A stretch of 64,000 nucleotides of DNA from Scatophagus argus (lineage: Eukaryota > Chordata > Actinopteri > Scatophagidae): the NCBI RefSeq assembly GCF_020382885.2, contig NC_058510.1, positions 7,126,862 to 7,190,861 of the forward strand, written 5' to 3'. The notes under the pieces are model-generated. The model did no database searches. It was not told the origin of the DNA and worked only from the letters and a program-made list of their open reading frames with translations. Of the stretch, positions 1-64,000 are shown in pieces; positions within the stretch are counted from its first letter, which is position 1, and every line of letters begins with the position of its first letter. The position numbers and the translations under genes were made by a program.

Positions 1-2500
1 TTGTGACTCATAAGTTGAGTCTCAAATGGTACCATAATAACTGTACTGGTGATTTGCACTGTGTTGGTCAGTTTTCTAAGTATTAAACGAGGTCAATAAA
101 TTCCTTATTTACTACCTGCTGTTATTTGGATTAACTGTCACTTTACTTGCTCCATATACATGGTGTTGTAAAATGATAAACTGATTAACCTTTAATCTAC
201 ATGTGTTTATTTCTCTATTTGGCCATCCAGTCAATCGATCCACCACTTCTGTCCAGATGAAAATATCTCAACAACTGCTGGATGATTTACAACTAAGCTA
301 CTTTGTGTTTAATTGATAACCGGCAAAATTTAGCTTGCTAAAAGGCTAAACTAAGCTGGTCTGTAAAAAAAGAGAAAAGTGCGTGTTAGCATTGTCAAAG
401 TGAGCATGTTAGCAGTATTAGCACCACAACACTGCCTTGCCTTGCAGGGCCGCTGAAGTGGCTGAGTCTATACTAAAGCCGAAAAAAAGCAACACAAATT
501 AGCTGTGATTACACATGTTAACAATTCATGTTTTTGACTACTTCTTTAGACTTTATTAAGATACAAGGAACCAATTTTTTGGTCAGGGTGGAAGAGAATA
601 TCAAATCAGAGAGAACACTCTTCTTCGCTCATATATAATTAAAAAGACTCGACTTAGAACAAACTGCTGCATTGGCCCATTTATGATTCATGGAAGTACG
701 AGGCACAATTTGGTTTTGGGTTTAGCACATAGAAAAAAAACAGCCACATATAGCTTGCCAGCAGGGATAAGCTATTCTCAGACCAATGTCTGCACCATGT
801 TGGAAAAAGCTTGCCTTGGCCCTTGACTTTGGCTTCTTTCAAAGTGAATATCTAACAGACTGCAGCTTATCTGAAGGAACTTTCCAACAAGAGATACATA
901 CAAATTTAAATATTGTGTGCTAAAATGTGCAAATGTGCCCTTTGGTTAATAAGAAAATTGTAAAACCTTCTTGATCATATCCACCACTTGATTTCCTGAG
1001 CCCTGAAGGTGAATAAAACAAGAGTTATGCTCTCACCGCCCACATGCAAAAATTGCCAATTTAAGCTACCATCTTCCATATATTCCAGTTGACAGATGAT
1101 CCACTTCCATATATTCCAGTTTATTTACTCCATGACAGCCCTGTTCTCACCTTCCCTTTTCTTCAAATCCTTAAATTGCTGCATAAGCCTGTCAGTCAAT
1201 GTACCAATAGAAGGGATGGCAGTTTGTCAGTTTCTGCTATCCAGCCAAGAAAATAGAGATAGAACTGCTTAATCAATGATAGATGGCCAAAGCCCCAGTT
1301 GGAAGATAAATCAGCCATATGTGCATTGTGAAAGCTCTTTATGGGAGAAAAACAGGAAAAAAGAACACAGGTGATCAATACAAACCACACTTCAAGGCTC
1401 TCATACTAGTCAGTGGGGGTAATACAAAATTTTCAGAAGAAAACACAGAAAGAAAATATTAAGAAAAACAGGAGGTGATGGCTGCAGAGACAGCCACAAA
1501 TTAAAGCTTTGGCTCCACTGAGTAACAAGGATGCAAAGGTTTAGCCAACACTGAATTATGTGACAGCAAGCAGATACCCTACAGATATGGAAATTAATAT
1601 GTTCGAAATGTCTAACAAAAGCCCACAGTGTAAGTTTTTTCTGTAAAATCCTGGATCTCTTGAAATCGGCCGAATTTCCTTTGTAACTTGTGTTTTCAAT
1701 CAGGCTGCGAAACAAAATTAATTAGATGATCCACAGACCTCCACTTCTGGCTTCTGCCTTCTGCGTGTTCATTTCCAGATAGGAAATGACTTATCTTGGT
1801 GTTGCTTTGTAATCAGTGCACAACCTCATGAGTGTGATTCTTCACAGAAAAAGTACAATTTTTTGCACATGACTTGATATTTTTCCACTCATTAACCACA
1901 TGTAGTGCAAGTGGAGTGTTGTTCCTTGTCATTCTCACATGATGTACTCTGGATTTTAATCTTCATAAAATCTGTTCTGATGCAAAGACTTGCTACATTG
2001 CAAGTCATAATAACAAATCTGACCTTCTACCAACAGTAATTAGTCTTCATTATGTGCTCACATCGGTTTTAAATACATCTAGCTGATGAGTTCAGGCAAT
2101 ATGATATACACAAGCAAAAAAGATTGCAAAACACTACCTTCCATATAATGTACATCTACATTTATTTCCAGAAAAGCATCTGCTAGTGGAGCCTCTGCTA
2201 ACACTAAATGACGTAAAATGAGGGGAAGTTTAAAGTGTTGCTGAGATGTTTCACAGAGCAGATTCATTCTCTGTTCCAGCAGCTTCCAGCATTTCACTTC
2301 CTTGACCTCTTTTTCAACAGTCTAAATCCTCCGTGAATTTGTGATTATGCACCGTGGATGCTAAAATAAAGAGACATGTCACCATTATTGATTCCCAGTT
2401 TCAGTGTCGTTCGATGAGCTGTGAGGCATTCTTGAGTTTATGGAGTTTGATTATTTTCTGTGCCACAGACACTGGATGCTTAAGCAGTTAGAACTTCATA
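1..2500. other. Intergenic, no gene recognised
   Basis: AT-rich sequence with only short open frames that show no family resemblance, no splice-consistent neighbours and no codon bias. One small direct repeat is visible: the 18-mer CTTCCATATATTCCAGTT occurs at about 1073-1090 and again at about 1104-1121. I see no RNA gene or recognisable transposon here. Confidence 0.6.
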
Positions 2501-2939
2501 TACACAGCCCCGCAGCCATTAAGTATTTATCTTCTGCAAAGTTGACTTTCTTGTATTTTTCCACATTTTATTATGTTACAGTCTCATTGCAAAATGGATT
2601 AAATTCTTTTTTTTTCCCTCAAACGTCTACACAAAACACCTTATAATGACAAAGTGACACTCAAAATTGAGCTCAGGTGCATCCTGTTTCCACTGATCAT
2701 CCTTCAGAGGATTCTACACCTTGAGCTGAGTCCACCTGTGTTAAATTCAGTTGATTGGGCATGATTTGGAAAGGCACATCCCAGTCTATATAAGCCCTCA
2801 CAGTTGGCAGCGCGTGTCAGAGCACAAACCAAGCCATGAAGTCAAAGAAATTGTGTGTAGACCTCTGAGACAGGGTTGTGTTGAGGCACAGATCTGGGGA
2901 AGGGTAGAGAAAGAACCACCAGGACTCTTCCTAGAGCTG

Positions 2940-3063
2940 AAGAGTTTTTCCTTGCCACTGTCTGCTTGCTTGGGGGTTCAGGTTCTGGGTCTCTGTAAAG
3001 CATCTAGATACAATTTTGATTGTATAAGGTGCTATATAAATAAACTGAAATAAATTGAAAATG
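2940..3063 (+). repeat. Retroposon tail (L2/SINE type) nested in the Tc1 element
   Basis: The Tc1 sequence is interrupted after CTAGAGCTG (ending 2939) and resumes at GGCCGCCCAACTAAACTGAG (from about 3063). The intervening block of about 120 bp starts GTTTTTCCTTGCCACTGTC and ends in a CTCTGTAAAGCATCT / GGTGCTATATAAATAAACTG type tail. I recognise this from abundant teleost non-LTR or SINE 3-prime ends. Its position inside the Tc1 copy shows it inserted later. The family name is uncertain. Confidence 0.65.
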
Positions 3064-3194
3064 GCCGCCCAACTAAACTGAGTGATTGGGGTAGAAGATC
3101 ACTAGTAAGACTAGTAAGGGTTGAGGGAAAGATGACTGCAGCAATGTACAGAGCCATGCTGACAACCTGCTCCAGTGCACAGAGTGCACTGGAC

Positions 3195-3372
3195 CTCAGA
3201 CTGGGGTGAAGTTTAATCTTCCAACAGGACACGACCCTAAGCATACAGCCAACATCACAAAGGAGTGGCTTCAGGACAACTCTGTGAATGTCCTTGAGTG
3301 GCCCAGTCAGAGCCCAGAATTGAACCCTATTGAGCATTTATGGAAAGATCTGAAAATGGCTGTGCACTGATG
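3195..3372 (+). pseudogene. Tc1-like transposase remnant (C-terminal DDE region)
   Basis: Plus-strand translation gives the DPKHTA block, then KEWLQDNSVNVLEWPSQSPE and NPIEHLWKDLKM, which are hallmark segments of fish Tc1 transposases. This region holds the second catalytic aspartate (DPKHTA) and the third acidic residue (NPIEHLW). The frame has shifts and stops and cannot be joined to the 5-prime portion, so no active transposase is encoded. It lies inside the inverted-repeat-bounded element at 2505-3712. Confidence 0.8.
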
Positions 3373-3712
3373 CTCCCCATCCAACCTGATGGAGCTTCAG
3401 AAATTCTGCATTGAAGAGTGGGAGAAACTGCCCAAAAATAAGTGTGCCAAGCTTATAGGATCACACTCAAAAAGACTTGAGGCTGTAATTGCTGCCAAAG
3501 GGGCTTCAACAAAGTGTTGATCACAGGCAGTGAATACTCATGTACATGTCATATTTCAGTTTTCTTTTATTTTTAATAAATTTGCAAAAAAAAATGCAAT
3601 GTGTGTAGAATTTTGAGGGGAAAAATGAATTGAATCCATTTTGGAATGAGACTGTAACATAACAAAATGTGCAAAAAGTGAAGCGGTGTGAATACTTTCC
3701 GGATGCACTGTA

Positions 3713-4650
3713 GATCAGTTATATCTCTTACAGTCCATATTCCCTGCAGCCTGGTTGACGGTGATTGTGAACAGCTTAATAAAATAAATGTTGACACAGA
3801 GGTAATGGCCACAGCATCACAAATCACTTTTCATGGCACTCTGAGTCACAGTTATCCTACAGAGGTGGTGGCAGCTAGTGGCAGTGTGATCTGTATTACC
3901 AGCTGAGGTTCCTGTTGCACAGAATGGATCAAGGGAGGATTAAACACATCAATCTAATTTTAATGCTTTGAACTTCTACCGTCTTTAAGAGGTGATAAAA
4001 GTACACCTGACTTTCATCAACATAAGCCAACATTATTTCGGGCTGTTCTCCATGAAGTACATTTGGTTTTCTTTTTGCAAAAGTGGATAACTGCACTGAG
4101 GATTTGTGAAAGTGTTAAAGTGATTTTCCTGAAGGCAGACAAAAATGTATTATTGTCAGGCTGTTGGGAACAAGTGGTGAAGTAAGTGCTGCACACAGAA
4201 GAGAACCTCCAGTCTCATGAGAGTCTTCTCTGAGCTAATGAGAGACTCCCAGAGAGTATTATGGGAATCCCAATCACTTCAAGCTTGACACCAGATAAAA
4301 CTAATCACCCAGAATCTATTTGCAGATGTGGGCCAAACGCACAGGTTGTAAATACGTCTGTAAATCAGAGATGTAGCAGGAGGGTAAACCTTTAAAAGAT
4401 GACCTACACCTTAATGACACAGCTGTGTTTCATGTTAAAGTGCCATTAAACTGATGCATGTTGAGGATGAGGGGAAATGAAAGCAGAGATTAATATCAAA
4501 CAAATCAAACAAAACTCAAACATCAAAGATCGACAGTCTCAATTTTTTGAAGGCAAAAGTAAACGGGAGATGAATGCAGAACATGGTTGCAGCTTTCTAT
4601 TTCCTGCACTAAGGCATAATTCATTTTAATAGGACAGTCGAATCTTCCTC
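3713..4650. other. Intergenic, upstream of slc35g2
   Basis: No coding region, RNA gene or named repeat recognised between the Tc1 relic and the first exon region of slc35g2. Confidence 0.5.
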
Positions 4651-4669
4651 TCATAGTGGTTTTAATCTT

Positions 4670-5103
4670 GTGAACATGATGATGATGACGAACCGACGCA
4701 CATCCTTTTTTTTTTTTCTCCCTCTGAGAGATGACGAATCTGAGAGGGTCTCGGTGGGGAGCAGCCTCAGAGAGGAGAAGGAGGAGAAACCACTGGCTGT
4801 GACAGTGACAGTTGCTTCTCTCACCGGGCCCCCACCTTCGCTTCAGCTTCTTCTTCATCATCATCATCATCACCCTCAGCAACAGCAGCTTCAGCTTCAT
4901 CTGCAGCAGAAGCAGAAGCAGCATCCATCGACAGCGCGGAGAACAAACAGGCAGCACGCATCTTCAAGAGGCGCTCCACACGAAGGGGAAGATGGGGGGA
5001 TGGCAGTCGACCGAATTTAAGGATCAAGAAATCAAACGAGATCTTCCTTTATGATACAAAGCATTGGTTATGCATCGATAGGAACTGTTGAAGGAAAAAG
5101 CAG
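4670..5103 (+). promoter_or_regulatory. slc35g2: slc35g2 promoter and non-coding first exon
   Basis: A clear splice donor, AAGCAG|GTAAAA, lies at 5103/5104. The next acceptor before the coding exon is TTTTTCAG at 6281-6283, giving an intron of about 1.18 kb inside the 5-prime leader. Human SLC35G2 likewise has its coding sequence in a single exon behind non-coding leader exon(s). The segment is rich in CTTCAG/CAGCAG-type triplets (about 4837-4935), which make low-complexity open frames on both strands. The transcription start is not visible, so the left edge of exon 1 is a guess. Confidence 0.5.
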
Positions 5104-6310
5104 GTAAAATATTTGCTGATGTTATGTTTTTCTTATTGTAGGCTGCTAAAAAAAACGTGTATTGATAACGATTTTACAGAATGTAGGTTGGAAAGACGAC
5201 TGCAAATTCACGCTCTTTGTGTCAGTTTAAACCAAGATTAAAGTATATTTTTGTAATTTACATGACAGGATATCGCATTTGTCAACCTCGACGCTATTCT
5301 TTAAGGAGAAAGTATTGTTTTTGCGTGATTTCTGCCTTGAATCTCTGAAATTGCAATTTTTGAGCGATTGTGTTAGCCAAGTTCTCTAGGACTCAGCAAG
5401 AAAAAAAAACATTGCCTTTCAATTCATCGTTTTTTAGAGAGATCAACTTAGGCAATATTATGTATTCTATATTTCACAGAGGAGGAGCAACCGCATGTAA
5501 TAAGGGAGAAATAAGAGTATCTTTCTGCCCCCTTGTGGTTTTGGTTTTGGCTCATGCTGTGTTGTAAGGAGTTGGCAGAATTAATGTGGTAATATTCTTC
5601 AAAAGATTTAACACTAATATATTATTTGTTCCCGATAATTAAAATTTTTTATGCACTATAGTTTGTTTATTAAATATGACATTCGGCCATCTTATTATTC
5701 TTTATTCCAAGTCTTACATTTTATCTTCAATCTTATATTATCATGACTGAAGGAACTATTCAAACTATTCAGCGCCATATAACCCTTTCACACAGTCCTT
5801 TTTCCAGGGTTTGTTAATTTATGGTGTGCGACTCCATTCATCTCATAAGTGGCCCACATTCGAGTATCGTCCCCTCTGTGGTTTCCTGTTATGTAATTTC
5901 ATCCCCATCAGACTGCATCAGCCTCAGAATGTTTGCTGCTTGGCTTATACGAGCTTGCATGGGATATATATAGAAGTAACACAACACAAGTGTAAGGATA
6001 GGCAGCGTACAAAGGTAAAAGAGAAAGGAGTGAGGAGTGTGTGTGTGTTTGTTTTATCTGCGTGCATGCAAGTGCGTGAGTGTGTCACCATGTGTGTACT
6101 TTGTGTGTGGGTGTGAGGGGTGGATACTGAGAAAGCAAGTGGTAAATTAAGCAAACATTGCTCTCTGTTTCAGAAAAGCTCTCTTTTTACTAGTTAGGGA
6201 AACAAAAGCATACCACAAAGTAAACGATATTTGAATAATTTTAGCACAATAACACTGCAACAATTTTTAATGTCATTTTTCAGATTACACCCTCAGGCGT
6301 ATAAAGAAAC

Positions 6311-7561
6311 ATGGATGTATCTTCATCCTCGCTGCAGTACGGATCAAAAAAGCGGGTTAAGATTCACCCAGACACGGTGACAGTGAAATATGCCACTCAC
6401 TTCCCCCAGCCTGGTGATGAAGGCTACGATGACGCACCCTCTTTTGAGGATTTTGGCGCCTTCGCAGAGGCCAATGTGGGAAAGAGGCTAGTGTCAGACA
6501 GCAAAAGCGGCAGGACTTTCTTTGGAACCATGGAGACCCAGCCTAAAACACCAAATGTGCAAAAAGACAAGGGGGTCGGGGGTCAGCTGGCCAGCTTCGG
6601 TGAGGCGAATGTGTTAGCCTCCAGGGTGACCTGGATGGCCTTGTTTGGGGCAGCGGTGGCTCATGGTTGTGTGGCGCTCATTACTCGCTTAGCGGCTGAC
6701 CGCTCCAAAGTACCCTCCCTCGAGCTGCTCTTCATCCGCTCCGTGATCCAAGTGCTGTCCATCCTGGTGGTCTTCTACTACCATGAGGCCCCCTTTGGCC
6801 CTAAGGGCTACCGGCTACGTCTCTTCTTCTACGGCGTGTGTAACGTTATCTCGATCACCTGCGCCTACACCTCTTTTGCCATAGTACCACCCAGTAATGG
6901 CACCATCATGTGGCGTGCTTCCACCACAGTCTTCAGTGCAATACTGGCCTTCCTGTTGCTGGATGAGAGGCTGGGCTACACAGATGTGGTCACAGTGGTG
7001 GGAAGCGTGTTCGGTCTGTGCCTGGTCATGGTGCCAAACGTAGCAGATGAAGAGAAATCCAGGCTGGGGTTTTGGAAGGAGGCCTTTGGCTACACAATGA
7101 CAGTGATGGCCGGCTTGACGGCTGCCCTCTCCATGATCGTCTACAGAGCCATCAAGGAGCGTGTCAGCATGTGGACGGCACTCTTTACCTTCGGTTGGAC
7201 GGGCACGGTGTGGGGTGCCTCCACCATGTTTATCATGCAGGAGCCGATAATTCCTCTGGATGGGGAGACCTGGGGCTATTTAATTGGGATCTGTATCTGC
7301 TCCACGGTTGCGTTCCTTGGAGTCTACTATGCTCTAAACAAGTTTCATCCAGCCTTAGTCAGCACCGTGCAGCACCTAGAGATCGTGGTTGCCATGTTCC
7401 TCCAGCTCATAGTTCTGAGGATGATCCCATCTGTCTACGACGTCATCGGAGGCCTGGTCATAATGATCAGTGTGTTCACCCTGACTGGAGTCAAGCTGTA
7501 CAGGGTGAGCAGGGCCATACGGCAGGATTATCAAGAGATACTAGACTCACCCATCAAATGA
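6311..7561 (+). CDS. slc35g2: Solute carrier family 35 member G2 (EamA-type transporter, TMEM22)
   Basis: A complete 416-residue multipass membrane protein of the drug/metabolite transporter superfamily (SLC35G, two EamA domains). It lies in a single coding exon, like human SLC35G2 (about 412 aa). The N-terminal about 105 residues are hydrophilic and carry the family stretch KKRVKIHP (13-20). About ten hydrophobic segments follow, from residue about 105 to 400, including [18 protein letters not shown] and [20 protein letters not shown]. The C-terminus [12 protein letters not shown] matches my memory of the human protein exactly. The start ATG at 6311 follows a splice acceptor at 6283, has A at -3 and G at +4 (GAAACATGG), and gives the family N-terminus. 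The substrate is not known for the family. The plasma or intracellular membrane is inferred from topology. nck1 follows on the same strand, as in mammals. Confidence 0.97.
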
Positions 7562-7730
7562 GTTTTGATATATCAGTCTAATTGTTTACAATGTTGCTTG
7601 GTCGTGCAATTTAAAGAATGTCTGGATCTTCATCTGATTATTTTGCATTGTTGTGTTGTTGGGAGGGTGCCAGTTGTGTAACTAATGTCTTAATATTTGT
7701 GTGTGAAATAAAAAGACAAATGTAATATGG
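7562..7730 (+). terminator. slc35g2: slc35g2 3-prime UTR and poly(A) signal
   Basis: A canonical AATAAA at 7707-7712 lies about 150 nt after the TGA stop. This predicts a short 3-prime UTR with cleavage near 7725-7735. Confidence 0.7.
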
Positions 7731-9600
7731 TGACCATTTCCCCCTGATAGTACTGCTTTAATGTCAAATTGTGTCCAAAATGTCATAAAAAAAACAAACA
7801 AAAAAACAAAACAAAACAAAAAGAGTCAGTTTAATTTTTGTGATTTATTTTGCTCCAACATTTTGAACAATATTGAATCTGGTCTTGTGAGTGGCAGTGT
7901 AAGACGATCATATAAAGGATATGGACCTTTCATAAGAACAACATCAGGGTATCATGTTTCTCTCTGTTGTCACACTGCCACACTTGTCACATTGTGTAAA
8001 TGTCAGTCCCAAATCATTCATACTACATACAAGGAATGAAAAAATAAAGATAAATACCACCCACGTTTCATAAAATAACTGGTATTGCTTTTCTTAGCCT
8101 TAATCTGTTGCTTGGCAAGATGGTGTAATAATTCAAACACAATGCTGTTGTAGCAGAGCCAGTATATGACTTCATGTACTGGAACAGAGGCCCTGTTATA
8201 TATAACTATAATTATTCAAACTTAATCTTAATTTTAAAAGACACTCTCAGTTTATGGGAGTCAAATCTTTTGCACAAACTGCATATTTCAGTGCATAATT
8301 AATGGCTCTTTTGTATGTCCTGCCCTCGGCAGCTACTGGATATTTAACAGTAGTGATTACATCCCTGGACACTGCTTCTGTTTACTTTCAGACGCGTATC
8401 AAACTAATGGCCAGAGGCAGGTGCACTGTATTGAATTAAATTCCTCTTTAACAACATGACGCCATCTGCCTTTTCTGTAGTGGACGATTCAGTAGCCCAC
8501 CAGCCGTGTGTCCTTTCTTCAGTGTAGAAAACCAAGCCAAGGCGGTCGGTCGCTGTGATTTCCCCTGAGGCAAAGCAAAAGTGATGGAATGAAATAAAGA
8601 CATAATGATGAGGCAGAGCGGATGAAAAAGGACATGTTGCACTCTGAGGGACAAAACTGACACAACATGGCTGTGTCACTAACAGCCCAGCAGGTGGCAT
8701 TCACAATCCACTTCATTATTCAGTCAGAGTGGGCTGAAGCTACTTTTGTTACAGTAAATATTAAGATAATTAGTGGTTTAGCCTGTGGTTAACAATATTC
8801 AGCTAATGGTTACTATAGCGCCAAAACAACTTAAACACAGCATACAGCACACTTCATCCAAACCCTTTTCAGTCAGTGAGCAAAAGCATCAGAGGTGTTA
8901 CTGGACACACTAATGGCAGACTGTACACACAACAATATCACCTGAGAAGTGCTCTAAATTTGATGACACTCTGTTGAATGTTTAACATATTTGTATTGAC
9001 GCTGGAAATAATCAGCCTTGTGGTTATCACCACCCGCACAGCAGAGGTGTTGCTGAAAGCAAATCATTCTGTGTGATGACAATCTGATATTGCTGATGCC
9101 ACAGACAATAAAATGGTGAGCAAACCACAGCTTCATTTGTTTACAACAAAAAGTTTGAGAACCGCTATCATAAACACAGCAATGTGAAATTGTGTTTTAA
9201 GTGGAAAACACATTCTGTCTGTCATGTAACGTTTTCTTTTAAAACATTACAGTCGGTATGTGAAGCTTATTTTTCAACCTAAAAGGGTGAATAAACTGAG
9301 ATAAAGTGTGTTTAGTCTCCATTTATGTGTTTTGTATTACAGTCATGTTTTGGGACTGGCTTTTGGGTGCAGAAAGCAGAATACATGTAGAGGAGGCCCA
9401 TCTGTTTGAGCAGGAAACAGATTGCATCCTGCAGTGAGCTGCACAACCTTCCAAAGTACTCTGCAACCCTCTTCACCACAGACATGTTTATTAGAAGTAC
9501 CATCATTTCCCAGGAGGAGCCTGAATGGAATTTGATGAGTTATTGTATGCATGTGTGTGAGTGTGTCTATGTGTACTGCACAGCACACAAGGCTGAGCAT
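7731..9600. other. Intergenic between slc35g2 and nck1
   Basis: Contains an A-rich (AAAAC)n-like tract at about 7788-7821 and otherwise AT-rich unique sequence. Open frames here are short and unsupported. No gene recognised. Confidence 0.5.
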
Positions 9601-9637
9601 TTTTATGAAAGCCTCAAAAACACCACACTTTATGTAT

Positions 9638-9860
9638 ATATATATAGATAGATAGATAGATATACTTTATTGATCCCAGGCTGGGAAATCACAGTACAGC
9701 AGCAGCAATACACACAATAAGCTATACAAAATATGTTAAAAATAGCAACAAAAGAGTAGCAACATACAAAGCAATATAAAAAAAAGTGTATATAGTGTAA
9801 ATATACTGTGTGTATATATATATATATCTATATATAGATATATATGTACAGTCTATCAGC
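9638..9860 (-). repeat. Non-LTR retroposon 3-prime end with TCTA tail and AT palindrome
   Basis: The run ATAGATAGATAGATA (about 9645-9663) is followed by CTTTATTGATCCCAGGCTGG. On the minus strand this reads as a GGGATCAATAAAG-(TCTA)n retroposon tail, a recurring teleost dispersed repeat. A TA-rich segment follows, with a near-perfect palindrome around 9818-9846 centred on CTATATATAG. The exact family (Rex1-like or other) cannot be fixed by eye, and the right boundary is unclear. Confidence 0.6.
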
Positions 9861-10139
9861 CTTTCATTTTTCAATGCGAGCTGATTGTACACAGTTTCTT
9901 TCTTTCTCTGGGCTGTGTACATTCAAAATAAAGTTCCAGATGAATAAGATGAGACCAAAGGTCCACTCTGTGCTAAAAAGGCATTTGGAGATATGAGACA
10001 AATGAATAAAACGTACGTATGAAATCAGAATCAGACTCTCTTTCTTGATGCAACTGCTTCTTCTGTAGTACCGATTAGGTTGACTCTTTTGCCTCACAAA
10101 GCAAAAAGAAAGAAAAAAAAAACTGATGGATGCTTGTGG

Positions 10140-10300
10140 GAACCCAAACCACCAGCAGCTGCAATGTGAGTGACTGACAGCGTTGCTGTCCAATGAATAA
10201 AACGTCGCCTTTTCGGCAGCCAATTGTGTGCCAGTGGGAGGGACCTGGAATCTGAACAGCTTGTGAAGCTGATGCTAGCTAGCCTGGCTGTGCTGCTGAG
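10140..10300 (+). promoter_or_regulatory. nck1: Probable nck1 upstream promoter (paired CCAAT boxes)
   Basis: Two CCAAT boxes in the same orientation lie 30 bp apart, at 10190-10194 and 10220-10224. Local CpG density is raised (for example AACGTCGCCTTTTCGG) and there is no TATA box. A spacing near three helical turns is typical of NF-Y-dependent TATA-less promoters. The position, upstream of a good splice donor and in the orientation of nck1, suggests this is its housekeeping promoter. Ownership by nck1 is inferred. Confidence 0.5.
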
Positions 10301-10509
10301 CAATGACATGCTTTGATATAGAAATGCTATTCCAACGGGGCACAGCGTCTCATCAGCTAGGCTAGCTTGTTGGAGTGGAAAATTAACTGCTGGCTGCTAG
10401 CTAGGATTCTGGATATCATTTGTGTGCACTCAGCTCCAGTCTGTGTGACGGTTCTACACATTGAATTATTCCTAAAGGACATAAGAAGAGGTGGTCCATC
10501 AGCAATCGG
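10290..10509 (+). other. nck1: Candidate non-coding first exon of nck1
   Basis: A strong donor, ATCGG|GTAAGA, at 10509/10510 lies about 300 bp downstream of the paired CCAAT boxes. The next usable acceptors for nck1 are at 21263 and 21837. Vertebrate NCK1 begins with a non-coding exon, so this is the best candidate in the window. The exon start is estimated. A second, weaker donor-like site (GAAG|GTGAAG) lies near 10565. Confidence 0.4.
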
Positions 10510-13500
10510 GTAAGACGTGGTATGGCTGAGCAGGGTAACATTAGGAATCTGAGCTGCCACTGAAGGTGAAGCTATCTGGTCCGTGCTACCACACTAACGT
10601 TTCTCACGAGAGCTGCTAGCTGTAGCTATGCTTGAATCCGCCGAGTAACGTTAGAACTCATGTCGGCTAACAGCTAATTGTTATCCCAGACAAAAACCAG
10701 TCTGTCGCCTTGCCAACATGGCCAACACACTGTTACCTGGCAGGCTAACGGCTAGTTTGGCTGTAACAGAGACATTTGTAACCACTGATAACATTTTCAT
10801 TTTCTTAGGTTAACGTTAACCAAGTCGGATAGCGTGACACGCTGTCAAGCTTAAGTTTAAAGATAAAGGCTCGGATAAAACTGCGGCACAACCTATAAAT
10901 GTGGCGACTTCATTTCGTGCAGTGCGCCACTTTAACGCTTTTTATTTCTGAGATTGAAAAATGGAGAAGACGCTTTGGCGACAGCCACTGTAAAGGGCTT
11001 ACAAAGCAAACGGCATCTTCTAATTTGCTACATCTCATCTTTTAATGTACTACATCTCTCTCGCGTTTGTATTATTTACGTGGTGTTAACTAACATGTTG
11101 AGTTAATGCTCAAGTTTAGGTTGTTGGGAGTTGAGTCCTGGTTGGACCCAGCTTGGTCATGGTCACGATGGAAGCATTCCCTCACATTAACTTTATCCTG
11201 TGATTCCCAGTACTTGTGTTAAAACAGTCGTTTAGCTGTGATTGTACACTTCTGAATTGGAATTGGGGATTTATTTATCATCATTTATCTCAAAGTCCAA
11301 GGTGGTGTCTTTAGACCTCGTTTTGGATGAAGAACATTCCCAAACCCTCAGATAATCTGTTTACAAAATTCACAGTCATAGAAAACACAAGAGAACAGCA
11401 AATAAGGCCAGTTTGTGGGTTTTTACTCAGTAATTAACTTCAATTAATCATCAAATTTCTGATTAGATTTCTGTGGATGGATGGACTATTTATATCAGCT
11501 CTCATTCAAAAGGGGAAAACTAGCATCTAGCAGAAGTATGCCTGTGAACTTCCATCTACCTTGGGAGAACAGTAACAGGCAGGAAAATGTACTGTGCTAG
11601 TGAAACCATTACAGCTTTTGGCCATGATCTTAGATAGTTGCTCCTTCTGTTTATCTCCTAACATTGTTTTTACCTTACACAACAAAAAGCCAGACTAAAT
11701 GTCATGCTTTGGTAACACAAAGAGCGATAAGGCTGTGTAATTGTTGGCTCTTGTGGCTTATGTTTGTGTGTGGAATGTTATGAAACTTGTTAAACAATAC
11801 AGTGAAACAATCAGCAGATTAATACGGCTTGGGTATTTTATCTTGCAGAGATATTTATTTGGATATTTCTGGTTGGTTTGAGCTGAATGATTTAAGGGGA
11901 TAGCATGTGTGTCTTTCCAAATGCCAAAGGGGGGTCTTTCTGCAGCTGTTGAATAGTATAGTTTCTGTAATTATTGTCACACTGACAGGCCTCTTCGCAG
12001 TCTCTCATTAAGGTTTCAGGGAGGTGGTGGTGGTGGCTGTGGTGGTGGGGGTGGGGGGCGTTTGGTCTGTAACCCTGTTCTCAGTAGGAGTCAAAGGGAG
12101 GATAACAGTTTCGTGAGAAATATGGTGGAGACCCGCTTACAAGTCTGATTTGCCTGAAGGCTTATAAATTTCTCCTGAGCATTGACGCCAGTTTGTAAGA
12201 AATGTGAAAATGGCTATTAGGGAACCTATAGAGCACATTTGCTTCTATCAGCTGCCATGAGGTCATGAGCTCACATTCACCCCCCTGACCTGAAGCTTTC
12301 ACTATGCAGCTATGCATTTTGATCGAGCAAAGATGAGACCCTGTAAACCTCATCTGGGTCCTATTTATAGTTCCTGTTGACTCATATAACCTTGTTTGAA
12401 CGTTGTGACAGTATAAGCTTATGGATATACAGTGATGAGCTCTTTCTGTTTGAGATCCTGTTTTCGCCTCTTTTTCAGTGACCTCAAGCAGCCAAATCTG
12501 TCCCCATAGCCTAGGGGAAATACCAACTGTGCATCTTCATGATGGCCAACAAACTAATGCGCCTGAAAATTTCCCTGGTCAAATGACAAGCTCAGGAATC
12601 TAGTCTGTTAAGTACCTTCGAGGTTCTATGGAAATTGAGAAATGGGGGATTTTTTTCTTTTCGCAATTGCATCTTGTCTTCTAATCTCAGTTATTGCATA
12701 CATTCACTTTCGTTTCCTCATTTTTTTAATGATTTTATTTGACATGTTTTCTTCTGACTTGTCATACATGCTTGAATGTTTGTAACATAGTGAATTTCTG
12801 AATTACTTTTTTAAAAAATACAAAAATTACCTTTCTTATTGACTGTTCAAAGAATAGCAACAGTAAGGTGAAGAATGACGAGTGCATTTTTTTAATACTT
12901 AACGTGATCAGAATCAAGTAGACCTGAAAATGTCAAAATGAGGGCTATATTTAATCAAGTCATGAAACACCGCAGAGTGTGATGACATTTCTCCCCGCTT
13001 GAAAATTGCGGTCAAGATATTTGCTATCATATTTCTCGATTAGAGTAAGTGATTTGACTTCCTTGTGTAGGAGAAAAGAAGTATGGAGTTTCAGTGTCGT
13101 TTTTTTCCACTATTAGTTCATTATGGTATGGGGTTTTCTTTCAGTGGGTTTGGCAGTGTGAAAATGAGGATGTGCGCTCTTGCAACTGTGGTTTTGTCAG
13201 AATGTGCTCTTAATAGTATACATTCCTTTCTTGATTTAAGTCGACTTTAGGTTCACAGGGCACATTTTCACGGTGATACACTGAAGCTATGTATAGCCTG
13301 AACCATCTTTTAGGTACTTTGTGTGAATTTGTGGAACAGAGAGTACATGTAGCTTACAAGTATCTGCTTCAATCTACCGCAGGGTTGGGAAAAACTAAGC
13401 ACCTCTGTGTACTTTAGTCAGTGACCATGTGTAGAACAATTTAAACATTCAAATTAAGGATGCATGATATATATTGATACAGTAATAGAGCATTAATTAT

Positions 13501-13969
13501 AACCAATAAATACAGCTAACAGTACAAAGCCAAATTGCTTTCATCAACTTAAGAAGCCCAGCATCTATAGAGTGTGATGCAGTAGGTGATGGCATGCACT
13601 TCTGAGGCTGGTTTGCTAACCGTCGGATGTCAGTCTGTTGCACCTGGTTAGAGCCTCACAGTGCAGACGAGAGCGTAGCATATCATCCTCGGTGTGGAAT
13701 ATTTTTTTCTTTTTTTTTTCGCAATCTCAGTGGAAGACAACGTGACTGCAGTTTGCAATACATTTTTCAAAAGGGCTGAGAGAGGAGAGAAGATCTTTAT
13801 TAACTGTATCTTAGCCTTTCTTACCTTCAGGTGTGCATAAGCTACAGGTCATGAGTACAAAAGTAGTACAAAATTGTGAAGTTATTTTACTGGTATCAAC
13901 CATGAGAAGCAGATAGTTATTTGCTTCGACTGAATAAAGCCCATATGTACATGGCCGGGTTAGTTTTGT

Positions 13970-15005
13970 CCAGTGACGGTTCCAATGAAGTTCATTCAAA
14001 TAATATGACTGCAAAGCACAGTCCTCCCAGTGTTTAAAACGTGTGTAGGCTGTTTCTCAGTCAGGTGGCGCAGAGGTAAACGTTTCTGCAGAAAATGTTT
14101 TGTTTCTTGTCTCTCTTCTATCAAACATCTCGTTGACTTGTGTAGATCCCAGATTTCTGTGGCATCACCATGCGATCTGGAATGCCTCCTGCTCTCAAAA
14201 TGCTCATACACAAGTTCCAACACGTGTCTCTTCCTGAATTGGGTCCCAAGTGGCTTGTTGTGACAGCACCTCAGGCCTTCTATTTGCCAGGATGTGCAAA
14301 GACCAAGAGGAATACGCTGTATCCGTTTCACCTCTCTGACACAGGCTATCTAGCATTATTATCTTGTGGTTTACAAATTATCTGCTGTTTTGACAGCAAC
14401 AGTAACTTTTTCCATAGGGTTGCAGTATTGATGAGATATACAGCAACCGTTACAGTTCCAATACAGTTCATTTAAATAAGATCACTGCATAATCAACAGT
14501 GATACATGACAAAAAGAGATGTAGGTATATGTATAAATTGGACTGTGGAACAGCCAAACCTTTCGATATGCCAGAAATTTGACCAGTCAGAGCCAGATTG
14601 TTAGGCAGTTAATCAGCACAGAGGTGAGGGTTTCTGGGGAGAATGTTTTCTTCCATGTCAAACTTCTCACTGATCTCGTTGACTTGTGCGGATCTCAGAT
14701 TTTGTGGCACCACCGTGCAATCTGGTATGCCTTCTGTTCTCAAGGTGCTCATACACAAGTTTCAACACGTGGCCCTTCCCGAATTGTGTCCCGAGTGGCT
14801 TGTTGTGACAGCACCGTAGGGCTCTTATTTGCCAGGATGTGCGAAGACAAGAGGAAGCCACTGTATCCATTTCACCTCAATGACACAAGCCTGTATGGGA
14901 TTATTATCTTGAGGTTTACAAATGATCTGCTATTTTGACTGCAGCAGTAGCTTTTTTCCAGAAGGATGCAGTTGCAATGAGGTATACGACTACAGTACAT
15001 TGCTG
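13970..15005. repeat. Diverged tandem duplication of unknown nature
   Basis: Segment about 14016-14490 is repeated by about 14560-15005 at an offset near 546 bp. Matching landmarks include CGTTGACTTGTG (14131 and 14677), CATACACAAGTT (about 14206 and 14752), GTGGCTTGTTGTGACAGCAC (about 14250 and 14796) and TTTGCCAGGATGTGC (about 14282 and 14828). The end of the first unit (GTTCCAATACAGTTCATTTAAATAAG) also has an earlier partial match at about 13978-14010, so at least a third, fragmentary copy exists. On the minus strand both copies keep an open frame around LRCCHNKPLGTQF. Amino-acid differences are as frequent as expected for free drift, so coding function is doubtful. I do not recognise the family. 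Confidence 0.7.
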
Positions 15006-18000
15006 GGCCAGATTTAGATTTTATGTGGCTCACCTCTTTTGTTGACTCCTTAATGGTAGTAGTAGTTTTAAGGAGCCTGACACCACACCAAACCAAGCCG
15101 CAAATAGCCTTATCGTACTGTAGTATTTGATGTTTTGCTTTGTATGCTTGGATTAGTCATTGGGAAATCCCCTGGAGCTCTCAGAATTGATGAGGTAACC
15201 TGGAGGTTTATTTTGCTGTTGCCTTGATCCCGGATTCCTTGGATGTGGCCATCATTGGACCTGGTAGCTGGGAGCACATACGCCACCCAGAACAACAACT
15301 GGCAACTACAACGACCAACAGGGCGTGGATGCCAATGTGTAGGCTCAGCTGATGTAGGTGGAGTGTGAAGAAACGGCTCCTTTCTTACAGAGGGATATAT
15401 TATGTTGTTGTAGGTATTTGCTAACAGAGAGGATGTAAGTGTTTTCATGCTGATAGGCAGCTGCGTGGTCTATTTGTAGACCACATTACACACATTTAGT
15501 GAGAGACAATAATTAGATAATGTGAATCTGGCTTATATTCAGTGTATTACTTCAAATATTAATGTGGTTGTCATATCTAAATGTAGCCTGTAGATTTTCT
15601 ACAATCATATGCCTTTGTTGATATGATAAGGACACTTTGATCAGGTTTTTCAGCGTTGATACAGATCATTAAAATACTTTATTGTGACAATCTTGGTTTT
15701 CTTTTTGGCTTCAGCAAGCGCCCTTTGTAGGAGATTCTTTGAAGGGTTCACTTTTGTCTTATGTTTGTTTGTTTTTTTTATATATATACTGATCTTCAAA
15801 ACAAAGGACTCAAAAATGACTTTTGGATGACTGCATAAGACACTGAGCTAAAATTAAATTTCATCAGCTGTCTCACGCTTTGTTTCAACCAGGAAGTCAG
15901 TTCACCTTGGCCATCTTTTTGTGGGCTACACTGTAAAAAGCGTGATTTATGTTAGGGCGCTTGACATTTTTTATGAGTGTTGCTCAACCGAAATGTTGAC
16001 ATTTACGGTACTTTTTGTGACATTCACCTGGAGGATTTTGTCATGTTGCAGATCTTGTCACATTTTACTGTTCAGTGTGATTGAGTAATGTACTGAAGTC
16101 ACCATGGAGATTGTTCATTTCAGTCCACACTGATTGCGACCTGCGTTCAGCGTCTCAGAAGCAGCCATCTGTCCGCAGCAGCTCCTGTGGAGCTAAGAGG
16201 ACAGTGGACTTTACTAAATGTGACACAAATACAATCCGAGCATATAAAACAACGCATGCCTGTTTACTTTCTGTTAAGTGACACTCCTTAAAAGTGTCAA
16301 ACATTCTTTCATAAATCAGACTCACATTTGTGAAGTGAAAACTATGCAACCATAATGAAATAGGAAATGAAAATGGGGAAGTGGAAACACATTTGAGCAA
16401 TGGTTATTTGTCTTATGTATATTATATCACTTATCATTGTCACATTTAATTATGAATATGCTCTATTATGAATGGGGCCAAATCTGTCAAAATACGTATA
16501 TTTGATAAAAGACTGATAGCATCAAATTTAATAGAAGAATAAGAATTGTGTTATGTTTTAGTGCATGGAACTCTAAAGGAATGAAAGAGGTATCTTAAAT
16601 ACTGCTTTTGTTTTTAAATAACTTTAATCGGTACAATAAGACTTTACTGCAAATAGATTTTGCAGGAGGCTTTGCACTTTGTGGCTAAATAACAACATAT
16701 TTCCAACAGTGGCGTTTGTTTACGCTTCTCGCAGATTTGTTTTGAGCACAGAACAAGCATTTTAATGTGAAGTTGGCTCAAAAGACAACTTGAAACTTTT
16801 GGTGTTACTTTTTGCTATGAGAGTAAATCTCTGGCAATTCTCAAAGGACATGAGCCCTGGTCTATTTTAGGCCATTCTCAACTGCTGAGGGTGATCCCGA
16901 GGGGTGGATAACCAACTGCTTTCACACAGTCATGAGGCCTCTCTGCACTTTGGGTTTCAATGTGATACTGGAACAATACCTTTTTTAATGGGGAAATTCA
17001 TGTTTTCTCTCACAAACAGAAGTTGATCTCTCATCTCTAATTAAAGTACATTACATGCATCAGTGCAAAACGGAGATAAGTTATCTGAACTCATCTGAAC
17101 TCACAGGTCAGGCCTGCTCTTTGTCAGATTGCATCACTTTCCCATCATCCGGTCACCCTTGTGTCCACACTTCCTGTCTCACAGCTGGCCTGCCAAGTCT
17201 CCCATGACCCTTTGCTGCTATGCTGCTGGTTTGTTTTGAGAGAATCTAGGACAGCTGGGATGCGATGCAGTCTCATGGGTTTCAGTTGCTGTGGTTCGCT
17301 GCGGTGAAGGGCCGATGAATACAAGCATGTATTCGTTGGTCCTTTGCCGCTCCTACACAGCCCCCTGTCGAAGCGGGCCGACCCTCGTACCTAAAATGTC
17401 AGTTTTGGTGTAAGTTGGAGGAAGTGCAGCAGTGCCAGAGGGGCTGAATGAGCAGTGAGCCTACAGAGCACATTCCAGAAGGCAGCAGAGGCTGTGATTT
17501 TAGCAGGCTGTCGCAGGGATTAGGTTACTCTGTCTGCCTCTGTGAGCTCATGCTGTTGCTGTCTCAGTGCCTCAGCAGTCCTGTCGAGCATTGGTACACT
17601 ATTTGTTCTCACTGCGAAGAGAGACAAGGATCCATTATTGTTCTCTTAGGCTTGTTTAGATTATAGGGCATCCACTTCATCCATTTTTACAAAGACCGTC
17701 TGTTAAATAAAAATACCATACACGGGAATCCACACTGAACACTAGTACAGTTCCACTCCTTTCCTGCTTGTGTTTAGTGTTGTATCCCTGTATGTATTAC
17801 CAAATAAGTCACTGGGTGTGCTGTTTGACGAGATCTTCCTACAGAGATACGAGGGCTTATGGCAGCAGCTGCAGACTGCAGGATGTGGTAAACTTGTCTC
17901 TGTTGTTTCATAGTAACTTACAAAGTTGCACCCTGCATCTTTGTGACATCTCTGATGTGCAGTTGTTGTGGTTTGTGGTTTACAGCCTCTTTTTAAATTT

Positions 18001-21000
18001 TATTGACTAGCAAAAAGGTATTTTTGAAGTAAATCTAAGTTGAGCAGGACTACTCTATGCTTTTTATTTATTGGAGATAACGGTACAAGATTTGGATTCG
18101 TGGCCTTGTGCTGATGGGAAACAGTTGTGAACAGTGTTAGCACTCTTGAGAACATGAGTGTATTACTGATAGCAACACTGGTTGACCTGTCACTGGCCCA
18201 CAGCTGCTGCAATGGCAGTAGATAAGATGGGCTAAGTCTTATCAGCTTGGTTTATTTAGTAGTTAACTGTACTCTGTATTTGCAAGCCACAAATAGGCTC
18301 ACCTCTAGTATGTTAAACTATTCTGTTGTGCAGTATAATCAGCATGCAGATGGATGCAGGTGAAACATCAAACAAGACACAAATGATGGTTATTGTGTTA
18401 ACAGAAAATGAACCACCACCAGTTGTTATTATCAGTAAATAGTTTAAGTGAGTTTGTTTAAGCCAAAATGCCAAACACGTTTTGATTGAACACCTTGTGC
18501 TCCTGCTTCAAAATGCTGGTGAACCATTGGAACGCTCTTATTGTGACGCACCTACATGAAGTGCTACCTTAATTTTTTTTCCCATTTAAAAGCAAAATGT
18601 CAAGCTAGGGACATTCTTTTCTGTCAACACACAAGTTTTGAACATTGCGAGGGAAGAATGATAACGGTTAGCTGGGAAAGCCCTGAAGTTACCACTGGTC
18701 TACAGATTTGACCACCTGTCTACCCTCAATGTGGTCGCTCTTGTTGACAGCCGCAAAGCTCGTGACAACAGTTTCTGTTTTTGCTTTATGTCTGGTACCA
18801 AAGTTATTTTCGGAGTGGGGCATGCTTCTTCAAAACATCTATACAACTAGTTATTCATTACAAAGATCATGTGTTATTTGACAGGGAGAAGTGGTTCATG
18901 ACATCATTACATCCGAGACAAACTTTTCCTAATTTCCAAATCGGCAACTGCATCATTTTTAACCTTTAAAATCCTGGACAGTTTTCCCTCTCCCACATGG
19001 CACTGTGTATAATCACTGAACACCTTTGTTTTATATGTCCTGTAGAGGAAAAAAGTGCAAAATTGAAGATGGCTTTGTAGATGCTGTTGCTGACAAGAGG
19101 GCTATTCTTAGCGCATCTCATATCCCACCTTTGTCTGTTTTTGTCATTTTAGAACACTTTTTTAATTCAAAGGCTGCTCAAAATCTGGTTCTACTGTGTT
19201 TGCTTAAACAGTAAACATATGCAACTCTGGAGCAACAGTTCCAGCAGTTTATTTAATTTAAAAGAAGTATTCGTTATCTAAGGGGAAGAAAGATAAAACA
19301 AAAAAAGAAATCGGAGAGCCCTGCTTAATTCTTACTTGTGCACTTACTTAATGTGCACTGTGGGATCTGTGGTGGATTGGGTACCTGTTAATTCTGCCAG
19401 GCAGCAGTGTAAACGGAGATCCACATGATACCATTTGAGCAGTTTGACCCGTCTGACCTTGTGTTTAGTGCTTTGGAGTGTCGTGTGGCCTTGGCTCAGT
19501 CTGGAGCAGCACGATTAGCTCAGAGCATCTGTCGCTCAACTTTTTGATCCTCCCTCACATCTGCACTATCGTAAGTCACCGTGGTGTTAATGTGTAGCCA
19601 CTCTAGACGTGGGGGGTGATGGCAGTTAAAAAAACAAGTGAGACTAGGATACAGCGTCCTTTCTGAAAGAGTGGGGAAAGGGAAAGTGATGCGTTGCTGA
19701 TTCTTTCATGCGGTGTTAGGGAAAGAATCAAGTGGGCAAAAGATAGTGAGTGAGGCATGTTATAAATGGAGAAGGAGCACATATACACACTCTTCAGCCT
19801 TTTTGTGAGACCGTTATCCAGCCCGGCCCAGGGAGCGGAGAGATTGTCGCCTTTGTCTTGGTGAAAGAGGCAGCACTCGAGGAGAGTAAATCAGCTCTTT
19901 GTTTTTGTGTGCCTCCCCCTAACATATCTTCCAGTGTTCATTAATTTAATTAGAGATGGAAAAGGAGCGGGCAGTAACATGCCATGAGCTAAAACCACAG
20001 CGTTTGCCCTTAATGTATTTTGATAAACAAAGTCAACAACACCCCACATGGGGAGATATAGCCCGGGCCACGTGTCCCCTTTAAGGCCAGTTGGGGATCT
20101 TTATACTACACATTTTGGTACTATTCATGTACTATATGTAGTTCATGGTCTTACCCACCCATCATCCAATGAAGAAGGTGTTCTCATCCATTAGCTTATG
20201 CTTATTTACTGTGTATTTTACTCCTCTTGGCTAATCATGCCGTAAGTTAGCTTTGCTCCTTATGTTTGCCTAAGATTGGGTTTGGGGGGCCTATCTCAAG
20301 GCCAGCTGCAGTTGAAACCTAGACACTACAGATTCAAATAAAAAACTCAAGAGCTCTCAATCAATGAGGTCAGTGTCTGCTCCCTGAAGTCCCAGAAGGG
20401 GGGGGAAAGGTGAAACTCCATCCACTTCCATGACATCAGAGCAGCTAAGCAGCTGCTTGAACACGGCCTCGCTCCTTCAGTTTTGCAGTATTCAACCAAA
20501 GCATAGCCTAACTGTGCTCATGGCTATATGGGTCATAAGACCAGTTGGTTGTGAATGTGTGCATTGTTGAACACAAACAAGTTTTGATTGTGAATCACAG
20601 CACTCCCAAATGATAATTTTAAACATGAAAGTTCTTGTGATAAGAAACATTGCAAACAATGGAGCCATGCTTGTAAATCAGAGGACATAATCACAACATT
20701 TGCATAGGCTGCACGGTTAGAAATATTTATAGGACTGTGCTAAACCTAAAGCAGTATCCTACATCATTAGTGCTCAGTGAGAGCTTTACTCCCTGACGTA
20801 GCCACACTGCTGACGCACAGCACTCCTCTTCTTTGCTTCCCTGTTACAGTAATCTTTGCCATCTTCAGGTTCATGTTTGATGCCTGACACAATAGACAAT
20901 TGCTGGACTGCTTCTGAGAGGAAATTGTCCCTTTATGTAAATTTATGAAGAATGTGGATACTGGAACATTGGCTCTCTGGCAACTGTTTGTGTTGAAGAC

Positions 21001-21263
21001 TGAAAAGAATAGTCATTTATATCTGTTATTTCAACAGCACAATTGCTGGGGGGAAATTATGTCTGAAGAGACTAAACTGTGGAAACACTAGCTGGTATTT
21101 CTTCTGGATAGTGTATTTGGATGTCTGTATCTTAACATGAACAGTGGCTTTCAAGTCACTTAATAGGTATAAATAAATTTTTGAGTATTGTGAAGAAGTC
21201 TCTGGGCACATTCTGAGAAGTGTCAATTTGTAATTCCCTTGTGTTGTCTCTGTTCTCTCGCAG

Positions 21264-21316
21264 GTCAACAGAGGCGTATCAGAGCCATTGAAGTTCTCAG
21301 CTTTGATGCAGTACAG
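21264..21316 (+). other. nck1: Candidate 53-nt non-coding leader exon of nck1
   Basis: A long pyrimidine tract ending TGTTCTCTCGCAG (acceptor 21262-21263) is followed 53 nt later by the donor ACAG|GTACAA (21316/21317). It lies about 520 bp upstream of the first coding exon of nck1 and contains no ATG-initiated frame that continues into it other than short ones. This geometry fits an optional 5-prime UTR exon. There is no transcript evidence. Confidence 0.4.
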
Positions 21317-21852
21317 GTACAACTATCTGTTTTCAAACAGTTTCTAAATTTGCTTTTGGATTGTCACTTACAGCACCTAATCACTGTATCTGGAGAAAGT
21401 TGGGGAATAAAATACGTGAAGGCTGGGTTGATAGAGAGAATTGTTTTGGTCTATGCGTAGTGAGATGTGATGGGTACTGTGAAAACTGGATTCCAAAAAG
21501 TTTTTGTTTGTTCCTCATTACATTTATCTGATTTAAATGCTTATTGGCTTGTCTTTGTTGCAAAAGAATTATCCACCACCTCAGCCTACCAGTGGGGGAG
21601 GAAAATCGGATGTTTTACTGCAACATAATCCCTGCCATAGTGTTGTCCTTATCGCATGTGTTAGAAACTGAGGCTAACTTGATCAGTGCTACTTCTCCTG
21701 CACATGTGCCAACACTGGCCCAGACTGCATTGTATGATAGAAAGCCCATCAATCAGTTGTAACTCTCTTTAATGTTGAATGTTCACTCTGTCCACTCAGA
21801 CATCTGTTCTTTATCCTCTCCTCTTTCTCTCCACCAGTGCACCTAGTGCAAG

Positions 21853-24800
21853 ATGACGGAAGAGGTGATTGTCATCGCCAAGTTCGACTATATGGCCCAG
21901 CAGGACCAGGAACTGGACATCAAGAAAAACGAGCGTCTCTGGCTCCTCGACGACTCCAAGTCCTGGTGGAGGGTTCGAAATGCCACCAACAAAACAGGCT
22001 TTGTGCCATCCAACTATGTGGAGAGGAAAAACAGCGCCAGGAAAGCTTCTATTGTCAAGAATCTCAAAGACACACTTGGTAAAAAAATATATGTGTATAT
22101 CACCTGTGGTGTCTTCAGTTTGCAAATGTTGAAGTCAACATGCAAGAATATTTGCACTTTAAACAATATTTCCTCAGTCACTCAAGACATCTCTCTGATC
22201 AAGTCTGACTTGCTTTGTGTTTCATATGTGATGAGACTTTGTTACTGTTAGATCAGAGAGCATTGTTTGTCTAAGCCAGCATTTGCCTCAGTTTGACCAC
22301 ACTCTTGTGGTATGTAATGTACTGTGCAGCATTCTTTACAGGAAGGTGGGCTAAGGCTGATGTGTGATTGGCTTGAATGCTGAGAGCTACCTTTTTCCTC
22401 ACAGTGCACTTACATTGAAGTGTTAGTTCCTGGTACAAGTGTCTGTAGCGTAGTGGCTACTGTGCAGTGCTGTTTTTCCATTTTACCTTGAAGCATTTTG
22501 CCAGGTAAGACAGAAGTACATTTGATTTGATTTGATTCCAGATATTTTGTGGAGATTAAACACAGAGTTAATAAAGTTGAAATTTTTTAGTTTCATACCT
22601 GTCCGATAAAAGACATCTGGCCAATCTGTTTTGTGTAAGCAAATCTAAATATGACCACATTCTGTTTTTGTGTGAGCAATCGCAACATTTGGTATCCTCG
22701 TGCCCTTTTATCCTGACCAGAGCTGATACAGCACAGGTGTTGTCCGTGCTGTCAGCTCAACAGCAATATTTCTGGGCACTGCCATTTGCAAAGGACCTTG
22801 TACTGCCTGGAGCAAGCCAAATGTAACTGTGTATGTAAGCCAAGGTTACCATTTGTCTTAGCTTAATTCTTGATGACAGACATTCACGATCATTTGTGAT
22901 ATACACTCTGACCACTGGCATCCAGTCTGGCACACTGTCTGGTATTCGTTTTGCCTGTAATTTAATTTTTTGATAGTTTCACTCATGTCTTGTCTTTAGT
23001 TCCTGATGTGTTTGATGCTCTAACCTGCAGCTCCACCTGCTCTTCGGGGTATCAGTGTCTAAATAAGAGCATAATGGGATAGCCATGTTTGTTGATATAC
23101 TTTGTTTGGCCCAGATCTCATTAGATTAACTTAAAGGTTGTACACCAGCATTTGCCATTGAGCCTTAAAGGCATTGCCGGGCATTATGCTGATGTTAAAT
23201 TGTGTAAGTGTGTTTTATCAAGGTGTGTGGACCAGAAAATAGCTTAGACAGAATTGGTAGTCTTATCTCCTTTGCTCATGTGTGATGTGGTAATGATGAT
23301 GATGTTGTTCTGCTGCGTAGGGTGACTTACAAGGAAAAGCATGGGCTTCCTTGCACACGTCAGCAAAAGAATGGGGGTGTTCTGGGAAGTGTCATCACTT
23401 CCTAACTGTATCATACGCTGCAACATTTGCAATACACTTATCTGTTGGACACGTGAACTGCGTTTTCCTGTTAGCTAAGCCGTGTTTTTGTTTGAAAAAA
23501 AAAAACTGTCAGTGTTGTGGTGAGAAAACACTGGTGACATGCAGACAGCGCTGTGAGCTGAAATGCGCTGATTAAAAATGATACAAGGACAGGAAGAGGC
23601 CTCTTTACTGTAGCCATATGTATTTACTGCTCATAAATTTGTTTTGCACTGATTTCAATTTACAAGATTTTCATATTTATTATTGCTCAACTCGAGAACA
23701 TAAAGTGTTTAAGTGCTGGATGTTTAGTCCATCCAGTATATTTTTCCCTTAAGCTTGTATGTTTATTTGTGTGTGTGTGTGTGTGTGCCAGTCATGCACC
23801 ACAACCAACAGCCTCCCAACAACTTCCCACCTGTCACTACATCCATTGATCAAATAACCTAGGGAGAGATGAACAGCTGCAAGAATGACACACGTTCAGG
23901 TCTCACACACAAACCCAATAAAACGTGAACTAATGTTGAACACGAGTTGAGGCAAAACTGAGCCGTGTGAAACACTAATACAGTCATAGAAAGCTTGTAA
24001 ATGCTTCATTTCAGTTCTTCTTTTTTATGATCCATAAGTAGATTTAAGAGGCTTTGACTGGCATATTGTGGGTGGTTGTGTTTTTCTTATATGTGTGTGT
24101 GTTGGGGGGGGGGGGTAATAAGAAGTGGTCTGATGAATACACTTTCACATGTTATGTGGGAGGAAGAATCTGTCTCTCTTTCCTTTTTTTTCTTTTTTTT
24201 TTTATTTTCCTTTCTGAAACAAGCCCGTTGCTGGGTGTGGAGTGGTGTCATCGTTTGAAAGAATGTGTGAGGGTATGATCCGTCTGCAGATGGCTGTGCT
24301 GCGTTTTCATGTGCGTTTCGGTGTTTGAGGACTCATGTTTCCTGGGTTTGTTGTAAAGTGAGTGTGTCTGCAAACAACTGCAGACATGTGACACCTTGCA
24401 GTCACTGACTCACTGAGTCGCTGCAGTGTACCCACAGAATGTTTTTCCTTTTTTTTTTATAGATTACTGACCTCTTACAGTACCACTCTGCTGCTAATTG
24501 TTGATGGAGTAGCTCCTCCACTTTCTCTTTATCGCTATTCTTTCATCTCTTTTTCTTTCTTTGAGTCTGAGGTGGAACCTCTCCCCCTCCCTCACTCACT
24601 CACTCACTCCCTCCCTCCCTCCTTCCTTCCTTCTTCTTCCCCTTTCCATGAGGCCTCTGTACTCTGCCTTCCAGAGCTGAACCGGAGGCCTCTATATCTC
24701 CCTGCTCTCATTGGCTGAGCCTGACCACATGGTCAGAGAGTGGGCCGCCCTGCTCCGCTATCCGCCCAGCTCTCTGGGTGTTCACATGGAATAACTCTAC

Positions 24801-27800
24801 AGCTGCAGTGGGAAGAGAGCAAGGGCCGGGGAAGAGAGAGAGGGAGAGACCGTGAGCCCAAAATGGACATGGCTAACCTATTCAAACATTTCTTTCGTGA
24901 GTTTTCAACTTTCCTCATCTTCTGTAGCTGCTTTTTTAAAAAGTTGTTCTGAGTTGTTTGTTGTATTCCAAGTGGCGTAGAGAGCTTTTGTGTGAACTTC
25001 TGAGCTCTTCTTTTTTCTCTCACTCTCAGACTGCGGGAGCGGTTGTCAGCGTGTTTTTTTTTTTTTTTTCCTCATCTCCCCTTTCTGATTTTCATTTTGG
25101 TTCACAAGTCAGTTTCAGGTTCATGTTTGTTTGTTGAATGTGTCATAATTAGAGCAGGCAGGAAACTTTTGAAACTGATTTTTGTGCTAACATGTTGTGC
25201 TGGCAGGGCGAGGGAGAGAGGGTGTCTCAACAGCTTTTGAGGCTGTGTCTGTGTGAGCGGCTGCAAAGACTGGGTGGATATGCTTTTTGAAAAGCCTTCG
25301 GCTGAGCTGAAGCCTGTAATTGCCCCAGCAGTCCGTCTCTGTCTTTTCCTTTTAAACACATAGACACACAGTAATCCTGCTTCACTTTTTTCTTTTTATT
25401 TTTTTGTCTAGTGTTTGTCCTACTGAGTGGGCTGCAACTCAGTGGATTACATTATCATGCTTGAAGACCCCCATCTCCACCCTGTTTAGAAATATCTTCA
25501 AGACACAGTATGTTTTCTTTTATGCTACCCTCAGGGCGAACTCGCTCATTTTGGGAGGGTCCCCCTCCGACTCACCCCCTCCACCCCACCGCCAGTCATG
25601 AGCTACAGTTGAAGGGACATGGGGTGCTCATGTAGAACACTGTAGTCATTGTGCAGAGAGGAGGAAGGGGTCTCTGCTGATTGATGGGACCTGGGCTCCC
25701 ATCTCCTGCACTTCGGCCGGTTATCAGAGGAATGTCATTACCTCTACAGCTTCGTGGGCCCTGGATACTTTACAGACACACTGACACACTTTTTAACAAG
25801 GCTCTGGCGCACACCCATGTTGTAATCTCACCTTGTAACTGTTGAGTGGTATCTCCTGTGTCGGCCTATCTTCCCCACTTGTTTATGTCCTGTGACTGGC
25901 CTTTCTTGTAACCTAAAGAATCCAGAGAGTGTAAAGGACTGAGAAGAGTATAGAGATGAGCCAACAAACCTCTCTGCTTGTGTAAACTGAGAGCGGTTAG
26001 TCTCCTCTCTCTCTCTTTCTCTTTTTCCCCTCCCTCTGTTTTCCTGTTTCTCAGCCTCCCCAGTGAGCGGAAACACTAATTTGAGCCACATTTCTCCCTG
26101 AGCTTTGGAGGAGTGCAGGCCAGAGAGGAAGTGAGACGTTAGAAGGAAGTTGAATCATTGTGCTGGGGTCTGTCTGTTGGTCTTCTTCTCTGCGCCTCAC
26201 TCCCTTTTTCAACTTCAGCCTCTTTTTGTCTGAATACTATTTCTCCTCCCGACCAGAAAAGCAAAAGACACGATCATAATGAAGAGGCTGGCAGAAGAGT
26301 CGTAAACATCATTTAGGCCTGAGATGTTTTTGTGTTTTCTTGCAATAAGGGATTGCTTAAGAAGAACTGAGCAGTGGTCTGGGCATGTTGAACACTGGCC
26401 AGCACCGTAAACATCTACAGCAAAGCTCCCTTTTTCTCATTATACCGATGATTTTCACTATATTTAGATAATGTTCTTGATTAAGTGATGAGTTGTTTGA
26501 TCTATAGTAGAGCAGCAACAATGAGTTGATTGATAAATCAGCAACACCATGTTTTGATAATTGATTGAAATGAATGACTTGTCGCAGCTTTTAAAATGTG
26601 AGTATTTGTTTCAGTCTCTCTTACCTGTTAGTAAACTGAATGTCTTGGAGGGGATTTTGACTGTTGGGTGCGCATGAGATATTTTAAGACGTTGATAATG
26701 CAGCCTTAGTCTGCAGAGTGTCGGCAAATCACAGAACTGACCCTTAGAGACTGTGGTGGCAACATAAAATGCCTTTTTTTGTCCAAACCCAGTGATATTC
26801 AGTTTCAGTTTTTGTCATGCTGGAACTAGTGCATTCTTATAGGTTTGATTTGAATTATCTGAGATGCTGAAGCGACAAATCAGCACAATACTTGAAGTCG
26901 GTCCACTGTATGTTTATCTTCAAACATAATCATTACGGCTGTAAGTGACAACAGCAACAAACAGATTGCTGATTTTTATCCCCACAATGCAAATAAAGCG
27001 CCAGCTGTCCACCTGGAGGTGACTGTTGTTGTTAGAGTGACGTCATGGTGATTTATCAGTAGGTCAAAGTCCATGTCATGAGTGCAGCTGGTTAGTGGAG
27101 CTTAATAAGTTTTGTTACTGACTGAAATCAAGAATTAAGTGAAGGAGATACTTACCAGACATGTCGGCTTCATAAGTTCATGTCCCTGTTTTTTAGTTAC
27201 TCTCTGATTCAAATCAAGGTTTTGCCATGATTGGCTTGTCTTTACAACCATTTTTACATTTACAAACTTCTGTAACAATAAGAAAAAGGTTTTGTAGAAA
27301 CACATATTTCTGTCTCTTAAAGTAAAGCTCAAAACATTTTAAACACCATCCAGCCCTGGTTAAGAAGAACAGTCTGTGTCATGATACAGTTCTACAAACA
27401 CATGGAAAAGAGGAAATCTTTTGTTACTGAGCTGAGATTTTAGTACTGAAGAGAGGGGAACCCAAGATAAAAGGTGCTTTAAGATTTGGGTCAGCAGAGT
27501 AGGGGTTAAGAAAAAAATAGGTCAAAAAAAAAAAAAAGAAGAAGTTGCTGTCTGACAGTGAAGACATTTTTACAAACAACACTGCTGAAGCAGGAGTCAT
27601 GAGTTGTCAGTGAGTTATGAGGTAATCATTCCAGTGTGGCTGCTTTGATGCAGATGTAAATAAACATCAACAGTCTGACTGGACTCGCAACCAGCCGCAT
27701 TTCAGAAAATTTTCAACAAAGCTGATAATTTCTGGCATTATTATGAAAGCCTGTTTGTTTCACTATCAAGGTTCTGCTTGGCGTCTCCTCTGACAGTAAT

Positions 27801-30800
27801 GCTGTAAAAGCCAAATGGAGCGCCGCCCTTCCATCCCTCCCTCTGCTTCATCACTGACACTGATGACTGCCTGCTTTTGATGTCTCCGATGGCTCAAGTT
27901 GAAAGAGATTTGCACGTTTCCTGTGCAGCCATCAGTCAGTCATGTCGGCAGCTTGATTGAAGCCGTCGTCTTAAAAGGCAGCCCAGACCCTCGCTTGCTG
28001 AAAAACGCACAAACTCGCTATTGCGTGCCTTCCCTTTAAGTTTGTTTGACTCACTCTCTTTAACTGCGTGTGGTGTCATTATATTTAATGTGTATTTCTT
28101 ATACCAGACCATACGGCTGAGGGTTGCTGCGTTGTGTCACATGTCTGGTGAGTGCTGGTGACGCATTGTTGTCAGACTTTGAATTGTCGTGGACACATCG
28201 CTCTCTGAGAGCCTGCTGTTTCACCAGTGATGTCATGACTGTTGCAACATGGTAATTAGACAACCTGGCTATAACTGCAACTCAGGCTATGATAGGGACT
28301 CACTTAAAATCCTAAGATTTGTTTTCATGAGCCATTTCACTGCTTCTGAACTTGTCCCAGCGTTCATGTTCTGTTGAAGTATGAGGATGTTCGGGCAATG
28401 TCAGACAGCCTGACGCGGGGTGTTGTCGTCCACAGAGGAAGAGCCCTGGAATGGAGGGAAGCCGAGGGGTCGAAAGGGCCCTGGTAGACAATGGACAACC
28501 AGCCAGTGCAGAGAGACAAGAGTTAAAAAACAAAAATAGTTCCTGTCTGTCACTGGCAGCCAAGCTAACCCCACTGTCACTTTCTTCTCCTCCCACTGGT
28601 CAACTGAATCTGTAAACAGAAACTGCTCAGAGGGGTTTAATATCTGTGTGTGTTAAGTCTTTTTTGTCATTGTTTGCTGTGATTTACTGCCATCTGACTC
28701 AACATGATTTCCTTCCTCTGCATCCTTTTCTCAGGAAATGCACAGGAAAAAGCATCTGACGTTCGTAACAAAAAGTTTCCAGTGCACAGCACTCTTTAAT
28801 GTATTTCCCAGGTAGCAAAAGTAGCAGCGTGGTTTGCCAGTTTCAGGTCAGCCAGCCACCACATCTTTGTACTCGCATGCAGAGTTGTTGGGGTGGGGGC
28901 AAATTGTGTGTATTTTTGTCTCTCACATTCTTCTGATTATTACGACTGTATGGTCACGCCATTCATTGTGGTGTTAGCTATTGTAAATCGACTATTGACT
29001 GTTTACTGTTGAATTCTATGCTGTATTGAAGGTGGTGGGTCTGGACAGCACTGTGGCCTGCTGACAAGTTGGGCTGTCCCATAATTACAGATTTTTCAGC
29101 TTCAGTCCTAATAAGTAGTGATCTGTCCATTACAACAACAGTGAGTCTTGTCTGAAGTGTTGTGAGTGACCTCAGACTGCCCAGTGATTGTAACCTAAAG
29201 CAAGTTCATCCAAAGAAACCATATGTACATTGACATTACAGTAAACTATTTCACTAAATACATTTGCCTAGTTCTTCATAATTTTTAATATAAATGCTTT
29301 GTAATTTTGGGTTTATTATCGCTTGTATTTTGCACCTCAAAGGCCAGATAACCCCCCCCCCCCCGCCCATCCTCTGAGTTCAGCTTAATTGAGCTCACAA
29401 ACCTGGTAGAATATGAAGGAAGTGCCTGCTACAGTCAGTCAGTGTCAGTTGAGCAGGATTCAGGATTGTGTCTGCCAGGGAAACCGGTGGCCTTGTTCTA
29501 AGCCGTACTGATGTCGCACGTTTGGTGTGAAAGCCAGGATATGCTAGGAAATGAGCCTGTGATAAATTGTAAATAGACTCAAGGTTGTTCTTTGCTGCCG
29601 CACAAGTGAATTCTGAGCAATTAACCCACAGCAGCGTGGCAGATGGGCCCTGAGAGAAGCAGATGCCCTCAGTAACCTTTATCTTCTCTCAGTATCATCT
29701 GCCTTTAACTATGCAGGCAAATCCCAATTTCCCTATATTGCCTCGGTTTAGATCGAGCATCTAGTCAAATGCAGCAGTCTTTAGTTCTGTGCTTTTTTAA
29801 TGCAAAGCGTCCGTGTGACTAAAGCAGGAAGCAGCCAATAAAATCCTTGACAAAGGGACACTGATAAGGGCTGTGCTACCTGACCAGAGAGATAAAATAA
29901 TGAGCTCTCAGTTGGGGCCAGATGATAATTTCTTTATGCAGGGTTGACCCCTAACCTTTGTTTGGAGCTAACTGGGTCATTTCCAGCGGCTTGCACCTGG
30001 ATGAACATGTTTTTTTTTGTTTTGTTTTTTTTTCCCCCATCAACCTATTATTTTCAACTTGTATTTTAGCTGTTTATATGTAGATTCCGCATATTTTTAT
30101 TTATTCATAGATTTCCGTGGATGTTTTGATCTTGTCTTTTGTCCGATCTCCCTTTGAGTTATTTACACTGTACAGAGGCATAACTAGACCTAGACCTTCC
30201 ACGTGCAGACATCAGCTCTCAACACCCTGTCTGGAGTCTGTAGTTATGTACAGTGTGTGTGTGTGAGACTAATAACAGGGTCTACCTGGAAGCAATTTGG
30301 CGTTTGACTCTCAGCATTGCCATGAAAATTGTCTGCGCACCTTGAGTCACGGCCAGTTTTCGGTTAAACAGTCTATCTGTGGTGAAACAGATTCAGTGTG
30401 CCGTCGTTGTGACAAATTAGTCACGTTCCTCGCTCAGTAAATAAACACACACAGTCCTGGAGACTACACCTTGCCTTCCTGTGTAATTTCACCTTGCTGA
30501 CTTTGGATTATGCATGTAATAGCCATGCAGACGTAATCAGAAATAGTCACTGCTTTGGTCTGCTTGCTGCGTCTGGTATCAGTTCCTGCCTCAGCTTTAG
30601 TCTGGTTTGCCTGCACCATCATCATCTGTGATAATAACGGTGGACTGTTGCTTTCTGCAAGTAATGTAGAGAGAGAGACAGAGAGAGAGATCAAGCTCTG
30701 AGTATTGGAGCTGCTTTCTGGTCTCTTGGAAAGTTGGAAGAAGGTGTGATCTCACCACTGCGTCCACTGCTAGTTACAGAAGTGTTTCATACAACTGTTA

Positions 30801-33706
30801 GCATGCCCAGCTGCCAAGTGGAAATTCTTGTCCAGTAAGACGATGACCACAGGCGTGCCAGAGCTCAGCCTCCAGGCTCCATAACCCAGCAGAAGGCTAA
30901 AGGGCCCGGTAATCCCCTCTTTTGTCAGCCTCTGGGCTGTTTACAGATGGCGCCACAGAATGCAGGTCTTACACTGCACCAAGAGGTTTGACTGCACTCG
31001 TGATAAAATTCACCCTGTGGCCATTTCCCCCTCTGGCTGTCATCTATAGCCTACAAACTACAGCTGATAAAGTCGTGATAAACATGGCCCTTTTAATCAT
31101 CCTCGCTGAATGCTGAAGTCAAGCGGTCAGCACAGTGGGGTGTGTGTGGAGGGCAGCGGGGGTTGGGAGGGAGTCTGTGTGGGGAGTTTAAAAAGAGTGT
31201 CGGCAGAAATGGGACAGAGTTTGGTGTCCAGCTGCTGCGCGAAGCAAGGCTGCAGGTGTCAGGTCAGCCAAGGTGATTAGTGCAATGTGATTAGCAACAA
31301 TGAAATGTGACTGAGCGCTTTTGCCAACAGAGTTCATGGCAAGTGTATTTTGTAATTGATTTCGATATAAACGGCAACAATTTGATGGACTTGTACAGAC
31401 TACTGAACTTTTTTTCTTTGTTTTGTAGCCCCATGCCAAAACAGGTTTTCATCCCACTCAGATATTTTTTTTTCAAACCACGCCATCTTTGCTTTTTTGT
31501 TTCCTCAGCACCTAGGCCTAATCCTCAAGAATGTATTTGGATTTGGAGTGTGGGGGGTTAGGGCCCTGTAATGTGGAAAAGAAATGATTTTTAACCCTAC
31601 TTAGCCACGCTCCCTGTATGTCAGCACAGCCCCTAATGCTTATTATTGCTGCCTGGTATTTGTCTGGGGTTTTTTTGTTTTGTTTTTTTTCCCCCTTCCT
31701 TAAATTTTCAGAGGTGTTTTTTAATGGTGCATGTGTTGTTTTTTATTTTTCTGCTGAGACTTGTTCCACATGAGTGAAAATTGGAATTCCAGAGACTTGT
31801 GTTTTAGTAAAATGGTGACTTTTAAGTTAATTCACACAAAAAGACCTAAAGGTCTGATGTGTATCTGCTAATTGAGGATGCCAGTTGCCTTGTAATTGAG
31901 TTTCTGACCTAATTCACTAAACTTCATTTTAACATAGCTGATGATAATGTTTTTTTGTTTTTTGTTGCCTGTAAACTCTTTTCACCTTTCCTTGATTATT
32001 CCCTCTAGGAATTGGGAAGGTGAAGAGCAGGAAGGGGGGCATGAGAGACACAGCCTCCAACGCAGACACAGACATGTATGCAGATAACGGCGAGCGGCTG
32101 TACGACCTCAACCTGCCCGCCTTCGTCAAGTTCAGCTACACAGCAGAGCGTGATGACGAGCTGACGCTGGTGAAAGGCACGCGGGTGGTGGTGATGGAGA
32201 AATGCAGCGACGGCTGGTGGCGCGGCAGCTACAACGGACGCTCTGGCTGGTTTCCGTCCAACTACGTGACTGAGGACGTGGATGGGACGGCGGGGGGAGG
32301 GGGCATGGGCGGGGTGGGAGACCCAGCCGGATCGCTAACGGAGAAGCTGGCGGCTGTGGTGAACAGCACCACGAATGGCAACAGAGTGCTGCACACGGTG
32401 CAGGCGCTATACCCTTTCAGCTCCGGCAACGACGAGGAGCTAAACTTTGAGAAGGGCGAGGTGATGGAGGTGGTGGAGAAACCTGAGAACGACCCGGAGT
32501 GGTGGAAATGTCGCAAAGCGGACGGACAGCTGGGCTTGGTGCCAAAAAACTACGTCACTGTGCTGGACTCCTCCTCCCATAAACCTGCAGCAGGGCCCGG
32601 AGGGCCGCCCACGCCTGACTGTGACTACATCTCTCCCTCAGGCAGCGGGCGCTTCGCCGGGAAGGAGTGGTACTATGGAAAGGTGACGCGCCACCAGGCA
32701 GAGGTGGCCCTCAACCAGAGAGGCATAGAGGGAGACTTTCTAATCCGGGACAGTGAGTCATCGGTCAGTAGCCTCCACCTGTTTACCAAACAATCTTTGA
32801 TTTGTTGTACATTAGAGTTACAAGTGTTATCCGATTAATTGGCTAGTCGATTGAGAGAAAATTAGTTTCTCACTATTTTGATAATGAGTTCAGCATTTCA
32901 AGTCATTTTGGTTGGTTTGTGATTCCAGCTGCTTAAATGCAAGGATTTGCTGTTTTTCGTTGTCGTTCATGATAATAAATGAGGAGTCTTCGGGTTTTGG
33001 ACTGTTGGTTTGGATCTGAACTTGATGAGCGGTTTTCAGCTGTTTGACCTTTTAGGTGCAAAATTATTAATTAATCATGTAAATAATCAGCAGATGAATT
33101 AATAGTGCATCATTAGCTGCAGCCCTGTTGTACATGGTTCACAGTGTTGAGATATCTTAAGAAAATGGTGCTCACTTTACGATGCATCAACAGATGGATG
33201 ACTTTGACCAAAATTCTCACAATGTGACTTCTCACAACCAATCAGAATACCACCTGAAAAGGTGAGGAAAACACTGGCCCTGTGGGACATTTCGTGTAGG
33301 CCAGTTTTTATTAAATAAAGTTCAGGAAAAAAATTCTCTCATCCTCCTCCTCAGTGCAGAGATGCCTCAGCAGTACGTCCAAAACTTGTTCATTGTTTCA
33401 CTGCATTTTAAACCTAAGAGTTTACATCAGAGCCTTACGACTCAGCTCACGTTTAACAGTCTGACATGTTTCAAATTGATGTTGTATTACCTTTTCTTTC
33501 CACAGCCACACGACTTCTCCATCTCCCTCAAGGCGCAGAGCAAGAACAAGCATTTCAAAGTGCAGCTGAAGGACAACCTTTACTGCATTGGACAGCGCAA
33601 GTTCAACTCTATGGAGGAGCTTGTTGAACACTACAAAAAGGCCCCAATCTTCACCAGTGAGCAGGGAGACAAACTGTACCTGATCAAGGCCCTGGCTGCC
33701 TCCTGA
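21853..33706 (+). CDS. nck1: Cytoplasmic adaptor NCK1 (SH3-SH3-SH3-SH2)
   Basis: Three coding exons join to 393 residues: 21853-22078, 32009-32763 and 33506-33706. Junction phases are 1 and 0, both GT-AG. Domains in order: SH3-1 (about 5-60, KFDY...SWW...PSNYVE), SH3-2 (about 113-166, [10 protein letters not shown]), SH3-3 (about 206-261, PEWWKCRK) and SH2 (about 296-386), with FLIRDSES placing the phosphotyrosine-binding arginine at R322. Nck proteins link phosphotyrosine on receptors through SH2 to proline-rich partners such as WASP/WIP and PAK through the SH3s, driving actin assembly in the cytoplasm. The SH3-1/linker ([20 protein letters not shown]) and adjacency to slc35g2 favour NCK1 over NCK2. 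A few positions ([17 protein letters not shown]) look NCK2-like, so this may be one of two fish nck1 copies. The start ATG lies 15 nt after the acceptor at 21837. The linker between SH3-2 and SH3-3 is Gly-rich (GGGGMGGVG). Confidence 0.96.
24580..24862 (+). promoter_or_regulatory. nck1: Probable internal promoter for the short nck1 isoform
   Basis: Upstream of the alternative first exon lie a CT tract (about 24580-24647, CTCCCTCCCTCC) whose complement has five G-runs and could form a quadruplex, and an inverted CCAAT box (ATTGG) at 24710-24714. A moderately GC-rich leader (GGGCCGCCCTGCTCCGC, about 24742-24758) follows. No TATA box is convincing. There is no upstream ATG in the frame of the short isoform within this leader. 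The promoter role is inferred from position. Confidence 0.45.
24863..24896 (+). CDS. nck1: Alternative first coding exon of nck1 (isoform lacking SH3-1)
   Basis: ATG at 24863 opens [11 protein letters not shown] plus one base, followed by the strong donor TTTC|GTGAGT at 24896/24897. The exon ends in phase 1, the same phase as the normal first coding exon. It can therefore splice to 32009, giving R then [10 protein letters not shown]. The predicted protein is 329 residues with SH3-2, SH3-3 and SH2 but no SH3-1. I recall the same peptide [12 protein letters not shown] as the start of a short human NCK1 isoform. If that memory is right, this exon has been conserved since the fish-tetrapod split. 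It sits inside the 9.9-kb intron, so it needs its own promoter. Confidence 0.8.
26512..26706. repeat. Degenerate copy of the ATTAATCG-type MITE
   Basis: AGCAGCAACAATGAGTTGAT, then TTTTGATAATTGATTGAAATG, GTAAACTGAATGTCTTGGAG and GACGTTGATAATGCAGCC follow the same order as the better copies at 32830-33126 and 57465-57720. This copy is shortened and diverged. Confidence 0.55.
32830..33126. repeat. ATTAATCG-type MITE in the last nck1 intron
   Basis: CGATTAATTGGCTAGTCGAT at the left and AATAATCAGCAGATGAATTA...TTAGCTGCAGCCCT at the right are imperfect inverted ends. Between them are the recurring blocks ATTTTGATAATGAG, CAAGGATTTGCTGTTTTTC and TTCGGGTTTTGGACTGTTGG. I recognise this as an abundant percomorph dispersed repeat. 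It begins about 65 bp after the splice donor at 32764. Confidence 0.75.
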
Positions 33707-34370
33707 TCCCTCTCTGTCGCACTCACACACATAAACACACACACACACACCTATACATCATTAGCTGCATCCATATATAAATACACACAAACTCACACAC
33801 TCAAACTTACACATGCAGATAGTTACACCAGAACACACACTAACATTTAAACTCCCAGCCCCGGGACTTAACACATCATCAGGACTTAATGCCTGATCTG
33901 TGAGCATTCCAAGAGGACGTATGGAAAAGGAAAAAGCATGGGAGAGACACACAGAGGAATGGAGAGGGGGAGACAAAAAGACTATGGACTCCTGAGAGTT
34001 GACTACAGACCTCTTGGTCGCCTTTTTTTTTTTTTTTTTTTATTTTAAATTATCCAGATGTGTTAGGTCACAGGCGATGCCATGTATTTCCACCTTGATA
34101 TCTATTAGAGTCGCATTTAGTTTCCTTTTTTGTTTGTTTTTGTTGATAATATATAATCTTTTTAACAGTTTCTTTTAAAAATGTGATGATTTTTAAACTG
34201 TGTCCAATACGCACCAACCACCCGGATTTTTCAGATGTTGGCAAATTCAGAGTCTAGCCTTTAGAGGTCTACGTTGCAATTAATTTTTGTGTCGTCTGTC
34301 TTAATTCGTTCTTTATGGTTGTGGACGCACTAATCCACGACTTCTGCTAACTACTAATCATGAATAAAAA
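33707..34370 (+). terminator. nck1: nck1 3-prime UTR with first canonical poly(A) signal
   Basis: After the TGA at 33704-33706 come a (CA)n run (33735-33751), a T tract (about 34023-34042) and AATAAA at 34363-34368, predicting a UTR of about 680 nt. Further AATAAA hexamers on the same strand at 35667-35672, 37653-37658 and 38096-38101 could extend the transcript as far as the bdh1 tail. Which are used cannot be decided from sequence. Confidence 0.5.
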
Positions 34371-37300
34371 TTAAGTGACCAAAATATATTTATTGATACT
34401 ATTCTGTTAGGATCATGGTTGTAGACATTTTAATATTACACTTGCAGTTTTTTTTTTTTGTTTTGTTTTGTTTTGGGGGGGTTTTGAGGAGGATTTTAGA
34501 GGGTTCCTCTTCTTGTGCAAGGTCCAACTATTTGTTCAACTTTAATTTCGTACAACAGAACTGCTTGTCTCGCATATTGCTGTATCCGTATCACATGAAT
34601 GTTACAAAGCCAAGGCATCGCAGACTGTCAGGCCTCAAGATCCCATGACTTAGCATGCATGCATGCACGCAAACAGAAAATTGTCTTCACATCATCCACT
34701 CAGTCTCGACAAGAGAGATCGATAAGCCCGCATGGGGGCGGGGGGCTTTATCACGGAGGTCATGTGAAGAGTGAAAAAGTATTTTTCATCACAGTCAAGA
34801 GACTTCCTCCCCCCCACTGACTGTTGATGTGTCCTCGTAGTGTTGCCAGAGGGGACGAGGAGGAAGGAGGGCAGTGGGTGGGGTGGGGGCTGGTGTGTGC
34901 TGACAGCAATGCAGCTTTCAAACAAACCCACCGGAGCTCGGAGGAGAAACGGGAGGACTGGAGCACACAGTCCAGAGGGTGATGTCACTGCTCCTGAATT
35001 AGTCATCACTGGAGGGAATGGAGGAGTTAAGGGTCACCCGGGGGTCAAGGAGTTTCAGAGAGCAGTTTCTTGTGGCTAAGTTCTGGTACAAGACAAGCAG
35101 ACTGGTTTAAATGCTTGATATGTGGGCACTTATTTCCACAGGAAGTAGTCTCTAGATTTGGGGAACCCAGCATGTTTTTTTTGAATGAATAGTCTGTATC
35201 GAGTTAGAATACAGTGTGCCTAAATGCTTTCAGCAGAAACACATGGTTTATATTTACAGTACAGGTCTAGAGGGAATAGGTATTTGTTGAGTGAAAGTGG
35301 ACCAAGTAGTGTTTGAATGTTTGGAAGGGCGGGTAGCACACCAATGCAATCAAAGCTGCAGCAGCGCTTGGCAGGGAGCCGCTCCAGCAGTGGGCTCGGG
35401 GGGGGGGGGGGATGATGATCATCTCGATGCTTGTGATGATGAATTCTCCAGCTGTGGCCAGTTGGACCTGAGAGCAGAGAAAGAGGGGTGCGGGGTGATA
35501 GAGGGGATTTCATAGAGGAGGGACGGAAAAATGGAACCTAAAAACAAAAGTAGGATCCAGGGAGGAGTCATGGAGAATCTGTTCTAGTCTGTATCTGGAT
35601 TACTGCTCCCAGTCGTGTACGGGCAGGGAAATGAACAGAGGCCAACGCTGATGTATCACAGCAGAGAATAAAGGATTTTTGGATGGCAGTATTTCAGGGA
35701 GGGCTTCTAAGGCCTTGTCAGTCCAAGCGTGAAAAGGTCGGTCATGCCACAAAGAGCAGAAAACGTGGGTGTGAACTTTTTTTCCTCTCCATTCCCCAGG
35801 TGACTGACAGAGCTATTCACACAAGAGCTGCGCGGCAACTCGAGTCTTTTCTCTGTTTTGAAGGTGTAAAAGATGAATTATAAACAGTAATGAGTTAAAA
35901 TGGCGAGATGGAATTAAAGACCTACACTACCATTTGAGATCTCACTTTTATTAAGCAGTCAAAAAAACATCACGGGATTAAAAAGCTTCTGTCAGGACTC
36001 GAAAGAGCTTGTCAGAAACCTGACAGGTTTATGACTAAATGCTTCAAAATGTAAATCACAGGGTTGTTTCTCAGCATGGTTTGAGTGCTTTTTGTTCATT
36101 TTGGGTCCCGAGCTTTATTTCAGTTTAACCTGTAATCATCATTTCAAGTCATGTAGAACATTTGTGCCTCTTTTCCATTCATTTTCAGTTATCCCCCTTA
36201 CTGGCTTCTGTGTTATCAGTCAGGTATTCTGTCAGTTGCTACGCCCAGTCCCTGGCTCTTGTGTCCGTGCCATTTTTTATTTTTTATATTTTTCTCTGAC
36301 ACTTTATGTGACATGTGAAGTTTGCCTACACTAGCAATCAATCGCTATCAACAAGCCAGTTTTTCCTTTTCTATCAGTGAAATTCCCTCCCTGACTTCCA
36401 GCAGCATCTGCGATATTCAGCAGCATTAAAGTGACAAACGCCAACGCAATGTGTCCCAGTTTGAAGGATTTAGGAGATTTTAATGTGCCTTCACAGCTTC
36501 CTGTCAACCAAAGGTTTTCGTGTTAAGAGTTTGTCCTTTATCTTGTGCTTCCCACTTCTTGTCACTGCTGCGAGCTATCTGGTCAAAGCTTTGCATGTGC
36601 GTCATTTGGGTCCGATCGGCGAGTGACGTTTGAAAACATCCTTAAAGAGAGAGGATGTTTCCTCATTGAGCGCTCACACTGTCGACATACGCTGGAAATG
36701 TCATTGTCTAACTTTGTGTGTGTGTGGGGGGGTTTGTTTTTTTGTCATGCATAAAATGCCCATTAGTTGATCTTGTGTATAGTTTCAAGTGTCCTTACCT
36801 TTTGCTGATTTCATCATAACAGTGAATGCCTACATGTACAGTATAAAGTATGTGCTGATGTTCATTCAGAAACATAACTCCAGGTGTGATGTAATCATGA
36901 CCTGAATCTCATGTATGAGCACCTCAAGTAACGGTATCGCACATTGTTGGTTGTGAAGAGCCTGTCATCATGGTTTCCAAGGAAATAGTTTTTTATGTCT
37001 GTATGCATTTCATATAAGACTAGTGTAAGACATTCACTTTTGCAGTTTAGCCACTTAAATATGTAAAAAGAAAAAAAAAGAAAAGAAAAAAAAAGAAAAA
37101 AAATCCTCAATACTTAAATGTTTTACTTGATATTCAAATACAGAACTACAGTATCTCCCTGCATATTGTTATGAACTGGGATCTTTCATTTTACACCAAC
37201 AGAGGCCGCATGAGCAAGAGCCTTGTAGCTGTACAGAAATTATTTTAAATCTGCTTAAAAAGACTTTGAAGTCAGTTGGGACAGATATTATCAAGAGATT

Positions 37301-38039
37301 GTTTATCAAACTATTTTTCACGATGGAAAAACTACAGCGCAGCCTGAGATCTTTTGCTTTCCTGACTGCTAAACGAACCTGAGATGAATCTTGAGATTGA
37401 TTTCTTGATAATATTCCGAACAAATGACCCCCGTGGTGCTTTTGTGCTGCTTACATTTCTATGGTGTTCTCTGTCTCACAAAGCTTTTCTTTTTCCTGTA
37501 TGTGAGAGTGAAGAAAACAGATCCATGCTGTGGAATGATAAAAGGCAGTGCTGTGAAATTTAATGTCATGCTCTTAATACTGTTTTTATGGAGGGGAGAT
37601 CGTCTTCAGGTGTAATAATTTAGAAGAGTTTATTAGAGTGTTAAAAAGATGTAATAAAAAATACAACAAAAGGATAACGGCTGCTGTTTTTAATCTGTCA
37701 CTGAGTACACCCAGAATGGGTACTTTCGCTTTCACTATTTCGTAAATCGTTGCTTTACTGAATTATGAAATGCGGTTGGCAGGCTGGTGTTTGTTCGAAC
37801 TAAAAGACTAGTGGGTACATTTTCCTCTCTGTGCCTGAGCTTTGCTATGATGTGATGATAATGCAGCTTACACTGGGACATTATCTGATAGGTGGCAGAT
37901 TCACACACGAGGGCAGCAGTGGAAGTTTTGTACGATGCAAGTACGCCACCTGGTGGCCATTTGTATCATTACATTTGCCAGCACCAGCCAGGCCCATCTC
38001 CAGTGACATTGACAAAACATTTCATCACACAGCATCACA
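34371..38039. other. Region between nck1 and bdh1, possible long nck1 3-prime UTR
   Basis: No coding gene supported. Visible features are a G run of about 13 at 35399-35411, a purine-rich A tract near 37067-37103, and plus-strand AATAAA signals at 35667 and 37653. Open frames on both strands are short and featureless. If the distal nck1 signals are used, most of this is 3-prime UTR. Confidence 0.4.
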
Positions 38040-38840
38040 TTTATTTCAAATCATTCTTGGGAAAAAAAATGATAGCGTGATTGTGATATTTTCAAAATAA
38101 AATGCTCTGTTCATTCACATAATTCTATGTACAAAACACCAAGTATGCAGTGGGTGCGTTTTCTTTTTTCTTTTTGTCAAGCACGCCCATTAATCACACC
38201 AATCAACCTCACTGTGGACGTAGCATGCAGGATCTCATGGTGCATGTGAGACAAAGTGGGCTTGTGTTAGCTGTTACGTAACTCTGTGGGTGAGCCGAGC
38301 CAAATCTGACCACAGTCTTACAGTAGCTGACCTTGGTTCGTTCCGGCGACAGCCACAACAGAACAGCGGGAGCTGTACCAGCTCTGGTCCTCCTGTCAGT
38401 GGGGCTCCAAAAGATTCTCATAAGGCAAAACATCACAAGAATCAGGAAAAAAGATTTAAAAAAAAAAGATATAAAGAGACAAACAATCTTTTTCTCTCAA
38501 TCTAAAATCACAACAAGCAATAACGATACAGTATGCCTAGCATGTCATAGCCCTGCTGATGTCCAACACAAAGTAGTTACCACTTACCACTGAATGTATC
38601 TGTATACATGAAACTACTTGTCAGATGTACCAAAAAGCAAAGTGCAATATACTTACAGTTTAAAAACCATCATGTTTTAAGGCTTGATCAGTGAATGATT
38701 GCAATTGCTGAGGAATACTTAGCAGAGACCCCCTCCTCAGGGTAAGTTTGTAGATCTGCATGGTTGAAGATTATGCTGCTATCTGTGGGGGGGGGGGGGG
38801 GGGTTGCGGTAGAATGGAGGGTACAGGAACAGCTCCTCTT
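38040..38840 (-). terminator. bdh1: bdh1 3-prime UTR
   Basis: A minus-strand AATAAA (TTTATT at 38040-38045 on plus) lies about 800 nt after the bdh1 stop. The presumed UTR includes a 17-base G run on plus (38787-38803), hence a C run in the transcript. The plus-strand AATAAA at 38096-38101 falls inside this interval, so nck1 and bdh1 tails could overlap. Confidence 0.45.
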
Positions 38841-40998
38841 TTAGAAGTAGAGGGAGTCAGATATGGCGGCGGGCAGATGGGTCATCAGCTGCCCTCTGAT
38901 CCACCAGTGTGGCTCCGTGGGATTGTAACGCGTATACGGACGCTTGGACATGATGGCATCGGTGATGTCATCCAGAACAGGGGCCACATCCTTCTGCCCG
39001 CTGTTGCAGTAGGAGCGCATCAGAGCCATGTGTTGCTCGAAGTGGGCTTTCCCATAATCCTCTTTCACGTGCGAGGGCGCCTCATTCCACAGCTTATTGG
39101 CCGTGCAGGCCACGATGTCGCGGGTCAGGATGCCGGTGGCCACGATGAAGTTCCCCGGTTCCACTATGGACACTTTCACTCCCCAGGCCTTCATCTCATA
39201 GCGAAGGCAGTCAGAAAAAGCTTCAACGCCATATTTAGATATGCAGTAAGGTGACCGCATGACATTTCCCATGCTGCCGTACATGCTGCTCAGGTTCACA
39301 ACGCGACCTGCAGAGATACAGGCAACAGAGCCGTAGTCAGGCTTCAAAACAAACACTGAATTTACACGAGAAGTATAACATAATGACCAAATTAATGCAG
39401 CACCATGAGTAACAAAATGATGAAATGAATTTTTAATGCATATTTTCTTTACTGCATTTCACAGCATGGAGAAAAGCATTAAAGTTGTCTTTCAATTTGA
39501 GGCTTGCTCGCATTGTCAGCATTCATCACAGAAATCATGGGACACATCGCATTGCTCAGCTTTCAAATAAGAACTTTAAGAATGCTTGTAATCCTTCATA
39601 AACAAACCTGCCATTTTGGACACTGTTTAACTTGTTTTATGCAGCTGCTGACCTTTGGCCCTGCGGATTAACGGTAGAACAGCTTTGGTGACCCTGATAG
39701 TGCCCCACAGGTTGACCTCGGACACCTGCTTGTAGGTGTCCATGGAAGTAAACTCTACTTCTCCAAATGTGGACACACCAGCGTTGTTCACCACAGCCCA
39801 CAGACCTGTGTCGGGACCAGTGACAGATTGTCAGAGAGGGGGGAAAAGTCTGTGAATGAACACACACACTGACTCTTTACTCTGTGCTAGTTAGTTACAG
39901 TGACCAGAGTCACTTACCTCTTTCTGAGTCAGCCAGGTTGTCCCTGATATATTCCACAGCCTGGTTCACCTGTTCATCACTGCAGACGTCCAGCTGGACG
40001 ACTTTCATGCGATCTGAGTTGAATTCCTCGAGCTCCTTCGCACCCTCTCCACCTTTATCCTGCAAGGGTGACATGTCTACTTGGTTATAATACCACGACA
40101 GATGAAAAGCACACGGGTTAATCTATAACCACATCTACCCAGACATGTTAGTCAAATATTTAAGCTCAAAGTGAGAAGTCAGTTTGGATAACAGGAATTA
40201 CAGACTGTGGAGCTGAAACAGCACCTTTTCAGACCAGTTTCAGTAGGAGTCGTGAGGGCGAGGTTCGTAGTGTTAAGTGAGCAGTCACTGCACATTTCAT
40301 CTGTACCTTAAGAAGGCATCCAGCAAAGACTGTAAAGCCAAGCTTGTGCAAATGTTTGGCCAGCGAATGACCAAATCCACTGTCGCAACCTGTGACAAAC
40401 ACAGCTTTCCCCTTCACCTGCAGACAGGGACAAAATATGCTTATGGTTACATAAATCTAGAAAGATACAGAAAGGGACAATAGAAAAGCTTACATGTATT
40501 ATCTATAGCACGTAGTGTCGTGAAATGAAAATATCCCACAAGGAAAAGTTAACCTTAGGTATAAGCATTAATAGGACGTCACTTAGCTTATCAATTTACA
40601 ATAATAATAATAATGATGATAATAAAACCAGCACCACCATTTACAACAATTTCTTTAACTAACACGTATTATACCATGGATGGTGCTTGAATTCTTCCTA
40701 AATGTGTTATATGGTAATATACCGTAACGGATGGGACATAATCTCATTTTAGTTTGGGACTATTGAGTCCATACTGTAACATTACCTCCACCAGTCCTCT
40801 GGGGATTCGAGGCGTCGCAACATACAACACAAAAAGTAAATACATCGTAACTATGCACTCGGTGACACTCGTCTCCGGTAATCCCAACATCCTCATCGCT
40901 GCGTTCAGCAGAGCAGGCAGTCCCAAACCCAACACAACAGTTAGAAACACTGAAAACGACACCAGAAGTGCCGCTCGGAACACAGAGAGCGGGGCCAT
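38841..40998 (-). CDS. bdh1: D-beta-hydroxybutyrate dehydrogenase type 1 (SDR9C family)
   Basis: Five coding exons on the minus strand, 40998-40786, 40417-40307, 40059-39918, 39805-39653 and 39307-38841, join in phases 0, 0, 1, 1 to 361 residues. Visible SDR features: cofactor-binding TGCDSGFG (80-87), NNAG (162-165), and the catalytic set S214, Y227, K231 (SPYCISK). [18 protein letters not shown] and VEPGNF match BDH1 very closely. BDH1 reversibly oxidises (R)-3-hydroxybutyrate to acetoacetate with NAD+, in mammals on the inner mitochondrial membrane. Oddity: instead of the Arg-rich mitochondrial presequence of human BDH1 (343 aa), residues 1-71 contain two hydrophobic stretches (about 9-30 and 48-62), as in membrane-anchored SDR9C relatives such as HSD17B2. 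A teleost paralogue with another location or substrate is therefore possible. The family call is firm; the exact activity is less so. Confidence 0.88.
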
Positions 40999-41500
40999 CT
41001 TGACGGAATGGTGTGTTTACTTTCCTGGCAAAGCGGTGCGCATCACCCACCGCGGGTTCCCAGCACGCCCCCTGTATCAGATCACCAAAAGATCCCCGGG
41101 CTGCATTCAAGTTAACAGAGAAATAAAGTATGTTATTAAAAGGTATTCGTTAGAAGACGTCGGTTGCTATTATTTTTTGACTTATGACTGCTAGCTTAGT
41201 CACTCCGTTATTATTTGTAAGGCTTGTAACGTTAACCAGGTTAGCTAAGATGACCAGGCTAACTTCAACTGTTAACGGTTGTCAGTTTTTGCAAATTCCG
41301 GCCCTAAAGTTCCACAAAAGTGCGTATAGCTTGAGCTGGCGTCTGTAATTTGAAGCCACTGCGTTTGAGGAGCTAGCATTTAGTGTAAAACAAGAGCTGC
41401 GATAATATTTTCGTGAACTTCTCAAGAGTTAACAAACTTTATTGAAAGAATTCCCGATGGGTTTGTCAATGGGATGTCAGTGAACCCGGAAGTGACCAGG
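40999..41500 (-). promoter_or_regulatory. bdh1: bdh1 upstream region
   Basis: The first coding exon carries the start ATG at 40998-40996. The minus-strand sequence just upstream reads GTAAACACACCATTCCGTCA, containing a forkhead-like GTAAACA about 25 bp before the ATG. AAGATGGC spans the start codon and resembles a YY1 site. There is no TATA box. Regulatory roles are suggestions from short motifs only. Confidence 0.3.
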
Positions 41501-43190
41501 AGTGAATCGTCTTGTCTTCTGTTCTGCCTTCTTGGTAGAATCGAGGGTAGCAAAGGGGGCGTACGTGCGCTACGTCAGATTTTACAGGAGAACCCAGTTA
41601 AATATTGAGCAATATTGAACTTGATGATTTTGATTAATCGTTGCTCGAGTTTGAAGTTGAAATTATTTACTGATCATATTTACTGTATCATTTTAAAAGA
41701 TTAGTCTGAGAGCCTTGAGGTCCTCCTTTAGATTAACATAACTTTGGACTTAGACGTCTTCTTTCCTAGTTCTCGGTATCTCTTTCTTTTCCTTCCTCTT
41801 TGCATATTATTGTCACTGAGTTCTTTCACATTGCTGGCAGCCAACCTCCATCAGCGACACTTTGAGCGCAAAGATTATTTCTTCCTCAGTCCCCATTTTC
41901 CTGGCTGTTGTGACTCCTTGTTTTGGTCTCTCACTCCTTTGCTTCCTAGTTGTTTTCTCTCCATTTCTTAAGAAATCTTTTTCATGTTCTGGATATTCTT
42001 CTCTCTCATTTGCTGGCTGCTCTTTCTCCTGGGCCTCATTCAGACAAACAATTTACAAATAAATATAAAATCTATTTATGCTTTTCTTTTACATAACATG
42101 TTTATGGAGTACCTAGTATGTATGCATAACTGGGTATGCATTATAGCAATCACAGGCAATCACACCACAGTTCATTATATTGTAACCCAATTTCACTCAT
42201 CTCGCATTGACGTAGAATAATAATTAGGATTAGATTATGCTTGAGAGTCTACTGAAAATTGTGTTTATGTTTAGAATTGCTTTAAATGTTTAAATGTTGC
42301 TGGTATGCTCACATTGGTACCATGCAGTCATCATTTCAGTTGTGTCCTTTTGGCACTGAAAAGATCTCACCAAGAGCTTTCGCTTGTTTAAAGTGATCTG
42401 TGCATCACTTGAATGTTGCAGCTGATTTTATTTTATGTACTGCTAGGTAGGTTGTGAATTTCAGTTGTCTTATCCTATAATAAGACGTGTCAATCATATT
42501 TTGATATCTCTAAGCCATTATTGTTTAATTTTACACACTAATGTAAAAGAATACATTCCAGTGGACATCCCAGACCTTGAAGCAAAAACACCTGAGCAAA
42601 TCCAAAACTTTATGATGATGTTTTTAATATTTCCAGATGATAGCTTTTCTTTTACAGCCAACATCCTGGTCACGTGAGACACAAGATGGTTAAAAATCTA
42701 ATCACTTACAGAAAAGCCACTACTCAAGAACAGATAGGATGACGGCAAGAGAGAGAGACACTAAGGCACCATATATACATATATATATACATATATATGT
42801 ACATATGTATATATGGCCTTTAGGAGTGCTGTAAACATGTATGTTAAACAGAAGCTGTTTTAATTAAAAAGAGCAATCAGCTTCAGTGAAAATGAAATAT
42901 TAATAATCAGAAGACTGCTAGGTGACTGCATAGTAAAAAAAAAAAAGAAAATGGAAAATGAAGAATGTTCATGTAGGTGATGTAAGTGAATAGAAAAAGC
43001 CAGTTCAACTCTTGTTGCCATCCCCTTTTCACTGACATGAAAAAAAAAAACAAAGATTGCATTTTCAATTCAAGTACTTTCAAAAAAGTAAATTGATGTT
43101 ATGTTAAATCTTCTTAAATTTTCTTCACAGTGTAGCAGGGTATGCTGAAGAATGACATCCTTGCATAGACGACTGAAGCCTTTCATAATA
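41500..43190. other. Intergenic between bdh1 and gyg1
   Basis: AT-rich, with no gene recognised. An imperfect inverted repeat (about 42758-42830) is listed separately. A-runs occur at about 42935-42946 and 43039-43050. A minus-strand AATAAA at 42432-42427 and ATTAAA at 43196-43191 are candidate gyg1 poly(A) signals; the nearer one is about 185 nt from the stop. Confidence 0.45.
42758..42830. repeat. Imperfect inverted repeat (hairpin) downstream of gyg1
   Basis: CACTAAGGCACCATATATACAT is mirrored as ATGTATATATGGCCTTTAGGAGTG. The arms of about 20 nt flank an AT-rich alternating centre (ATACATATATATGTAC). It could be a minimal palindromic MITE or simply AT microsatellite growth. Confidence 0.6.
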
Positions 43191-43378
43191 TTTAATTTTA
43201 ATTTTCCCCTTTAAACAGCTCTGTCTTTGGAGAACGGAGGGGGTACTGCTGGTGGAGAGGGCGAAAACTCAGGAAGGGGGGAAAAAAACACCCTATTTTA
43301 CATTATCTTCTTCAAAGACATGTGGTGGAAGTTTGTTAAAATGCAAGTGCCCTGTTGATAACCCGCTTCAATGCTTCT

Positions 43379-46300
43379 TTATTTGAGAAAAGTATCAAGC
43401 TTTCTCTGGATATTGTCAAATGAGTCCAGTCCCATGTAGTCTGCCTGACCTTGCTCCCATTTCTGCTTCCGTTCCTCTGAGGACAGCTGGGGTTTGAGCG
43501 CTTGTGCATGTGCATGTGCACGTGCATCTGCATGTGCATGTGCATGTGAAGAGCCGCTCTCATCCTGAGCAAAAAATATGAAATGATACACAATAAGTCA
43601 AACAAAGAGAAGGAAAGCAGGATATGATCACTGACAAGAGACACATACTGCAGAGAACACATATGTTGCGCTCAGTGCTTTTTGGAGGCACTGAAACAGC
43701 CATACGTAGCCTTTCCAAATTAATGGCCACACGTCAAAGCTCTCATTTTAGAGGAAGAGCAGAAATATTATTAAAGCAGCAGTAATAGCATTATAAAAAA
43801 GGTCCAGTGTGCAGGATTTAGGGGCACAAACAAAATACAATTAAGTTTTCATCTACAGAGGGAGTGGGTCCTCTTTCACAGAGTTCGCCATGTTGCACCA
43901 CCATTTTTCTACAGCAGCAAACCAAACACTGGCTCTATCGCAGTTTTGATGGCACCATAGCAGCCACACATTGGACCTTTAAACCAGTGCCAACTGAAGA
44001 AAACCAACACCAATATAACACCATACCTGTGCACTCTCAAAAGTGACTGTGTCACTGTGCTGGAACTTTATGAGATGAATGGGAAGACAGAAAAGAGGTA
44101 TATCATCCAGAATCAGAGCGAAATTGAATGTAAAAACAGTACAAAGTAAAATAAAAATGTGAAAAGTAAAATAATGCAGGTGTGACAAAAAAAATCATAA
44201 ACTTACATAAATATGGCGCAACACATTTCCAAACATAGAATCTTTTCCTTATTAACAATACAAGCACCACAATCATCAAATCCTTTAATACTTATATATG
44301 TATGAATGGAACAAGCTGACGTACCAAGTTGTTTGCAGTGTAAATGTAGGCTTGCAGGTGTTATAAAATAAATGTGTTCATTCACCTCCACACATCCGGA
44401 GTGGAAAGGCTGGTCTCCATATTGTTCCTGCAGCATGGGCACCACAGCGTTGGAGTACAGGGTCCACCAGTCCAGGAGGAAGGTGGGCTGTGCAGCGGCC
44501 TCATGCACACGCCCTGCGATCTGTTTGGCTTTGGGGTCAAATGCGTAATTCCATGGCTTGGTTTTCCCTAGGAAATGGACCACCTTGGCATTGCCACCAT
44601 ATCTGAAAGAAGAAACGCAAATTACAATCACATTGTCACTGTAGATGATATATTATGGTTACACACAAAAAACCCCCCAAAAAACCAAAAGTGCCCAACA
44701 ATAGAGAGAAACATTAAAAAGTGTCCATCCTATAGGAGCTGATGTTTTCAACATTTAGGGGACACTGGGGACATTACAGCTGCCGAGACCGATCAGGGAC
44801 GAAACTTACCGTAATTTCAGAGGTGGGGAAGAGTTCAAACTAGTGCAGTCTACATGTAATTGGAGCCAGCGTGGAGGTGACTGTGATTATGTGTGGTGAT
44901 GAGACGAAGATAAATTAACTGATGTTTCACCAGAACTTCCCTTTGCCGAGTTTCTTAATGGACAGCTGAAGTGTCTGACTTATTGTTCGGGTGTCTGCTT
45001 CTGCGTACAGAACCTGAGTGAGATACAGTCAGTCAATGCAACACTTATATTTGGTTATGTGATTTATGCATCATGTTTGTATGTTCACCTTTATATACGA
45101 CTGCATATGGAAAAAAAAAGGTTAAAAGCTCCATGGTCCCCGTTCACATCACAAGGTTTGAATGTGTTTGCATTCAAAGGATAAGTGGTTATAGATAATG
45201 GATTGATACATACCCAAAGTTCATGTGTCCACTAATAAGTATGAATATAGTCCTGGGGCACTGCTTTGTTGTGTTTGCCAGACACTGGCAGCACTACTAT
45301 TGCTAACAACTGCCATCAAGTAAATACATGTTTATCACCCCTGTCATCCTGATTGGGCTGCCAGGAAATACCAAACCTAAGAGCTTGTTGATGAAGTTTG
45401 TTTCTATTGGGTGAGAGGTTTACACAGACATTCAAAAAGAGATGAAGGTGGGAGGGGGAGATGGGGGTTAGCTTAACACAGAGTACACAATGACAAGGCC
45501 CAGACGCAAACATTAAAAAAGTTCTTTAAATAAACTGTTCTATTTCGGGCTTTGGTTTCAGCTGTTGGGAGCTCAGCAGTGGATATCCAACCCAGTGCTG
45601 AGGCCTGCTGGGGGATGTTCCAGCCGCTGGAATCTTCTCATCTCGCTCGTAACCTGATGTCATATTACAATGTGACTACACATTCATGTGATCCAGTATC
45701 TGCTTACACCTCGGCTTTGCATCCGTTGACAGACTCGCAAACACTAAAGCTACAGCACAGAAAAACAGCAAAAATAAAATGTTGAATATCACACCACTGA
45801 CCACTGGGTGAATGTTTAGAAACGCGACCTGTGATGGACACTTACTGCTTGAATGCTGGAAGGTAAGTGTAGATGGCTATGCTGCTGAGGTTGTAGATGA
45901 AGGGGAGGTGTTTTGATATGTCAGCTGTTGCCCAATTGCTGAAGAAGCCATTCAAAACACCTTGGTCTCCTCCTGAGGGAGAAAGAAAAAAAAAAAATCT
46001 AACATCTATTTAAATATGTAATTTCAGATGTGGTTAAAGTCAGAAGAGTTTTAGACATCATCCACTTTGGTTGGTTTTATCAAAATACTGTATCATGTTT
46101 CCACAGATGCAGTATTTGAATTGGAAATGTAAATTTAAGTTTGTACTGCAGAATCCCACCGAACAGCACCACAGAATCTGCATTTTAACTTTACTTTGAA
46201 GACCCTTTTCATACATTTGTGTTCACTTCCGTACAAGTCGTTTTCTGCCCATTTTATTTGCATTAGATGTGTAAACGTACTTGAAAGACAACAAACCTAG

Positions 46301-49300
46301 CTTATGAAATGAGTCTACAAAATATTTACTAAATACTGACAGGTTTAGCCTATGAGTGGAGAACGTTTTTGAATGAGGAAAAGCTTAGTCTTTCCACTTG
46401 GTCAACATTAGTCAGCAGTCTGCTGATATCAATTTAATATTCCCACACATTCAGAGCGTAGACTAAAATGATCTGACTTGCCAGAGGGCACAAGCAGGTC
46501 TGAGTAAGTTTCCCTCTCTGGGTTTTATCCACAGGTTTTCTAGATGAAGCCATGCATGTGCACAGCAGTGACTGCAGCAGCTGCACGGAACTTTAAAGGG
46601 ATGTGATGTTCAGAACATGTCTTACTCCCCATGGATGGCAAGATATCAAACATTAGAGTGCTGTTGAAAAGAAAAGCTGGGCTCCTCTGGCTAATCCTCC
46701 ACAGCAGTGAGGTTTATGAAACACTCCACTACGTTGACCTGCTAGTCGCTAACTTTGACTTGGTCATGTGGAGCTGGGCGGGTGGCATTAGAGGTTTCTC
46801 AGTGAAAACATGCCATGTGTGGAAACAATGACTTCCAAAGATCATGTCCAATGAAATTACATTTCATATCAAGCATTTTATTGATATGATACTAACTGAC
46901 ATGCTCTTGCCCGGAGATGCAACGCAGTTAAATGAGTCAGAGTTGGGGATCAGTTCCAGCCTGTTGACGTCCACACTGTCTCATGAAGAGAGCTAATCAG
47001 AATAACAATGAAAACACCTTCATGGCACCAAGCGCTAAAATCTGTCAAATACAGAGAGCAGGCATCAAATGTCCAGGCAGATTCATATTTCTTATTTGCT
47101 ACTTTTTCCAATTTACACTCACAATTTAGCCTTTTTCTTTGACAATTTCTTGTGTTCACTCAGTTTTTACTATTTGAGGATTTAGGGTTAATCTATTACA
47201 TGAAAACAAACATATTTATATTTTTCAAAGGAAGTGATCATAAAGAGGATCATTTCTGTATCACTACTGAAACCCAGGAAATTGTGTCATTATCGAAATC
47301 TCCAGCCCTTTTCATGACGAGTCAACTTGTCTCTCTCTCTGTGCTGGTGACTTGAATTAACATCAGCCTCTGGGTTAACTGGTTTTAAAACTTGGACTTG
47401 AGTGGCCTCAAGTCCAAGGGGCCCGACTGGAGGGCTGGACAGCCACTTGCTGTTGCTCAATTTGGCTAATTTAGAACAGGGGCACTGTCATGGCGATGGC
47501 TCACATAAACACAGTTTGGGATGCATGTGGCATTAAATCAGTCAGTTACACTTCAAGCATCCAACCACATCTGAATTGAGCCTTTATTAAAAGCCCCCCC
47601 ACCACCAAATGAACATCTCCGCTGCAACTGACCAGCCAGAACACTGAAACCAAGCAAAAACATGACACAGGCTCAATTACTGCTCATACTGTACCACATT
47701 CACCTCGTACCCATATAACAAATCATTGGACTGACACTGGCACAAGGTGAGACGTTGGCCTTTCACAGAGCTTTCACATGTAGCTTCAAAAAGGCACAGG
47801 GCTGCTGCAGTTTAAAATAACACACATAGCTGCTGTTTGTCCGAACCCACAGCTTCCACTGGGGATTTGAAAACTTAATATGGGGCGGAGGACCTTCATT
47901 TTGAGAGGATGAGCAGAGCTCAGCAAGAATGTGCATCCAACGCTGCCAGTTTGTGTTGGCAGCAGACAACACTGGAGCTACAGAGGAAGCCATAGAGCCT
48001 CTGGGCCTCCAGAAATTATTTTCTTGTTGTCCATCCTCAGCTATTTTCCAATATCATCCATGAACTGCAGAGAGACAGAGCTGCTCGTGTACATGCACAT
48101 CCTTACAGGAGGCTGGAAGCGAAATGCTAAAGGTCAAAGCAATTTCAACTCACGCCCCAGTGCACATGAAAAGACCATCCATGGCTATAAATAAGACAGC
48201 TTAATTCATTAGCATGCCCATTATGCATACAGACACTGGCATCACATTGAAATGTTGGATATAAAAATACAAATAAAATGACATAAAAAAAACCACTTAC
48301 GTTTTAGAGGAGGAGTCTTTCCAGGAAGACAATAATGTCTTTTGTCTGAGGCTGTGAATGTGATGGAAAATTTCTTGCCAGCAAACACTTGTGGCAGCCA
48401 AAATGAGTCGGCACTACAAAGCACTGGCCGCTGTTAAGCAAACTAATTGGTTTTTCCAATGAACTCCCTTTGAGGGAATCTCTTTCACAGTATCACAAGA
48501 GAAAACAGCTTGTCATTTAATGTTAAAAAGAGTCGTTGCTACTAACAAGTACGAGCCCCCGACCCGTCTGAGCTCTACTGCATTGGTGTTACATTCTGTT
48601 TTGTTTATCCCACAACTGTTTCCTTTGTTTTAGTACCACTTTTGAGGTCATAGCACAAATTGAGTTTGATTAGAGTCCAAACTGATATATAAATATCGAC
48701 AGACACATCTTGAACATTAATGGCCTTCAGTCGAAGACCGAATGGAGAGATGCCAGCAATCCACGGATGAAAATTTGGTCAAGTGATGCGCGGTTGAAAC
48801 AATTCTGTCAAAACACAGTTACCATACAACCATGATTTCAAACAAAGGTGTGCCATTGTGCAAAGTGTAAATAAAGGCAGAACACACTGATTTGTAAATA
48901 GTTTTTGATGGAGTCAATTGTTCAACAGCTAAGGGACAGGATTAATAACAAATTTAGATCATTTATTTAAAAAAAAAATGTCTCTTTACATTATGTGCTT
49001 ATTGATAAAAATATTTTTTTACAAATAAAGATTCTGAAACTTGCCAAATTTATGAATGCATCTTTCTGCAGTTAAAATAAAAGGCTTGCAGAAACCAGAC
49101 ACTGTCAGACATGAGGCAAAGTAGCACACGTAATATGTAATAAGTACCAAGGACTGGTTTTATATTTCTTCATAGGTGGAAGCTGCTCAACACATCACTG
49201 CACAAAAGTTCTTAGGTGGCGTATCAGAAAAGGCACGGGAAGCTTGACTGAGATGACATAACCACATATTCCGGCACGTCAAAGTGTTCAACAGGATATC

Positions 49301-52300
49301 GAAAGAGATTACCACGAATGAATGTTCTGTCATCGCAAAGAGTTTTGGACATTGTTTCAAAATGTCAATGGCTGATTCAAGTGTAGTGTTTCTTGCCGTT
49401 TTATTGAATGTTGAACTGCTTTAACTTTTCCAGAAAGCAATGATGATAAACCTGAAGTACAGGAGGAACACGGCACCCTACGAGCACGGAGCAAAGATCT
49501 TCTCGGCAGCTGCTTTGAGCTGTTCAGTAAACCCAATATGGAGCCAAAATGACGACCAAAATTCAGTTACAGTATGCCTCACAGAGAAGAGTTGCTGAAT
49601 GTCAACCGGTGCTCCGTGCAACACAGGGCCTCTCAAATTTAACCTCCACCCCACCCCACCAAGCCCCTGAGAATAACTCAGCAGAGCTAGACAGGCTGTG
49701 ACAGGAGGGCCTTGTGTCCGGGCACCAGGCTCGATAAAGGCCTTACTTAGAGCAAAAGATAAACAAGCTCGGTTTAACATCACGTTACCAGGAACTCTGT
49801 GTCACTCAAAGCTAAATGTCTGATTGCTGACATCAGAACTCGGTGGTGGTAAACCATTTCTGGTCTGGCCATTCTAGACATCAAAATCATCTCTTGTAAT
49901 GCATTTGGAAAAGGAATGTGAAATGTCTACCCGAGGTGAAGCTTGTAAATGTCAGAAATTTTACCCCAATACCAACATGTAGAAATAAGTTCATAGGATA
50001 ACGGATAATAGGTCTGTTGACTAACAGAAATAGCTGAAAATATTTTGGGAAACAAATTTATTAGCTTTCTTGTCATGAGCTAGGTGAGACAAGAAAAATG
50101 ATACCACTCTTATTTAGTAAATGTCAGTTAAATATGAAGCTACAGCTGAGAAGATGGTTAGCTTAGCTTGGTATAATAAAAGTTAACTGGGGAAAGTGAA
50201 AGCTTCTCTTATCCTAAGGCTTGTTAAACTAACCTATTAACACTATCTGTCTTAATTAATACCACAACAAATGTGTAAAAATGTTAAATTCTGGTTTTAC
50301 TAGAGCTTACATTTCATTTTAGTTTCAATCTAGTTTCAATCTTTTCATAGCTTGATGGGTTCTCGGGGAGAAAATGTATACAATGTAGTGAAATAAATAT
50401 GTGAATTAAAACTGCTCAATGCCTGTAAACAGCCAAGGTTCCTGAGAACTTTAAGCCCTGCTAAAATATTGATTATCTTTGGTTGTGAAGAAAAATACTC
50501 AAGAAGCCCCTAGATTCTGTGGTGATGTCCTCAAATTACTTGTTTTGTCCAACCAACAGTCCAAAAGCCACTAATTTACAATATTCTAAAACAAAAAAGC
50601 CATACTTTCCGCAGAAAACCAAAGCATCTGAATGTGTTCCTCTTCACTTACCATCAAAGCTGCCGTGTTCTGTACAATACTGAAGCAGTTTGCCATAAGT
50701 CTCCATAGAAGGATGGAAAACAAACACGCCGGAGTTGAAGCAGTCAGGCCAGCCAGGGTCTGGAGCAGCTGACAACTCCTCTCTGTCAAACAGCTCATCT
50801 ATATTTGAAAGCACCTAGGATGTAGAAAACAAACAAATAAGCACAAACATGTTCAAACACCAATAGCTACGCTGCACCATTTAGAGTCTTGCTAAAAACA
50901 AAAAAGCTTGGTTAGTCTCACCAGTGTGTCTGCGTCCATGAAAACACATTTGGAGTACTGTGTGAGAGTCCAGCAGTGGAGTTTGGTGAACGTGACGCCC
51001 AGTTCAGGCCGCTTCATCATGGACAGGTGTGCCGTGTCACCGCTGTCCAACACATCCACCACCGTCACCTCGTCAAAGATGCTCTTCAGCACGGACCTAA
51101 AGAGTCAACGATCCAGGTGACAAGACTGCAATGGGTTGTGATTCAGAAACACTAGCAGCTGGAGGTGGGGGGATCTTACTGGAAAGGCTCTGACAGGTGT
51201 GGACCAGTGAGTGCCACCAGCTTCTTGGATGTGTTGTGGTTGCGGAGGGACTTGCCCAAAACCATGGCTCCCCGAGCATAGTTATCATTGGTAGCCAAAG
51301 TCACAAAAGCCTGATCTGCAGAGGAAAGAAACACATCAACAATTACTGGTAACCACTTTATATTTAGGAGACGTCTCTTATATCATGTGTCCTGTTCAAA
51401 GATCATCTAACACACTTGATCTTCTGAACACTTCGTCTTCTATCTACCAAATGAAATCACACATTTTCCCAAATTGTTTCAACAAATGCAGAGCAAAAGT
51501 ACAATATGGCCACGAATCGCTACTGCAAATTTAAAGAAGTGGTAGCCATTGTTATTTGTTTGACCCCAATGCTTTAAATAGCTGAAATTTTTTCTGCAAT
51601 TCAGCAATATCGTTACTGTGCTGCAAATCTCTTGACATCAAGCCCCGTCTTCCATGTTTGTCCTGTCAATGTGCAGGACTACGAAACAAATATTTAACCA
51701 TAAAATTTGAACTAAATACGATGTTATTTTGCATAGATCCTTTGATGTCTGAAACAAACACATCTGGCACCTTAATGTTCAAGCACAGAGCATGTGAATT
51801 TCCATAAGCTCTAAGGTCTGTCTCCAGTGAAAGACTTCTCACTTGTTTCATAAAAGGACTTCAGGAGCCAGTGCCGGATCAGAAGTCTTATTAAGGTGAA
51901 TTTTATTTGCAGTGTGGTGCCTACTCCGTACCACCACCTCTCACGGCAGGGAGGAAAATCTGTCAGCTACCTGCCAAAGCGTGCTTCAGAACAATGGCTA
52001 GCCTGTGAGAGGACATATAAATTTGAGATGATGAAGTCAGCGAGGCCGCTGCTGGAGAGGCTGGTGTGACGGCGAGGCCAACATGAGTCCCGCTTGGATT
52101 GTATATTAACCTCCTGATGCTGTACAAGCGGGCAGGGAAAGCTAAACAGTTGGTACAGTATGTATAAAATGATAGCTGGCTTGTAGTTTTGAAGAGTTTG
52201 AGCCAGTAAGGGTGGAGCAGTGCCAGGGAAAGTTGGTCCTTCTCGCTGGCTGTACACAGCGCCACACCTCCTTTCTCTCACACCCCCTTTTTCAATTGGT

Positions 52301-53010
52301 AAAACCAGTGCTGCAATATGCATGCATGTAGTCTTACATAAAACACATGATGAAATAAACTTCAACTGCAGTCCTGCACAGTCCCCTTTCATTCTGTGCA
52401 ATGACATTACAGCAAAAGTGGGAGGTGAGTTATAGAGAATGGTGACACACAGGAGCACAATGTTCCCAAAACTAAGGTGCAGGAACCTGAAAAGGGTCCT
52501 CTGTAAAAAAGAAAAAAGTTTTCTGTTATTTCATTCCTTAGAAGTTGTCACCAAGAGAGAAAATGACCAGAATGTTTTGGGTTGAACAAATGCTCTTAGA
52601 CGTGATCAGTATGGAGAGGGTCTCCCGACATGACCAGCACAGTGGACCGCACAGTTATCTCATTTGGCTGTCATGCACGGTTGTCATGTTTCAGACATGG
52701 CTGACAGCTTTTATGCTCTCAATCAGCTGGTCTCTATATGACAGACAACACACCGCGGATGGAGACCGAATGTACTTTTGTTTTGCTCACCTCAGCAGGC
52801 TTGCTGTATAAACACCACAACCAAAAGCACACACAAGCGACTTGAACAACAATCATTTTCACTGATGTTTAACAGTTAACGCCGCCAAAGTCCGCGAGAC
52901 TTTACAAAACTTTACAGAAAGCACGTTTCAGACCGACAGTAGCCGCTCGGCGGAAAACCACTACGCAAGGTCGCAGTTTTTAAAATGTCGAAATGTCACA
53001 AACCTGCCAT
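43379..53010 (-). CDS. gyg1: Glycogenin-1 (self-glucosylating primer of glycogen)
   Basis: Seven coding exons on the minus strand join to 336 residues: 53010-53004, 51315-51180, 51096-50922, 50814-50652, 45972-45846, 44602-44386 and 43564-43379. Phases close at every GT-AG junction. Glycogenin is a GT8 glycosyltransferase that uses UDP-glucose and Mn2+ to attach the first glucoses to its own tyrosine, then hands the primer to glycogen synthase. Seen here: N-terminal [11 protein letters not shown] (3-13), the metal-binding DxD at D102/D104 (FMDADTL), NSGVFVF, GGDQG (161-165), and the acceptor Y195 in [10 protein letters not shown], the same number as in human. The C-terminal block [20 protein letters not shown] is the glycogen-synthase-binding end. 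The linker before it holds a His-Ala tract encoded by a hexanucleotide repeat. Human isoforms are 333-350 residues, so length is normal. Exon 1 codes only for MA plus one base. Confidence 0.95.
43503..43551 (-). repeat. gyg1: Coding hexanucleotide repeat in the last gyg1 exon
   Basis: On plus, about eight near-copies of TGCATG/TGCACG run through the exon. Read on minus, they encode alternating His-Ala with one Asp-Ala and one Arg-Ala interruption ([18 protein letters not shown]). The tract lies in the variable linker between the catalytic domain and the C-terminal synthase-binding motif, where length change should be tolerated. Confidence 0.85.
43797..43983. repeat. AAAGGTCCAGTGTG-type MITE in the last gyg1 intron
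   Basis: The ends are inverted: AAAGGTCCAGTGTGCAGGAT at the left and CACACATTGGACCTTT at the right. The interior GTTCGCCATGTTGCACCACC and AACCAAACACTGGCTCTA blocks are ones I recognise from a very abundant percomorph repeat. This copy is shorter than usual. Confidence 0.75.
45973..50651 (-). other. gyg1: Large gyg1 intron (4.7 kb)
   Basis: Lies between the exons ending at 50652 and starting at 45972. AT-rich with no exon, RNA gene or recognised transposon. Short open frames on both strands look random. Confidence 0.5.
51316..53003 (-). other. gyg1: gyg1 first intron
   Basis: Separates the 7-nt coding part of exon 1 from exon 2. No repeat or additional exon recognised. Donor G|GTTTGT at 53003, acceptor CTGCAG at 51316. 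Confidence 0.6.
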
Positions 53011-53150
53011 GACTGGAGGAGAAGTCGAAGCTACGCTGTAGCCTGGACTTGACGGCAGCTTTGCGTGGAGAAAAGGACTGACTAAATATACAGAGGTGGA
53101 TTTATACCAGCGTGACAGCAAGCCCAGACGCGGTGTCACGTGACGATACA
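53011..53150 (-). promoter_or_regulatory. gyg1: gyg1 promoter: TATA box and GTCACGTGAC E-box
   Basis: On the minus strand TATAAA occupies 53106-53101, about 95 nt upstream of the start codon, predicting transcription start near 53075. A perfect 10-bp palindrome GTCACGTGAC lies at 53135-53144, about 30 bp further upstream. This is the full consensus for bHLH-zip factors of the MiT/TFE (CLEAR) and USF types. A (CA)n tract (about 53148-53182) begins immediately beyond it. Factor identity is inferred. Confidence 0.65.
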
Positions 53151-53182
53151 CACACTCACACACACTCACACACACACACACC

Positions 53183-54440
53183 CTGCTCCCCACACAAGCC
53201 TCCACCCGCCGAGCAGTTGGAGGTGTTCAACTACTCCCACATTTATTATAAGTATTCAGCGTAAATGTAGAGGCACAGGTAGCTTGACGTCTCTGAACTT
53301 TGCTTTTGTTAAAATTTCTTTACAACTTCAAGAGGGACTGCAGGGAGGGACATGATTTTTCATGGCTCTCCAAAACATCATTCTGTTGGCCTTTCACACA
53401 GCTGCCACGTACCTCCGTTGGGCGGGTGTCATCTTCACTCGAGGTGACAATGTAGAGGTGGCGAAGATGCTGTACTGAGGTGCTGAGAACAAGAGCGAGA
53501 CTGGCGCCATCTGGTGGGATAAGGACAGTATAGCAAGACGAGACGAGACACTTGGGGAGGTCAATGGTCTCCTTCTGCTGTGGGACACAACAGTGAATTA
53601 CTTTTCTTACTTTTTTCTTCATAAGTACTTTTCAGATCTAGCTTCTGGAGATGGGTCTCATACCAGAAGGAGAGAGATACTCTGTATTATTTATTTGCCA
53701 TGTATATTTATTTGTAGTGGGCTTCAAATTCACATTTAGGGGAACATCCCTTTAGCTAAAATACTCTTGCAAAATTATATACACATTACTAAGTCTTGTT
53801 TAGCCTCTGGAAGAAAAATATTAATATGAATAATGAAAAAAAGTGAAACCTTTAATTTACAAATGTAATGCAATCACTGAAATTTACGTTTCTGCTTCAG
53901 AAATGTGTGCCAGTGCAGTTAGATTCCCTGCTGATCTTTGGCTCCTTTATTTTCTTCACTCAGGAAGATGCTTGGCCAAGTGGAGACGCTGCCAAGGAGT
54001 GCTTGGTGGTCGTCACGTACTGTGCTGCTGGACTAAAATCCTTAAAAGACGGATACCCCCACCCACCTAGCCTCCACTACTGGAACAGCGCCAATTCAAT
54101 GAGAGGGATCACACCGGTGCAAAGGGGCTGATACAGTAAATCAGTTCCTGCTTTTGTTCCTTGTGTGGTTTTTAAATTGAGAATCATCGTCCAGTTGATC
54201 ACGGAGACACTGACACATAGACAACACTGCTGTTTGAGCCAACACACTGGATTGGTTCACAAGCAGACACGTTTTCTGGCTTATTGGTGATGGGCTGCAA
54301 AGTGTAAGCATTATTTTATTCACCACACATCACTGTTTTGTTGTATATTTTCACACAAATGACACAGACTCAGTCCATCAGACACTATGCTATCACATAC
54401 ACATAAAAAATTGATTCAGCATGTGGGGATGGATCATTGA
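53183..54440. other. Intergenic between gyg1 promoter and cpb1 tail
   Basis: Flanked by the (CA)n tract next to the gyg1 promoter and the cpb1 poly(A) signal. No gene, RNA or named repeat recognised. Confidence 0.5.
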
Positions 54441-54441
54441 T

Positions 54442-54604
54442 TTTATTGTTTGCACTCATCTTGACATTCTGTCAAGCACAGCGAGGAAACATGGCGGGTG
54501 GTGCCCGTATCCATGGATACGGGCTGGAGATGGCTGAGAGATTGGAGGGGCTGGGGGCTGGTACAGAGGAGCTGAGTTGGCAGGGGTCCTGGCAGTTCCG
54601 CTCT
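54442..54604 (-). terminator. cpb1: cpb1 3-prime UTR and poly(A) signal
   Basis: Minus-strand AATAAA (plus TTTATT at 54442-54447) lies about 160 nt after the stop, a compact tail typical of digestive-enzyme genes. Inside it is a perfect 22-bp palindrome at 54503-54524 centred on CCATGG. Confidence 0.75.
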
Positions 54605-57600
54605 TTAATAGAGGTTCTTCTGCACGTAGGCGGCAATGTACTTGACGGCCAGCATGGTCTCCTCGCATGTGGGCTTGATCTGAGACTCGGGCAGCAGGAA
54701 GCCATAACGACCAGTGTCACGCAACTCAAAGGTGTAGGAATACTTCACTCCCAGGTCGTAGGCCCAGTCATCAGAGCCTCCAGCAGCGGGGTCTGAGGGC
54801 AGATAAAGAGGAGGGGATTATTCAGATTGGGATATGCTGATGGTCTGGGACAGTCTTTTCATAGAAATACAGCTTTTGAAGGGTCCCAAAATCTTTTGGC
54901 AAGAAATAGCTTTCAAGTCATTGCCTTTTGTTGCCTCGAGAGGCCATATCTGTCAAAAGAGGTTTGTGCATTGTGAACACATCATAACACATATTATTAT
55001 AGGCAAAAAAAACCTATCAAAGACTATCAAGCTTCCTTTCAACACTATTTCCCCAAGGAGGGAAATGAAGCTGGAAAATTCTCTGTACTTACAGATGGTT
55101 GTAGCTCCAGGTCCACTAGTGTAGCGAGTACCATACAGACTACGCAGAGCAGCAGAGGCTCCCTCAGCTACCTTCATCTACAAGACAGAGAAGAAAGGCA
55201 AAGATTTTTGACCAGATAAAGTACAGATATACTCATATATATTACTGAATACTGATCCTGTTTTACTCTTTAATTTACACACTTGAGGCAGCACCAGGGA
55301 ATGTGGCATTTACACAGCAACATCTCTCTATGATTAGCAAGCTGCCATAATCCTCTTGTCAGACCAAGTAAGATTTTATCAGCAAAACACCTGAGTGTAA
55401 TGAAGTGAACAACGGTGCATTTAATTTCATATGACTTTTGATTTGTAAGTAGACCGACGTATTCATTCTGTTTAAAGTAGTCTGACTTTAAGAGTGAAAA
55501 GACTGAAAAGGCAAGCTACAAACAAATACTAAACAGGACCAAACTAATACAGTGAATTTCAACAGGAAATGAAATCCCCAGAGAAATGCACAAGCAGGAA
55601 ATGATATTTCTGGGAGAACAGATGCGTTATAATAGATCCCTGGAGTTATTTTGCTCTGTGAAGTGTCAGAAGAGAGCTCAAATTACAAGTGAGTAACAGA
55701 GAGGCAGAGATCTATGATCTGCCACAGTTGGTGTGAGCGCTGGAACAGGGGTGTGAGTGTTAACTGTGCAGCCCTCAGACACCCCAGTGAGAGCTAAAAG
55801 AGCCATGAGAATGAGGCATATGAGCAGGGAGTAAATGATTTGCAGCAGCTACATGCGGCCTTTAGATTACAGACATAATGGGACTGGGTTGAATTCGTGC
55901 TTAAGCTTTTGGAAACACCTTTGGAGATATTATAATCTGCTTCAATTACAGATGTATTATATCAGAGCCTTTATTCTGAAGGTTTTGATCTGCTGCTATT
56001 CTTTGAATTGAGATGCACACCTGACTGGAAATGCTCCCATGATAAAGACACTTTTTACTCTATACAGTCTGCATCTCGTGAATATAATTCCTGTAGAAAA
56101 GTAATTCCTGTAATATCATCATACATATTTATCTGCTACCGATATGATCCATGTAGTGACACTACTTCTGGCTTTGATATTTGTCTGATGAGCACTTGAT
56201 GGAATGGATTGATACAGTGAGTGACCAAGCATGTTACTTAATAACGTGAGCTGCAGGGACAATTACGAGTACTTTTGACTTACCAGCTCACTGTGGTCTG
56301 CAGCCAGGTCATACGTGTAGGAGTAGGGGAACAGCAGCAGCTGGGAGTAGGAGTGGACGGTGAGGTAGGCCTTGATGATGGACTTGTTCCTGCGGATGAA
56401 GTTGGCAACATTTCTGACCTCGATCTCAGACTCAGGAGTAGATCCACAGTAGGTGTCGCTGCAGGGGTTGCTGGAGGCTCCCATGGCTGCAATGATAATG
56501 ACATTGTGGAAAACAATCAATGGATACATTTTTTGACTTCAAATTCATTGCGTTTCACTGACTGGAGAGTACTGTGCAGTCTGTGATAGTGTCTTCCGAG
56601 ACAGTCAGGAGAAAGTCAGTTTTATTTAGATAACTACATTTCAGTGCCTTGGTGGGCTTTCCAGTCTGCGTGACACCAAGCTGCATTATGAGAAATATAG
56701 TATTCATGGCTGTTTGAGGTGTGAGTCTTACTAGATAATAACAGTCAAGATATCTTGGCCTCTGCTGCACAGATTTTGGCCTTTCATTTTTTAAATCAGT
56801 TTAACATAAGCCTGTCATCTTTATGGAAGGGCAATAGAAAACTGCTGGAGTACCCATTTAAGATATAACTGTGTCTGTGTTACACTTACAACACCAGCCG
56901 GCATCAAAGTTCCTGTTGGGATCGGCTCCATAGCAGCTGGATCCAGACTTCTTGGAGCGAGTTTTCCTCCACATCCTGTTCTAAAGCCCCCAAAGCAGAC
57001 AAAATAAACATGTCAGACAGGCATTAAACAAATCAACAAATTGTTCAAAGTTAACAGCACAGCACATATAAAGTCATGCTCGAAGTTGTATCATACATTC
57101 GTGAAGGTGTAGACGTAGCCATCGACGTTAAAGACAGGCAGAACAAAGACGTCCATCTGTTTGAGCAGACTGGTCATCTGAGAGTCACTGCCATAGGTGG
57201 TCAGAGCCTTGGGAAGAAAAAAAAATCAGTATTGTAATTGGTGGAAGCTTTTGCATAAGTGTTTTACATGCCCATTTGGTGATTTTAGTTACGGTACCTC
57301 ATTGATAAACCACTGGCAGAAGGCAGGAGAGATCCACTCTCTAGCGTGGATGCCACAGTCCATGAAGATAGCAGGTTTTGTGGAGCTGGACTTAACGCCG
57401 AGCTGTGGTTGTTAAAAATGATCACAAAACATTTGTTAGATTATGCAAAATTCGTCAGCAGAAGAACAATTAGCTGACTGAGCAATTAGCCGGTCAAAAG
57501 AAAATTAATTGCCATCTCTTCAGGTAGCCAATTAATCATTTCAGTCAGTTCTTATGCAAAAATGTAAAATGTTTGCTGCTTCCAGCTTCTTAAATATGAG

Positions 57601-59521
57601 AATTTGCTGCTTTGTGTTGAACTTTCTTTCACAATTTTTTGGCATTTTATAGACTAAATGATTAATCATGAAAACAATCAGCAGATTAATCGATAATGAA
57701 CATAATGGTTAGCTGCAGTGAAATACCTTGAGGACGGTCATGGGGCGTCCCTCGTAGGTGTTTCCAATCACCTGTTTGCTGATCAGACTGGGATTGGAGG
57801 CAGAGACAGTGTTCATCCAGGACTGAATCTGAAATTAAAGGGAGAACAAATCAGGACAGGAAGTAACAGTCTAGTCAGGGTTGAGACTGTGACTGATGAT
57901 CTTTCCTTGGCTCTTACATCCTCCCAGCTGTTGTATTTTGTCAAGCTGTGGGCTCTGGGAGAGGGCTTGTTGTCAGCCTGGGCATCAACAGCAACCTGCA
58001 GATCCTCAATGAGGACCCTGTAGAGGGATTATTTAAAAAATGTTGAGAAAAAAAAATCTTATGTAAAAAAATACATTTGTTTTAATTTCATGAGTAGTGA
58101 TTACACTGAATTAAGATAAATACTGTTACTTTGCATATTTGTCTAGTGACTTACTCATATTCCATGTCATTCTGCTGCAGGATGGTGAACACCATATCAA
58201 GGTAGATGGCAGGCACATGCACGTCCACATCACTGCCGATGGTCACCAGCTCAGCGCTCGCGGGAGTCCAGAGGTCAACCTGCAGATGGCACCAAAGACA
58301 AACACTTGCATGTTGAGCCACTCAGATATGAAATCCACACACAGAATTTCAACTTCTCATTTGACAAACTGCAACTGCAAACTGGAAGAAATTCTCATTG
58401 TGAAGTGAATATGAGATGCCAAAGAACCAGCAAATATGAGCATTCAAGAAGATAGTATTTGCTTCTCCAAAGGGACACTAAGTGAATTATCAGAACGACC
58501 TAAACAAGTAGGTCCAATCTGGTCCCGTCCGCTATTAGCAAACCAGTTAAACACCTTTAGTGACTGAGGATAGCATCATAAGGCGTGTGTGTGTGTGAGA
58601 GAGAGAGAGAGAGAAGACAGTGAGTTACCTCGATGCTCTTCTCCAGGTCCTTAATGAGGCTCACATGCTTATCAAGCACAGGCTTCAGACGGAAGACTTT
58701 CTCTCTGGAGAGAGAACGATATGAGCGATATCTCAGCAGCAGTACAACAGCCACAGTTTGTGTATCACATTAAAAAGCAAACTGCACAAGCACTGGCCTT
58801 TCACAAGACTGAAGTGTGATTGTTTAGCATATCATTCAGTGTTTGCCATGGTACCATGTAGCAGTGTTATGCTGAAGTGTTAAAACCAACCCTGCTACAT
58901 TAATGTCCCTCCACGATTTATACGGGACAAACCCAATAACTGTTTTATTTCTGTTTGTGTAAGTTAAATTGCAGTTCTTAACTAATTTCACTAAACAGTC
59001 TGCATAAATTGAACTGCAGCTGCATAAAGCTACATTGATCAAATGGTTTCTGGGTGGCCTTATAGTGACTGAAGAGCTACCGTTGCCTTTGAGCAAAGAA
59101 ATCGTTTTGTCTAAGGACAAATGTTGAAAAAGTCTTGTTTCATAAAAACGACAACCTCTTTATTTAACTTATGTATTAACAATCGCCTAAAATATTGAAG
59201 CTCAGGTACTTTCAACTGGATTTAATTGCACTGAACCAGAACACTGGCCCATACAGTCCTCACCATTTACTGGCTAAAAACCATCAATATAATGCGTAGC
59301 AAACAGTTCATGAGTACACTATGTCATTGTGCTTGCATCAATTCAGTTACTTTCTGCATGTTCATTATTAGCACTGCAAACATTCTATAACGATAGTGTT
59401 ACACATGACGTAGTAGAAGTATACATGTATTTTTCGCATTAACAAAGATTGTTTACCCCTCGAAGCGAGTGACGTCAGCCAAGGCAACAGCCACCAATCC
59501 GAAAAACAGGAGTACCCTCAT
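54605..59521 (-). CDS. cpb1: Procarboxypeptidase B (pancreatic metallocarboxypeptidase)
   Basis: Eleven coding exons on minus join without a frame break to 416 residues (human CPB1 417): 59521-59457, 58704-58629, 58279-58155, 58017-57918, 57828-57727, 57402-57298, 57207-57097, 56980-56890, 56486-56284, 55177-55093 and 54792-54605. The protein is a secreted zinc enzyme that removes C-terminal Lys/Arg. Signal peptide [15 protein letters not shown] (1-15); propeptide to about R110 (KPSPR|AHSL), the expected trypsin activation point. Zinc ligands are H175, E178 (GIHAREW) and H303 (VHSYS). Substrate binding is by N250/R251 (PNRNFDAGW) and Y355; the catalytic glutamate is E377 (FELRDTG). D362 in GGSDDWAYD sits at position 255 of the CPA numbering, where CPA has Ile, so basic (B-type) specificity is expected. 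It lies between agtr1 and gyg1, as in mammals. No CPA3 copy is seen beside it. Confidence 0.96.
55178..56283 (-). other. cpb1: cpb1 intron between the ninth and tenth coding exons
   Basis: The longest cpb1 intron, about 1.1 kb. No repeat or extra exon recognised. Confidence 0.6.
57465..57720. repeat. ATTAATCG-type MITE abutting a cpb1 splice donor
   Basis: Left part AACAATTAGCTGACTGAGCA, middle GCTTCCAGCTTCTTAAATAT and GAATTTGCTGCTTTGTG, right end GCAGATTAATCGATAATGAA...TTAGCTGCAG match the copy in nck1 (32830-33126). The right end stops at about 57720. The donor GT of the fifth coding exon of cpb1 is at 57726-57725 on minus, so the element starts about 5 nt into the intron. Confidence 0.75.
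58585..58614. repeat. (GT)n(GA)n microsatellite in a cpb1 intron
   Basis: A GTGTGTGTGTGTG run passes directly into GAGAGAGAGAGAGA, 15 nt from the splice donor at 58628 of the second cpb1 coding exon (minus strand). Confidence 0.9.
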
Positions 59522-59610
59522 TTTGGCAGTGAGGCTGATCTCACCGCTCAGCAGCACTTATAGGCCCCGACCTGCCGCCCGTCCACCAATCCCCATCTGT
59601 GATGCAGCAA
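59522..59610 (-). promoter_or_regulatory. cpb1: cpb1 promoter (TATA, E-box, CCAAT)
   Basis: On minus, TATAAG occupies 59562-59557, about 36 nt before the ATG, so the leader should be only about 10 nt. Further upstream are a CCAAT box on plus (59586-59590, inverted relative to the gene) and an E-box CAGATG (59599-59594 on minus). A compact TATA promoter with an E-box is the usual layout of acinar-cell digestive genes driven by PTF1-type factors. The factor assignment is inference. Confidence 0.6.
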
Positions 59611-60690
59611 CATCTCAAACATCCTCCCAAAAAGAGACCTGTTGATTTTAGGTGCTACGTGGAGCCCTGCGTGATGCACAGTCAATCATTAACAGAGGCT
59701 AGAGGTGCGTGAGGGAACTTTGGGTCAAGGTCACTTGATTTTGATTACAACCATTACTTCTGCAAGATTTGGGTACAAATGACACATTTTCATGAAAATC
59801 AGCTTCAGATTGTAGAGATTTTATTCATATTTTCATATATTCACAAACTGTACACTTAAAGAGTAAGGAAAAAAAATCAACATGTTTAAATATCACAAGG
59901 ACAACCACCAGAGATACTGACAACGACCACCCTACCTGGAGTGTTTGTGTAGCACTCTAATTTATACAGCATGTTACTCCCAGAGTAGGCAATATTTCAG
60001 CATTTTAATCTTATCATGCAAACATCACAAGGAGCACATAATTTGACATTACCATACCATAGCGTACAGGTATGAGTTATCGCTCTTAAATATGTTATTA
60101 ACTGATATAAACTTGCATGACATTTTAGTACTTTTCCACCCTGCAAAGCATGCATGGGTGGCTTATGATTTTTATTTATTCCCCCCCCCCCCCACATGAT
60201 CATTGTTCCAAATGGTGAACAACATGCTGCGCACACAGACTGATTATCACAGGACAACATATCACTGCACTGTATCCGGAAGGCACATTGGCTAGTACAT
60301 GCATATCTTATATATATTTATATATAAATAACGGGATAAGCGATCTGGAATTTCATATAGTCGTTTCTAGTCAATTCTCCATTCATATGGTTATTTCCTG
60401 TATTTTTTTAGTATCTCACCAGACTTTTGTGGTGAGTGTAAGTGTTATGTGACATGTGATGGTTGATGAATAATTATTCAGCAGATAAGCATTGTACAAG
60501 GTAATGAATGTCTCTTGGACTTGCGTACAGAGGAACATGAATACAACATTTCAACCATTCTGCATGGTTCAGTGCTTGGTAATACAGTTGGGGTTTTAAA
60601 AGCATGGAATGTCTCCAACCCCAGCCCCTTAACCACAGACCAAAAGACCAGGGAGAGGGAACTTGTACCCTCTTTCTTTATTTATTTTTA
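59611..60690. other. Spacer between cpb1 promoter and agtr1 stop
   Basis: About 1.1 kb. Minus-strand AATAAA signals for agtr1 occur at 60682-60677 (almost touching the stop) and 60177-60172. A 13-base C run lies at 60181-60193, with an AT-rich TATATATATTT stretch near 60310. Much of this may be agtr1 3-prime UTR. No other gene seen. Confidence 0.5.
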
Positions 60691-61791
60691 TCACTTAACG
60701 TCAGAGGAGGCCTTACTTTTGGCTGTAAGGCTCAAGGCCTCAGAGGCACGAAAAGAAAGGGAGCTCATCTTGGAGCTGATGCTCGGGTGAGGAACTGTCA
60801 CTCCACCTGGTGAGCAGTGCAACAGACGCAGCAAGTTCTTGCGAAAGTTGTGCCCAACAAAGCCGTACACAATGGGGTTAACGCAGCTGCTGATGTAGGC
60901 AATGCAGATGGTGAAGGGCATGGCGGTGTCAATGATTTCCAGGATGGCACAGTTATCCCCATGTGTCAGCTGGGTGAGCATCTGCATTAAGTGGAACACC
61001 TGATGGGGCGCCCAGCACAGGAAGAAGGCCAGGACAGCTGCTGCAAGCATGCGCAGTACCTCATCATCCCGGGAACGAGAGCTTTTCTGAACGTGTCTTG
61101 CTCCAACCAGCGCCCGTCCGATCAGGCAGTAACACGTGATGATGATGACAAAGGGCACCAGGAAGCCCAACAGGCTTTTCATCACACTGATGGCAAGCAG
61201 GAGCTCCTTTAACCCCTTGGCATTTTTGGTGCCTGGGTGCAGAACGGCACACACTGTGCTGTTAGAGTCTGCGATGTTGTAGACATCCCTTGTCAGTGCG
61301 GAGGGCACACTAAGCACAAAGGCGAAAAGCCAGATCACTACACAGGTGATGTGTGCATACGCCACAGTGCGGAACCTGCGTGATCGCACCGGGTGGGCAA
61401 TGGCAAGGTAACGGTCAATGCTGAGTGCTGTGAGAAAGAAGACGCTGGTGTAGAGGTTGAACATCGCCATCCCTCCACTGGCCTTGCACAGGAACCCTCC
61501 AAAGGGCCAATGGTAGCCCGTGGCAGTGAATGTAGCCCACATAGGTAGGGTGATGAGGAAGGTGAGGTCGGAAACAGCGAGATTGAGCACAAAAATGTTG
61601 GCCACTGTCTTAAGCTTCATGTAGCAGTAGATGACAGCCACTACCATACTGTTTCCGACAATGCCGATGACAAAGTTACAACCATAGACGATGGGTACCA
61701 GGGTGAAAATGATTTCATGGCTTCCGGACATGCCGCATTTCAGAATTATCTGTTGTTCTGTCGCTCCTGCAGTTATGTTCTGCATTTTCAC
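60691..61791 (-). CDS. agtr1: Angiotensin II receptor type 1 (class A GPCR)
   Basis: A single coding exon of 366 residues with seven hydrophobic segments. AT1 binds angiotensin II at the cell surface and signals mainly through Gq to control vascular tone, salt balance and aldosterone or cortisol release. Seen: N-glycosylation site N5 (NIT), disulfide pairs C19-C281 and C102-C181, TM1-ICL1 signature GNSMVV...YMKLKTVA, D75 in TM2, DRY (126-128) and NPIVY (305-309). AT1 pocket residues conserved: Y36, W85, R168, K205, D288. The tail KMSSLSFRASEALSL matches the AT1 KMSTLSYR motif, which excludes AT2. Differences from human include Q270 at the position of D263 and A109 at V108. It sits next to cpb1 as in mammals. 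Fish may carry two agtr1 copies and which one this is cannot be told here. Confidence 0.95.
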   Translation of the reverse strand: MKMQNITAGATEQQIILKCGMSGSHEIIFTLVPIVYGCNFVIGIVGNSMVVAVIYCYMKLKTVANIFVLNLAVSDLTFLITLPMWATFTATGYHWPFGGFLCKASGGMAMFNLYTSVFFLTALSIDRYLAIAHPVRSRRFRTVAYAHITCVVIWLFAFVLSVPSALTRDVYNIADSNSTVCAVLHPGTKNAKGLKELLLAISVMKSLLGFLVPFVIIITCYCLIGRALVGARHVQKSSRSRDDEVLRMLAAAVLAFFLCWAPHQVFHLMQMLTQLTHGDNCAILEIIDTAMPFTICIAYISSCVNPIVYGFVGHNFRKNLLRLLHCSPGGVTVPHPSISSKMSSLSFRASEALSLTAKSKASSDVK

Positions 61792-61890
61792 TTTTTAGTG
61801 CCAGATCCTGGGAGTTTTAAACAGGGGCCCTGTCGGCAGGGTGCGTCTGTGGCGACTGATACAGGCCTTGGGCGAGGGCCTCAGCGAGAC
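61792..61890 (-). other. agtr1: agtr1 leader part of the coding exon, splice acceptor
   Basis: On minus, TGTTTCTTTTATAG ends at 61891, giving a 99-nt leader before the ATG at 61791-61789. Vertebrate AT1 genes have non-coding upstream exons and an intronless coding region, which fits. The upstream exon(s) are not identified; they lie further right, possibly outside the window. Confidence 0.55.
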
Positions 61891-61899
61891 CTATAAAAG

Positions 61900-64000
61900 A
61901 AACACAGCAAAAATGTCACTGGCAGTCTGAGGGAAGAGCCATCATTACCGCTGGCACGGCCCATAAACGCTAATCCACACGAGCACCCATGAAAGTGCTC
62001 ACCCTACACCAGCTCATTAAAGACCTGCACATTAAAGTCATCATGACACTTTATGTTATTTCTGTAAAATAAGAAGCCATGAAAAACAGATGTTGTATGT
62101 TATTCAATATTCCAAAAATGCCCTTTGAAACGTCATTATACAGACAGTCTGCATTCTCCTCTCTCTTTAAAATCGCCTCGTGGCTAATGAATGACAACAG
62201 TAAAACAGTACTGTGTTTATCAAATGGTACGTCCATCTGGGTGGACTGTCAGCACCCGGAAGGAGAACATTTATGCTTTGTGTTATGACCTGTGTTAATG
62301 AAGACTGCATGGCAAAGTGCAAGCTTGGATAACAACGCCATTAAACATTGAGGTACTGAGAGAGCAGGGAGGAGAGAGAGAGAGTGAGAGAGGGTTGAGA
62401 CTCCAGTCACTGTAAAAGACATGTCACGTTTCAAGCCCTTGGTGTGCAGAGATACATTGTACCCAGCATGAGAACTTCTAATCAGCGCACACCTAAACAA
62501 ACAGGACAGCAGGGATTCGGCTCTGTGGAAACTTTGCTCTGTGAGAAAATCAAACCTGCGTGCTGCGGAAAATTTGCCTCTGGGCTACTTTTTGCTTCAT
62601 TTGAACGAGCAGAATGTGAAATGGGAGTAAAAAACAAATTCCCCCTTTTGTTGAGAGTCTTTATGTTTAATAGAATAGCTCAGTGAGTGTCATTAGTGGG
62701 GCTCATGTAATAATATTAGCATAAGCCTGATGTGTACTATCACTATTGCTGCAAAGATAGTTTCTGCTACCAATTACATGACAATGACAGCATGTTTACA
62801 TTAAAGCCTAACAGATATCAGGGGAAAACATGCTCTAAATTTGAACATATGGCACATACAGCTTTAAAAAACAGTTTATGGGCTGGGTTTTTTTTTTCAG
62901 AATATGAAACCTTTTGTGAAATACTGATAAATTGTAGATCACTGTATAAGCTGCCACAATAGAAATGATTAGCAATTTGACTAAACTAAGCAGGTGTCTC
63001 GCCACAAGATGGCATTCTAGCATTAAGATTTTACTCTTTTTCCATCTCACAGATAACAAAGTGGAAAATGTATTGGTACATATAGTTTTACCTCAGGTAG
63101 TCCAAATAAATACTTATTTAAAAATAAAATGTAAAAACTGACTTTGCTTTTGCAGACCTCCGGCTGCTGTTATTGTTCTCACAGCTACTGTGGACTACAA
63201 TTGAATGCACTTACTACAACCTTCCCTATCTGCATTCCTCCTGCCTCTGGTTGGCATTAAGACAGTCTGAGCCCCTCCAGTAGAACTGTTTTATCTCCAA
63301 GTCTGAGATCTCATTGTCCGCCAGGTTTCTGCGCATGAATTCTTCGGAAAAAAAAAAAAAAAGAGTCCACTACAGCAACAGCCGTATCGGTTACAGATGT
63401 GGGGATTGTTGAGTGTTGAAGATGTGTGGGTGCCAAGGGCAACAGAATAATGAAACATCTCTGCGAGTCTCCTGCACAGAGCTTGGTCTAGCAGGTAGGA
63501 CAAAGCACCAACACAGATGTCACTGCTTGGATTTACTGTACATGTGTTTTCTTTTTCTAATGATTATAACAGTGGGAGGCTGTAAATTTAAACGGCACAG
63601 TTGAGAACGATGAAACACATATCAGTTACACAGTTTAGGGATTTAAAACCGTTTAAGACAGTCTCTTGATGCTGAGAAGAGTTCTGATGACCACAAATGG
63701 AAATATGGGCGAAAATGATCACCGCATGTCTTTTACCATTATTGCAGCTGGCAGTTTAACCGCCAGTATTTTTCCATGATGGAGATGCTCGAGGCAAGGG
63801 GGCATTTGTTGGAAGTGAATATAAACAAGGTTGAAAGTTATTGCTGCCTATATATGTAAGTGAGCCCCATAATAAAGGTGAGGTGGCCACACAGAAGGCG
63901 AATCGGAAGCAGGTGATTTAGTGTGGCCGTGTCCAGTGAGCTATAGCTCGAATTGAGATGGCACATTACTGAATGACAGCCATAAACCCTGGGTGACCAC
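61900..64000. other. Upstream of agtr1, no gene recognised
   Basis: Presumed agtr1 first intron or intergenic. A GAGA-type run occurs near 62372-62390 and an A-run at about 63349-63362. No coding exon, RNA gene or named transposon seen. A non-coding agtr1 exon could be hidden here. Confidence 0.4.

Follow-up and report, generated by a model that had tools for sequence, protein, structure and literature searches.

The nck1 locus and its coding exons

The analysed stretch of Scatophagus argus DNA, called the window here, comprises 64,000 nt. It carries an nck1 gene with three coding exons that together encode a Nck1 protein of 393 residues, referred to as the full form. The exon carrying SH3-1 probably starts at the acceptor at 21838. 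The coordinates of the features discussed here are collected in Table 1.

The domains of the encoded protein were compared with solved structures. The top match of the SH3-1 piece was human NCK1 (2jw4). Among the best 60 of 627 matches, SH3-2 was closest to NCK1 2cub and SH2 to NCK1 2ci9 and 2ci8, and the top matches of SH3-3 were NCK2 chains. The last result may simply mean that no NCK1 SH3-3 structure has been solved. A gene of the EamA-family transporters, which we take to be slc35g2 (formerly TMEM22), is located upstream. The NCK1 structure matches of SH3-1, SH3-2, and SH2, together with this TMEM22-like upstream neighbour, identify the gene as nck1, and the same structure matches and upstream transporter assign the alternative exon described below to it. 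The human 3q gene cluster consists of STAG1, TMEM22, NCK1, and IL-20RB, according to an excerpt of PMC3575385.

Table 1. Positions of nck1 exons, associated signals, and other genes in the window
Feature	Position	Strand	Remarks
EamA-family transporter gene	6311-7558		upstream of nck1
CpG-rich segment	10501-11250		CpG observed/expected 0.87-0.88; good donor at 10510
Canonical first coding exon part, SH3-1	21853..22078	+	226 nt = 75 codons plus one base
CCCT repeats	24585-24630		upstream of 24675
Possible untranslated part of the alternative exon	24675..24862	+	candidate, if the acceptor-like site at 24675 is used; exon 222 nt in total
Upstream ORF	24729..24794	+	21 codons and a stop; 68 nt separate it from the alternative ATG
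Alternative 5' exon, coding part	24863..24896	+	34 nt: ATG at 24863, 11 codons plus one base, phase 1
Donor GTGAGT	24897..24902	+	exon base -1 = C; 3.94 bits, 88.3 percentile of 3960 GTs
Shared exon	32009..32763	+	linker, SH3-2, SH3-3, start of SH2
Linker KVKSRKGG	32017-32040	+	directly past the junction
Last coding exon	33506..33706	+	rest of SH2 and stop
Short-chain dehydrogenase exon	38844-39458	-	
ORF	44206-44652	-	
Rhodopsin-family receptor ORF	60694-61794	-	

A probable alternative 5' coding exon in the large intron

The intron between the SH3-1 exon and the shared exon is 9,930 nt long. The first-pass annotation had placed in it a 34-nt exon of 11 residues plus one base followed by the donor GTGAGT, and all coordinates and letters of this exon were confirmed. 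It should be noted that the 34 nt are the coding part alone and that the 5' end of the exon could be the acceptor-like site at 24675. The sequence and phase of this exon, as well as the product and domains that result from joining it to the shared exon, are shown here. The canonical coding exon and the alternative one both end one base into a codon (phase 1), as the annotation had claimed. Since the shared exon begins with GA, the split codon is GGA (G) after the canonical exon and CGA (R) after the alternative one. When 24896 was joined to 32009 in silico, the junction remained open and the product was 329 residues long versus 393 in the full form, i.e., 64 fewer, so the predicted length of the short protein held as well. 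A Pfam search of this product found two SH3 domains plus SH2, in agreement with the proposed loss of SH3-1 and retention of SH2.

The donors were scored with a simple matrix of approximate frequencies, and the percentiles were calculated over the 3960 GTs in the window. The donor of the alternative exon is weak, yet it resembles the two other coding donors of nck1 (3.74 and 4.59 bits; 87.7 and 91.8 percentile).

Two possible routes to the alternative exon

An intronic promoter may be one of two possible routes to the exon, the other being splicing onto 24675. No CpG enrichment was seen at the alternative exon, as the observed/expected ratios in the two 200-nt bins of 24601-25000 were 0.28 and 0.43. 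The CpG-rich segment far upstream, with its good donor, may hold the main nck1 promoter and a noncoding first exon.

The acceptor-like site before 24675 scored 8.15 bits, which is the 98.0 percentile of the 4377 AGs in the window and is near the values of the acceptors of the exons at 32009 (8.35 bits) and 21838 (8.87 bits). The sequence CTTCCAG ends a pyrimidine-rich stretch just before this position, and CCCT repeats are located further upstream. This site opens the possibility that the 34 nt form the end of a spliced exon of 222 nt (24675-24896), the length of which is a multiple of three. The piece would then be the 3' part of an internal exon rather than of a first exon next to a promoter. 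With a noncoding first exon spliced in front of it, the piece would yield the short isoform from an mRNA whose leader contains the 21-codon upstream ORF. Joined to the SH3-1 exon (22078-24675 in silico), it adds 14 residues and then an in-frame stop at 24716-24718, and an mRNA with a stop at this position is expected to undergo decay. The outcome of the second join would be either a protein product or an mRNA-decay switch that lowers full-length Nck1. This arrangement is quite possible, albeit at less than even odds: 14 of the 657 AGs in the intron, 24675 itself included, score at least as well, so such acceptors are not rare, and the frequencies of the acceptor matrix, like those of the donor matrix, are approximate.

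Likeness to human NCK1 isoform 2 and to other systems

We assume that human NCK1 isoform 2 starts with the same first 12 residues as the product of the alternative exon. The two human isoforms are presumably 377 and 313 residues long, and this difference of 64 equals the gap between 393 and 329 residues found here. The likeness would comprise these 12 residues at the start, the splice junction, the absence of SH3-1, and the 64-residue difference. The linker that follows the junction in the fish protein does not match the motif K/RxK/RRxxS, which is reported for the SH3.1-SH3.2 linker of Nck and is reported to mask SH3-2 there, in the excerpts of PMC8187788. In the short form, this linker comes right behind the new N-terminus.

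A comparable case is that of Tks5 beta and Tks5short of Sh3pxd2a, as described in parts of PMC4178035. There, an internal alternative 5' exon likewise gives a multi-SH3 scaffold protein that is devoid of its N-terminal domain and has a short unique start. It is a different gene, however, and the domain lost is PX rather than SH3. In addition, the Tks5 forms are backed by cDNA clones and antibodies (PMC4178035, same parts).

Searches of the open-access literature returned no occurrence of the exon peptide or its pieces, nor of four related identifiers. Among the matches listed, no study of NCK1 devoid of SH3-1 was found by title or by the start of the abstract, and the excerpts of PMC4138027, PMC10755736, and PMC6557995 make no mention of such a form. 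The number of solved chains containing the 22-residue N-terminus was 0.

These searches bear on the idea that the transcript exists while the short protein has no role of its own and is a tolerated side product of a second start site, which would serve to transcribe the locus. We regard this as unlikely, because the coding sequence must be under constraint if the human and fish peptides are truly identical, as we assume. What favours it is that the matches listed from the open-access literature included no work on the function of such a form and that the words 'splice' and 'alternative' are absent from the review PMC8187788.

Chance expectation for the exon anatomy

By itself, the anatomy of the alternative exon is within chance. 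The plus strand of the intron (9,930 nt) contains 14 phase-1 strings running from an ATG to a donor of equal or better score. Six of these reach 30 nt or more, and the alternative exon is the sole one of the six with a purine at -3 and a G at +4. Strings of this kind, with the same minimum length and a strong start context, numbered 3, 3, 1, 0, 0, and 3 per 9.93-kb block in six successive blocks of the window, the third and fourth of which overlap the nck1 intron. Given 14 comparable strings in the intron and 0-3 per block, the phase match and the donor were rejected as evidence in themselves. A status far above chance would come from the identity with the human short isoform, which we assume.

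The same counts, together with the weakness of the donor, are what would be expected of a mere chance frame, namely an intronic ATG that stays open for 11 codons up to a weak in-phase donor with no mRNA behind it, but this is improbable, as chance would not give the assumed 11-residue identity with the start of the human isoform, and the presumed human length difference of 64 also fits.

Several scans were uninformative on the exon. DNA pattern scans gave 0 matches in viral and in prokaryote contigs, an expected outcome with no bearing on vertebrates. The bacterial promoter and terminator scan gave 0 and 1 sites, respectively, and both the tRNA scan and the Rfam search at the gathering cut-off gave 0.

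The most probable reading and the predicted product

In favour of the exon, we counted its strong start context, the phase match with an open junction, and the two SH3 domains plus SH2 in the product. Against it, we counted the weak donor with C at -1, the lack of a CpG promoter mark, the chance-level anatomy, the NCK2 matches of SH3-3, and the absence of the peptide from the open-access literature searched. We put the probability that nck1 truly has an alternative 5' coding exon here at roughly 0.8. The exon is probably genuine and of a type already known, and it is the likely counterpart of a catalogued human isoform. Its transcription, orthology, and function are what we infer from the features above. 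With somewhat less assurance, we still favour the joint claim that the exon belongs to nck1 and is orthologous to the start of human NCK1 isoform 2, that it gives the product described, and that the function of SH3-1 is lost.

If the exon is real, an mRNA that is either initiated within the intron or spliced onto 24675 would have 24863-24896 as its first coding piece joined to 32009. Its product would be a Nck1 of 329 residues in which a new N-terminus of 12 residues is followed by SH3-2, SH3-3, and SH2, with no SH3-1. Such a protein would dock on phosphotyrosine sites with two SH3 domains rather than three.

Predicted effect of the loss of SH3-1 on partners and clustering

Since SH2 is kept, phosphotyrosine docking should persist in the short form. 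Partners of SH3-1 would be lost. In excerpts of PMC7278359, the proline-rich sequence of CD3 epsilon is bound by SH3.1 and would be one of them. In Table 2 of PMC8187788, CYFIP2 is entered under SH3.1 for Nck2, and WASP and eIF2 beta are entered under several Nck SH3 domains; the binding of the latter two to the short form would be weakened. The excerpts of PMC4138027 report that cytoplasmic capping 5'-kinase activity was kept with Nck1 mutated in SH3-1 and not with Nck1 mutated in SH3-2. As this partner needs SH3-2 and not SH3-1, the short form should retain it.

The effect of SH3 number on clustering is described in sections of PMC4238058, where the valency analogues of Nck were repeats of SH3-2 and not the short isoform. 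In the presence of phospho-nephrin and 500 nM N-WASP, the three-SH3 analogue clustered at 200 nM SH3 modules, while the two- and one-SH3 analogues failed to cluster at 500 nM N-WASP even above 10 uM. With 5 uM N-WASP and 5 uM SH3 modules, the two-SH3 analogue did cluster, so the effect of having two SH3 domains is a shifted threshold and not a loss (PMC4238058, same sections).

By analogy with these constructs, the most likely role of the short form that we infer is that of a Nck1 of lower SH3 valency, which would bind phosphotyrosine and cluster N-WASP less readily. A two-SH3 Nck1 might shift the clustering threshold in the way the analogues do and act as a brake in competition. With its SH3-1 partners lost and N-WASP clustering reduced, short Nck1 would compete with the full-length protein and raise the threshold for actin assembly. 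Even granting that the exon is real, we put this braking role forward as tentative.

The new N-terminus has a modest amphipathicity: its observed moment was reached by 110 to 671 of 20,000 shuffles, depending on the peptide length (three were used) and the scale (two were used). These counts are uncorrected for the choice among lengths and scales, and this is just a lead. It is very doubtful that the LFKHFFRIGKVK N-terminus forms an amphipathic basic helix in front of the linker regulating SH3-2 that has been functional since the bony-vertebrate ancestor, gives the short form a membrane or partner contact of its own at a lower condensate valency, and turns the same exon into an off switch when it follows SH3-1.

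Should the exon prove to be shared by fish and human, a seemingly little-studied form of Nck1 would have persisted over a very long evolutionary span. Nck serves as a model of signalling clusters driven by valency. A naturally occurring isoform that lacks one of the SH3 domains would, if true, provide a built-in control of valency, which could be addressed with existing reconstitution assays. The short form could also survive knockouts or knockdowns aimed solely at the SH3-1 exon.

Other genes in the window

Three further coding features were seen on the minus strand downstream of nck1. The ORF at 44206-44652 has no Pfam match and in our view resembles glycogenin. The short-chain dehydrogenase exon presumably resembles bdh1, and the rhodopsin-family receptor ORF is, we assume, similar to agtr1.
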